Shown: in pieces, positions 1 through 48,009 of the stretch
Layout of the letters: every line of letters begins with the position of its first letter
Numbering within the stretch: the stretch's first letter is position 1
NCBI GenBank assembly: GCA_009692425.1
Contig: SHZF01000033.1
Location: 1 to 48,009, forward strand
Origin: Myxococcales bacterium
GTDB taxonomy: Bacteria; Myxococcota_A; UBA9042
DNA length: 48,009 nt
Direction: 5' to 3'
Program-made: the position numbers and the translations under genes
Notes under the pieces: generated by a model
Told to the model about the DNA's origin: nothing
Database searches by the model: none
What the model saw: only the letters and a program-made list of their open reading frames with translations

Positions 1-1796
1 ACTACAAGGACCTCGTCGGCCAACCGCCGCAGGCCGACCTGAGCGCGTATGCGAAGAAGGACGCGTTCCATTCGGTGGCGTTCTCGGGCAACTACTCGGA
101 GTTGAAAGGCGGTCCCGACCTCAAACCCTACGTGTTGAAGACGGACTTGCCGGCCGTGGCCCAGACCGGCGCGTACAAGGACCTGACGGCGATTCCGCCG
201 CACGCCGTGCTCGGCAAGTCGTGCGGCACGGGCCTGGTGATCAAGGGCTTCGCGGCCGACGGCTCGTACGAGTGCGTCAAGAGCATGGACCCGAACGACC
301 TGCCGGCCGACGGCATCGACGAAATCTCCAACAAGCTGATCTTCAACCAGTTCGTTGATTCGGTGGCGGGCAAGACCAACATCCCAATCCTCGACAACAA
401 CCCGGGCGGCTCGTTGGACGCGATCGACTTCCCCGACATCGGCATCGCGCAGAAGCTGACCATCGTCGTCGACATTGCGAACTCGAACGTCGCCAAGCTC
501 GCCGTCTACATCGAAGACCCCAACAAGCAATCGTACACGCTGTATGCCGGGGCGAGCGCGGGCGGCACGTTGGTGACGAGCTATCCCGACCCGACGAAGC
601 CGGTGTCGGGCGACCTGCTGTCGTGGCTCGGCAAGAACCCGAAGGGCAAGTGGACGCTCAAGGTCGTCGATTCCGAATTCATGAACAACGCCGCCGACGG
701 CGCGATCAACAAGTGGAGCATCAACCTGCAGACGCTGTCGAACAAGAAGATCCAGGTCAAGGGCGACCTGATCGTCGATGGCACGTTGCAGGTAGGCGGC
801 ACCACCGGCGGAATCTCAGGCCCGGTGACGTTCAAAGACTTCGTGAGCTACGAGAACAGTTGGTGCCCCGCGCAACCCAATGGTGACCGCTCGATGGTGT
901 TGGGCGGCATCTGCACCCCAGGTGTCGGCAGCAGCAGAGACTGGCCAAGCGCAATCGCCTACTGCCACGCCAAGAAGGCCGACGTCTGCTCGGGCTCACA
1001 GTCTTTGGTTCTGCGACGCTTGGGCGCACTGGGCAACTACACTTCATGGTCGAACTGGACCAACTCCTACGCCGACAACGATTCGGGACTGTGGCACGAA
1101 GCTGTCGGCCCCATGGGCGACGACCACAGCACGGGCGCATCGGGCATGGCACCTTGCTGCTACAACGTCACACCCAAGCGGAGCACCGATCAGATCGTCA
1201 AGATCAACCCAAGCGATGTCGGCATCCGTGCTGTGTTCATTCACAACGTCGCCGATGTCACCTTTGGTTATGCGGCGACTTACTGTGCGACTCTGAACGC
1301 CGACCTGTGCAACCGGTCGGAGATGGTCACGCTGCGCACGGCGGGGAAGATTTCGGCCAACTTTTTCTGGGCCAACAGCGCTGACGATACCGATGGCCAA
1401 TCCGACTTTGGCGCAGCCGGCAGCGGGGCGACCACGCCTAACAACGTCAACTTTGACGACCACCAAGGCGCATTCGCCTGCTGCGCTCAAGGCGGCGACC
1501 GCACCACTTTGGCCTGCCCCGCTGGCTCTACCGACCAGAGCGGCGTTTGCGTGACCAAAGTCAACAACTCGGGCAACATCTTTGTCAATGCGGCCAAAGA
1601 CTGCGCAACCACCGGCGGCCACCTGTGCACGGTGTCGCAGAACTACAAACTGCGCTCAGTCGGCTTCATCACCGGCGGCGGCACCTGGTCCTCGAACATG
1701 GAGGACTGCGACGGGGCGAGCAGTTCATGCGGCAACGGCAGCGTGGGCGATGACCTCAACCCCAACGCGACGTTTACGTACGCCTGCTGCCTCTAA
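1..1796 (+). CDS. Exported P-domain protein with three Cys-rich C-terminal modules (5' partial)
   Basis: The reading frame is open from base 3, so the gene starts before the window; an internal GTG at 75 is probably not the start. The first residues carry repeats of the form AFSGNYSEL and AQTGAYKDL, like spacer repeats of fibre proteins, followed by a CGTGLV motif. Next comes a proprotein-convertase P-like beta-domain (about bases 360-750) with the motif GKNPKGKWTL. The rest is three tandem modules (about 850-1160, 1190-1480, 1500-1793). Each has a Cys followed about seven residues later by D/L-V/L-C, an aromatic/Asp-rich middle and a closing CC. This layout resembles C-type-lectin or formylglycine-enzyme-like folds, but that is inference. 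It shares domains with the genes at 32682-35081 and 25918-27501. It is probably secreted or on the cell surface; the export signal lies outside the window. Confidence 0.8.
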   Translation, partial: YKDLVGQPPQADLSAYAKKDAFHSVAFSGNYSELKGGPDLKPYVLKTDLPAVAQTGAYKDLTAIPPHAVLGKSCGTGLVIKGFAADGSYECVKSMDPNDLPADGIDEISNKLIFNQFVDSVAGKTNIPILDNNPGGSLDAIDFPDIGIAQKLTIVVDIANSNVAKLAVYIEDPNKQSYTLYAGASAGGTLVTSYPDPTKPVSGDLLSWLGKNPKGKWTLKVVDSEFMNNAADGAINKWSINLQTLSNKKIQVKGDLIVDGTLQVGGTTGGISGPVTFKDFVSYENSWCPAQPNGDRSMVLGGICTPGVGSSRDWPSAIAYCHAKKADVCSGSQSLVLRRLGALGNYTSWSNWTNSYADNDSGLWHEAVGPMGDDHSTGASGMAPCCYNVTPKRSTDQIVKINPSDVGIRAVFIHNVADVTFGYAATYCATLNADLCNRSEMVTLRTAGKISANFFWANSADDTDGQSDFGAAGSGATTPNNVNFDDHQGAFACCAQGGDRTTLACPAGSTDQSGVCVTKVNNSGNIFVNAAKDCATTGGHLCTVSQNYKLRSVGFITGGGTWSSNMEDCDGASSSCGNGSVGDDLNPNATFTYACCL

Positions 1797-2001
1797 CCCA
1801 CGCCACCCAGATGCTGGGCCACTTGGCGAACCGGCCAGATTTTGTACACCAAAGAGTCGGCTGCGAGTGCCGAAGTCTGGATAATGCAGAGTTCCATCTG
1901 GCAACTGACAGTGCCGCCACGAGCACGCGATCCAGATTCGCGCACTTGCCCAATTGACGGGAGGATCAACTCGTGATCTCTTGCGGTTGCAGGAGGGCAC
2001 G
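1797..2001. other. Intergenic region before the transposase relic
   Basis: About 200 bases separate the stop of the first gene from the transposase relic. I see no gene. The stretch is slightly less GC-rich than its surroundings and carries related words such as agtctggataatgcagag and ccatctggcaactg. These could be a decayed insertion-sequence end, but I could not pair them into clear inverted repeats. Confidence 0.4.
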
Positions 2002-2100
2002 ATGGGCAGGGCGTTATCGGAAGACGTACGGGAACGGGCGGTTCAGGCGTACGAGGAAGGCGACGGCACCAGAGAGGAAATCGCTGCGCGGGGCTTCGAC
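2002..2100 (+). pseudogene. IS630-type transposase N-terminal relic
   Basis: An ATG at 2002, preceded by a good ribosome binding site (aggaggg at about 1990), opens a frame whose first 30 residues read like the helix-turn-helix N-terminus of IS630-family transposases: MGRALSEDVRERAVQAY, then EGDGTREEIAAR. The similarity stops near base 2090, and the 3' end of the opposing diguanylate cyclase gene begins at 2128. No catalytic DDE part exists here, so only about a tenth of a transposase remains. It is a relic of an insertion later removed or overwritten. Family assignment is from motif memory. Confidence 0.65.
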
Positions 2101-2127
2101 GAGGATGGCACAGCCCAGGGTATCCGG

Positions 2128-3630
2128 CTACGCCTGCGGGGCAGCCTTGGGCCCGGGTCCACCGCCCAGCCACGCCACCACACAATTGCGCCCGGCCGAC
2201 TTTGCCGCGTACAGCGACTGGTCGGCACGATCGATCAGGTCGCGCGGCGTGCCCGCATCTTGGGGATGGCACGCGACCCCGACGCTGACGGTCACCTGGC
2301 CGATGGGTCCGACCGGCGTCGCACCGAAGTCCGCCTGGGCAATCGCCTGGCGCAGGCGTTCTGCGACATCGACGGCGCCGACTCGCGTCGTCCCCGGCAG
2401 GATGACGGCGAACTCCTCACCGCCGTAGCGGGCCAGCACGTCGGATTGGCGCATGTGCCCCTGCAGCGCGGCCGCCACCTGCTTGAGCACGGCGTCGCCG
2501 GCGAGGTGGCCGAAGCGGTCGTTGAGGCGCTTGAAAAAATCCACGTCGAGCATCAAGAGGCTGACGGGCTCGCGCGGCCCGGCTTGTGTGGCAGCGGCGT
2601 CGGCGGCGGGCTCGTTCGCAGGAGGCTCCGCAGGCGCCGCTTCTTCCGCTGCCGGCGCATGGCCGACGAGCGACTCGAGCGACTCGACGAAATGACGGCG
2701 GTTGTGCACGTTCGTCAGCGCATCCACACGCGCCAGGCGGGCCAGCGCATCGACGGCCTCTTGCAGGCGTGCGTTGAGCGCAATGAGTTCGTCGTTCTTG
2801 CGTTGGACCTCGGCCGAGCGCTCCTGCACCTTGCGCTCGAGGTCCTGCGTCCACGATTGAATCTGGCGCGCCATCGAATTGAACGTCTCCGCCAGACGCC
2901 CCAATTCGTCGTCTTGCGTGAGCTCGGCGCGCGCATCGAGGTGCCCGGCCTCGATGGCTTCGGCGGCACCGGCGAGCTTGTGCAGGGGAAAGACGACCAT
3001 CCGCGACAGGCCGAGGTACAGCGTCACGGCGATGGCGCCCGCGAAGCCCAAGCCGACCGCGACGAGGATGCGGCGCACCAGACCGATGTCGGCCTCGACG
3101 GCGCGCAGGTCGAACGTCGCCACCAGCGTGCCCCAGCGCAGCCCGGAGACGGCAGGCGTCGACATCGACAACGTGGGCGTGTCGGGCGTGCCCACCACCT
3201 CCCACAGTGCCAACGGCGAGCGCACGGCCCGGCGCTCGAACGAGTCCACCGCTGGCAGGCCCGCCACGCGCCGGTCGGGGTCGACGCTGGCGTGCGCAAT
3301 CACGGCCCCTTCGACATCGAGCATCGCGACGTGCCGCATGCCCATGTGCGGTTCGCCGGCCCGCACGACTTCGGCGAGATAGTCGTCGAGGCGTTCAAGT
3401 GCGTTGACCGACAGTGCCATTGCGCACGGCACGGCGAGCGAACCGAGCAAGGCCGCGGCCCGCTCGCGCGCCTCTTGGCGGTACGTGTGCGCCATGCCTT
3501 CGAGCAGCAGCCCGCCGCCGGCGCCCGAGGTTACGAGCAGCAACCCGGCGGCCAGCAGCGCCAGTCGCGTGCCGATACCGCGACCGCGGCGCACGAGGCG
3601 TGGCGCGGGTGGTGTCGAGGCCAGCGTCAC
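2128..3630 (-). CDS. Membrane-bound diguanylate cyclase (HAMP-GGDEF)
   Basis: Makes cyclic di-GMP from two GTP at the cytoplasmic membrane. Layout of the 500 residues: TM1 at about 20-44, a periplasmic sensing region at about 45-187, TM2 at about 188-208, HAMP at 209-262, coiled coil at 262-300, and a GGDEF domain from about 303. The active-site signature is GGEEF (403-407). An RQSD I-site lies five residues before it, so the enzyme is probably product-inhibited. An Ala/Pro/Glu-rich insert of about 30 residues (324-354) interrupts the GGDEF domain. The GTG start at 3630 directly follows the stop of the upstream binding-protein gene, indicating translational coupling. The periplasmic part probably senses the state of that binding protein. 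Confidence 0.92.
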   Translation of the reverse strand: MTLASTPPAPRLVRRGRGIGTRLALLAAGLLLVTSGAGGGLLLEGMAHTYRQEARERAAALLGSLAVPCAMALSVNALERLDDYLAEVVRAGEPHMGMRHVAMLDVEGAVIAHASVDPDRRVAGLPAVDSFERRAVRSPLALWEVVGTPDTPTLSMSTPAVSGLRWGTLVATFDLRAVEADIGLVRRILVAVGLGFAGAIAVTLYLGLSRMVVFPLHKLAGAAEAIEAGHLDARAELTQDDELGRLAETFNSMARQIQSWTQDLERKVQERSAEVQRKNDELIALNARLQEAVDALARLARVDALTNVHNRRHFVESLESLVGHAPAAEEAAPAEPPANEPAADAAATQAGPREPVSLLMLDVDFFKRLNDRFGHLAGDAVLKQVAAALQGHMRQSDVLARYGGEEFAVILPGTTRVGAVDVAERLRQAIAQADFGATPVGPIGQVTVSVGVACHPQDAGTPRDLIDRADQSLYAAKSAGRNCVVAWLGGGPGPKAAPQA

Positions 3631-4692
3631 TCAGGGCCCCGTTGGCGCGCCGGGTAGCGGCTGCGGCGCGAATCCGAGCTCGCCCGGGCGCAGGTGAGGT
3701 TCGACCCGCTGGAGCACGGCGCGCACTGCGTCGTAGTCGCCATCGACGGCCGGAATCCACCCGTTGACGCCGTCCGTTGCCGCCAGCACGACGCGCCCGA
3801 CGTGCGAGCGCGTGTTCAACCGATGGAATGCTGCCGCGACCTTGGCCGCTACGCCCGCGGGCAAGCCGGGCCGGGCACACAGCGCGTCGTAGGGGATGCG
3901 GCCCGCCTTGTGCAGGATGCGCACGGCGCCGATCGCTGCCATTCCGCCTTTGCTCTCGCGCACCTTGGTCAGTGCGCCCGACGACACCGCGGCTGCATCG
4001 ACCTGGCCCGAGGCGACCAACTCGACCGCACGCTCGTGGGTGCCGGCCTCGACCAGTTGGCCCAGGTCGCGGCGCGGGTCGAGGCCTTGGCTGAGAAACG
4101 CGTCGTACGGAAACAGGAAGCCCGCCGTCGAGAGCTTGTCGACGTACGCGAAGCTGCGGCGCCGCAGGTCGGCGAGTTGGCGCGCTGGGTCGCGAGTCCG
4201 CACGATGATGAACGACGAGTACGCCGGCGCACCGTATGTCAGCGTGCGTGCCAGCAGGCGGAGATCGGGCATCCGGCGCCGGGCGATGACGTACGACAGT
4301 GGGGAGAACAGGGCGAGGTCCACCTGGCCCGCTTCGACCTGTGCGATGAGGTCGCCATATTCGCGCGCCGGCACGATCTCGACCGGCACGCGCAGCGTCG
4401 TGCTCATGTGCTCGGCAAGTTTAGAAAACTGCTGGCGGATTTCGCCCGGCGCGTTGTAGGGCGTGATCCCGAATCGCAGGCGCCGACCGCCCGTTGGGAA
4501 GGCATCGGCGGCGATCCGCAGGTCGAGGTCGTCGCGCGGTTCCGAGGCCGTGGCGGCGACCGCCAGCGTGCCGCTGCGGGCGGGCGCGGCAGGCTCACAC
4601 GCCAGCGTCGAGAGCGCGCACAGGACGCTCACGACGCTCACGACGCACGGGACGCACAGGGCGGCGAACGGGGCGGGCAGCGGGTGGTGCAT
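3631..4692 (-). CDS. PhnD-like phosphate/phosphonate-type substrate-binding lipoprotein
   Basis: Periplasmic substrate-binding protein of the phosphate/phosphite/phosphonate (PhnD-like) family, about 353 residues from the ATG at 4692. The open frame continues to 4752, but the later start gives a proper signal sequence ending in the lipobox STLAC. Family hallmarks are the opening beta-strand RLRFGITPYN, the segment QVDLALFSPLSYV, and a helix-rich second lobe with DAAAVSSGAL. No permease or ATPase gene accompanies it. Its stop abuts the start of the diguanylate cyclase, so it more likely acts as the ligand-binding subunit of a sensory pair than in uptake. The ligand is unknown. Confidence 0.88.
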   Translation of the reverse strand: MHHPLPAPFAALCVPCVVSVVSVLCALSTLACEPAAPARSGTLAVAATASEPRDDLDLRIAADAFPTGGRRLRFGITPYNAPGEIRQQFSKLAEHMSTTLRVPVEIVPAREYGDLIAQVEAGQVDLALFSPLSYVIARRRMPDLRLLARTLTYGAPAYSSFIIVRTRDPARQLADLRRRSFAYVDKLSTAGFLFPYDAFLSQGLDPRRDLGQLVEAGTHERAVELVASGQVDAAAVSSGALTKVRESKGGMAAIGAVRILHKAGRIPYDALCARPGLPAGVAAKVAAAFHRLNTRSHVGRVVLAATDGVNGWIPAVDGDYDAVRAVLQRVEPHLRPGELGFAPQPLPGAPTGP

Positions 4693-4807
4693 CAGGCGCC
4701 GACGAGCGTGGCACGCGGGCTGCGGTGGGGTCAAGCGTGATCCGCGGGGCACCGATTGCGCTCCATGCCAGCTTGTCGCGCCCGCCGCTCCCGCATAGGC
4801 TCCTTGC

Positions 4808-7066
4808 GTGGCATCCCCCTCCGATCCGGTCTCGCCGCCGCGCGCGCCGCCCGCTGCGGCGGCAGTCGGTTTCCGTCGAGTGCCCGCCTGGCTCGCCGCG
4901 CCCCTGCGGCCGAGCGCCCACGCGGTCGCCGTCCTTGCGGTGCTGTGGGGCTGGCGGGGCCTGGCGTGGTGGCTGCGCGTTGCCCTCGGCCAGCCTGAAG
5001 CGCGCCCCTACGACGCCGTGAAGGGACTCGCCTGGGACGCCGCACTTGCGTTCGCCGCGGTCGCCGTGGCGCGTTTTGGTGGCCTGCTGTGCACACCGGT
5101 GGACCCGATGGACACGGCGCGCCGACTGCGCCTCGGCGGCCGGCGCCCGGCGCAGGATGGCGTCGCCGCCGCCACGGGGAGTGCGCTGGTCGGCGCGGCC
5201 ACGCTGGCGGCGCTCTACAGCACGGTCGTGCGCGCACTGGATGCCGCCTATTGCTACCTGGTGCAGTCGCACTGGTCAGCCGACGGCTTTCTGTACGTCG
5301 ATCTCGGCTGGGCCGGGCGCCTGCTCGACCCCGCCGCGTTCGGCTTGCTGGGCAGCAGCCTCGCTGTCGGCTGGTTCATGGTCGCTGCGTTGCGCTACGA
5401 GGCCCGCGCAGCCACCGAGCGCGCGGGGCCGTGGCCCGCCTGGCCGCGCCGCGTCGGGTTCGCCGTCGCGGCGCTGGCGTTGGCCGCGGCTGGCTGGGCC
5501 GTACGCGACGGCGTACGCTACCCTGCTGAGCTGTATGAACTGCGGCTGCTGCCCGAGGTCAACTTCGCACGCCAGGCCTGGATCTGGACCCACAACCCGT
5601 CCGCGCTCGCGACCGAACCGCCCGCCTTGCCCGAACTCCAGCGCCGCCAGTTCATCGTGGCCGGCCTGTTGCCCGAGACGCCGCCCGACCCGCGCCACCC
5701 GCTGGCGCAGAAGTTCCTCGCCGAAGTGCCTCTGCCTCTGCGCGGCATCGACCTGGCGCAGCGGCCCAACGTCGTCATCACTCTCGTCGAGTCGCTGAAC
5801 CGCTTGTTCGTGCATGAGTTGTCGGGCCACTACCGCGGCGTGATGCCCGAGCTTGGCCAACTCACGCACCAGATGACCGTGGCCGACCACTATTGGGGCA
5901 CGAGTTCGCCGACCATCGCCGGGCTCATCACCGCGCTGTGCAGTCTGCACCCACCCAGCCATCCGCGCGACCTCGCCGTCGGAGAACTCGCCGACGGCAA
6001 CACGGCCTACGCATGCCTGCCCGACCTGCTGCGCCAGCGCGGCTACCGCACCGTGTTCGTCCAATCGACGTCGAAGGACGTGATGGGGCTTGAACATTTC
6101 CTGCGCACCCACGGCATCGACGAGGTACACGCCCGCCAGGACTTCGACCGGCGCTTTCCGGGCCGGAGCGACGGGCCGTGGGGCATGCACGACGACGCCT
6201 TGGTCGAGTACACGCGCGTGGAAATCGAGCGGCTCGAACGGCTGCAACGGGAGGATGGTCGGCCGTTCCTGCTGGTCCACATGACGGTCGACAGCCACGA
6301 CCCCGGCATGGCACAAGATGGCATCGAACTGCCTGCCGAAGTGACGGAGGTTCCGGCTGGCGGCGCGCGGCAACTGCTGACCGCGTACCATGCGACCGAC
6401 AAGGCCCTCGGTGACCTCGGCCGTTTCGTGCTGGCGCCGGGCCGCCGCGAGCGCACACTGTGGCTGCTGACGGGCGACCACGGGCAGTTCAACACCATCA
6501 ACAGCCGGCCCCTGTTCCCGACGCCGCGCGATGCCTGGCCGTTTGCGCCGCTGCCGTTGCTTATCCACGACCCGCGCCACGACCTGCCGCCGCGCGTCGA
6601 CGTGTTGTGCGGCACCCAGGACCTCGCGCCGACCGTGCTGCACCTGCTTGGACTGACCGACGTGAAGCACAGCATGAGCGGCCACAGCCTGTTCGGCAGT
6701 CGGAGCGACTACCCGGTGCTGGTGGGGCGAATCGGCGCGCGCTTTGCCTTTCTGGCGATGGAGACGGCGCAGAACACCTTGCCGATCGGCGAGGTGCGCA
6801 ACCGCTGCCGGATCAAGCAGCGCATCTTGAGGGACGGACTCGAACTGATCGACGCGTGTGCGCTGGTGGCGTGGCTCGACTGGCAGGACGCGCTGTGGGA
6901 TGGCAAGTTCTTGTTTCCGCGCCTGTGGTTCCAGGGTGACCGCGGCGTGAACCGGGCCGTGCTGCGGGCGGGCGTCGAGTTGAACGACGCGGAGTTGCGG
7001 TTGCGCGGCCTGCCGGCGGGGGCGACGGAGCAGGTCGCAGCGCCGGTGGCCGATGATGGCGAATAG
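4808..7066 (+). CDS. LtaS/OpgB-like phosphoglycerol transferase (sulfatase-fold membrane enzyme)
   Basis: 752 residues with a GTG start; no strong ribosome binding site is visible. Five predicted membrane helices (about 37-60, 72-95, 118-140, 175-195, 215-232) are followed by a large extracytoplasmic sulfatase-fold domain, the layout of lipoteichoic acid synthases and of OpgB/MdoB phosphoglycerol transferases. Likely metal and active-site residues are Glu328 in NVVITLVESL, the nucleophile Thr365 in YWGTSSPT, His497 in VDSHD, and Asp557-His558 in LLTGDHG. In Gram-negative bacteria such enzymes move phosphoglycerol or phosphoethanolamine onto glucans or lipids. The true acceptor cannot be read from sequence. 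It is divergent from the binding-protein gene, with a 115-base spacer. Confidence 0.85.
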   Translation: MASPSDPVSPPRAPPAAAAVGFRRVPAWLAAPLRPSAHAVAVLAVLWGWRGLAWWLRVALGQPEARPYDAVKGLAWDAALAFAAVAVARFGGLLCTPVDPMDTARRLRLGGRRPAQDGVAAATGSALVGAATLAALYSTVVRALDAAYCYLVQSHWSADGFLYVDLGWAGRLLDPAAFGLLGSSLAVGWFMVAALRYEARAATERAGPWPAWPRRVGFAVAALALAAAGWAVRDGVRYPAELYELRLLPEVNFARQAWIWTHNPSALATEPPALPELQRRQFIVAGLLPETPPDPRHPLAQKFLAEVPLPLRGIDLAQRPNVVITLVESLNRLFVHELSGHYRGVMPELGQLTHQMTVADHYWGTSSPTIAGLITALCSLHPPSHPRDLAVGELADGNTAYACLPDLLRQRGYRTVFVQSTSKDVMGLEHFLRTHGIDEVHARQDFDRRFPGRSDGPWGMHDDALVEYTRVEIERLERLQREDGRPFLLVHMTVDSHDPGMAQDGIELPAEVTEVPAGGARQLLTAYHATDKALGDLGRFVLAPGRRERTLWLLTGDHGQFNTINSRPLFPTPRDAWPFAPLPLLIHDPRHDLPPRVDVLCGTQDLAPTVLHLLGLTDVKHSMSGHSLFGSRSDYPVLVGRIGARFAFLAMETAQNTLPIGEVRNRCRIKQRILRDGLELIDACALVAWLDWQDALWDGKFLFPRLWFQGDRGVNRAVLRAGVELNDAELRLRGLPAGATEQVAAPVADDGE

Positions 7067-7129
7067 GGCCCGTGGCGGCGGCGGCGGCAAGCGTTGCCTC
7101 CTCCCCGCTCGGCGCAGCGGCAACCGCCC

Positions 7130-7732
7130 CTACCCCAGCACTCCCGACTCCGCCAACCGTACATCGCTCGTCTGCGTCGGGAACTTGCCCCCCATCGGCG
7201 CATAGAACACGCGCAGTCGCTCCATGTCGGCCGCCAGGTCGCCCGATGGCACCAGCAGGCCACCGAAGCCGCCGCGGCGCGTGGGGTAGTCGAGGTAGCC
7301 GAGCACGAGCGGCACGCCGGCCTGGTGGGCGATGTGGTAGAACCCCGTGCGCCAGTGGGGCTTCTTGCTGCGCGACCCGTCGGGGGCGATGGCCAGCAGC
7401 ATGTGCTGGGCGTCTTGCAGGGCCTGGGCCGCGCCCTGGACTTGGTTGCGGCCACCGCTGCGGTCAACGGGCACGCCGCCCAGTTGGCGCGCCAGCGTGC
7501 CGAACGGCGGCTTGAACAGCGACGCCTTGCCGATCCAGTGCGGCTCCATGCCGTACGACCACAAGATCGCCACGAACCAGAAAAAATCCCAGTTCGACGT
7601 GTGCGGCGAGCACACCAGCACGCCCTTGTCGGTCGCAGCGGGCGGCGGTTCGGTGCGCCAGCCGCCGAGCGCGAGCAACGAGCGGCCGAGAAAGCGTTTG
7701 ACGGGGCCGACGCGGTTCGAGACGGGCTTCAT
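7130..7732 (-). CDS. PlsC-like lysophospholipid/1-acylglycerol-3-phosphate acyltransferase
   Basis: 200 residues. The acyltransferase block I motif HX4D is HTSNWD (His44, Asp49). The third block, usually EGTR, appears as PDGSRS near residue 126, preceded by a conserved-looking GGVPVDRS. This form, with PDG in place of EGT, is typical of the short family sometimes annotated as glycerol acyltransferase. It probably transfers an acyl chain from acyl-ACP or acyl-CoA to a lysophospholipid or glycolipid at the inner membrane face. It lies convergent to the LtaS-like gene and 92 bases downstream of the Maf gene on the same strand. Confidence 0.82.
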   Translation of the reverse strand: MKPVSNRVGPVKRFLGRSLLALGGWRTEPPPAATDKGVLVCSPHTSNWDFFWFVAILWSYGMEPHWIGKASLFKPPFGTLARQLGGVPVDRSGGRNQVQGAAQALQDAQHMLLAIAPDGSRSKKPHWRTGFYHIAHQAGVPLVLGYLDYPTRRGGFGGLLVPSGDLAADMERLRVFYAPMGGKFPTQTSDVRLAESGVLG

Positions 7733-7824
7733 GCGGCCAGTACCGTAGCCAAGGTCGGCGCGCCGCGCGCGTCACCGTTCGGTCACGGCGGTTGGATCGC
7801 AAGGTGTGAACGAGCCGCACCCTC

Positions 7825-8457
7825 TTACGGCCCGACCGAGAACCCTGCTGCGCGCAACAGCCGACACACCGCCAGCAACGGCAACCCTTCGATCGCGGTG
7901 GGGTCTTCGCCTACGATGGCCTCGAAAAGCCACGGCCCCGCGGCCTCGATGCGGTAGCTGCCGGCGCAATCGAGGGGCTGGTCACGGCGCACGTAGGCGC
8001 GGGCCTCCGGTTCCGTGAGCAAGCGGACGGTCAGCGTCGTGACGTCGGTGTGCTCCCACGCGGTCCCGCCGCCGGGGCCGACGAGCGCGATCGACGTGAC
8101 GAGGTCGTGGCGCCGCCCGGCCAGCCGCAGCAACTGAGCGACGGCGGCGTCTTCCGTGCCCGGCTTGCCGAGCAGTTCGGCGTCCGCGCCGTCGCCAAGC
8201 ACGACGCCCTGGTCACCGCCGAGCACGAACGCACGGCTCCACTGCGGCAGCGTGGCGACGGCCATCGCCTTGGCGCGGGCGTGGTGGGCGATCAGGGCCC
8301 GCGCCGCCAGGCCGGCCACGGGCAGTTCGGCGTACGCAGGCTTCACGCACGCGAACTTCAGCCCCAGCCGCGCAAGTTGGGCCAGCCGCCAGCGCGACGT
8401 CGAAGCGAGCACGAGCGGGGCCGGCCCATGGGCGAGTTGCACGATCGGTGACGTCAT
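7825..8457 (-). CDS. Maf/YceF-type nucleotide pyrophosphatase (m7GTP-like)
   Basis: 210 residues from the ATG at 8457; a longer open frame reaches 8805 but lies inside the upstream gene. It starts with the Maf signature [19 protein letters not shown] and has the catalytic segment GGDQ (Asp82), where most members have GADQ or GSDQ. The C-terminal part with DCAGSYRIE and [10 protein letters not shown] matches the YceF subfamily, which hydrolyses 7-methyl-GTP and related modified nucleotides to monophosphates and pyrophosphate in the cytosol. Its ATG overlaps the stop of the upstream histidine ammonia-lyase gene (ATGA), so the two are translationally coupled. No functional link between them is known to me. 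Confidence 0.88.
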
Positions 8458-10013
8458 TGCAGCCGCTCGCCCAAGGCCGCCTCGGCAGCCGCGAGCAGCG
8501 CACCGGTCCGCACCAGGTCGGCCGCGATGTCGAGGTCCTTGTGCAGCACGCGGTCTTCGTCGAGCGGAGTCACCACCTGGCGCAGCGCCCGCCACACGGC
8601 TCCCGTGCCAACTCCCGGCTGCAGCGGGGCGCGCAGGTCGATGCCCTGGGCCGCACACAGCAACTCGATGCCGACCACGCGCTCGCCCATCTCGACGACA
8701 TCGACCAGCCGGCGCGCCGCGATCGGGCCCATCGACACGTGGTCTTCGCGGTTGGCCGACGACGGGATCGAATCGACGCTGTTGGGGAAGCACAGCGCCT
8801 TGCATTCGCTGACCAGCGCGGCGGCCGTCACCTGCGCGATCATGAATCCGCTGTTCAGCCCGGAAGCGCGCGACAGGAACGGCGGCAGGCCGCTCGACAA
8901 GTGCGGGTTGACGAGCTGTTCGACGCGCCGCTCAGCCATCGACAGCAGGCTGGCCAGCGCGATGCGGGCAAAGTCGCAGCCGAGCGCCACGGGCTGGCCG
9001 TGGAAGTTGCCGCCCGACAGGATGTCCCCTGCGCCCGCCTCGCCGGAATCAGCGGGAAAAATGAGCGGATTGTCGGTAACGGCGTCGATCTCCACACACA
9101 GCACGCGGTCGAAATGCGACAATGCGTCGCGCGTGGCGCCGTGCACCTGCGGCATGCAGCGCAAGGAGTACGGGTCCTGCACCTTCTTGCAGTCGGGGCC
9201 AGCGTGGCTGTCGATGAGGGGGCTGGCCTGGCACAGGGCGCGCAAGTTTGCCGCGGTCGCCGCCTGGCCGGGATGAGCCCGCAGTGCCTGGATGCGCGGA
9301 TCGAAGGCGCGCACCGACCCCAGCAATGCCTCGACCGACAGCGCGCCAGTCACGTCCGCGCAGCGCACCAGCCGCCATGCCCGTTCGAGGGCGAGCGCGC
9401 CGATGGCCGTCATGGCCTGAGTGCCGTTGATGAGCGAGAGCCCCTCCTTGGCCGCGAGCCGCAGCGGTTGCAGGCCCGCGTGCTCCAGTGCCTCCGCGCC
9501 GGATCGCACGACGCCCTCGAATTCGGCCTCCCCTTCGCCGATCAGCACCAGCGCCAGGTGGGCCAGCGGCGCGAGATCGCCCGAGGCCCCCACCGAGCCC
9601 TGCGCCGGCACGACAGGCGTCACGCCGCGCGCCAGCAGGCTGCACAGTGCATCGACGACGAGCGGTCGCACGCCGGAATGCCCGCGCGCCAGCACCTGGG
9701 CCCGCAGCAGCATCATCGCGCGCACCACGTCGCGTGGCAGGTGCGCCCCGACCCCGCAAGCATGGCTGCGCACGAGGTTGGTCTGGAGTTGCTCGACCTG
9801 TTCGATCGGGATCACGACCTCGGCGAGCGCGCCAAAACCCGTGTTGATGCCGTAGCGCGGGACCTCGTGCTCGCGCAGGAAGGCATCGACGACCGCGCGC
9901 GCCCGCTCCATGCGCTGGCGGGCGACGGGCCCGAGCAGAGGCTGGGCGCGGCCGTGGGCCACATCCCACACGTCGGGGAGCGCGAGAGGCTGGCTGAGGT
10001 CGAGGGTCCGCAT
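8454..10013 (-). CDS. hutH: Histidine ammonia-lyase
   Basis: 519 residues, the usual family length, from the ATG at 10013. It deaminates L-histidine to trans-urocanate and ammonia in the cytosol. Visible hallmarks are RYGINTGFG (53-61), the MIO-forming Ala-Ser-Gly at 143-145 within [14 protein letters not shown], then INGTQ, TDNPL and [12 protein letters not shown]. The rest of the Hut pathway (hutU, hutI, hutG) is not in the window; the only coupled gene is the Maf protein, whose ATG overlaps this stop codon. The frame stays open on this strand to 11336, but that part is antisense to the next gene and not plausible protein. Tyrosine or other aromatic ammonia-lyase activity cannot be excluded without alignment. 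Confidence 0.93.
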
Positions 10014-10133
10014 GGCGCCAGAGTCTAGCCGGTGCAGCGCCCGGAACCCAAGACCCGGCAGAACTTGCCGGCTGCAACAACGCGCCGTACCGTGCCGCCT
10101 GACGGTGTCGCGCCGCCAGCCGAGAGTCTCGCC

Positions 10134-11423
10134 ATGCGCCGTTGGACGTTCGTGACCTCGCTCCTGCTCGTGGGTGCCGCACTGCCAGACAATGGCGCGA
10201 GTGCCCAACCACTGCCGCCGCCCCCGCGCGTGCTGCACAATCCGGCACCGAAAGAGGGCGAGGAGTTCGGCTTCCCGTTGGCGGTCTACGGCGAGGACCT
10301 GCTGGTGGCGGTGGCGGCGTCCGATGGCGGCGTGCAACAGCATGGCCGCGTGCTGCAGATGGACCTGCGCTCGGGCGCGGCGTTGCGGACCTTCGACCGC
10401 CCGCGCGCGCCCTCGGCGACGGGGGCGGCGCGCGCCAAGGGCAAGCTGGAGTCGGCGAATTCTGCCGTGGCGAGCGTGCTGAACGTCGAAGACAAGGTCC
10501 TGGTGGGAATGCCATACGACGACGTCGGCAAGCAGAAGTTCACCGGCGCCGTGCACATGTTCTACAGTCACGACGGTGCCCTGTTGCGCACGCTCGCAGT
10601 GCCGCCGCGCTTCAAGACGCGCGTGTTCGACCTGCGCGACAGCCGGTTCGGCGCGGCGCTGGCCCATGCCGATGGCGCCTTGCTGGTGGGCGCCCCGGGC
10701 GTGGCGGGCCCGCCGGCTGCGGGTTCGAAGAAGGGACCAGCGCGCGTTGGTGCCGTGTTCCAGTACGACCTGCTGGCGGGGTCGCTGCAGCAGGTGTACG
10801 CCAAGGAAGACGGCCACGAGGAAGACGAGTTTGGCGCGGCGCTGGCGACGGTGCGCGGCATGGTGCTCGTCGCGGCGCCGGGTGAAACCGGTGGCGGCAC
10901 GGTGTACGCCTACAATCCGGTCGGCGCCGTGCCCATTCGCAGCTTCCGCCGCGCCGATGGCAAGCCCACTGACGGGTTTGCCCACGCGCTGGCGACGACG
11001 GAGCGCTACCTGCTCGTGGGCGCGCCCGGCGAGTCGACCCTGCGCCCGCGTGGCGGCGCCGTGTTCGTGTTCGACCTCACGACCGGGACGCTGCAGCGCG
11101 TGCTGCGGCCACCGGCGACGAAGGCCCACGATCTGTTCGGTTATTCCGTGATCGGTGCCGGTGTCTTCGCGCTCGCGGGCGGCCACGGGGTGGACCGGGG
11201 CGCTGGTGCGGTCTATGCGCTGGACCCGGCCAGCGGCGACACGTTGCAGACGCTGCGGGCGCCGCGGCCCGGCGTGGAGCACGGCTTCGGGATGTCGATT
11301 GCGCAGATGGGGGCGAAGCTGGCGGTCAGCGCGCACCGCGAGCCGGCGGGCGAGGTCAGCACGGGCGTGGTGTACGTGATGGCGCTGGAACTGCCGGGCA
11401 TGGTCACGGCTGCGGCAAGGTAG
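10134..11423 (+). CDS. Exported FG-GAP/integrin-alpha-like beta-propeller protein
   Basis: 429 residues from the ATG at 10134, chosen because it begins a signal peptide ([17 protein letters not shown], cleavage near GASAQ); the frame is open upstream to 10032. About seven repeats of 45-60 residues follow the pattern 'FG-x-A-L...LLVGAPG...G-x-V-x-x-y-d...G', for example [19 protein letters not shown] and [19 protein letters not shown]. This is the FG-GAP pattern that folds into a seven-bladed propeller. It is probably periplasmic or secreted. The partner is unknown. It is divergent from hutH across a 120-base spacer that should hold both promoters. Confidence 0.82.
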
Positions 11424-11431
11424 GGAGACGC

Positions 11432-11587
11432 TTAGACCAAATCCCTTGAATTCGGCTCAGTGCTCGCTCGCCCGCGACGGCTGCGGCTGCGTTGCTCAGG
11501 CTCGAAATCCTCCTGCTATTCCTTAGCCTTCGCGCCTTGCCTCGCTCGCCGCGAGCCCTCGATCCGATTCGGCGGGCTTTGGTATTA
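11432..11587. mobile_element. MITE-like element with imperfect terminal inverted repeats
   Basis: A stretch of about 156 bases lies between the FG-GAP gene and the cytochrome gene. Its ends form an imperfect inverted repeat of 27 bases with 18 matches: the left end starts ttagaccaaatccc and the complement of the right end starts taataccaaagccc. Both ends carry TA, the target-site type of IS630/Tc1-like elements. The interior is repeat-like and holds no credible gene. The right end supplies the TAA stop codon of the cytochrome gene (bases 11585-11587). No second copy is in the window, so its mobile nature is inference. Confidence 0.5.
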
Positions 11588-11995
11588 GTCCGCCTTCGCT
11601 CCCGCCGCAATCCACGACCGCACCATCTCGATCCGCTCGGCTTCCAGCGCTCCGCCCGGTGGCATCGGGTCGCCGACGGCGGGCTTGGCCTGTGTCAGTT
11701 TGTCCATCAGGTACGACGCCGCCGGGTCGCCTGCAACCACCCGCTTGCGTGTGGGCTCGCCGGCTGCGGCCTTGTCGACGAGTTGAGCGCGCGCGTCCCC
11801 GTCCAGGCCCAGGCCGCCGGCCGGTGACGCGCCTTTGTGGCACGTCGAAAACACGCACGAGACGAATACCTTGGCCTTGACGTCCGCATACGTCGCGGGA
11901 GTCCCGTTCGCCGCGGCCGCGCACCCCCAAGCCAACGCTGCAACGCCCGCCCAGCCGGCCACAAGCACGCCGCCGTGCCCAGCGCCCGGCGTCAC
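11585..11995 (-). CDS. Small exported cytochrome c-like protein with CX4CH motif
   Basis: 136 residues from a GTG start at 11995 that overlaps the stop of the upstream monooxygenase-like gene (GTGA). The N-terminal hydrophobic stretch ends near WGCAAAANG, possibly a lipoprotein site. The heme-type motif is SCVFSTCH (Cys47, Cys52, His53), with four residues between the cysteines instead of the usual two. A likely distal Met111 lies in DPMPPGG, and the tail EMVRSWIAAGA is typical of planctomycete/myxobacterial c-type domains. It is probably a periplasmic electron carrier serving the coupled copper protein. Whether CX4CH binds heme here is unproven. Its stop codon lies in the MITE-like element. 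Confidence 0.75.
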   Translation of the reverse strand: MTPGAGHGGVLVAGWAGVAALAWGCAAAANGTPATYADVKAKVFVSCVFSTCHKGASPAGGLGLDGDARAQLVDKAAAGEPTRKRVVAGDPAASYLMDKLTQAKPAVGDPMPPGGALEAERIEMVRSWIAAGAKAD

Positions 11996-12978
11996 TGGAT
12001 CTTGCCGACCGAGCCGCACGTCCACTCCTCGTTGCCCTCGGGCGCCGGAAAATAGTAGCCGTACGTCGCGCACATCTCGCCAGGGAATTCGAGCGCCTTG
12101 CCCGTGTTGTTCTTGTAGACACACGAAGTCTTCAGCACGTCGCCCTTCTTGAACTCGTACGCCTCGCCGACCTTGAACTCCTTGACGGGCGGCTCGTCGC
12201 GGTACTCGGCCTTCCACGGGTTGATGTCGAGCAGCGTCTTCATGGCGCCCTCCGGCCCCGCCTCGGCCTTGAAGCGCAGGCCCCATTCGTGCATGTGCGG
12301 GCCGATCATCAGCAACTTCATGTCGCGCGGCACCTTGCATTCGTAGGTCAGGGTCTGCTCGGCGTCGCTCGGCTTGAGCACGAACGTGATGTCCGACGTG
12401 CCATAGAACCCGGCGAGCGTCTGCACTTCGGCCTTGGTGACCTGCTTGACGTGCAGGATGTCCTTGACGCGGATGGCCTTCGTGCCCGTGTTGACGTAGT
12501 GCTGCTGCACGACGAGTTGCGTGCCCTTCTTGACGCGCACCGCCATGCCGGCCGGGAACTTGGCGAGGCCAAAATTGACCGACGCCATCACCGGCGACAA
12601 CTTGATCATGTCCTCGGCCGATGTGCAATCGCGCACCGTGCCGGGCTTTTCGGGCTCGCTGGTCTTGAACAGGACTGCATGGTGGCCGAACTTGCCCTGG
12701 TAGCTCTCAAGGGCGGTGTAGTAGACGTCTTCGGCGAGCGGTTCGACGAAGTAGCAGTTCTGCACTTCCTTGCCCGCGGCGATCGTCGTTTCCGGGAAAA
12801 TGAACTCCTTGTGGCCGGCCGGCAGCACGGGCGCCGTCGCGAAGTACTTCACCGGTTCGGTGCTTGCGGCCGTCGCGGCGGGCTCCGCCGACGCGCACGC
12901 AGTGGCGGCAAGAACGGGGAGCGCCCAGGTCGTGTGCCATGCGATGTGCAGGGTGGCGCGGAACGGAAACAGCGACAT
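11992..12978 (-). CDS. Copper type II ascorbate-dependent monooxygenase-like (PHM-like) protein
   Basis: 328 residues with a signal sequence (about 1-30, possibly lipidated near ATAC). The copper ligands known from peptidylglycine monooxygenase can be matched. CuH-type: His99-His100 in FGHHAVLF and His160 in QQHYVNTG. CuM-type: His228/His230 in GPHMHEWG and Met302 in GEMCATYGYY. All six ligand positions are therefore present, with PHM-like spacing. The eukaryotic enzymes hydroxylate peptide C-termini or dopamine; substrates of bacterial members are unknown. It acts in the periplasm or outside the cell and is coupled to the cytochrome-like gene, whose product may deliver electrons in place of ascorbate. 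Confidence 0.85.
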   Translation of the reverse strand: MSLFPFRATLHIAWHTTWALPVLAATACASAEPAATAASTEPVKYFATAPVLPAGHKEFIFPETTIAAGKEVQNCYFVEPLAEDVYYTALESYQGKFGHHAVLFKTSEPEKPGTVRDCTSAEDMIKLSPVMASVNFGLAKFPAGMAVRVKKGTQLVVQQHYVNTGTKAIRVKDILHVKQVTKAEVQTLAGFYGTSDITFVLKPSDAEQTLTYECKVPRDMKLLMIGPHMHEWGLRFKAEAGPEGAMKTLLDINPWKAEYRDEPPVKEFKVGEAYEFKKGDVLKTSCVYKNNTGKALEFPGEMCATYGYYFPAPEGNEEWTCGSVGKIQ

Positions 12979-13143
12979 GGGTGCCTCAGGGTGCGGCGGG
13001 CGAGCCCTGCCGCGGGAAAAAGACCATCGGGGAGTCTGGCGGGCCGTGGGCCGCTGTCAAGTCGAATCGAACAGCATCGTGTGCCCGACTGGTACATTCG
13101 CCGCGATTTGACAGGTGCCGCCGCAGCCCGCAAGTATGGCCGC

Positions 13144-13599
13144 ATGCACCTCGCCCATGCCCTCGCCCATGCCCGCGCCATCGCGTGCTGTTGTTTGGCC
13201 CTCGCGTGTGCCGCCCCGAGCGCGGCGGCCGGCAGCGGGGACCTCGCGGACACCACCGCAGCGCCCGACACCACCGCCGAAGCGGCCAACCTGGACGCTG
13301 CCGCCGGGGCGGTCGATACCGGCTTTGCTCCTTCCGACGTCCCCGCGAACCCCGACGCCTGCGCGGCCCCGGGAGCATCCGGCAACGACGGTGGCATCGG
13401 CGAGTACTGCACGCCGAAAGGTGGCCAGTGCAAGGACAACGGCACGGCGCTCATCTGCACCGTCGACTTCACGAAGACGGCACCGCCGTTTTGCACGATC
13501 TATTGCGAGACAGACGCCGACTGCGGCGCCAACGCCGTCTGCACCGGCGAGAAGGAAGGCACGCAAAAGGGCTGCACGCCCAAGTGCCTCATCAAGTAG
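13144..13599 (+). CDS. Small Cys-rich lipoprotein
   Basis: 151 residues from the ATG at 13144. A signal sequence rich in Cys (AIACCCLALAC) suggests a lipoprotein. It is followed by an Ala/Asp/Thr-rich linker (about 30-70) and a C-terminal domain with about ten cysteines (from EYCTPKGGQC to CTPKC), probably a small disulfide-bonded fold common in secreted myxobacterial proteins. The function is unknown. It is divergent from the PHM-like gene and convergent with the histidine kinase gene, 15 bases from its stop. The longer open frame upstream to 12289 is antisense to the PHM-like gene and is not used. Confidence 0.7.
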   Translation: MHLAHALAHARAIACCCLALACAAPSAAAGSGDLADTTAAPDTTAEAANLDAAAGAVDTGFAPSDVPANPDACAAPGASGNDGGIGEYCTPKGGQCKDNGTALICTVDFTKTAPPFCTIYCETDADCGANAVCTGEKEGTQKGCTPKCLIK

Positions 13600-13614
13600 C
13601 CGCCAACGCCGCGG

Positions 13615-15411
13615 CTAGCCGACCTTGCGCAGGGCGTTGTCCAGCGCCGCGCGCACCGCCTTGAGCAGCGCTTCGGGCGCGAGCGGCTTGGGCAGGAAGC
13701 GCAGCGACGGCTCAAGTTCACCGTTGTGGACGATGGCGTTGCGCGTGTGGCCACTCATGAAGAGCACACGCAGCGTCGGCCGCAGCAGGAGCAGGCGCTC
13801 GGCGAGTTGCCGACCGTTCAGTTGCGGCAGCACGACGTCGGTCAGCAGCAGGTGGATCGGCCCCGCGAACTGCTCGCACGCGATCAGCGCTTCGCCCGGG
13901 TTGCGCGCCGCCAGCACGTGGTATCCGTGGTGTTCGAGAATCGTGCGCGCCACGTCGCGGACGGCGTCGGCGTCATCGACGATCAGCACGGTTTCGGTGC
14001 CACCCCGCGCCGCGGCCGGCTTCTCGTCGGCCCGCAGCGGCTCTGCCGCCCCCTCGGCAGCGGGAAGGAGCACCTTGAACGTCGTGCCGCGCCCCGGCTC
14101 GCTGTACACCCAAACGTGGCCGCCGGACTGCTTGACGATGCCGAATACTGTGGACAGCCCGAGTCCGGTGCCCGCGCCGGGTTCCTTGGTGGTGAAGAAC
14201 GGCTCGAAGATGTGCGCCATCGTCTGGGGGTCCATCCCCGCTCCCGAGTCGGTGACGGCGAACACCGCATAGCGCCCCGGCTCGAGTCCGAGGTGATCCG
14301 ACGCCAGGCGGTCATCGACGTCGAGCGTGCCGGTCTCGATTGTCAGCGTGCCCCCCTGGGCCATAGCGTCCCGCGCGTTGACCACCAAGTTGAGCAGCAC
14401 CTGCTCGATTTGGCTCGGGTCGGCCTTGACGAGCGCGCGCCGGTCCGACGTCACAACCCGCAAGTCGATGTCGGCCCCCAAAACGCGTTGGAAAAGTTTG
14501 CCCATGTTGAGCAGCACGTCGTCGAGATCGAGTACGCGCGGTTGTATGACCTGCTGGCGCGACAATGCGAGCAACTGCCGCGTCAGGTCCGCTGCCCGCA
14601 GCGCCGCCGTTCGCACTTCGTTCAGATCGCTGTACGTCTGCGAGCCGGCGCCTTCGCGCAGCATGATCAGTTCGGCGTAGCTCAGCACGACCGACAACAG
14701 GTTGTTGAAGTCGTGGGCGACGCCGCCCGCCAGCCGCCCGACCGCGTCCAGCCGCTGCGCCTGACGCAGTTGCTGTTCGGTGCGGGCAAGCGCGGCCTCA
14801 GCCCGGCGGCGCTCAGCCAGTTCGCGCTGGGCCGCGTCGTACAGCCGGGCGTTGTGGATGGCAAGTGCGGCCTGCTCGGTCAGGTCCTCGACCAGGGCGC
14901 GATCGTCGTCGTCAAAGGGGCCGCTGGCGTCGCCATGGCGCACCAGTTGCAGCACTCCGATCGATTTCCCATGGACGCGCAACGGCGCAATCAACAGGCT
15001 GCGGATGCCGACCGCGTCGACCATTGGCCACCAGCGCGGCGTCAACTGCGCCTTGAACACCGCGGCATCGACCACCGGGATGTGGACCGCCGTGCCCGAC
15101 TCCAGCGCGCGCCACGCGACGGACTGTTCGGCCGTGCGCAGGCGATCTGCCGCGAGCACCTCAGCGATCACCGCCAGCGCGGCGGGGTCGCGGTCGTGCA
15201 TTCCGTGGAGGTCGAGGTAGTCGCCGTCGGTGCTGAGCAGGCGGATGCTGCAGTAGTCGCCGACATCGTTCGCCAGCGTTTCGACCACGCACTGCAGCAG
15301 CCGTGGCAGGTCCGTCGTCGCGTCCGAAAAACGGCGCAGGGCGTCGCGCAACAGCCGCAGCCGAGTGGCCAGTCGCTCCTCGCGGGTGGGCGTCCCGGTA
15401 GACTCGCTCAT
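13615..15411 (-). CDS. Cytosolic hybrid sensor histidine kinase (GAF-HisKA-HATPase-REC)
   Basis: 598 residues from the ATG at 15411, chosen because GGAGG lies four bases before it; an upstream ATG at 15438 lacks this. GAF sensor at about 30-190, short coiled coil, HisKA with His233 in GGVAHDFNNLL, ATPase N box with Asn345 (NARDAM), G boxes DSGAGMD and GTGLGLS, then a C-terminal receiver with Asp479-Asp480, phospho-acceptor Asp525 (LLLTDVVLP) and Lys574. There are no membrane segments, so the sensing is intracellular. Kinases with the HDFNN signature often pass phosphate to their own receiver and on to another partner; no separate regulator lies nearby. Confidence 0.92.
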   Translation of the reverse strand: MSESTGTPTREERLATRLRLLRDALRRFSDATTDLPRLLQCVVETLANDVGDYCSIRLLSTDGDYLDLHGMHDRDPAALAVIAEVLAADRLRTAEQSVAWRALESGTAVHIPVVDAAVFKAQLTPRWWPMVDAVGIRSLLIAPLRVHGKSIGVLQLVRHGDASGPFDDDDRALVEDLTEQAALAIHNARLYDAAQRELAERRRAEAALARTEQQLRQAQRLDAVGRLAGGVAHDFNNLLSVVLSYAELIMLREGAGSQTYSDLNEVRTAALRAADLTRQLLALSRQQVIQPRVLDLDDVLLNMGKLFQRVLGADIDLRVVTSDRRALVKADPSQIEQVLLNLVVNARDAMAQGGTLTIETGTLDVDDRLASDHLGLEPGRYAVFAVTDSGAGMDPQTMAHIFEPFFTTKEPGAGTGLGLSTVFGIVKQSGGHVWVYSEPGRGTTFKVLLPAAEGAAEPLRADEKPAAARGGTETVLIVDDADAVRDVARTILEHHGYHVLAARNPGEALIACEQFAGPIHLLLTDVVLPQLNGRQLAERLLLLRPTLRVLFMSGHTRNAIVHNGELEPSLRFLPKPLAPEALLKAVRAALDNALRKVG

Positions 15412-15451
15412 GATGCCTCCACGGGCATTGTGCGCCATGCGGTGGCCCTCG

Positions 15452-16666
15452 TCACGCGTACTGAATTCGAATGGTCTGGACCAGCAGTCGCAGCGCGCGT
15501 AGCACGACATCGGTGTCAGGGTGGCGCACGACCACGTAGCCGTCGCCCTCGTAGCTGTCCGATTTCGGGGCCCCGGGCTGGGGCAGACGGGCTTCAGCCA
15601 CAAGATGGCCGACCGCGCGATGTGCCGCTGCGACGCCTGTGACCTCCGCCACGCGCCCGCGCCCCTGGCCGCGCAGGAAGGCCGCTCCTGCCGCGTAGCG
15701 CCGCGTCCACGGACCGTCGAACGCCCCGTCTACGGCCGCCCGCGCCCAGGCCCGGTAGATATCGGCGTCGTGCACGAGGCCCGTCATCAGCGCCAGTTGT
15801 CCCCCTGGCGGTCGTGCCGCGATCTCGCCGACGGCCAGCGAGCCGTCGTCGCGGCGAAACCACTCCATGTGCGCGATGCCATCCTCCAGGCCGAGCACGC
15901 GCACGACCTTGGGTGCCAGCACACGCAGGTCGGCATACTCGGGGCCGGCCACGTCGCGCGGCAGCACGCAGCACCACTGGATCCACGGCGTGCGCAGCAC
16001 TTCGAGCGGCCCGGGCAGGTAGTGTGACACCGACAGCGCGCGCACTTGACCACCGGTCACCACGAGTTCGCAGCTGTGCTCGGCGCCGCGCAGGAATTCT
16101 TCTGCCAGCACCGGATCACGCGCGCTGGGCCGGATGTCGGCGAGCGCCGCGTGGAGGTCGGGCGCGCCATCGATGCGCCATGTCGAGCGGGCGCCCGCCC
16201 CGGCGGGAGGCTTGAGCACGATCGGAAAACCGACGCGCGCCACGAACTCCTTTGCATCGTCGAGGCAGGTCAGCAAGCTGTGGCGCGCGCACGGGATGCC
16301 GGCGGCCCGCAGCGTCTCCTTCATCAGCGCCTTGTCGCGGAAGCGGCGCGCGGTTTCGACCGACGGCCCTGCTACGCCAAAGTGGGCGCGCACCTGGGCG
16401 AGCGGCACCTGCAGCGACTCGAGGATGCCCGTGATGCGGTGCAAGGGCCCGTTCCGCGCGGCGAGCAGGGCCAGCCCGCCGGCGATCTGTTCCGGATCGA
16501 GCGCGTCGCCGACGGTGGCGACATCGTGCATCCAACCGGCTTGCTGGCGCGAGGGTGCCTGCTGGAACACGCCGAGCACGCGAACGTCATCCAACTGCCC
16601 GATACCCCGACAGAATCGCATGGTGACGTCCATCGGGAACGGGGCGACGAAGACGACGTTGCGCAT
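15452..16666 (-). CDS. ATP-grasp domain ligase
   Basis: 404 residues with an ATP-grasp layout. The N-terminal Rossmann-like part begins MRNVVFVAPFP. The central part has FRDKALMKETLRAAGIP, followed by the ATP-binding strand FPIVLKPPAGAGARST. The C-terminal lobe has AHMEWFRRDDGSLAVGEIAARPPGG, where the Glu residues and Arg probably bind metal and phosphate. It resembles the carbamoyl-phosphate-synthase-L/BacD-like amino acid ligases. It probably joins a carboxylate to an amine or amino acid with ATP hydrolysis. The substrates are unknown. It lies 40 bases upstream of the kinase gene on the same strand and diverges from the M2 peptidase. Confidence 0.82.
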   Translation of the reverse strand: MRNVVFVAPFPMDVTMRFCRGIGQLDDVRVLGVFQQAPSRQQAGWMHDVATVGDALDPEQIAGGLALLAARNGPLHRITGILESLQVPLAQVRAHFGVAGPSVETARRFRDKALMKETLRAAGIPCARHSLLTCLDDAKEFVARVGFPIVLKPPAGAGARSTWRIDGAPDLHAALADIRPSARDPVLAEEFLRGAEHSCELVVTGGQVRALSVSHYLPGPLEVLRTPWIQWCCVLPRDVAGPEYADLRVLAPKVVRVLGLEDGIAHMEWFRRDDGSLAVGEIAARPPGGQLALMTGLVHDADIYRAWARAAVDGAFDGPWTRRYAAGAAFLRGQGRGRVAEVTGVAAAHRAVGHLVAEARLPQPGAPKSDSYEGDGYVVVRHPDTDVVLRALRLLVQTIRIQYA

Positions 16667-16850
16667 GGGCGGCAGCGTGGCCGTGCGCGGGGGTAGACGT
16701 CAAGCTGGACCTTCACTCCATCGCGTGCAGTTCGCCGAGGGCAGCGGCGCCGAATTCGACGGCGGCCGGCACGTCAACGGGGTTCATTGCCGGGTTGTTC
16801 CTGCGCGGCGCCGTCTGCGCTAGGCTCCCGCCCCTGCACCCTGAGGCTTC

Positions 16851-18761
16851 ATGCGCACATCACCAGTTTCCTTGTATCTTTCTCGGTTTGCCGGCGTTGC
16901 CGCGGCGACGTGCCTGGCATTGGCCATGATCGCCGCTGCTGCCGCGCGCCCGCGCGCCGCCCAAGCCCCTGCGTCCGCCAGCACGAAGCCCGACGCGGCC
17001 TTGGCGACCGAGGCCCAGGCCCTGCTCGATCTCGCCAATTCGCTCCACGTCGGCCTGACACGCGTGCAGTTCGAGGCGGAGTGGGCGGCATCGACCGACG
17101 TCGGCGACCGCAACGAGGGCCGTCGCACCGCAGCGGGACAGATGGGCGCCGTGGTGCGCGGCGATCCGGTCCTGATCCAGCGCGTCAAGGCCCTGCTCGC
17201 AGCCAAGGCCAAGCTGTCGGACAGCCACCAGCGCCAGTTGGAGGCCCTGCTGCTGCGCGCCGCCGAGGCCCCCGGCACCCTGCCCGCCGTCGTCAGCGCG
17301 CGCGTCGAAACCGAGAGTCGGCAGGCCTCGATCCAGGACGGCTTTTCGTACTGCCTGGCTCCGCCCGGCAAGGACGGCAAGTGCGCCAAACCCGCGATCG
17401 CCAACGACATCGACAAGGTGCTGCACGAATCGAAAGACATGGCCGAGCGCCGCGCGGTGTGGGAGGCGAGCAAGGAGATCGGCCGGCCGCTCAAGCCGGG
17501 CCTCGTCGCGCTGCAGAAGTTGCGCAACCAAGTGGCGCGCGAGATGGGCTACTCGTCGTTTTTTGGCCTCCAGGTCGCGTCCTACGGCATGACGGTGTCG
17601 GAAATGATGACGCTGCTCGATGGCTTCGTGCGCGACACCCGGCCGCTGTTCAAAGCGCTGCACACCTGGACGGCGCGCGAACTCGCCAAACGCTACAGCC
17701 AGCCGCTGCCGCCCATCGACCCGAAGACCGGCGTGCGGCTGTTGCCCGCCCACTGGCTGCCGAATCGCTGGGCGCAGGCGTGGCCGGGCCTCGTCACCGC
17801 GGCCGACCTCGCGCCGTATTTCAAGGGGCGCAAGCCGGAGTGGATCACGCAGCAGGCCGAGGCGTTCTACGTGTCGATGGGCTTTCCCAAGCTGCCGCCC
17901 ACGTTCTGGTCGAAGTCGGACCTGTTCCCGGTGCCGGCCGGGCAGCCGCGCAAGAAGAACAGCCACGCTTCGGCCTGGCACATGGACATTGCCGACGACG
18001 TGCGCTCGCTGATGAGCATCGAGGCCGACGACGGCTGGTTCTCGACGGCGCACCACGAACTGGGCCACATCTACTATTTTCTCGCGTACAGCCGCCCCGA
18101 GGTGCCGCCGCTGTTGCGCGAGGGTGCCAACCGCGCGTTTCACGAGGGCATCGGCGAACTCATCAGCGTCGCATCCGGGCAGTTGCCATACCTGCGCGCC
18201 CAGAACATCGTGCCGGCCGACGCGAAGATCGACCCCATGGCCGCGCTGCTCGACGAGGCGCTGTCGCACACCGTCGTGTTCCTGCCGTGGTCGGCGGGCG
18301 TAATGAGCCGCTTCGAGCATGACCTCTACGAGAAGGACCTGCCGAGCGACCAGTGGCAGACGCGCTGGTGGGAACTCGCAGCGACCCTGCAACACGTGGC
18401 GCCACCCGACCCCGCCCGCCTGACCGACACGTCGGCTTGCGACGCCTGCACGAAAACGCACATCAACGACGACCCGGCGCAGTACTATGACTATGCGATC
18501 GCGACCGTACTGAAGTACCAACTGCACGAGCACATCGCCACCAAGCTGCTCAAGCAGGACCCGCGGGCGTGCAACTACTTCGGCAGCAAGGAGGCGGGCG
18601 CATTCCTGCAAGGCATCTTGCGGCAGGGAGCCACGCGCGACTGGCGGGTCGTGCTGCAAGAAGCGACTGGCGAAGGGCTCTCGACCCGCGCGCTGATGGC
18701 GTACTTTGCCCCGCTCCAGACGTGGCTCGAGGCGGAGAACGCAAGGGCACTTGCCAGGTAG
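16851..18761 (+). CDS. M2-family (ACE-like) zinc metallopeptidase
   Basis: 636 residues with a signal peptide (1 to about 38). The zinc site is HELGH (402-406), with the third ligand Glu432 in FHEGIGELIS about 26 residues on, as in angiotensin-converting-enzyme homologues (HEMGH...FHEAIGD). Other M2 marks are EAFYVSMGF, KKNSHASAWHMD and the mostly helical body. It is expected to be a periplasmic or secreted peptidyl-dipeptidase that removes C-terminal dipeptides. Length matches single-domain bacterial ACE-like enzymes. It is divergent from the ATP-grasp gene, with a 184-base spacer, and convergent with fumarase. Confidence 0.92.
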   Translation: MRTSPVSLYLSRFAGVAAATCLALAMIAAAAARPRAAQAPASASTKPDAALATEAQALLDLANSLHVGLTRVQFEAEWAASTDVGDRNEGRRTAAGQMGAVVRGDPVLIQRVKALLAAKAKLSDSHQRQLEALLLRAAEAPGTLPAVVSARVETESRQASIQDGFSYCLAPPGKDGKCAKPAIANDIDKVLHESKDMAERRAVWEASKEIGRPLKPGLVALQKLRNQVAREMGYSSFFGLQVASYGMTVSEMMTLLDGFVRDTRPLFKALHTWTARELAKRYSQPLPPIDPKTGVRLLPAHWLPNRWAQAWPGLVTAADLAPYFKGRKPEWITQQAEAFYVSMGFPKLPPTFWSKSDLFPVPAGQPRKKNSHASAWHMDIADDVRSLMSIEADDGWFSTAHHELGHIYYFLAYSRPEVPPLLREGANRAFHEGIGELISVASGQLPYLRAQNIVPADAKIDPMAALLDEALSHTVVFLPWSAGVMSRFEHDLYEKDLPSDQWQTRWWELAATLQHVAPPDPARLTDTSACDACTKTHINDDPAQYYDYAIATVLKYQLHEHIATKLLKQDPRACNYFGSKEAGAFLQGILRQGATRDWRVVLQEATGEGLSTRALMAYFAPLQTWLEAENARALAR

Positions 18762-18822
18762 GCACGCGGGCCCGTCGCGTAGCGTGGGAAGCGCAGCGAC
18801 GGTCCGCCCGTCTCCGCGGTGA

Positions 18823-20436
18823 TCAGCCGACGGAGGCGAAGAAATCGTTGCCCTTGTCGTCGACCACCACGAACGCGGGGAAGTTCTCGACTTCGATGCG
18901 CCACACGGCCTCCATGCCGAGTTCGGGCATGTCGAGCACCTCGACCTTGCGGATCGAATCCTGTGCCACCAACGCTCCGGGTCCGCCGATCGAGCCGAGA
19001 TAGAAGCCACCGTATTGCTTGCAGGCCTCCGTCACCTGACGGCTGCGGTTGCCCTTGGCGACCGTCACGAAGCTGCCGCCGGCGGCCATGAAGGGCGCGA
19101 GGTAGCTGTCCATTCGCCCCGCGGTCGTCGGACCGAACGAGCCCGATGCCAGGCCGACCGGCGTCTTGGCGGGGCCGGCGTAGTAGATCGCGTGCTGCTT
19201 CAGGTAGTCGGGCAGGGGCTCCCCGCGCCCCAACCGCTCCATCAAGCGAGCGTGCGCGATGTCGCGCGCCACCACCATCGTGCCGGACAAGGCAAGCCGG
19301 GTGCGGATCGGGTGCTGAGCCAGCGTGCGGCGGATCGTGTCCATCGGCTGCGACAGGTCGATCGGCACCACCGTGCCGGCGAGCCTGGCTTCGTCGATTT
19401 CGGGCAGGAAGCGGGCCGGGTCCGTTTCGAGCGCCTCGACGAATACGCCGTCTGCCGTGATCTTGCCGAGCGCCTGCCGGTCTGCCGAACACGACACGCC
19501 GATGCCCACGGGACACGAGGCACCGTGGCGCGGCAAGCGGATCACGCGCACGTCGTGCACGAAGTACTTGCCGCCGAACTGCGCGCCGATGCCGAGTTCT
19601 TGTGTCAATGTGCGTACCTGCGCTTCCAGTTGGGGGTCGCGAATCGCGTGGCCCAGCCGGTTGCCCACGGTCGGCAGGCCATCGAGGTAGCGGCACGAAG
19701 CGAGCTTGACGGTCTTCAGCGTCTGCTCCGCCGAGGTGCCGCCAATCACGATCGCGAGGTGGTAGGGCGGGCACGCCGCGGTGCCGAGCGTCGGCAGTTT
19801 CTCGCGCAGGAACGCGAGCAGCGACTTCGGGTTCAGCAGCGCCTTCGTCTCCTGGTAGAGGAAGGTCTTGTTGGCCGAACCCCCGCCCTTCGCGATGAAA
19901 AGGAAGCGGTATTCGTCGCCGCTCGTCGCGTACAGCTCGATCTGGGCGGGCAGGTTCGTGCCCGTGTTCACCTCGTCCCACATGGTCAGCGGCGCGAGTT
20001 GGCTGTAGCGCAGGTTCGTCTCGGTGTACGTCTTGAACACGCCGCGGGCGAGGTGCTCCTCGTCGCGACCGTCGGTCAGCACGCGGTGGCCCTTCTTGCC
20101 GATCACGATGGCCGTGCCGGTGTCCTGGCACGACGGCAGCACGCGCCCGGCCGAGATGCACGCATTCTTGAGCAGCGCCATCGCCACGAAACGGTCGTTG
20201 GGCGAGGCCTCGGCGTCGTCGAGGATGGCGCGCAGTTGCGCGAGGTGACCGGCCCGGAACAGGTGGGCGATATCGGCCATGGCGACCGCGCACAGGTGTT
20301 GCAGCGCGGCGCCATCGACCTCGAGAAAACTGCGGCCTCCGCTGCGCCAAGGCGCCACACCGTCCGTCGTCAGGCAGCGCCATGGGTGGGGATCGTCGGC
20401 CGTGGGGAACATCTCTTGGAAGGCGAAGTCAGGCAT
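18823..20436 (-). CDS. Class I iron-sulfur fumarate hydratase
   Basis: 537 residues from the ATG at 20436; the frame is open further upstream but overlaps the divergent radical SAM gene. It is a [4Fe-4S] enzyme interconverting fumarate and malate in the TCA cycle. The three cluster cysteines are Cys103 (LPSCQDTGT), Cys222 (GTAACPPYH) and Cys316 ([10 protein letters not shown]), almost exactly the spacing known for E. coli FumA (105, 224, 318). The N-terminal catalytic domain is followed by the C-terminal swivelling domain (PIDLSQPMD ... [16 protein letters not shown] ... [20 protein letters not shown]). This is the fused alpha-beta form (FumA/FumB type). Confidence 0.94.
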
Positions 20437-20503
20437 GGCGCGCGTTCTACGCCCGTGGACGCCGTCGTCAAGACGTGGTTGAGTCTGCAGCACTGGAGGC
20501 AGC

Positions 20504-21838
20504 GTGCAGCGTCCGATGCCAGCCGACGCCACCGGCGGGGTCGCTCCGTTGCCGTCGGGCGCGGCCGTGCTCGATGCCGAGGCATTCGTGCGGCCGCTCA
20601 TCGACAACGCACGCCAGCCGGTGGTTGCGCTGCTGCGGCGCTGGCTGGGGGTGCCGCAGGGTACGGACCTTACCGTGCGCGATCTGGCGCCCGTGGCGGA
20701 CCCGACGCTGCGGTTGGCGGTTGCGATCGGTGGGCCGCCGCCGTTCCCACTCGTGGTCACCGACGCCACCCACACGCCTGCGCTGTGGCGCGGCACGCAC
20801 CTCGCGGTCGCCCACAGCGGTGCCGGGGTGGCCGCGGACCGCCCGTTGCTGGCGGCACTCACTGGCAGGCTGGAGTCCGCCCGGACGGCGGGCATGGAAG
20901 CCGAACTCGTGCGCACTGCGCGTGCGTGGCGCGAGGTCGCGCGGGTCCCCCCAGGCGAATGGTTGACGTTCAGTGCCGACGCCGCCCTGCTGCGGATCAC
21001 ATTCCGCTGCAGTCAGGACTGCGACTTCTGTTGGCAGGACCGGGACTGGCGGGCGCCAGACGATGCGACGGTCGACGGGTGGATCGAGGCGATCGGCGCC
21101 GCTCGCTCGCGTGAACTGACCTTGTCGGGTGGCGAGCCGACCCTGCACCCGCGGCTGGGGCACTGGATCGCGCGCGCGCGCCAACTCGGGCTGGTGGCGG
21201 GCATCCAGACCAATGCGATCCGGCTGGCGCGCCCCGACGTGCTGGCGGCGCTCGTCGAGGCGGGGCTCCAGTTTGTGTCGATCTCGCACCACACGGCAAA
21301 TGCGGCGGATTCGGACCGCTTGACGCGAGCGCCCGGGACGTTTGCAAAGACCGAGGCGGGCATTGCCGCCTGCCTCGCCGCCGGGCTACATGTCAACCTC
21401 AACGCGGTCGTCGACCGCCGCACGCTGCCCGGGCTGCCGGCCCACGCCGAAGCGCTCGTGGAGCGGTTTGGCGCGCCCGCGGCGCCGGGGCAGTTGTCGG
21501 TGTCGTACAGCCAACCGTCGGAGGCGTGGGACGCGGTCGTGCGCGCCGACCAGGTGCCGCCGCTCGATGCCGTGCACGCGCCGCTGCTCCGGGCCCTGCA
21601 GACGCTGGCGGCAGCCGGGATCGCGGCGCGGGCCGATGGGCCGTGCGGCTTTCCGCCGTGTGTGCTGCGGGGCGCGCCCCAAGGGGGGCCGGAGCCCACG
21701 CCGGCCCTGGCCGTCCATCGCGAGGGGCGGGCGTTTGGCGCTGTGTGCGGCGGGTGTCTGCAGCGCGCGGCGTGCATCGGCGTGCGGCGGGCGTGGCTCG
21801 AACAGCATGGGGAGCGCGGGCTGGTGCCGTTCCTCTGA
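20504..21838 (+). CDS. Radical SAM protein with C-terminal extra cysteines
   Basis: 444 residues from a GTG at 20504 with GGAGG four bases upstream; an ATG at 20516 is the alternative. An N-terminal domain of about 160 residues, not recognised, precedes the radical SAM core. The cluster motif is CSQDCDFC (Cys169, Cys173, Cys176), CX3CX2C, followed by the GGEPT-like SAM-binding strand [12 protein letters not shown]. The C-terminal part holds five cysteines (381, 386, 415, 418, 424; PCGFPPC and [11 protein letters not shown]), suggesting an auxiliary iron-sulfur cluster as in SPASM/twitch proteins. The reaction is unknown. No precursor peptide or obvious partner lies beside it; it is divergent from fumarase with a 67-base spacer. 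Confidence 0.85.
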
Positions 21839-21917
21839 CGCTGTGGGGGTCTTGCCGCGGCGGCGCATGGTGTCCGTCCCCGCACGGTCGGACCGAGGAA
21901 CGTCGCGGCTTTCGTCC

Positions 21918-23212
21918 TCACGCCCTGGTTGCAAGCGCCCAGCGACGGCGCCAGCGAACCACGAGCGCAACCCCAACGAGCCCCCCCCAGACAGAAGCTG
22001 CCGCCGCGGGGGACCCGGCCGTACACCCGCTGTCATCGCCGCCTTTGGCTGCGGCCGCGCCCGCCGCCGGTGCCGCCACTTTCTTGGCGTCGGCGCCCCC
22101 AGACACGCTGGCTGTGTCCGCCACGGTCCCGTCGCCAGCGGTTCCGCTCCTGCCAGAGCCCCCCGCGTTGGCATCCGGGCCATCGGGAGCGGCGGCACCA
22201 AGGTCCTCGCCCGCTCCCCCGTCATCGGCGGCGGCCCCTTCCCCTGCCTGGCCAGCGTCACCGGTGGCGACATCTTGTCCCGCGTCGGCCCCGCCGGCCC
22301 CGCCCGCCACGGCCTTGGCCAGGCTGGCGCTGCCGAACGGGCTCGGCGCTTGGGCAGCGCAGGTGGCCAGCGCGCCATCGGCGGCGCCGTCGCAGTCGTT
22401 GTCGCGGCCGTCCACGCAGCTCAGGCCAACGCCAGGCCCTTCCTTGCCGCCGGGCTTAGCCAGCGGGTCGGCGTCGTCGCAATCCCCGCACGGCTTGACC
22501 GGCTTGCAGGTGCCGTCGCAGGCACCGTAGCCGTCGCCAGCGCCTTGTTGGCGTCGTCGCAGTCTGCGGGTGCCGCGCACGTGCCGGACCAGAGGCCGGG
22601 CGCGCCCGCGGCAGGCGCCGTGAGCCAGGTCGGGTTCGTCCCCGGCACCTGCTTGAAGTTGCGCACGTCCGTGCCGATGAGCAGCACGCGCTCGAGGTCC
22701 GGCTTGCCATCGCGGTGGATGCGCACGACGCCGAGCTTCTTGCCTTCCTGGCCCACGAACACGTTGACGCCCATGAGGATGGCGCGCAGGCGGCTGGCGT
22801 GAATCGCCGGGCTGAAGTTCCAGCGCAGCTTCGCCGGCGTCGCCGCGACCTCGGACTTGGCGAGGATGGCGTGGCCCTGGCTGGCATTGCCGTCTGGTGA
22901 CCACGGCCCGTTGTAGAAACCGATCGGGTACGCCGGTTGCCCGTTGGCGGCGACCGTCAGCACGCCCGCCGTGTCCAGCGGCCACGTGTAGGGCCCCACG
23001 GTCGCGCTCGGGTACGACGAGTTGGGATTGGCGAGCGCCGACGCCTGCAAGTCCGACGCGGCGAGGTCGAGGTCCTCGTGCGGCACGATGAAGGCGCCGT
23101 GACGCCACGCCCGCGGCGGCGCCGTGACGAGGGCGGCTGCGGCGGCCGGGAGGCAAAGGAGCGCCCCCACACCTGCGATCGACCACAGTTGCCTCGCCGT
23201 GGAATTGCGCAT
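21918..23212 (-). CDS. Exported protein with MYXO-CTERM-like tail, apparent frameshift at about 22538
   Basis: The start is the ATG at 23212, preceded by a strong site (GGGGAGGG, seven bases away) and followed by a signal sequence. The N-terminal part (about 23130-22570) is an unrecognised beta-rich domain with the motifs PYTWPLDTAGVLTV and GIYN-like GFYNGPW. A Cys/Asp-rich section (DCDDANKAL, then GYGACDGTC, then CGDCDDADPLAK) resembles MopE-type metal-binding repeats. The two halves lie in different frames: a missing base near 22536-22541 would join them. The tail is Ala/Gly/Asp-rich, then a Cys (GCTAGS), a hydrophobic helix and WRRRWAL, matching MYXO-CTERM cell-surface sorting tails. Confidence 0.7.
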
Positions 23213-24673
23213 CGGAGCCCTCCCCGGCAGCGCTAGCAGTGGCGCGGCCGATCGCAATGGTAGCTCGCCCACGGGCCGGTGCGCACGCGGCGCAGCAGCG
23301 CTGTCGGCACCCGGCGGGGCCGCCGCCCGGGCCGCGAGCGTGAGCGCCCACAAGCCGAGTGCGAACCAGTGGTAATTGCCGAACGATTGGCGGGCGCCGA
23401 GGAAAAAGACGTGATACGTCGCAGCCAGCGCGCCCAACGCCGCCGCTGGCTGCTGCCGCCACGAACGGGCCGTTGCCAGCGCGAGCAGGGGCAGGGCCAG
23501 GACCGCACTCGCCCACGCCGGGCCTTCCCAGCCGCACTCGACGAACGCTACGGTCCACAGGGAGAATCCGTCTGTCCGCGGCGGCATCTGGGCAAAGCCG
23601 AACACGGTCGAGCGCAGGAATGCCTCGGGGTCGGCCAGGGCGAGCGGTGCGCTGATGCCGGCAGCTGCAGCGACCGTCCATGCGATGCGCCGTCCTCGGT
23701 CGCGGGACCCGGGACCTGCCAGGGCCAGCACGGCGAGCAGGCCGTTGGTCTGCTTAGCGACGAGCAGGACGCCCAGCGCGACCCCACCGCCGCGGGGGCT
23801 GGCCTGCCACGCCACGACGCTCCAGGTCGCCAGCGCCAGCAGCAGCGGCTCGCTCCAGCACTGCTCGACGACGAAGGGCCCATACGGCAGCGCGAGAAAC
23901 CACGCGGCGAGAGCCCAGGGCCGCGGGCCCCAGCGCCATGGTGTCGAAGTGCCCGCTGCAAGTCGACCAAAGCCCCACGCCGTGGCCACGTCGCACGCCA
24001 CGTACAGCCAGCGCACGTCGCGCACGAGCCAGCGGCCAACGGCATCGAAATAGGCGATTACGGGCAAGTAGCCGAAATGGGACAGGTAGCCAAAACGCTC
24101 GAAGGGATACAGCTGGGCGTACGCGTGGCCGTAGGGATTGCCACCCGCCAACAGCACGTCGCCCGCTTCTTGTTGCAAGGTCCACGAATCAATGAACGGA
24201 TTCGGGGACATCCACGGCACGAGCAGGCGAACGCCTACGAGCCCCGCCGCAATCGCCGCGATCAGCGCCGTGGTGCCGCGCATCGGATTGCGCTGGACGC
24301 GCCACGCCGCCACCAGGAAACCCACGGCGGCGATCGCGTGGGCCGCTTGCACGGCAGACTCCGTGCGGAACTTCTCCGTGTAGACCCACCGCGGCAGCGC
24401 GGCGAGCAACCCGGTCGCCACCGCGGCGGCGCCCAGCAGCCACACGCACGGCAGGTCCATGTGGGCCCCAGCGCCGGCCGAGCGCGGGCCGTGCCGGCGC
24501 CAGCAGCCCGCCCCGATCAGCACGCCGGCGACTGCGACCGAGGCCAGCACGGCCCACGGCGCGTAGCGGCCGCGCGTCCAGTGCAGCAGGCACGTGCCCA
24601 GCGTGATCGCGACCACCGCGATCGTCGCAGGCGGCTGGGCGAGGTGAGTCACGCATTCTCTGTCGGGTCGCAT
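23213..24673 (-). CDS. GT87-like polytopic membrane glycosyltransferase (no in-frame stop before next gene)
   Basis: About 487 residues from the ATG at 24673, with a GTG at 24652 as alternative. There are about ten hydrophobic helices. The first large loop carries NPFIDSWTLQQEAGDVLLAG then GNPYGHAY, the pattern of DUF2029/GT87 polyprenyl-phosphate-mannose-dependent transferases, with the acidic residue expected to be catalytic. It would add a sugar to a lipid-linked or surface glycan on the outer face of the inner membrane. No stop codon occurs in this frame before the ATG at 23212, so as sequenced it runs into the exported-protein gene. A TAG in another frame at 23233-23235, just before that gene's ribosome binding site, is the likely original stop. 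Confidence 0.68.
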
Positions 24674-24824
24674 GGCCAAGCGTGCCGCGCGAGGGCGGGC
24701 GGGCGCATCGTGCCGGGATGGCCGACGCTTGGCCAGACCGCCGCGTGCGAACAGACTTCTTGACCGCAGGCCCGCAGGACGACAAATTGTCGGGCGTGGG
24801 CGCGCCGCCCCGCAACGGACGTCG

Positions 24825-25886
24825 ATGACAAAGCACCCGCTCATGGGGCAGACCGGGCCTTGGCTCGCCAGCGGTGCGTTGGCGCTGGCCGCCGCCGTCC
24901 CCGCCGCGACCGCTGCGGTGGAGCCCCCGCGTACCGCACAGGCAAGCACCGCAGCGCCCGCCACGCCTGCGCGGATTGCGGCGCTCCAAGCTCAGTGGAA
25001 GTTGTGGGAAAAGGCAAAGGCCGTCCCCCTCGATGCGCTGCGCGTCGGCGTCGAACTCGGCGACCTGCTGGCGCGCAGTGGCGACGCCAAGGGGGCCGCA
25101 CTCGCCTGGCAGCACACCGCCGACGCGTTCACCCGCAGTGGTCACGCAGCGGGTTCGCACGAGGCCGCCGTTGCCGCCGACGCGCTGCTCCACGGCTTGC
25201 AGGCCGATGTGGCGCGCGTCCTCGAATCGCATCTCGTCGTGAGGCCCGGTGTGGCGCCAGGTCAGCGCGGGGTCGACATCTTCGGGCAACTGGCGGCATG
25301 GGCCGATACCGTGCTCGGACCGCTCCCGAAGCCCAAAGCGGGCGAGGCCGCCGGACCGCGCGCCGGGGGGCTGGCCGACCGACTCCGGCGCGTTCTCGAA
25401 TTGCGCAGCCAGCCGGCCACGTGGGCGACCGTATTGTGGCTAGGCCGCGTGCTCGCGCGCCCCGCAGACGACCTGCGCGCGCTGGCGACGGACACCTGGC
25501 TGCCCGAGGAGCGCGGCGCTCTCGATCCCGTGCGCGAACAGGCCCGTGTTCACGAGGATCAGGCGCTCATTGCTCTTGAGTCTGCCTGGCGCCAGGCCGA
25601 GGCCGAGGCCAGCAAGGACCCGACTGCCCTCGAATTGCGCCTCGAACTGAGCCGGCTGCGGCCCCAGCAGTTTCCAGTCGTGGGTGGCGCCGCGCTGGAC
25701 CCCGACGCGCTGACGCCACAGCAGCAGGAGGCGTCGAAGCTGGCCGGCCTGGCACAGCAGGCGACAAAACTCGGACTGCGAATCCTGTACTTGCAGAAAG
25801 CGGTCAAGCTCGACCCGAGCAATCCCGGCTTTCACCAGTTGTTGCAGGCGGCCGAGGCCGAGGCTGCCCTGCAGCCAGGCAGATAG
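24825..25886 (+). CDS. Exported Ala-rich helical (TPR-like) protein of unknown function
   Basis: 353 residues from the ATG at 24825, with an ATG at 24843 as alternative; both precede a signal peptide ending near ATAAVE. The frame is open upstream to 24672 but that part overlaps the divergent membrane-protein gene. The body is almost entirely helical with Ala/Leu/Gln-rich segments, e.g. GDAKGAALAWQHTADAF and LRILYLQKAVKLDPSNPGF. The last one is a clear tetratricopeptide-like helix ending in the DPSNP turn. It is probably periplasmic and a protein-interaction scaffold. No enzyme motif is seen. Confidence 0.65.
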   Translation: MTKHPLMGQTGPWLASGALALAAAVPAATAAVEPPRTAQASTAAPATPARIAALQAQWKLWEKAKAVPLDALRVGVELGDLLARSGDAKGAALAWQHTADAFTRSGHAAGSHEAAVAADALLHGLQADVARVLESHLVVRPGVAPGQRGVDIFGQLAAWADTVLGPLPKPKAGEAAGPRAGGLADRLRRVLELRSQPATWATVLWLGRVLARPADDLRALATDTWLPEERGALDPVREQARVHEDQALIALESAWRQAEAEASKDPTALELRLELSRLRPQQFPVVGGAALDPDALTPQQQEASKLAGLAQQATKLGLRILYLQKAVKLDPSNPGFHQLLQAAEAEAALQPGR

Positions 25887-25917
25887 CTCCGGCCCGGAAA
25901 GACCCGTCCAGTCACGG

Positions 25918-27501
25918 CTATCCGCAGAACATCTCCCACTCGTAGAGCGCATGGCTCGGCGTGCCGGGGCAGTAGAGCCGGTACAGCTTGTACGTGTTCG
26001 TGTTCTGGAACGTGTGGTACTGCGACCATTGCCCCTCCTGGCCCGACGGGAAATCGATCGGTCCCTGCAGCGTCACCCAATTGCCGTTCTGGCCGTTCGA
26101 CGAGTCGTTGCCTCCCTGAAACACGCACTGCTTGGGCGGGTTCGTGTGCAGCAGCACCCGGTAGCGCACCACGCGGGTCGGCGCCGGGTACTGGATCGCG
26201 CACCACGATTCGGGCCCCGTCTTGCCGCACGAATCGTGCCAGCCGTACTGGGCGCTGGCGTAGGCGTCGTTCTTGCTCATCCAGGTCTGGTCGTTGCCGT
26301 AGGGGCTACAGTTGCCTGAGCCGTAATGCGGGTACGTCGCATTCGTCAGGTCGGCGTTCGGGTCGCTGCAGGTGGCGACCTGCGCCACGCTCGCCCAATC
26401 GGTGCCGTCGCACAGGAACACGGCTTTCTGTTTCGTGTCGTAGTAGATGCCGCCGATCTCGTCCGCGCTGCACTTGTAGGGCGGCCCAGCGCCATTCTCC
26501 AGCCGCACGTGCTGCAACTGGCGGTCGCTCGCCAGGGTGGCAGTCCCCTTGGCGCCGAGGACGCTCAGGTCCCCGGCGATGCCGACGTTGCCCTGAAACG
26601 ACGTCTTGCCTTGCAAGGTCAGGTCCTTGCTGAGATGCACCGAGTCGACCGCCCCATCGGCCAGTTTGGCGCCGGTGACGCCCTTGGCGGCCAGTTCCGG
26701 TGCTCCCACGCAGCCCGTGCATTGCAGAGAAAGCGCTTTCTTGGCGTTGTCTGCGTTTTTGGCAGTGTCTGCGTTCTTGGCGAACCCCGCCTCGTCGGCG
26801 GTGGCCGCCTTGTCGGCGTTCTTGGCGACATCGGCAACTTTGGCGGTATCGGCACTCTTGGCGAATTCCGAGACCTTGGCCGCTTCCGCGATCAGGGCGG
26901 ACTTCGCTGCCCCGCCCTTTTCGTCCGACCCGGCAAAGCTGAACGCGACGTGAGCGGCCAGCACGGCGCCGGGGGCGAGCTTTTCGGACGTGATCGCCTG
27001 AGCCGCGATCTGGCCCGCTGCGACGCATCCTGAGCACTGCAACCCGGCCGCCACACCCGCGCGCACCGCATGGATGGCGAACGGCACCGGGCGCAGGCCA
27101 ACCCGTGGCAGTTCTGGCTCGCCGCCGACCGTCACGCCCAGCCACTTCGCCTTGCCCGACGTGAACATCCCGTCGTCGAGCGGATTGTTGCCATCGACCG
27201 AGCCGAGTTCGGCGCCCAGCACACCGCCCTGTACGGCGACTGCCAGGTGGAACTCCGACCACAGCGGGTCGCCACCCGTCGCGGCCTCGTACAGCTTGAA
27301 CGCCAACGGATAGTTGCCGTCCGCCACCGCCCCGCCGCCGCTCGCAGACAGGCGTCCTTGGACGGCCAACGCCATCGGACTGCCCGACACCGGGGCCGCG
27401 CGCGTCAGCCCGGCAGTGACGGCCAGTGCGGCGACAAGCCGAATGGCCAAGACGAGCCTGGCTCGCGTGGGTTCCCTGTCTGGCATCGCTGCGCTGCGCA
27501 T
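25918..27501 (-). CDS. Exported fibre-like protein with Ala/Asp heptads and F5/8C-like C-terminal domain
   Basis: 527 residues from the ATG at 27501, with AGGAGGAGG seven bases upstream. Signal sequence (to about 42), then the N-terminal module shared with 32682-35081 (VQGRLSASGGG ... GEPELPRVGLRPVPFAIHAVRAG ... CSGC). Residues of about 200-265 form short repeats such as FAKSADTAKVADVAKNADKA, with a period near seven, probably a trimeric coiled-coil stalk; a second CTGC follows. The C-terminal 130 residues, with DSCGKTGPESWCAIQYP, VVRYRVLL and YHTFQNTNTYKLYRL, look like a discoidin/F5-8 type C carbohydrate-binding fold with added disulfides. It is probably a surface adhesin or tail-fibre-like protein. 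Stop codon TAG at 25918-25920. Confidence 0.78.
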   Translation of the reverse strand: MRSAAMPDREPTRARLVLAIRLVAALAVTAGLTRAAPVSGSPMALAVQGRLSASGGGAVADGNYPLAFKLYEAATGGDPLWSEFHLAVAVQGGVLGAELGSVDGNNPLDDGMFTSGKAKWLGVTVGGEPELPRVGLRPVPFAIHAVRAGVAAGLQCSGCVAAGQIAAQAITSEKLAPGAVLAAHVAFSFAGSDEKGGAAKSALIAEAAKVSEFAKSADTAKVADVAKNADKAATADEAGFAKNADTAKNADNAKKALSLQCTGCVGAPELAAKGVTGAKLADGAVDSVHLSKDLTLQGKTSFQGNVGIAGDLSVLGAKGTATLASDRQLQHVRLENGAGPPYKCSADEIGGIYYDTKQKAVFLCDGTDWASVAQVATCSDPNADLTNATYPHYGSGNCSPYGNDQTWMSKNDAYASAQYGWHDSCGKTGPESWCAIQYPAPTRVVRYRVLLHTNPPKQCVFQGGNDSSNGQNGNWVTLQGPIDFPSGQEGQWSQYHTFQNTNTYKLYRLYCPGTPSHALYEWEMFCG

Positions 27502-27856
27502 CGGGTGCCTCCTCCTAGCCAGATCGATGGCGACAGCCTACGCGCTCGGTGGATCCGCCACAACCCGTCGCCGAACCAAAGGAGCAGATTGAACATAAAG
27601 GGCACCGCGCCAGATCGATCCGCTCCGTCGCGCGTCCCAATTCTGGACCTGCCCGCTCCCCCGGGGTCGGGTCGCCCCAGCGCTGCCGTTCGTTCGCGTG
27701 CGGCAAGCCGTCTGGCGTTCACCACGGAGCGCTTGACGGGGCAGCGGGGGCGAACATAGCATCGTCGGCCGGTTTCTGCGGGTCGAGCCCGCCGAAGGCA
27801 CCGGCTGCCGCGCACACCCGCGCCCGTTCGAGGGCCCGGCGAGCGCACGAGGGAAC
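27502..27856. other. Divergent intergenic region (355 bases)
   Basis: This lies between the start of the fibre-like gene (minus strand) and the AgmX/PglI-type gene (plus strand), so it should carry promoters for both. I see no convincing gene: open frames through it are extensions of shadow frames. The word ccagatcgat occurs twice, near 27519 and 27611. An AT-richer patch (gattgaacataaag) near 27590 could belong to a promoter but has no proper second box. Confidence 0.4.
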
Positions 27857-29602
27857 ATGAGCGGCGGAAGCATCCTGGCAATCATCGGCGGCCTGATCGC
27901 GCTGCTCGGTCCGATGATCCTCCCCTTCATCACGGTGGACGAGGAGGAGATCGCGCTGCGCAGTTTCCACGTCATGACCGGCATGGTGTCGATTGCGCTC
28001 GCGGTCGCCACGATCTCGCTCGCTTGGCTGGTCTTGAAGAAGCGCAAGCAGCCGCTCGGCTGGCCCGTCGCGATCGCCGCGCTCGCCCAGATCGGGCTGA
28101 TGGCGGTGACCTACGCCAACGTGTGGAAGCTCGTCCCGTGCCAGTCCATGGGCCTGCAGTTGTGCGATCCGGCCACGGGCGGGCTCATCGACCAGACGCT
28201 CGTCACGCTCGACATCGGTCTTGTTGCCGTCGTGCTGGGCTCGATCCTCGCGTTTTTTGGCGGCCTGATCGTGGTCGGCGCGCACGCTGAATACAACAAA
28301 GACGAACGCTTCCTGCGCGTGCTGCTGTCGTGGGACGGCCACATCGTCGCCGAGCGCGTGCTGTTCCGGCCCGCCCCCGTGACGGTGGGCGAGGCGCAGG
28401 CCTGCTCGTTCCAGATCGCGGCCGGCGGCATGGCCAGCCACGTGCTGTTGGACCCCGTCGGCACCGACAAGTATCGCCTCGTCGTGCCGAAGGGCTTGGA
28501 AGGCAAGCTGCACGTGGGCGGCGAGACGAAGGAGGCGAGCAGCGTCGGCGGCAGCGTCGAGATCGGCCACCACGACGCAGGCGTGCTCAGCTTCGAGAAT
28601 GGCGTCGACATCGCGTTCCAGTACACGGGCGCCGAGACCGGGTCGTTCCTGACGTCGGCAGTGGGCAAGGACATCGGCTTGATGGTCAGCTTCACGGGCG
28701 TCGCCGCGGTGATGCTCATCGTGGTCACGGCGATGTTGTCGAGCCTGCACAGCCGGCGCCGGCTGGAGGCAGAAGAAGACCTGGAGGCCAAGGCGAAGAC
28801 GACCATCGAAGTCACGCTCGAAGAGGAAGAGAAGACCGACGAGATCAAGCCCGACGGCGACGAAGAGGACACGACGGCCAAGAAGGCCGGCGGCGAAGAG
28901 GGCAAGTTCGGCGACCCCGACAAGGACAAGCAGTCGAAGGTACCGAAGATGGACGGTCCGATGCGCGACAAGATCGACGTCAAGAACCTCGGCATCGCCA
29001 AGGTGCTCGGTGGCCAGCAGGCACTGACGGGCGCGCTGGGCAACATCATGGCGGGCGATACGGGCGCGCTGACGACGAAGATGGCGGTCGCGATGTCGGG
29101 CGAGGGCGGTGAACTCGTGATCGGCCAAGGCTCGGGCGGCATGGGCTTCCGCGGCACGGGCTCGGGCGGCGGCGGCCAGGGCTACGGGCGCTTGCACGGC
29201 CTCGGGGCGATCGACACCGGCGGCGGCACCGGTCGCAACGCGAACATCGGCCTGGGGCGCAAGACGGCCAAGAAAGTGGCCAAGATCAGCATCGCACAGG
29301 GCGAGTCGACAGGCGGTTGCGACAAGGGCGACATCGCCAAGAACGTCCGCGCCCGCGCCTCGGCTTTGCGCGCGTGCTACGAGGTGCAACTGCTGACCAA
29401 GCCGGACCTGTCGGGCAAGCTCACGATGCAGTGGACGATTACGGGCGAAGGCACCGTGGCGAACGCCAAGCTGGTCAACGACACGATGAGCAACGATCAG
29501 GTCAGCGACTGCGTCATGCGCGCGATCCAGCGCATCCGGTTCCTCAAGCCGGAGGCGGGCATCTGCGTGATCCAGTGGCCGTTCGTGTTCAGTCCGGGGT
29601 AG
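27857..29602 (+). CDS. AgmX/PglI C-terminal domain membrane protein
   Basis: 581 residues. Four membrane helices (about 5-28, 38-60, 70-90, 118-142) are followed by a beta-rich module with RVLFRPAPVTVGEAQACSFQ and LEGKLHVGG, as in AgmX-type proteins. A further helix (about 275-298) leads to a charged Glu/Lys/Asp linker and a Gly-rich stretch (GTGSGGGGQGYGRL). The C-terminal TonB-like AgmX/PglI domain has GGCDKGDIAKNVRARASALR, a paired Cys in RACYEVQL, LSGKLTMQWTITGEG and CVMRAIQRIRF. AgmX is linked to adventurous gliding motility in Myxococcus xanthus; the domain probably reaches through the periplasm like TonB. The ATG at 27857 follows gagggaac. Exact role here is unknown. Confidence 0.88.
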   Translation: MSGGSILAIIGGLIALLGPMILPFITVDEEEIALRSFHVMTGMVSIALAVATISLAWLVLKKRKQPLGWPVAIAALAQIGLMAVTYANVWKLVPCQSMGLQLCDPATGGLIDQTLVTLDIGLVAVVLGSILAFFGGLIVVGAHAEYNKDERFLRVLLSWDGHIVAERVLFRPAPVTVGEAQACSFQIAAGGMASHVLLDPVGTDKYRLVVPKGLEGKLHVGGETKEASSVGGSVEIGHHDAGVLSFENGVDIAFQYTGAETGSFLTSAVGKDIGLMVSFTGVAAVMLIVVTAMLSSLHSRRRLEAEEDLEAKAKTTIEVTLEEEEKTDEIKPDGDEEDTTAKKAGGEEGKFGDPDKDKQSKVPKMDGPMRDKIDVKNLGIAKVLGGQQALTGALGNIMAGDTGALTTKMAVAMSGEGGELVIGQGSGGMGFRGTGSGGGGQGYGRLHGLGAIDTGGGTGRNANIGLGRKTAKKVAKISIAQGESTGGCDKGDIAKNVRARASALRACYEVQLLTKPDLSGKLTMQWTITGEGTVANAKLVNDTMSNDQVSDCVMRAIQRIRFLKPEAGICVIQWPFVFSPG

Positions 29603-29621
29603 CGCCCGTGCGCGAGGCTGC

Positions 29622-30025
29622 ATGACCGGCGGTCCGCGCCGCGTTCGCCTTCATCTTCGTCACCGTCCTGCTCGACGTCCTCGCGCTCGGCATCGTCATT
29701 CCGGTGCTGCCCAAGCTCGTGGAGCAGTTTGCCGCCGGTGACACGAAGCGCGCGGCCGTGCTGTATGGCGCGTTCGGCACGGCGTTCGCGCTGATGCAGT
29801 TCCTGTTCTCGCCCGTGCTGGGGTCCCTGTCCGACCGCTTTGGCCGCCGCCCCGTCATCCTCGTTTCCTGCTTCGGCCTCGGCCTCGACTACATCGTGAT
29901 GGCCGTCGCGCCGTCGATCGAATGGCTTTTCGTGGGCCGCGGCGTTCCTGGTAGCGGGTGCGATGCTGGTGGCCGGTGGCGTGATCGTAGCGGCCCGCGT
30001 GCGGCCACTGCCCGCGCAAGCGTGA
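29622..30025 (+). pseudogene. MFS transporter (TetA-like) with frameshift and large internal deletion
   Basis: The ATG at 29622 starts MTGGPR, but the conserved MFS beginning (AFAFIFVTVLLDVLALGIVI then PVLPKLVEQF) lies in the next frame, so a one-base shift occurs near 29638. The first three helices and the loop motif GSLSDRFGRRPVIL are intact to about 29938 (WLFVGR). The sequence then passes in another frame straight into what reads as the last membrane helix and tail (AAFLVAGAMLVAGGVIVAAR), ending with TGA at 30023. Roughly two thirds of a normal 400-residue transporter is missing. The original gene would have been a drug or metabolite efflux pump of the TetA/class DHA1 type. Confidence 0.78.
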
Positions 30026-30171
30026 ACAGCTACGCGCCGCCGGGTTGCGGCAGGTGCAGGACGCTCTGCGCCGCGTCGTCCCGGTCCGCCACACCACCGC
30101 CACGCGCGCGCCTTCAGGCAACGGGCGCCAGCCTTCGTCCCACGTCTGCCTGCGGCCGCGCTCTTGCCTGC
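30026..30171. other. Intergenic region between MFS pseudogene and Cys-repeat lipoprotein
   Basis: 146 bases with no clear gene. On the minus strand the translated pieces RRQTWDEGWRPLPEGARVAV and ADRDDAAQSVLHLPQPGGA lie in two different frames and look protein-like. They may be the decayed end of a deleted gene, but they are too short to name. Confidence 0.3.
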
Positions 30172-32688
30172 TCAACGGACGTAGATGGCGCCCGTGTTCC
30201 AGATGATGCCCTCTTTCTGCGGCCCCCTTTCGCGGCTGCGTAGCTGGAAGTCCGAGTACGGCGCGCCGAGGTTGATCTGCTGGCTGTACACGGGGCTCTT
30301 CTTGCCGTTGCCCAGTTGCACCGTTGTCGGGTTCGGCGGCTGCAGTTTCTGCAACGGTCCTGCACAGAACGCGCCGAGCCAGGTGACGCCGTAGCAGTCC
30401 TGGCTCAAGTCGAACACGTCGCTACCCCCGGCATAGCCGGTGAACTGCACGCCCTCGAAGCGCAGTTCGCTGTAGACGGGCCAGTTGTTGTCCGCTTTCT
30501 GCCCGATGCACAGGTGCTCCGAGCCGGGCGCGCCGTCGAAGCCGTCCCAACTGCGCCACTCGCTCGTCGTCATCGTGCATTTGCCCTGCGTCGGCACGAC
30601 GTTGACCACCGTCAGCAGCTTCGATGCCCAGAAGTTGTCGACCTTGAGCCAGCCGCCACCCCACAGCACCATCTCGCAAAAGCCCTGGTATTTGGCGCCG
30701 AGCCCACCCACGCCGTCGGGGTCCAGCCAGTAGATGGCCGAGGGCGCATTCGGCAGCGCGGCCTTGATTTGCTTGCACGTCGTCGCCGGGTTCAAGTCGC
30801 TGCCCGGCGAGCACTGGTTGCCGAGGCACACGCCGATGTCGCCGCATTTCGTCCCGGCCGGCACTGCGGGATTCTGGCAGCCCTTCTGCGTGTCGCATTG
30901 GTCGAGCGTGCACGGGTTCTTGTCGATGCAGTCGATCAGCTTGCCGCCGCACTTGCCGCCGCCGCACTGGTCGGCCGTCGTGCACGCGCTGCCGTCGGAG
31001 CAGGGCGTGGCGTTGGCGATGGCCTTGCAGCCGGCGAACGCGTCGCAGAAGTCGTCGGTGCACGGGTTGCCATCCTGGCACAGGAGCGTGGCGCCCTTGC
31101 ACGCGCCTGCCGCACACGTGTCGTTGGTGGAACACGCGTTGCCGTCGCTGCACGCCTTGGCATTGGGCACCGCGCTGCAGCCGACCTTGGCCTGGCAACT
31201 GTCGTCGGTGCACAGGTTGCCGTCATTGCAGGGCTGGCTCGCACCGGGCTTGCACGTGCCGGCCGCGCACACGTCGCCAACGCTGCACACCGAGCCGTCG
31301 TCGCACGGCGCCCCGGTCGGCGCGAACACGCAGCCGAGGCCCGCATCGCACACGTCGAGCGTGCAGCCGTTCTTGTCGTCGCACACCAGTGCTGTCGCGC
31401 CGCCGCATGCCCCGCCGGCGCATTTTTCGCCCGTCGTGCACGCGTTGCCGTCCGAGCAGGGCGCAGAGAGGAACGTGAACACGCAGCCCTTCTTCGTGTC
31501 GCACGCGTCGAGGGTGCACGCGTTGCCGTCGGCGCACACCAACGCCTTGCCCGAGGCGCACAGACCTGCCGCACACGAGTCGGCCACGGTGCACACCGAG
31601 CCGTCGTCGCACGCGCTGGTCACGGGTGCAAAGACGCAGCCTTTCAGCGGGTCGCAGCTGTCGGCCGTGCATGGGTTGCCGTCGCCGCATGCCAGCGCCG
31701 CGCCTGGTGTGCACTTGCCGCCGCCGCACGCGTCGTCCTGCGTGCAGGCGGAGCCGTCCGAGCACGCCAGCCCGTTGGGCACGAAGCCGCAGCCGCCGCC
31801 TGCCGTACACGACTCCGACGTACACGGATTGCCGTCGTCGCACGCAGAGGCGAGCCCGGGCACGCACTTGGCGCCCTTGCACTGGTCATTCAGCGTGCAG
31901 ACGTTGGCGTCGTTGCACGGCAAGCTGTTGGGCGCGAACGTGCACCCTGCCGCCACGCTGCAGCCGTCATCGGTACATGGGTTGCCGTCGTTGCACACGG
32001 CGGGCGTGCCGGGCTTGCACAGCCCACCTGCACACTGATCGGCTTGCGTGCAGGTGTTGCCGTCGCTGCATGGCTGCGCGGTCGGCAGGTGGACGCAACC
32101 GCCAGGCGCCTCGCAACCGTCAGCGGTGCACGGGTTGCCGTCGTCGCACGAGATGCCAAGGCACGGGTTCGGCGGCGGCACATCCGGGGCCGTGTCCGGC
32201 GCGGCGTCGAGGGCACCGTCAGGCGCGATGTCCGCGGTCACATCGAGCCCAGGCGTGGCATCCAGTGTCGCGTCCGCATCGGCGACCGCATCCACCGGGT
32301 CGGACCCGTCCTCTCCGGCGCCCGCCTCGGGTTCGTCCCCTCCATCCGGCTCACTGTCCGCGCCATCTGGGCCGGTCCGCTCCGCGTCGGGAACCGCACG
32401 GGTGTCGTCTGCCGGTGCGGTCAGGTCGGGGTCGGCGCGCGTGAAATCGATGCTCGGCACGAGGTCGGGGCGATCTCCGCCGTCCGTCGAGCCTTTCGCG
32501 TCGAGCACTGTTCCTGCGGCGCCGTCGGCGACCACCGCGTCGGACGCCCCACCTTGGGCGTCGCCGACTTCGAGCGTCGGCCCGTCAACCGGGCGGTCAT
32601 CGCTGCATCCAGCGCCCAGGATCGCCCATGCGAGCCCGACTGCGACGGCGCCGGCCCGCACGCAACGCGGCCACGCAACCCCTACCAC
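30172..32688 (-). CDS. Lipoprotein with 17 Cys-rich modules and a fibrinogen-like C-terminal domain
   Basis: 838 residues from a GTG at 32688 that overlaps the upstream gene's stop (GTGGTAG); a GTG at 32661 is the alternative. A signal sequence ends in ILGAGC, a probable lipidation site. An acidic Asp/Ala/Pro linker (about 30-165) is followed by 17 consecutive Cys-rich modules of about 25 residues. These alternate between two types: C-x-DGNPCT-x2-C-x4-GC, and PCSDG-x2-CT-x3-x-C-x2-G-x-C. The last 200 residues (CKQIKAALPNAPSAIYWLD, FCEMVLWGGGWLKV, a terminal WNTGAIYVR) have the shape of a fibrinogen-related domain, which often binds acetylated sugars. It is surface-anchored and probably co-expressed with the P-domain protein upstream. 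Confidence 0.85.
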   Translation of the reverse strand: MVGVAWPRCVRAGAVAVGLAWAILGAGCSDDRPVDGPTLEVGDAQGGASDAVVADGAAGTVLDAKGSTDGGDRPDLVPSIDFTRADPDLTAPADDTRAVPDAERTGPDGADSEPDGGDEPEAGAGEDGSDPVDAVADADATLDATPGLDVTADIAPDGALDAAPDTAPDVPPPNPCLGISCDDGNPCTADGCEAPGGCVHLPTAQPCSDGNTCTQADQCAGGLCKPGTPAVCNDGNPCTDDGCSVAAGCTFAPNSLPCNDANVCTLNDQCKGAKCVPGLASACDDGNPCTSESCTAGGGCGFVPNGLACSDGSACTQDDACGGGKCTPGAALACGDGNPCTADSCDPLKGCVFAPVTSACDDGSVCTVADSCAAGLCASGKALVCADGNACTLDACDTKKGCVFTFLSAPCSDGNACTTGEKCAGGACGGATALVCDDKNGCTLDVCDAGLGCVFAPTGAPCDDGSVCSVGDVCAAGTCKPGASQPCNDGNLCTDDSCQAKVGCSAVPNAKACSDGNACSTNDTCAAGACKGATLLCQDGNPCTDDFCDAFAGCKAIANATPCSDGSACTTADQCGGGKCGGKLIDCIDKNPCTLDQCDTQKGCQNPAVPAGTKCGDIGVCLGNQCSPGSDLNPATTCKQIKAALPNAPSAIYWLDPDGVGGLGAKYQGFCEMVLWGGGWLKVDNFWASKLLTVVNVVPTQGKCTMTTSEWRSWDGFDGAPGSEHLCIGQKADNNWPVYSELRFEGVQFTGYAGGSDVFDLSQDCYGVTWLGAFCAGPLQKLQPPNPTTVQLGNGKKSPVYSQQINLGAPYSDFQLRSRERGPQKEGIIWNTGAIYVR
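30875..32160 (-). repeat. Tandem coding repeat of two alternating Cys-rich modules
   Basis: Within the lipoprotein gene, about 150 bases encode one A-B pair of Cys-rich modules, and roughly eight and a half pairs follow one another. On the plus strand the recurring word is gttgccgtc next to gcacg, from the DGNxCT core. Spacing is regular, but neighbouring units differ at many positions, so the array looks old rather than freshly amplified. Confidence 0.8.
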
Positions 32689-35081
32689 GATGCCACCAGC
32701 CAGACCTTTTGCGCCACACCCGACTCGTTTGTCAGCACGACGGTACCGGCCGGACTCTGATCGATGCGGAAGCGGTTCGTCACGGGCGGCGCTAGGCCCG
32801 CTGCGTCGCCCGCCAGGTAGGTCGGGTTCGTCGTGCCTGCCACCTTGCCGGTCGAGTCGATGCGAATGCGGCCCGTGGCGCCGGAGCCGCCCGCACCGCC
32901 GCAACAGTCCAAGGCACACACGGGCCCGGCCTGGCCTGCCAGCGCCGTGATGGTCGCGCCCGCAAGCGTGACGATGCTGCCACGCAGCCAGATCGCGCCG
33001 CCCGAACCGCCGCCGCCGCCGCCGCCGTCGCAGTTGAGCTCCTGCGCGCCGCCGTTGCCGCCGTTCGCGGTGATGGTGCCACTGACGACGAGTTCCGGCG
33101 TGTCGATGCGCAGGGCGCCGCCACCGCCGCCGCCGCCGCCGCCGGTCGCGTTGTAGGCCGACCCGTAGCCGCCGGCGCCGCCGCCGGAGCCACCGACGAG
33201 GCTCGACGCATTGACGGAATCGTAGTTCGCGCCGCCGCCCTTGCCGCCGTTGCCGTTGGCGCCGTTGCCGTTGTGGCCCGCGCCGCCGCCCCCTCCGCCG
33301 CAGCCGCCGCTGAAGTTGTAGGTGCCGGGCTGACCGGGGCCTTGGCCACCGCCCGCGCTCGAACTGTTGGGGTCGGCGTACACGCCGAAGCCGCCGGCCG
33401 CGCCCCCGGGGCCCGCCGCTCCGGGCGAGCTCTGGCCGCCGAGACAGCCGTTGCTGTTGTTGTTCACGTTCGACCCGGCACCCCCGTCCAGCACCAGGGT
33501 GCCCGCGATGTCGACCTTCTCCGACGCCTTGACCTGGAGGGCCGAGCCGCCCGTGACGGTGATGACGACACCCTTGGGGATCACGAATTTCGTATAGTTG
33601 TACGTCCCCGCCGCCAACGTGCCCGATTGGGTCGGCGTGTAGGCGCCGTTGGCCCCGGTGCCGCATGCCGAGCAATTCGACGCCGTCGCCGAGCCCGTGT
33701 TGGCCTGGATCCAACGGTTGCCGGCCGTGTCCCAGAACCACGCCTGGGCCTGGACCGCCGGCGTCGTCGCTGACGTTTTCAGCGCCAGCGTCTTGCCGTT
33801 GTCGAGCACATCGGAGGTCGCGGAGCCCGTGCGCGCAAACGAGAAGCCGAACTTGTCGGTCAGATCGCCTGCCACCTGCACCTTGTTCGTGGCGAACGTC
33901 GAAAAGGTGAGGTCCCAACTGACCAATTGCCCATCTTTGGCGTTGTTGAGAAAGCCGGTGTCGATGACGAAAAGCGCCCACTTGCCCTTGGGATTCTTGC
34001 CGAACACGCCGCTGAAGTCGCCCACGGCCAAAGCCGTCGGCTTCGGAAATGAGGTGTCGAGCTTGGCCTTGGCACTGCCGCCATTCCACAACTGGTGCGT
34101 GTTGCCGAGCGGGTCCTGCAACTTAATGACAACATTGTTGAAGTCGCTGTTCGTCACCACGACATGGACCAAGACCGCCTCGATCGCGCCGAGGTCGGGC
34201 ACGTCGATGAAGTCGCCGACGCCGAGCGGGCTGTTGTCGGGCACGTCCTGGGCCGGCGTCTGGTTGGGGAGGAACGTGCCGATGAGGTTCGATAGCGCCC
34301 CCTGCGAAGCCTTTTCCAGCGCGTCCTTGCCGAACAGCGCGGCGCCGCCACCGGTACACTCCAGCGTGCCGTCGGCCTTGATGCCCTGCACGACGAGGCC
34401 GGTGCCGCACGCGGTCCCAACTTTGGCAGAGACCGGGATGCTGTTCAGGTCTGCATACTTGCCGGTAAATGCGACGGCGGCAAAATCGCCCTTTTTTGGG
34501 GTCTGGCTGAGGTCGGGCACACCCGCGAGGTCGCTCCACGCGCCCGACAGCGCGACCTTCGCGAGACCAGACAGCTTGGCGAAGTCTCCGAACGCCTTCG
34601 GATCGAGATGCTGGGCCGTGATGCAGCCGCTGCACTCGACGCCGTCGGCGACCCCGGCGCGCAGGGCGTAGGGCGTGGCCACGACGGGGCGGCGCGTGAA
34701 CTCGGGCTCGCCCTCGAACTGCACGCCGATCCACGGCTTGGCCAGCGTGCCGAACACCGCACCGATGGGCTTCGTCGTGCCGAGCGCGTACCCGAAAAGG
34801 CCGTCTTTGACCTGCACCACCACAGGCCCCTCGAACCACTCGGCGATTGGCGCTTCTTCGGCCGCGTAGAGCGCAAACGTCACCTTGTAGCCGCCGTCCG
34901 CCGCCGGACCGCCACCTTGCGCGCGCAACGCGCCGGCGATCTGGACCTGCGCGGGCACGGCCCCTGCGGGCAGCGCGAACGCCGTCGCGAAGAAGACCGC
35001 AGCCGCAAGGCCTAGTCCAGCCGCGCGCCTGCCAATCGTCCAAGCACCGCGAACAAGCACGGAAACAGATCGTTCCAGCAT
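32682..35081 (-). CDS. Exported P-domain protein with Gly-rich C-terminal region
   Basis: 799 residues from the ATG at 35081. Signal peptide to about 42. The N-terminal module (48-165) contains GEPEFTRRPVV, PYALRAGVADG and CSGC, as in the protein at 25918-27501. Spacer repeats ALSGAWSDLAGVP and AFTGKYADLNSIP and the motif CGTGLVVQG match the first gene of the window. A P-like beta-domain (about 278-405) contains GKNPKGKWALFVIDTGF. Then comes a beta-rich region and a Gly/Asn-rich region (about 540-740, runs of up to nine Gly) with interspersed disulfide cysteines. It ends in ESGVAQKVWLVASW. It is probably a secreted or surface fibre protein. The downstream lipoprotein overlaps its stop codon, indicating co-translation. 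Confidence 0.82.
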   Translation of the reverse strand: MLERSVSVLVRGAWTIGRRAAGLGLAAAVFFATAFALPAGAVPAQVQIAGALRAQGGGPAADGGYKVTFALYAAEEAPIAEWFEGPVVVQVKDGLFGYALGTTKPIGAVFGTLAKPWIGVQFEGEPEFTRRPVVATPYALRAGVADGVECSGCITAQHLDPKAFGDFAKLSGLAKVALSGAWSDLAGVPDLSQTPKKGDFAAVAFTGKYADLNSIPVSAKVGTACGTGLVVQGIKADGTLECTGGGAALFGKDALEKASQGALSNLIGTFLPNQTPAQDVPDNSPLGVGDFIDVPDLGAIEAVLVHVVVTNSDFNNVVIKLQDPLGNTHQLWNGGSAKAKLDTSFPKPTALAVGDFSGVFGKNPKGKWALFVIDTGFLNNAKDGQLVSWDLTFSTFATNKVQVAGDLTDKFGFSFARTGSATSDVLDNGKTLALKTSATTPAVQAQAWFWDTAGNRWIQANTGSATASNCSACGTGANGAYTPTQSGTLAAGTYNYTKFVIPKGVVITVTGGSALQVKASEKVDIAGTLVLDGGAGSNVNNNSNGCLGGQSSPGAAGPGGAAGGFGVYADPNSSSAGGGQGPGQPGTYNFSGGCGGGGGGAGHNGNGANGNGGKGGGANYDSVNASSLVGGSGGGAGGYGSAYNATGGGGGGGGGALRIDTPELVVSGTITANGGNGGAQELNCDGGGGGGGSGGAIWLRGSIVTLAGATITALAGQAGPVCALDCCGGAGGSGATGRIRIDSTGKVAGTTNPTYLAGDAAGLAPPVTNRFRIDQSPAGTVVLTNESGVAQKVWLVASW

Positions 35082-35254
35082 GATTCCCCTTTGGGCGCGG
35101 GCCGGCGGCTTGGCTCGGGCGGGCGCGCACCCCCAGCATGGCCGCGCCCGGCGGCTGACGCAACTTCACGCGCGGCTGACCGGGGTGGACCGGGGTGGGC
35201 GCCGACCTTGGCACCGCGCCGGGTCTGGCGCACCATGGCGCGCGGAGCCGCCGC

Positions 35255-36724
35255 ATGGACGCCACCCCCCAACACCCGCGCGACCTTGTGCTGCAGCACC
35301 TTCCCAAGGGCCCGGTGACGCTGCTCGTCGCGGTCGATCACCCGCGCAATGCCGGGCTGCCGGTTTCGTTTTCTGACCACGTCGTCGTGCTCGTGCTCGC
35401 AGACGCCGAAGATCGGGTCGACCTGCGCGACCCCACGGTGCTGCGCGTGCACTATCTGAACGACGGCGACCCGGTGCTCGCGACGGTGGACTGGGACGCG
35501 GTTTTTGCGGTGGCCGGCTTCACGGCACCCAACCAGCTCCAGTCGCACCTGCGCCACGACGCGGTGCCGGCGGGCCTCGAACCCGACCGCGTGCTGAATG
35601 CCCAGCGCCTGCTGCACGCGCTCGGCCTGGGCGCCGTGCCGCCGAGGTCTGCCGACTGGAACTTCGACGCGAGCCCGCGCCTGCTTGCCGCCGATGCCGA
35701 TCGCACCACCTGGTGTCCGGACAAGCGTGAGGCGTTCGAGCGCCTGCTGGCGCGGCCGCCCGGCGACGTGCTGTTGCTCATCGATCCGCAAGGGCCGAAC
35801 GTCGACATTCCCGAGCCGTTGCGGCAGGCACCCCACGGCCAACTGCGCGTGGCCCGGCGACCGCCGTGGGTCGACCTCGCGATCAGCGTCTCAGGGGTCG
35901 GTTGGGGCGAGCACGTCGGGCCGCAGGGCGTGCACTTCGACGTCCCGTGGTCTGCGGTCGGCGGCATGCGATCACTGGACAACCAGGTCGGTTGGTTCTG
36001 GCCCGTCGACCTGCCCGCGACGATTCAGGGCCAACTCCAGCAGGCCGGCGACGTCTGGTCGGTGCTGCAGCACCTGTCTGGCGTGCCGCTGCCCGCGACT
36101 GCCCCGGGGCCCGCCAACGGCTTCAAAGTGCTCAACTTGCAGGCACCTCAGGTGGCCGACAAGCGCACGGCGCTCGGGCGCTGCGTCAAGCTCGGCATGT
36201 GCGTGGCGGTCATCGACACGACGCGCGAGGGTGTCGTGCTGCCGCCCACGCTGCCGGGTTCGGCGCGCCAGATGATGGTGCCGCTGCGCCTGCCCAACCT
36301 GGACCCGCATTTTGTCGCCGACGACGTCGGTTTCATGGCGGTGATGCCCGATTTCGCCGGGCGCGTGGTGCCGGTGCGGGTGCCTTGGGAAGCCGTGTTC
36401 CTGGTGGCCGACCCGCCGGGTTCGCGCATCTACGCGTGGCCACAAGACTATCCCGATGAGATCATGACCGCACTGCACGCGTTGCGCAGCGCCCAGCGCA
36501 CTGACGGCGCCGAAGTCGAGGTGCCCGGGGTCCTCGTCAAGGGCGCGGCCGAGGCAGGCCTGGGCACCGACCTCGAGTTGTTGCGCGGCGACGACGGTGG
36601 CTTCGTGCTGCGGTTGTCGCAGCCCGTCGGCGGCCCACAGGCCGTGGACGGCGGCGTCGAGGGTGCGGTCGGGCGGGCCGTGATGGGCATGGAATTCCGC
36701 CTGCCGGTCACCGTCGGCCATTAA
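35255..36724 (+). CDS. Protein with three tandem SspB-like (ClpXP adaptor) domains
   Basis: 489 residues from the ATG at 35255; the open frame upstream has no good start. Three repeats can be aligned by eye: residues of about 8-90 (VDHPRNAGLPVSFSD ... LATVDWDAVFAVAG), 156-255 (LIDPQGPNVDIPEPLR ... FDVPWSAVGGM ... WFWPVDLP) and 303-405 (IDTTREGVVLPPTL ... VRVPWEAVFLVAD ... YAWPQDYP). Each has the SspB order: helix, strand with an Asp, 'G-v-x-x-P', and a closing [VT]-[PD]-W-x-A-V. SspB delivers ssrA-tagged proteins to ClpXP; normal SspB has one such domain. Cytosolic. Whether it is an adaptor here is inference. Followed immediately by the 18-base minisatellite. Confidence 0.75.
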   Translation: MDATPQHPRDLVLQHLPKGPVTLLVAVDHPRNAGLPVSFSDHVVVLVLADAEDRVDLRDPTVLRVHYLNDGDPVLATVDWDAVFAVAGFTAPNQLQSHLRHDAVPAGLEPDRVLNAQRLLHALGLGAVPPRSADWNFDASPRLLAADADRTTWCPDKREAFERLLARPPGDVLLLIDPQGPNVDIPEPLRQAPHGQLRVARRPPWVDLAISVSGVGWGEHVGPQGVHFDVPWSAVGGMRSLDNQVGWFWPVDLPATIQGQLQQAGDVWSVLQHLSGVPLPATAPGPANGFKVLNLQAPQVADKRTALGRCVKLGMCVAVIDTTREGVVLPPTLPGSARQMMVPLRLPNLDPHFVADDVGFMAVMPDFAGRVVPVRVPWEAVFLVADPPGSRIYAWPQDYPDEIMTALHALRSAQRTDGAEVEVPGVLVKGAAEAGLGTDLELLRGDDGGFVLRLSQPVGGPQAVDGGVEGAVGRAVMGMEFRLPVTVGH

Positions 36725-36777
36725 GCTGGCATCGACCATTGAGCTGGCATCGACCATTGAGCTGGCATCGACCACCG
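36724..36777. repeat. 18-bp minisatellite, three copies
   Basis: Three head-to-tail copies of agctggcatcgaccattg lie at 36724-36741, 36742-36759 and 36760-36777. The second equals the first; the third differs at two bases. The array starts on the last base of the stop codon of the SspB-like gene and ends 13 bases before the stop codon of the convergent LEA2-like lipoprotein gene. Confidence 0.9.
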
Positions 36778-36790
36778 CGTCGACGCCGGC

Positions 36791-37666
36791 TCAGCCCCGC
36801 GGCACGATCTTGTCGGTCGGGATCACCCACAGCCCCGCCGCCGGCCCGAAGCCCACCTGCACGCGGCCCAGGCTGCCGACATCGAGCCACACCGTGCCTT
36901 CGAGGCGGTAGGGAATCTGGAAGACGATCTCCTTGCCCGCCTTCAGTTGCTCCAATGCCTGCTGCGCCACCTGCTTGAGCACGCCGAGCAGCGCGTCGGG
37001 GCCGAAGCTGAAGCGCGCCGTGATCAGGAGTTCGCTGTCTTGCACGACTTCGGGCAACTGGAACGTCGGCTGGCCGCCGGCCAGCAGAATCAGGCCGCTG
37101 GCAATCAAGAAGTTGCCGACGGCGTTCTGGAAGTCGTCGAGCGTCTTGATGTCGCCTGTCTTCTGCCGACAACTCTCCGGCCCCGGTTGGCCGGTGCAGC
37201 CCGGCTGGTTGGCGCCGCAGAACACCACGCACGCCGCGCCCAGGCTCTGCTGCGTCTTGTCGGGGTAGACGAGCGCAGCGGCCAGCAACTCTGCGACGGG
37301 AATCGGAAAACGGTTGGGATTCTTGACCCGGAACCGCAAGTCGAAGCTCACCCGCATCTGCGCGATGCCAGGGGGCGGGCCGAACACCTGGTGGCACGCT
37401 AGGCGCGCGGAGCCGGGGATGCCGAGCGGGTCCGGCACCACGACCGGACAGAACCACGACGCCATCATGCGCTGCGATGGCGCCTCGACGAGCACCGCAT
37501 CCTCGTAGGTGACGGCCGGCAGCAGCGGTTTGATTTCGGCCGGCACCGAGACGCTGCCCTGCTGTTGGAGTTGCGTCAGAAAGTCGCATCCCGCCAGGAG
37601 CACGCTGCCCAGGGCCAGGCCGTGGACCACCGCGGCCGCCGAAAACAATGGACGACGTGTACCCAT
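36791..37666 (-). CDS. LEA2/WHy-like lipoprotein
   Basis: 291 residues from the ATG at 37666, with gggaggaa upstream; the frame remains open to 37951 without sense. Lipobox LLAGC gives an N-terminal lipid anchor. The segment VSFDLRFRVKNPNRFPIPVA is the hallmark of the LEA type 2/WHy domain (a strand followed by N-P-N). A second strand pair near IVFQIPYRLEGTVWLDVG completes the fold. A Cys-rich loop (CVVFCGANQPGC ... ESC) is an insertion with likely disulfides. Bacterial LEA2-like proteins are stress- or envelope-related, but the role here is unknown. It is divergent from the beta-propeller lipoprotein across 170 bases. Confidence 0.75.
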   Translation of the reverse strand: MGTRRPLFSAAAVVHGLALGSVLLAGCDFLTQLQQQGSVSVPAEIKPLLPAVTYEDAVLVEAPSQRMMASWFCPVVVPDPLGIPGSARLACHQVFGPPPGIAQMRVSFDLRFRVKNPNRFPIPVAELLAAALVYPDKTQQSLGAACVVFCGANQPGCTGQPGPESCRQKTGDIKTLDDFQNAVGNFLIASGLILLAGGQPTFQLPEVVQDSELLITARFSFGPDALLGVLKQVAQQALEQLKAGKEIVFQIPYRLEGTVWLDVGSLGRVQVGFGPAAGLWVIPTDKIVPRG

Positions 37667-37836
37667 CTCGCGTTCCTCCCGGGCCCGACCGCGCCCCACA
37701 GGACGCCGCGGCCGCATCGTGGCAGGCGCCCCGCAGCGCTGCAACGGACGGCTGCTTGGATCGATTCGCCTTGACTTTTGCACAGGCGCTCCTATCTGTG
37801 GATGCGAACGTCCACTGCCGTGCCCCGAGGTCCCCA

Positions 37837-40800
37837 ATGGTTCCTGTCTCTGTCCGTGCCTTGCTGAACCGCTGCGGGGTCGCCATTGGGGCCGTCGCGT
37901 GCGTCGTTCTGGCCGCGTGCGGCGCCGACGATGCCAAGCCGGCGGACCCACGCAAGGCCGAATTCACGTCGCTCAAGCCCGGCTCGAGCGCTGCCCAGCC
38001 CGGCGGTGCCAAAAGCGCCGGAGAAGCGAGCCTGGGCGCACCCACCGCGGCCGGCGCGAACGACTCCGCCCCGAAGGTCGAAGACAGCGACGTGGTGCGC
38101 GTCGAGGGCACGAAAATCCTGATCCTGAACGCATGGCGTGGCCTGCAGATCGTCGAAGCCGCCGATCCAAAGGCGCCCAAGCTGATCGCGCGCGTGCCGA
38201 TGCACGGCCAGCCGCGCGAGATGTATGTGGCCGGAGGGTACGCGACGATCGTGCTCGGTCACGCCTACGACTTTGCCACGTCGGCGACGACGCCCGGCGC
38301 CGAGCCGTTTGCCGGCACCCAGGTGCGCGTCGTGCAACTGAATGCGTGGACCGACGCCAAGGAAGTCAAGGTCGTGTCCGTCGGCGGCTGGCCGGTTGCC
38401 ACGCGGCGCATCGACGATCGGCTGATCCTGGTGACCGCCGACACCGGCTACTGGCCCTGGTGGGGCTGGTGCTACGGCCCCTACGCCTGCATGGGCTCGG
38501 CGGGCGTGGCAGTCGGCGGCGTGGCGACGAAGGGTGCGACCGAAGGGCCGCCCGGCGCAGCATCGAGCGGCGATTCGGCGACGCCTGGCAGCAGCGGCGG
38601 CAGTTCCGGTTCGTCCGGGTCGGCTTCGGCGGGCTCGGCAGGTACTGCGACGAGCGTGGCGCAGTCCGGCGGCATGGTGGCGGACCCGTTCTTCGGCTGG
38701 GGCTACGGCGCGTCGGCGGCGTCGGGCGCCGTCGTCGTGCTCGACCAGAAGGACCCCAAGGCGACCGCCGAGATCGGCAAGGTGACGTTCACGGGCGGTG
38801 CGGGCCTCGCGATCATCGAGCCGGGCGAGGTCGTCGTGCACGGGTCGCAGTACGGCTGGGACGCGGTCAAGCAGGAGTCGAGCCGCATCGATCGCTTGAC
38901 GCAGGTGCAGATCGACGTGGCCGGCAAGCCCAAGCTGGGCGCCGTCGACGAAGCGAAGGCTTCCGGCAACAACACCTGGAACAGCCAACCGCGCGGTCTG
39001 GGACGCCTCGGCACGGGCCTGTTCGCCACCGTGAGTTGGCAAGGGGTGTACGAGGGCAGCAAGCCCCCCAAGGGCCAGATCACGCTGCGCACGCTGGTCG
39101 CCGACGGCGCGAAGTGGACGACGAAGGCCCAGTGGACGGCGGCGCAGGACAGCGGCTGGTTCCACACGACGTTTGCCGGCAAGCTGGCGCTCGTGAGCCA
39201 GGGCGCGTGGGACACTGGCACGACGAAGGCCGCGCCGCCGAGCCTGAAGGTCATCGACCTTGCAGACCCCGCCACGCCGACCCAGGTCGCCGAGATTTCT
39301 CTCGCCGGCTATGTGCAGCCGGCCGCCCTGCACCCGCTCGACAGCGTGCAGCCGGGGCTGTGGTTGGTGGCCGGCAGCCAGGCGGTCGCCGGTGCCAAGC
39401 CCACGCCGCAGCCGAAGCCCGGCGCCGACCCGAACCCGGGCGGCGAGACCGGCAAGCCCGATGCCGTCGCCTACCAGCAGGTGCTGACCACGCTGTCGCT
39501 CGCAAGTCCCAAGCAGCCAAAAGAACTGGACAAGCTCAGCCTGCCGAATTCGTTCGGTTGGGATTCCGACGGTGTCGATGTGCTCGCTGGCAGCGGGCTC
39601 GTGGTGACCGGCGCAGCGAACGCGGGCGGCACTCCGTCGATGCAACTTGTTCAGGTCGGCGCCGACGGCAAGCTCACCAAGCGCGGCGCCTATGCGTCGA
39701 AGGTGGCGCGGCAGCCCAAGGGCGGGTCGAAGGTGGCGAACTGGTGGCAACTGGCTACGCTCGTGTGGGAAAAGAAGCTGGTGCGCGCCAGCAGTGAACA
39801 CCTCGAGATCATCGACATCGGCGACCTCGACAAGCCGGCGCAGTTGGGCGGGCTCGAATTGGCCGCCAACGTCATCGACATCGCCGTTGTCGGCACCCGT
39901 GCGGTTGCGCTCGTCATGGACGCCAGCGGCGGCTCCACCCAGGTGCGCGTCCTCAAGCCGGGCTCGACGGACGAGCAGGCGCCCGAAGGCGTGGTCGACG
40001 TGGGCCCGATGTGGGGGCGCCTGTTTTCTGACGGCAACCTGGTCTTCGTGGCGGACGGCCAGCAAGTGCGCGCGGTCGATGTGAGCAATGCTGCGGCGCC
40101 GAAGCTGAAAGGCACGTGGGTCGCACCGGTCGCGAAGGACTCCGGGTGGGAAGGCTTCGACCCCGCCGCGCTCGCGCTCAAGGGCAGCGTGCTGTTCGCG
40201 GTCACTACGAAGTCTGCCGCCCTGCTCGGGACGGCGACGCAGTGTGCCAACCAGGCGAAGTCGACCGAAGTCCCGCCCAGTTCTGGTGGCTCGACGCCCG
40301 CCCAGCCAAGCGCCGATCCCGACGGCCAGAAGGACGGCGGCGCGGCGCCGACGCCGGATGCCGGAGCGCCCGCCAAGCCGAGCACGCCAGCGCCCTGCAT
40401 CATCGACTGGAAGTACACGACGACGGTGCGCGCGCTCGATTTCACCGCGCCCGACAAGCCGGTCGTCGCGTCGCAGTTGGAACTCAAGGACGTCAGCGGT
40501 GCGTGGGGCGTGCGCCTCGACGGCACCACCCTGCACTTCTCGCATTGGGAATCGGCTGTCGGCAAGGACGGCGCCTGGAGCGGCAAGGCCTACTTCGATC
40601 GCGTCGATGTCGCCAACCCCAAGGCGATGAAGTGGCTCGGCAAGGCCAATGTACCCGGCAACGTGTTCGCGCTTGCTCCGGGTGGCAAGACTGCGTATTC
40701 GCTCGATTGGCAGTGGAAGGCGGGGACGAAGCCCGAAGCCGGTCAGGCCGAGACCCTGCTGCACGTGCTCGCGCTCGACGGAGGCAAGGCCTACCTCGAC

Positions 40801-41217
40801 GGATCGGTCACACTGCCAGGTCATGCCGCCGCTGCGGTGCTGGCGGGCAAGCACCTCTACCTCGGCACCTGGGACTACTGGTGGGCGCTGCCCAAGGCCG
40901 ACGCGGGCAAGCCGGCGCCGCAGCCGAAGGCACAACTGACGGTGGTCGACGTCAGCACCGCAGCCAAGCCCAAGATCGTGGCAGGCATTGCGACGGGCGC
41001 CGCCGTGGGGCGCATCGAGGTGGCGGGGACGGCGCTTTTCCTCGGCGTCGGCTATGGCGGCGGCCTGCAACTGTGGGACGTGACGCAACCGGCCGCACCG
41101 GTGTACAAGGCGTTCCTGCCGGCTCAGGGCTGGGTCGAGCGCGTCGTGGCGGCGGGCGAGGCCGTCTGGCTCGCGACCGGCATGCACGGCATCGGGCGCT
41201 ACCTGCTCGGCAAGTGA
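37837..41217 (+). CDS. Large beta-propeller lipoprotein
   Basis: 1126 residues from the ATG at 37837, chosen because gagg lies seven bases upstream and the following signal ends in the lipobox VLAAC (Cys28). The propeller starts with VEDSDVVRVEGTKILILNA then RGLQIVEAADPKAPKLIARV, like LVIVD repeats and the secreted beta-propeller domain (Beta_propel). Further blades are seen throughout, ending in LWLATG-like VWLATGMHGIGRYLLGK. Three low-complexity insertions interrupt the blades: Ser/Gly-rich near 240-280, Pro/Lys near 525-545, and Pro/Ala/Gly near 810-850. It is presumably anchored in the outer membrane. Partner unknown. It ends seven bases before the Cys-cluster gene and may lead that operon. 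Confidence 0.8.
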   Translation: MVPVSVRALLNRCGVAIGAVACVVLAACGADDAKPADPRKAEFTSLKPGSSAAQPGGAKSAGEASLGAPTAAGANDSAPKVEDSDVVRVEGTKILILNAWRGLQIVEAADPKAPKLIARVPMHGQPREMYVAGGYATIVLGHAYDFATSATTPGAEPFAGTQVRVVQLNAWTDAKEVKVVSVGGWPVATRRIDDRLILVTADTGYWPWWGWCYGPYACMGSAGVAVGGVATKGATEGPPGAASSGDSATPGSSGGSSGSSGSASAGSAGTATSVAQSGGMVADPFFGWGYGASAASGAVVVLDQKDPKATAEIGKVTFTGGAGLAIIEPGEVVVHGSQYGWDAVKQESSRIDRLTQVQIDVAGKPKLGAVDEAKASGNNTWNSQPRGLGRLGTGLFATVSWQGVYEGSKPPKGQITLRTLVADGAKWTTKAQWTAAQDSGWFHTTFAGKLALVSQGAWDTGTTKAAPPSLKVIDLADPATPTQVAEISLAGYVQPAALHPLDSVQPGLWLVAGSQAVAGAKPTPQPKPGADPNPGGETGKPDAVAYQQVLTTLSLASPKQPKELDKLSLPNSFGWDSDGVDVLAGSGLVVTGAANAGGTPSMQLVQVGADGKLTKRGAYASKVARQPKGGSKVANWWQLATLVWEKKLVRASSEHLEIIDIGDLDKPAQLGGLELAANVIDIAVVGTRAVALVMDASGGSTQVRVLKPGSTDEQAPEGVVDVGPMWGRLFSDGNLVFVADGQQVRAVDVSNAAAPKLKGTWVAPVAKDSGWEGFDPAALALKGSVLFAVTTKSAALLGTATQCANQAKSTEVPPSSGGSTPAQPSADPDGQKDGGAAPTPDAGAPAKPSTPAPCIIDWKYTTTVRALDFTAPDKPVVASQLELKDVSGAWGVRLDGTTLHFSHWESAVGKDGAWSGKAYFDRVDVANPKAMKWLGKANVPGNVFALAPGGKTAYSLDWQWKAGTKPEAGQAETLLHVLALDGGKAYLDGSVTLPGHAAAAVLAGKHLYLGTWDYWWALPKADAGKPAPQPKAQLTVVDVSTAAKPKIVAGIATGAAVGRIEVAGTALFLGVGYGGGLQLWDVTQPAAPVYKAFLPAQGWVERVVAAGEAVWLATGMHGIGRYLLGK

Positions 41218-41224
41218 GAGGGCC

Positions 41225-41968
41225 ATGACGGCAGGAGGGGGCGGCGCGGGAGGGCAGAGCGACGCCACAAGCGCATCCGCCAGCTCCGCGTTGGTTTCTC
41301 CCAGCTCCCTGGTTCCGACCGGCCCGATCGTTCCCACCGGCTCGATCCGCGCCGCCAGGGCACCGCTGGCCCTGCCGCGGGCGTTCGAAGCGCGCACGGG
41401 CGGCTGGGTCGTGCGCCACGTCGATCCGTTCATCTTCCGGGCTCGCTACTTTGCGGCATGCATGGACTGCACGACGTGCCACGATTGGTGTTGCCAGTGG
41501 GGCTGCGACGTCGACCGCGCCCAGGCGGACCAGATCGTCGCCGAACTGGGCCCCGCGCTCGCGGACCGCTTCGGCGATGCGGAGCAGTGGTTCGGCGCCG
41601 AAGCGACGGTCGACGCCGACTTTCCCAGCGGCCAGTACGTGTCGAGCCGGGTCGTCGATGGGGCCTGTGTGTTCCGCCAGCGCGGTGGTCGGGGTTGCGG
41701 CATCCACGCCCACCTGGCAGCGAGCGGCCTCGACTATCACGAGCGCAAGCCCACGTTGTGTTGGCTGTTTCCCCTGCTGATCGACCGCGGGGTATTGACC
41801 GGCTCCGGCTGGGCGATGAGCGGAGACCTCGTGTGTGCCGGCAGCGGGCCGACGCATTGGCAGGCGCAGCGCGGCGAAGTGCTGTGGCTTTTCGGTCCCG
41901 AACTGGTTGCTGTGTTGGATGAACTGGCCCACCGCGATGCGGCCGCAGCCAGCCTGACGCAGCCCTGA
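41225..41968 (+). CDS. YkgJ-type Cys-cluster (zinc/iron-chelating) protein
   Basis: 247 residues; the first 45 are low-complexity Ser/Gly/Pro and a later start is possible. The core holds CMDCTTCHDWCCQWGC (Cys79, 82, 85, 89, 90, 94), then ACVF ... GCGIHAHL, KPTLCWLFPL and LVC. That is about ten cysteines arranged like the YkgJ/DUF3109 metal-binding family, in which they are thought to hold zinc or an iron-sulfur centre. Cytosolic. It is the first gene of the compact run with two ATP-grasp ligases and a PLP decarboxylase, so it may have a redox or metal role in that pathway. Confidence 0.78.
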   Translation: MTAGGGGAGGQSDATSASASSALVSPSSLVPTGPIVPTGSIRAARAPLALPRAFEARTGGWVVRHVDPFIFRARYFAACMDCTTCHDWCCQWGCDVDRAQADQIVAELGPALADRFGDAEQWFGAEATVDADFPSGQYVSSRVVDGACVFRQRGGRGCGIHAHLAASGLDYHERKPTLCWLFPLLIDRGVLTGSGWAMSGDLVCAGSGPTHWQAQRGEVLWLFGPELVAVLDELAHRDAAAASLTQP

Positions 41969-41988
41969 GCCCGCACCACCTGGAATCC

Positions 41989-43029
41989 ATGCGCACGCCC
42001 CCGTCGGACCGCCTGATCGCTGTGCTGCATCAGGGTGACCCCACGTCGCTCGATCCACCGGTCGTGAACGCGTGCCACGTTCAGCGCGACCTGTGCGAGG
42101 CCTTGGCGGCGCTGGGCTGGCGGACCGAGGCCGTCTTTCTCGATGCCGGCTTTCGTTGGGTGGCGCGGCTGCTCGCACTGGGTCCCGCGCTCGTGTTCAA
42201 CGCCGCAGACCTCGGCTTTCGCAACGACATCACGCTCGAGCCGCACATCGCCGCGGTGCTGGCCGGGACGGGCCTCGAATACACGGGCTCGACGGTGTAT
42301 GCGTCGGCGTTTTCGAGCGACAAGTATGCGTCGAAGGTGTACGCTGGGCAGTTCGGCGTGCCCGTGCCGCGCGTGTGGCTGGCGACGGAGCCCGACCGTG
42401 CAGCCATCGAACTGCCCGTGATTCTCAAGACCCGCATGGGCCACAACAGCTTCGGCCTGACGGCGGACTCCGTCTGCTTCGACCGCCCCGCGCTGAACCG
42501 CGCTCTCGATCAGCTCGCCGACCGCGCGGCGTTGTTCGTGCTGGAGGAGTACATCGACGGCGACGAGGCCGCCGCCGCCTTTCTCGGCAATGCACCTCCC
42601 ACGCCGTTGCCCCACTTCGCCATCGCGTTTGGCCCGACGTTCGCCGGGCGCCCGCGCATTCTCGACTACGCTGCCAAGTGGCAGGAGCAGTCCGCCGCCT
42701 ATCGCCACAGCATGCCCGCGCCGGCCACGTTTGCACCCGAACTGACACGCGCCATCGACACGGCCCTGCTGCGCGTGGTCGCGTTGTTCGGGCTGCGGGA
42801 CTACGCGCGCATCGACGTGCGCATCCGGCCCGACGCGAGTGGCCGGCTCGTGCCGTACGTAATCGACATCAACGCAAACCCTGACCTGAGCCGCGATGCC
42901 GGCTTCTTTCGCATGGCACGCGCCGCGGGCATGGACTACTCCCAGCTGGTTGGCGCCATCGTCGGCGCCGCGCTCGCCCGTCCCAGCCACGTACCCGCAC
43001 CCGGTGCGGCGTCTGCGCTGGCAGGGTAG
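41989..43029 (+). CDS. D-Ala-D-Ala-ligase-like ATP-grasp enzyme
   Basis: 346 residues. N-terminal domain with LVFNAADLGFRND. The segment YTGSTVYASAFSSDKYASK fits the D-alanine ligase family ('tGs...a...dK'). The ATP-binding strand is LPVILKTRMGHNSFG, and the C-terminal metal site is DYARIDVRI ... YVIDINANPDLS, in which Asp, Glu/Asp and Asn bind Mg-ATP. The end GFFRMARAAGMDYSQLV is typical of this family's non-murein members. It probably activates a carboxylate as acyl phosphate and joins it to an amine. It lies 20 bases after the Cys-cluster gene and 15 bases before the second ATP-grasp gene. Confidence 0.87.
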   Translation: MRTPPSDRLIAVLHQGDPTSLDPPVVNACHVQRDLCEALAALGWRTEAVFLDAGFRWVARLLALGPALVFNAADLGFRNDITLEPHIAAVLAGTGLEYTGSTVYASAFSSDKYASKVYAGQFGVPVPRVWLATEPDRAAIELPVILKTRMGHNSFGLTADSVCFDRPALNRALDQLADRAALFVLEEYIDGDEAAAAFLGNAPPTPLPHFAIAFGPTFAGRPRILDYAAKWQEQSAAYRHSMPAPATFAPELTRAIDTALLRVVALFGLRDYARIDVRIRPDASGRLVPYVIDINANPDLSRDAGFFRMARAAGMDYSQLVGAIVGAALARPSHVPAPGAASALAG

Positions 43030-43044
43030 CGGCCTTCCCTGTCG

Positions 43045-44403
43045 ATGGCGCACGCCCCCTCTGCCTACGCAGTCCTGGCCCATGGCATCGACGGGCTGTT
43101 CCTGCCCGACCGGCCCGCGCAGCCGCGCTTCGTGCTGGCGCGGGCCGGCACGCCCGAATTCGCGTGGTCCAGTCTCGTGCACGGAGCGGATCGCACGATT
43201 GGCTACCGGACGACCGCGCCGAGCGCGACGACGGCCGGGTTGCTGGCCGCATCTGACGTCGGCGCCCGCATGCGGGAGTGCGGCGTCGCGGCGCTGCTGC
43301 TTTCGGTGGGCTGCGCGCCCCAGACCCGGCAGTGGGCGCAGCGCGAGGGCGTTGCCCTGCTGATGACCGCGTGGCGCCACCAGCGCCGCTTCGAAGACAA
43401 GCTCCGCTTCGATCGTTTTGCCCGCCAGTTGGGCCTGCCGATGCCCGACCGGGTCCGCGTGGTGCGGGGGATGCACGGCAGGATCGCGCTGAGTGCCCTG
43501 CCGGCCGTGGTGCAGGAGGCCGATTCGCTCGGCGGCGAGGGCACCTGCTTTGCACGGACCCCGGCGCACGCCCAACAGCTCGCCGATGCGGGCGCGTTCG
43601 CTCCCGGCCGTCGTGTGCTCGTGCGGGCCTGCGAAGACGGGGTGGCGTACGGCGTGACGCTTTTCGTGGGGCCGGGGCGCGTGGAGCTCTCTGCCGTGCG
43701 GCGCCAATGCTACGCGCCCACGGCCGACGGCACGCCGCTCGCGTTCATGGGCGTGCAGTGGTGCCCGAGCGCATCGGTGCCGTGGCTGGGCGCGGTGCAT
43801 CCTGTGTTGGCGCGGCTGGGCGCGGGGCTGCATGCCGCACGCTATTTCGGCTTTGCGAACATTGACTTCCTGCGCTGCGACGACGGCCGTGTGGTGCTGA
43901 TCGAGTGCAACGCCCGCATGTCGGCGGCGACCCCGCAACTGCTGCGCCACCACGACCTCGCCGGCGGCATCGACCTCGGCGCCCGCTATCTCGATGGCCT
44001 GCGCCGACGCGCGCGCTGGCCCGCGGCGCTCAACGTGAGTGCGCTGCCTGCCACGACGTTTGCCGGCGCCACGCTCGACCTCGTGAGCTCCCATTCTGGC
44101 GTCGTGGCCCACGTGCCGCGGGCGGGCCGCTGGACTGGCCACAGCGGCCCAGGGACCGGCAAGAGCGGCTGCTGGCGCTGGCTCGGTGCCGACGTCGCGG
44201 ACCCGGCGACCCCCGGCGAATTCGTGGTGGTGCCGCTGGCCCAGCTCGGCGAACAGGTCGAGGCCGGCCAATCGATCGCGACCGTACTGGCATCGTGCCC
44301 GCTGTTTGACCAGCGCGGCAGGTTGTTGCCCGACGCGCGCGCGCTCCACCGCCTGCTGCGGCCCGAACCTGCCCACCTGGAGCCTGCCGATGCTGCTCGA
44401 TGA
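43045..44403 (+). CDS. Second ATP-grasp ligase of the cluster
   Basis: 452 residues. The N-terminal 110 residues are an unrecognised preATP-like domain. FEDKLRFDRFARQLGLPMP begins the ATP-grasp core, VVQEADSLGGEGTCFA replaces the usual ATP-binding loop, and ANIDFLRCDDGRVVLIECNARM carries the metal-binding Asp, Glu and Asn. A C-terminal extension of about 100 residues includes GQSIATVLAS, reminiscent of biotin-carboxylase-type lids. It differs clearly from the preceding ligase, so the two probably make different bonds. Its last 14 bases overlap the start of the decarboxylase gene. Confidence 0.8.
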   Translation: MAHAPSAYAVLAHGIDGLFLPDRPAQPRFVLARAGTPEFAWSSLVHGADRTIGYRTTAPSATTAGLLAASDVGARMRECGVAALLLSVGCAPQTRQWAQREGVALLMTAWRHQRRFEDKLRFDRFARQLGLPMPDRVRVVRGMHGRIALSALPAVVQEADSLGGEGTCFARTPAHAQQLADAGAFAPGRRVLVRACEDGVAYGVTLFVGPGRVELSAVRRQCYAPTADGTPLAFMGVQWCPSASVPWLGAVHPVLARLGAGLHAARYFGFANIDFLRCDDGRVVLIECNARMSAATPQLLRHHDLAGGIDLGARYLDGLRRRARWPAALNVSALPATTFAGATLDLVSSHSGVVAHVPRAGRWTGHSGPGTGKSGCWRWLGADVADPATPGEFVVVPLAQLGEQVEAGQSIATVLASCPLFDQRGRLLPDARALHRLLRPEPAHLEPADAAR

Positions 44404-45712
44404 CCTCGTCGCTGTGCGCGCCCGCACGCTGGCCCTGTTCGACGACCCGCAGTGGCCCGCGCCGGCGCAGTTGGACGCAGTCGTCGATGCCGCGCTGGAC
44501 CGGCGCGATGCCCTCCTCGCGCTGGCCGCCCAGCACCCCACGCCGTTCTACGCGTTCGATCGCGCCGCCCTGCGCCAGGCCCTGCAACGCTTTCGCAGCA
44601 CATTCGACGCCGCCTTGCCGCGCCACGAGTCGTTCTATGCGATCAAGTCAAATCACCACCCGTGGGCCATCGACACGGCGGCCGCAGCGGGGTTCGGCCT
44701 CGACGTGTCCAGTGGCCGCGAACTGCAGTGGGCGCTGGCCCGGCCCGACGTGCCGATCGTGTTCAGCGGCCCCGCGAAGTCCGACGCCGACCTTGCACTT
44801 GCGTTGGACCACGCACCCCGCGTCACTGTGCAACTCGACAGTTTTCGCGAACTGGAACGGCTCGGGGCCCTGACCAGCGCGCGCGACGTGCGGGTGCGGG
44901 CCGGTGTCCGCGTGCACACGCGGCAGCATGGCGCATGGTCGAAGTTCGGCATTGCCCTGTCCGATCTGCCGCGCTTCTGGCAGGCGGCGAGCGCGTGGCC
45001 GGGCGTCGAGTTGTGTGGCATCCAGAGCCACCTGTCGTGGAACCGCAATGCGGAACCCTACGAGCGCGTGCTCGCCGACCTCGGGGCCTGCTTGCGCGTC
45101 GCGTTCACGGCGAGCCAGCGGGGCCAGTTGCGCTTTGTCGACATCGGCGGCGGCTTTCGACCCCACCAGTTGGAGGGCGGGGTGCCCACCGACCATCCGC
45201 TCGCCGCCATCGCGCAGGCCGCCAATGACCACGCTGGCGTCGCCACCCACTTTGCCCACGACTCGATCGCCAAGCCGTCCGTGCCGCTGGAGACCTACGC
45301 CGAAGCCATCGGGCGCGCGTTTGCTGAGCACATCCTGCCCCTGGCCGACGTCGCCGGCTGGACCGAGCCGGGGCGCATCGTATCGACGTTTGCGCTGCAC
45401 CTCGTCGTGCGCGTGGTCGACCGCAAGTCCGCCGGGCTCGTCATCGTCGATGGCGGCACGCACATGGTCGGCTGGGAGAAGTACCTGCACATCCACGCGC
45501 CCGTCATCAACCTGACGCGGCCATCGCGGGCAGCGATCCCGGTCGTGTTGGGCGGCGCGCTGTGCGATTGCGAAGACGTGCTGGGGCGCCATTGCTACGC
45601 GAGCGCGACCGAGGAGGGCGACGTGCTCGTGATGCCGTGGCAGGGGGCGTACACGTGGGCGACGGCGCAGGCGTTCATCCGCGACGTGCCCGACGTGGTG
45701 GAACTGGTGTGA
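44390..45712 (+). CDS. Type III PLP-dependent decarboxylase (alanine-racemase fold)
   Basis: 440 residues from the ATG at 44390, with GGAG eight bases upstream, overlapping the previous gene by 14 bases. The TIM-barrel PLP site is SFYAIKSNHHP (Schiff-base Lys86), followed by GFGLDVSSGREL. The phosphate-binding loop is FVDIGGGFRP, and the C-terminal active-site segment is GALCDCEDVLGRHC. This is the ornithine/diaminopimelate decarboxylase family, which also includes decarboxylases of siderophore pathways. It removes a carboxylate from an amino acid or from a peptide made by the ligases. The substrate specificity segment cannot be read reliably. This gene closes the run. Confidence 0.88.
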   Translation: MLLDDLVAVRARTLALFDDPQWPAPAQLDAVVDAALDRRDALLALAAQHPTPFYAFDRAALRQALQRFRSTFDAALPRHESFYAIKSNHHPWAIDTAAAAGFGLDVSSGRELQWALARPDVPIVFSGPAKSDADLALALDHAPRVTVQLDSFRELERLGALTSARDVRVRAGVRVHTRQHGAWSKFGIALSDLPRFWQAASAWPGVELCGIQSHLSWNRNAEPYERVLADLGACLRVAFTASQRGQLRFVDIGGGFRPHQLEGGVPTDHPLAAIAQAANDHAGVATHFAHDSIAKPSVPLETYAEAIGRAFAEHILPLADVAGWTEPGRIVSTFALHLVVRVVDRKSAGLVIVDGGTHMVGWEKYLHIHAPVINLTRPSRAAIPVVLGGALCDCEDVLGRHCYASATEEGDVLVMPWQGAYTWATAQAFIRDVPDVVELV

Positions 45713-46072
45713 AATGCGTGGAGCCGGTTGGGCCTGCCCATTCACCCGCTGCCAACCCCGCGCTGCAGCAGCCGCAACCAGCGCAGGCCACCAAAATCGC
45801 TGGAGGTCACCGTCGCAGAGGCTATGCGCACGTGCGCCACGTCGGGCTCGTCTTTGGCCGCCAGCGGCGCCGCCCGAGCAACCTGCCGTGCCCCAGCTTG
45901 CCGAATTCCATCGTCGGAAATCGCAGGTCGGTCTGGACAGGGGTGCTGGCGGCGTGCGCAGTCGCTGGCGCCCGGCCCACCACATCGGCGATGCTCACGC
46001 GGCGCCATCTCGTGCGCACTCGCCGCTCATTGGCGCGCACTCCGCGGGCGCGCCGCGCTCCGGAGGCAAACG
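45713..46072. other. Intergenic region (360 bases), no supported gene
   Basis: Between the decarboxylase gene and the lipase-like gene. A minus-strand frame of 88 codons (45742-46008) ends in a protein-like stretch, APLAAKDEPDVAHVRIASAT then SSDFGGLRWLRLLQRG, while the neighbouring frame reads TPVQTDLRFPTMEFGKLG. Together they look like the frameshifted end of a decayed gene, but no start site or family is recognisable. The right end holds the ribosome binding site (ggagg) of the next gene. Confidence 0.35.
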
Positions 46073-48009
46073 ATGACCCGAACCTCCTTCGCCGCGTGGC
46101 CGGCCGCAAGCCTGTGGCTGGCGTCGTGTGCCACCGAAGAACCACCCGTCGCGCCCGAACCCGCCGCCCGCACGGCGTACTGGAGCGCAGCGGCGGCCGA
46201 CCCCTGCAATCCCATCGCGCGGGAGTGGGACTGCATGCTGCCGTTCCCGTCGGACTGGTTTCGCCCGCGCCTGGGCAACGCCGGGCCGTGGCAGATGCGC
46301 TTGCCGACCGTGGCGCTGCCAGCGCGGGCCGAAGGGGGCGAGCCCATCGACATGCCCGCCGACGTCAGCGCCGACGGCTTTTCGGTGGGCAGCCAGATCG
46401 CGGTGCGCGTGCCCGGCAGCGTCGGACCCGCCGGCCTGTTGGCACCCTACCGCGCCGACAAGACGCTGAAGGACAAAGAGTTGGGTGCGTCCATCGCCAA
46501 GGAGAACGCGACGCTGATCCTCGACGCGGACGCCGGCACCTTCGTGCCCCACATCAGTGAGGTCGATGGGCGCGCCGACCTGCTGGACGACCGCGTGCTG
46601 CTGTTGCGGCCTCTGGTGCCGCTGGCGTTCGCGCACCGCCACGTCGTCGTGCTGCGCAAGGGCTTGCAGCACGCCGACGGCCGCGCCATCGAGCGCCCGG
46701 CCGGGATGCAGGCGCTGATCGACGCCAAGGCGCCCGCCGCCGAACCACTGCGCGCATTGCACACTTGGTACGACCAGCGGATCTGGCCGCCGCTGGCCAA
46801 GGTGGGCATCGCGCGCGCCGACGTGCTGCTGGCATGGGACTTCACGACGGCGTCGCAGGCTTCGGTGCAGGCAGACCTGCTCGGCATCCGCGCACTGATG
46901 GCAAAAGCACTCGCGGCAGAGCCCGTCGTGGCCACCGTCACCAGCGTCGAGACGGCGCCGGAGCCCCACGTGGCGCGCCGCATCCACGGCGAACTGTCGG
47001 TGCCCGCGTTCGTGACGGACTGCAAGCCCGGCGCGCGGCTGTTTCGCGACAGTGCCGGCCTGGTGGCGCGCAACGGCTCGTGCCCGGTGCCGTTTGTCGC
47101 GATCGTGCCACCATCCGTAGCGACCGGCACGGCGAAGGCTCCCGTGCGCGTGCTGCAGTACGGCCACGGGTTCTTCGGCGACCGCAGCGAGGCCCAGGGC
47201 GCCTACGGCGCTGAACTCGCTGACAAGTTGGGGGCAGTCGTCGTCGCGGTCGACTGGTGGGGCATGTCGAAGCCGGACCTCGGCAAAGTCGTCGATGACC
47301 TGCTCAACCGGCCGTGGCATGCGCTGCGCTTCATCGAGCGCGTGCACCAGGCAATGGCGAACCAGCTGGCGCTGACCGCAGCCGCCAAGACCACGCTCGC
47401 TGCGCTGCCGGACCTGCGGTCGGGCGGCAAGCCGCTTTTCGACCCCAGCCACGTCTACTTTGTCGGCCACAGCCAGGGTCACATCCTCGGCGGGGTCTAT
47501 GTGGCGATTGCGCTTGACATCGACCGCGCGGTGCTTGGCGTGGGTGGCGCGGGTTTCGGCCACATGATGGCGCGCGCTCGGCCGTTTGCGGACTTTCGCG
47601 GCATGATCGACATCATGACGCAGTCCCACGGCGCCACCTCGAAGGTGCAGTTGTTGATGGTGTCGGCGTTCGACCGCATCGACCCGCTGGCATGGTCGGG
47701 CGGCCTGCGTGCGGACGCCGCCGGCAAGGTCGCCCGGCCGATCCTGCTGCACACCGGGCTGGCCGATGCCCAGGTTCCGAATCTTTGCAGTCATTTGCAC
47801 GCGCGCGCGCTCGGCGCCGTCCACTTGCAGCCCGCACCGCGCCCGGTCTTCGGGCTGGCCACGACACCGGGGCCATCCCTCGGCCACACGCTCGTAGAGT
47901 TCGATTTCGGCGTCGAGGCTCCGGACGCCCTGCCACAGCCCGGCGCCAAGGCCAACGGCGTGCACGAGGGTGTGCGGCGGGCCGAGGCTGCGATCCAGCA
48001 GATGGATGC
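46073..48009 (+). CDS. Lipase-like alpha/beta-hydrolase lipoprotein (3' partial)
   Basis: The frame runs open from the ATG at 46073 to the end of the window (645 complete codons, no stop). GGAGG lies seven bases upstream. A signal sequence ends in the lipobox LASC. The N-terminal domain with MLPFPSDWFRP resembles the bacterial virulence-factor lipase N-terminal region. The hydrolase core has an oxyanion region YGHGFFGDRSEAQG, the nucleophile elbow VGHSQG (Ser), a likely acid Asp in LADAQVPN, and His in NGVHEGVRR, so the catalytic triad appears complete. It is probably an outer-membrane or exported esterase. The antisense frame over the same stretch is long but not protein-like. Confidence 0.85.
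   Translation, partial: MTRTSFAAWPAASLWLASCATEEPPVAPEPAARTAYWSAAAADPCNPIAREWDCMLPFPSDWFRPRLGNAGPWQMRLPTVALPARAEGGEPIDMPADVSADGFSVGSQIAVRVPGSVGPAGLLAPYRADKTLKDKELGASIAKENATLILDADAGTFVPHISEVDGRADLLDDRVLLLRPLVPLAFAHRHVVVLRKGLQHADGRAIERPAGMQALIDAKAPAAEPLRALHTWYDQRIWPPLAKVGIARADVLLAWDFTTASQASVQADLLGIRALMAKALAAEPVVATVTSVETAPEPHVARRIHGELSVPAFVTDCKPGARLFRDSAGLVARNGSCPVPFVAIVPPSVATGTAKAPVRVLQYGHGFFGDRSEAQGAYGAELADKLGAVVVAVDWWGMSKPDLGKVVDDLLNRPWHALRFIERVHQAMANQLALTAAAKTTLAALPDLRSGGKPLFDPSHVYFVGHSQGHILGGVYVAIALDIDRAVLGVGGAGFGHMMARARPFADFRGMIDIMTQSHGATSKVQLLMVSAFDRIDPLAWSGGLRADAAGKVARPILLHTGLADAQVPNLCSHLHARALGAVHLQPAPRPVFGLATTPGPSLGHTLVEFDFGVEAPDALPQPGAKANGVHEGVRRAEAAIQQMD

Follow-up and report, generated by a model that had tools for sequence, protein, structure and literature searches.

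The window analyzed here, a 48,009-nucleotide stretch of DNA from a Myxococcales bacterium, carries four intact open reading frames on the forward strand at positions 41225-45712. As the preliminary description had reported, these genes are spaced by gaps of 20 and 15 bases and then an overlap of 14, and each shows the motifs ascribed to its family. The first encodes a cysteine-cluster (DUF3109-like) protein of 247 amino acids (41225..41968), which matches PF11307 under the cut-off (1.5e-6) and contains a cluster of six cysteines (Cys 79, 82, 85, 89, 90, and 94; 41459-41506). It is followed by two proteins of the ATP-grasp type, here called A (41989..43029; 346 amino acids) and B (43045..44403; 452 amino acids), and by a type III PLP-dependent decarboxylase of the alanine-racemase fold, called D (44390..45712; 440 amino acids). 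GC content at codon position 3 is 0.82-0.88 in all four frames, as expected of a high-GC coding bias.

The four genes had been presented as one conserved unit. This holds for A, B, and D, which recur together in the genomes of relatives, but not for the cysteine-cluster gene, which is not co-inherited with them. A search of G016, an uncultured Myxococcales metagenome-assembled genome of the same family that carries A-B-D, gave no match to its product at E ≤ 1e-6, and a conserved four-gene operon was therefore ruled out. Weak matches (best 4.6e-10) turn up in seven further genomes of this class, and all seven lack a D of the clade described below. Just upstream, a gene for a beta-propeller lipoprotein (PF09826) stops at 41217, 7 bases before the cysteine-cluster gene, and the two may go together. 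On account of the missing match in G016, the weak and scattered homologues, and this adjacent gene, the cysteine-cluster gene was left out of the system; by sequence comparison, it is probably a neighbor outside the conserved A-B-D unit.

ATP-grasp A is a divergent protein of the D-Ala-D-Ala ligase (Ddl) fold (PF07478). It has the fold and Mg-ATP site of Ddl in common, and Pfam detects the C-terminal domain of these ligases (2.6e-15). However, it reaches only 84 bits against the Ddl model TIGR01205, for which the cut-off is 245.65, and alignment with DdlB places a tryptophan (Trp231; codon at 42679-42681) where the YEAKY loop of Ddl has its tyrosine. The ortholog in G016 is 47.6% identical. 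Across the 52 genomes of the class, A is recovered at 684-705 bits in two genomes and at 159 bits or less elsewhere.

ATP-grasp B is even harder to place by sequence, as no Pfam or NCBIfam family matches it over the cut-off and its ATP-grasp matches are sub-threshold. The structure predicted by AlphaFold with eight homologues as input (pLDDT 82) aligns from end to end with biotin carboxylase (Foldseek E 1.8e-17) and with GAR synthetase, and on the basis of this model B is assigned to the ATP-grasp superfamily as a very divergent member. The motif E287-C-N289, corresponding to the acidic and Asn Mg ligands of ATP-grasp enzymes, is conserved. B has the general biotin-carboxylase-like fold in common with L-amino-acid ligases of the BacD type (LAL_C2), whose architecture is also that of the ATP-grasp protein found with D in loci of the Desulfobacterales type and in some of the Parcubacteria type. 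It differs from these ligases in having no family match over the cut-off; its profile matches among solved structures are weak ones, to carbamoyl-phosphate synthetases. The G016 ortholog is 38.8% identical. A profile of the B family finds matches in Sorangium and in genomes of the Parcubacteria phylum (E 1e-51 to 1e-240), and strong matches are present in two of the 379 genomes of the window's own phylum. Plasmid searches with B and D returned zero matches.

Decarboxylase D is assigned by Pfam (Orn_Arg_deC_N, 8.8e-27; C-terminal sheet domain, 8.8e-8), phylogeny, residues, and structural modeling. Its PLP site is intact: Lys86 (codon at 44645-44647) is invariant in the family, which also conserves the ring-stacking His (H214), the GGG phosphate loop (G253-255), the EPGR motif (E326-R329), and the catalytic Cys that acts across the dimer (C392; codon at 45563-45565, within a CDCED loop). 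The AlphaFold model (pLDDT 91) has DAPDC and N-citrylornithine decarboxylase as its closest solved folds, and residues and fold match alike identify a PLP decarboxylase of the alanine-racemase fold. Among the Foldseek matches listed, FigC has the best TM-score (≤0.75), followed closely by DAPDC and D-ornithine/D-lysine decarboxylase. The G016 ortholog is 54.9% identical. In a tree with some long reference branches, 24 full-length D proteins form a single clade apart from 35 LysA/ODC-type proteins (support 100/100; stem 1.22); rows for SbnH, FigC, and BtrK were left out, and D was placed relative to these by comparison of profile, loop, and fold. Myxobacterial D proteins nest among those of the Parcubacteria phylum, a pattern in the sequence tree that is consistent with transfer between phyla, at moderate support for the deeper branching (81/85). 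D appears to be a member of a new, undescribed clade of alanine-racemase-fold decarboxylases.

The active site of D distinguishes it from diaminopimelate decarboxylase (LysA). LysA proteins have the fold in common with D and are its best sequence-profile matches, but D scores 130.6 bits against TIGR01048 (DAP decarboxylase; cut-off 297.9) and carries DGGTHMVGWEKY and CDCED in place of the DAP-binding Arg (IRPALY) and the CE[ST]xD loop. SbnH, FigC, and AcsE, from the staphyloferrin B, rhizoferrin, and achromobactin pathways, have the fold and the PLP Lys, His, GGG, EPGR, and Cys elements in common with D. The catalytic-Cys loops of the D family read CTPHD, CTPRD, CTPDD, CLPED/CMPED, and, in myxobacteria, CDxED; the CTPxD and CDxED forms are comparable to CTPKD of SbnH and CMQHD of FigC. 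In those two enzymes, which are among the alanine-racemase-fold decarboxylases that act on conjugates, the residue three past the Cys (Lys and His, respectively) contacts, or is modeled as contacting, the conjugated citryl group (PMC7857480). At the equivalent position, the window and four further loci have Glu, three loci have Asp, and most of the D family has His or Arg. Together with the TM-score to FigC, the SbnH/FigC-like loop favors, without proving, a conjugate as the substrate of D. The Cys392 loop of the myxobacterial branch includes the acidic pair Asp393 and Glu395, which suggests a cationic (amine-bearing) distal group. Unlike SbnH, FigC, and AcsE, D is partnered by ATP-grasp ligases rather than NIS synthetases, and its clade has a GWE[KR] helix motif.

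Homologues of A, B, and D do adjoin one another in related genomes, as the preliminary description had anticipated for a genuine pathway. In G016, the three genes are contiguous in the same order and on the same strand, and the L025 proteins are identical to those of G016. In Sorangium cellulosum So ce26, B and D are adjacent and A is not beside them; the 550-aa product of the gene upstream of this pair resembled an Ntn-type acyltransferase by eye, but this assignment was dropped because no Pfam, NCBIfam, or PDB match bears it out. In G641, of the Parcubacteria phylum, a double ATP-grasp gene, B, and D follow in order with overlapping genes, and the C-terminal half of the double protein is Ddl-like. 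Elsewhere in this phylum, D occurs with B and/or the double ATP-grasp protein or with another ATP-grasp gene (F7). Genomes of the Desulfobacterales phylum carry a SpeD-like gene (PF02675), a GNAT gene (PF13480), an ATP-grasp gene of the L-amino-acid-ligase type, and D, a layout shared by almost all loci that have sufficient flanking sequence. A GNAT gene also lies beside B and D in three Parcubacteria-phylum loci, which links the two layouts. As the ligase partners of D differ between lineages, the products may differ too.

An ATP-grasp gene adjoins D in 24 of 25 D-clade loci, and the remaining one (L106) shows a weak match, compared with none of 14 LysA/ODC-type loci searched with the same queries; the Fisher p value of 1e-9 overstates the significance, since the loci are related and not independent. 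The control loci were rejected candidates from Rufibacter, Hymenobacter, and others, whose matches (about 26% identity) are of the LysA/ODC type, with CE[ST]xD loops and, in most cases, an aspartokinase-like gene alongside. In the contig scan for D, a two-row alignment query gave matches and a single-sequence query gave none. Most of the D loci come from metagenome-assembled genomes. D was found in two of 52 genomes of the window's class, the same two that alone within this class carry A and B, and in one of 241 of the Sorangium class, where a second match (G446) falls outside the clade. It is present in nine of 380 genomes of the phylum of the Parcubacteria assemblies and in 12 of 297 of the phylum of the Desulfobacterales assembly. 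The distribution is patchy and accessory.

On these grounds, A, B, and D very probably form a compact cassette that makes a small molecule. The proposal that two ligases and a decarboxylase constitute a small conserved pathway, apparently undescribed, is upheld by the recurring neighbors, and no account of the A-B-D gene set was found in the open literature searched (subscription journals were outside its scope). No transporter or resistance gene marks A-B-D as a natural-product cluster. A and B would activate carboxylates with ATP and join small acids or amino acids by amide bonds, and D would strip one alpha-carboxylate, yielding a decarboxylated pseudo-dipeptide or pseudo-tripeptide. We infer that D acts after ligation, on a side-chain-linked conjugate, and rate this reading of the cassette, with a small decarboxylated pseudopeptide amide as its product, at close to even confidence. 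A PLP decarboxylase requires a free alpha-amino and a free alpha-carboxyl group on one carbon. If D does follow ligation, the new amide would thus be borne by the side chain and leave both alpha groups free, a pattern known from N-citrylornithine and gamma-glutamyl substrates. The substrates of SbnH, FigC, AcsE, and BtrK are likewise amino acids with a side-chain link and free alpha groups.

The steps may also run in reverse order, with D making a diamine-type block from a free basic amino acid and A and/or B coupling this block to a carboxylic acid or an amino acid, a possibility that we regard as real though rather doubtful. Asp393 adjoins Cys392, and in L/ODC and ADC the Asp in this position binds the side-chain amine (PMC7857480). 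This residue beside the catalytic Cys would equally suit an enzyme that decarboxylates basic amino acids in free form, and speaks to that extent against a conjugate substrate. However, the acid is found next to the Cys in the myxobacterial branch only; most members of the family have Thr, Leu, or Met there, with the SbnH/FigC-like loop and without the signature of basic-amino-acid decarboxylases, whose specificity-helix Asp is not evident. D is also far from both ODC and LysA in the tree. The SpeD-like gene of the Desulfobacterales-type loci fits the reverse order, as the SpeD family includes ornithine and arginine decarboxylases (PMC10407285). So do the fungal E-64 clusters, whose assembly route couples polyamines, four-gene units that resemble the A-B-D types in pairing amide ligases with a dedicated, amine-supplying PLP decarboxylase; they differ in having an ANL enzyme among the ligases, an oxygenase-made warhead, and other gene families.

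It is very unlikely that the genes serve primary metabolism, with A as the cell-wall D-Ala-D-Ala ligase and D as a diaminopimelate or polyamine decarboxylase. The folds of A and D match such roles, and two Parcubacteria loci adjoin MurG and other cell-wall genes. Nevertheless, the tryptophan in the Ddl loop of A argues against them, and G016 carries a canonical Ddl (263 bits, versus 74 for A) separate from its A. The window's genome likewise has its own LysA (508 bits, cut-off 298, versus 131 for D). In addition, A-B-D is present in two of the 52 genomes of the class and so is not essential. The preliminary description had named membership in a known primary pathway as grounds for setting the proposal aside; separate LysA and Ddl genes answer this in part, but in the genome of the window (96% complete, 137 contigs) no canonical Ddl scoring above the TIGR01205 cut-off turned up. 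Most simply, this absence is an assembly gap, and it leaves a small opening for A as the Ddl.

It is highly improbable that the product is a metal chelator akin to vibrioferrin or staphyloferrin, whether a siderophore or not, and that the cysteine-cluster protein handles the metal. The vibrioferrin route pairs an ATP-grasp enzyme with a type III decarboxylase, and the loop of D is like those of SbnH and FigC. Against this, an IucA/IucC-type synthetase is present in none of eight genomes with the D family, no siderophore receptor or transporter was noticed in the loci examined, and the cysteine-cluster gene is not co-inherited. The suggested chelator product thus finds no support. The comparison with vibrioferrin stands for its chemical logic alone, namely ligation combined with decarboxylation of a conjugate, and the proviso attached to it, that NIS synthetases are missing, agrees with the result from these eight genomes. 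A butirosin-like system, in which an ATP-grasp enzyme attaches an amino acid to a carrier protein and D decarboxylates it in that bound state, is just as improbable: BtrJ is an ATP-grasp enzyme and BtrK a family-level homologue of D, giving the same ligase and decarboxylase logic, but no carrier-protein gene was noticed beside A-B-D in the window or G016 and D is outside the range of TIGR03099 (85 bits versus 478). With no NIS synthetase in the eight genomes and no carrier protein noticed, vibrioferrin and butirosin are analogies to A-B-D rather than systems to which it belongs.

The enzyme types of A, B, and D are known; what seems to be new is the clade formed by D, together with the conserved gene combination. 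A new clade of decarboxylases tied to amide ligases across distant phyla points to an unrecognized family of metabolites. More tentatively, and with somewhat less than even confidence, we suggest that the D family, with the ATP-grasp enzymes that accompany it, represents an undescribed class of metabolites made by ligases and decarboxylases (decarboxylated pseudopeptides), which would span myxobacteria, Parcubacteria-type bacteria, and relatives of Desulfobacterales, probably through horizontal transfer. D would extend the conjugate-specific decarboxylases of the alanine-racemase fold past the citrate-based siderophores. For heterologous expression, A-B-D offers a compact target of three genes. 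Parcubacteria-type candidate-phylum bacteria have genomes of about 1-2 Mb. If the proposal is true, the A-B-D type would rank among the few pathways dedicated to a small molecule in bacteria of candidate phyla, and would provide a testable biosynthetic route in small-genome organisms whose own metabolites are hardly known.

Only 7 bases separate the end of a large beta-propeller lipoprotein gene (PF09826; window 37648-41217) from the start of the Cys-cluster gene, and these two genes may form a unit of their own. In Sorangium cellulosum, a 550-aa protein without family matches (L026:6989-8641) is encoded upstream of the second ATP-grasp ligase and the decarboxylase, at the position held by the first ligase in the window. 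Adjoining both ligases and the decarboxylase in a same-family uncultured Myxococcales genome (L022:11525-15577) is the gene for a 433-aa protein with a repetitive, WDC/SDC-rich C-terminal end. One of its neighbours is another small protein of secreted type, the other a radical SAM protein (PF04055); the 433-aa protein could be a radical-SAM-modified repeat protein.

No D-Ala-D-Ala ligase above the TIGR01205 cut-off was found in the window's whole genome, unlike in most relatives tested, which have one above or near this cut-off; its absence is probably an assembly gap. At the decarboxylase loci of two Parcubacteria genomes (L027:1358-10168, L028:3444-11167), adjoining MurG-like genes, additional FtsW- and MurD-like genes in L028, and a protein weakly resembling MurL (E 0.008) point tentatively to a connection with the cell wall in these bacteria.

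Two further loci (L109:10301-16997, L110:7148-14000) contain genes adjoining a SpeD-GNAT-ATP-grasp-decarboxylase operon. One encodes a citrate-synthase-family protein, another a lysine-2,3-aminomutase, and two in tandem encode Ddl-like ATP-grasps; a further product has a histone-deacetylase fold and, in L109, is fused to a GNAT domain. Together, these genes suggest a larger pathway.
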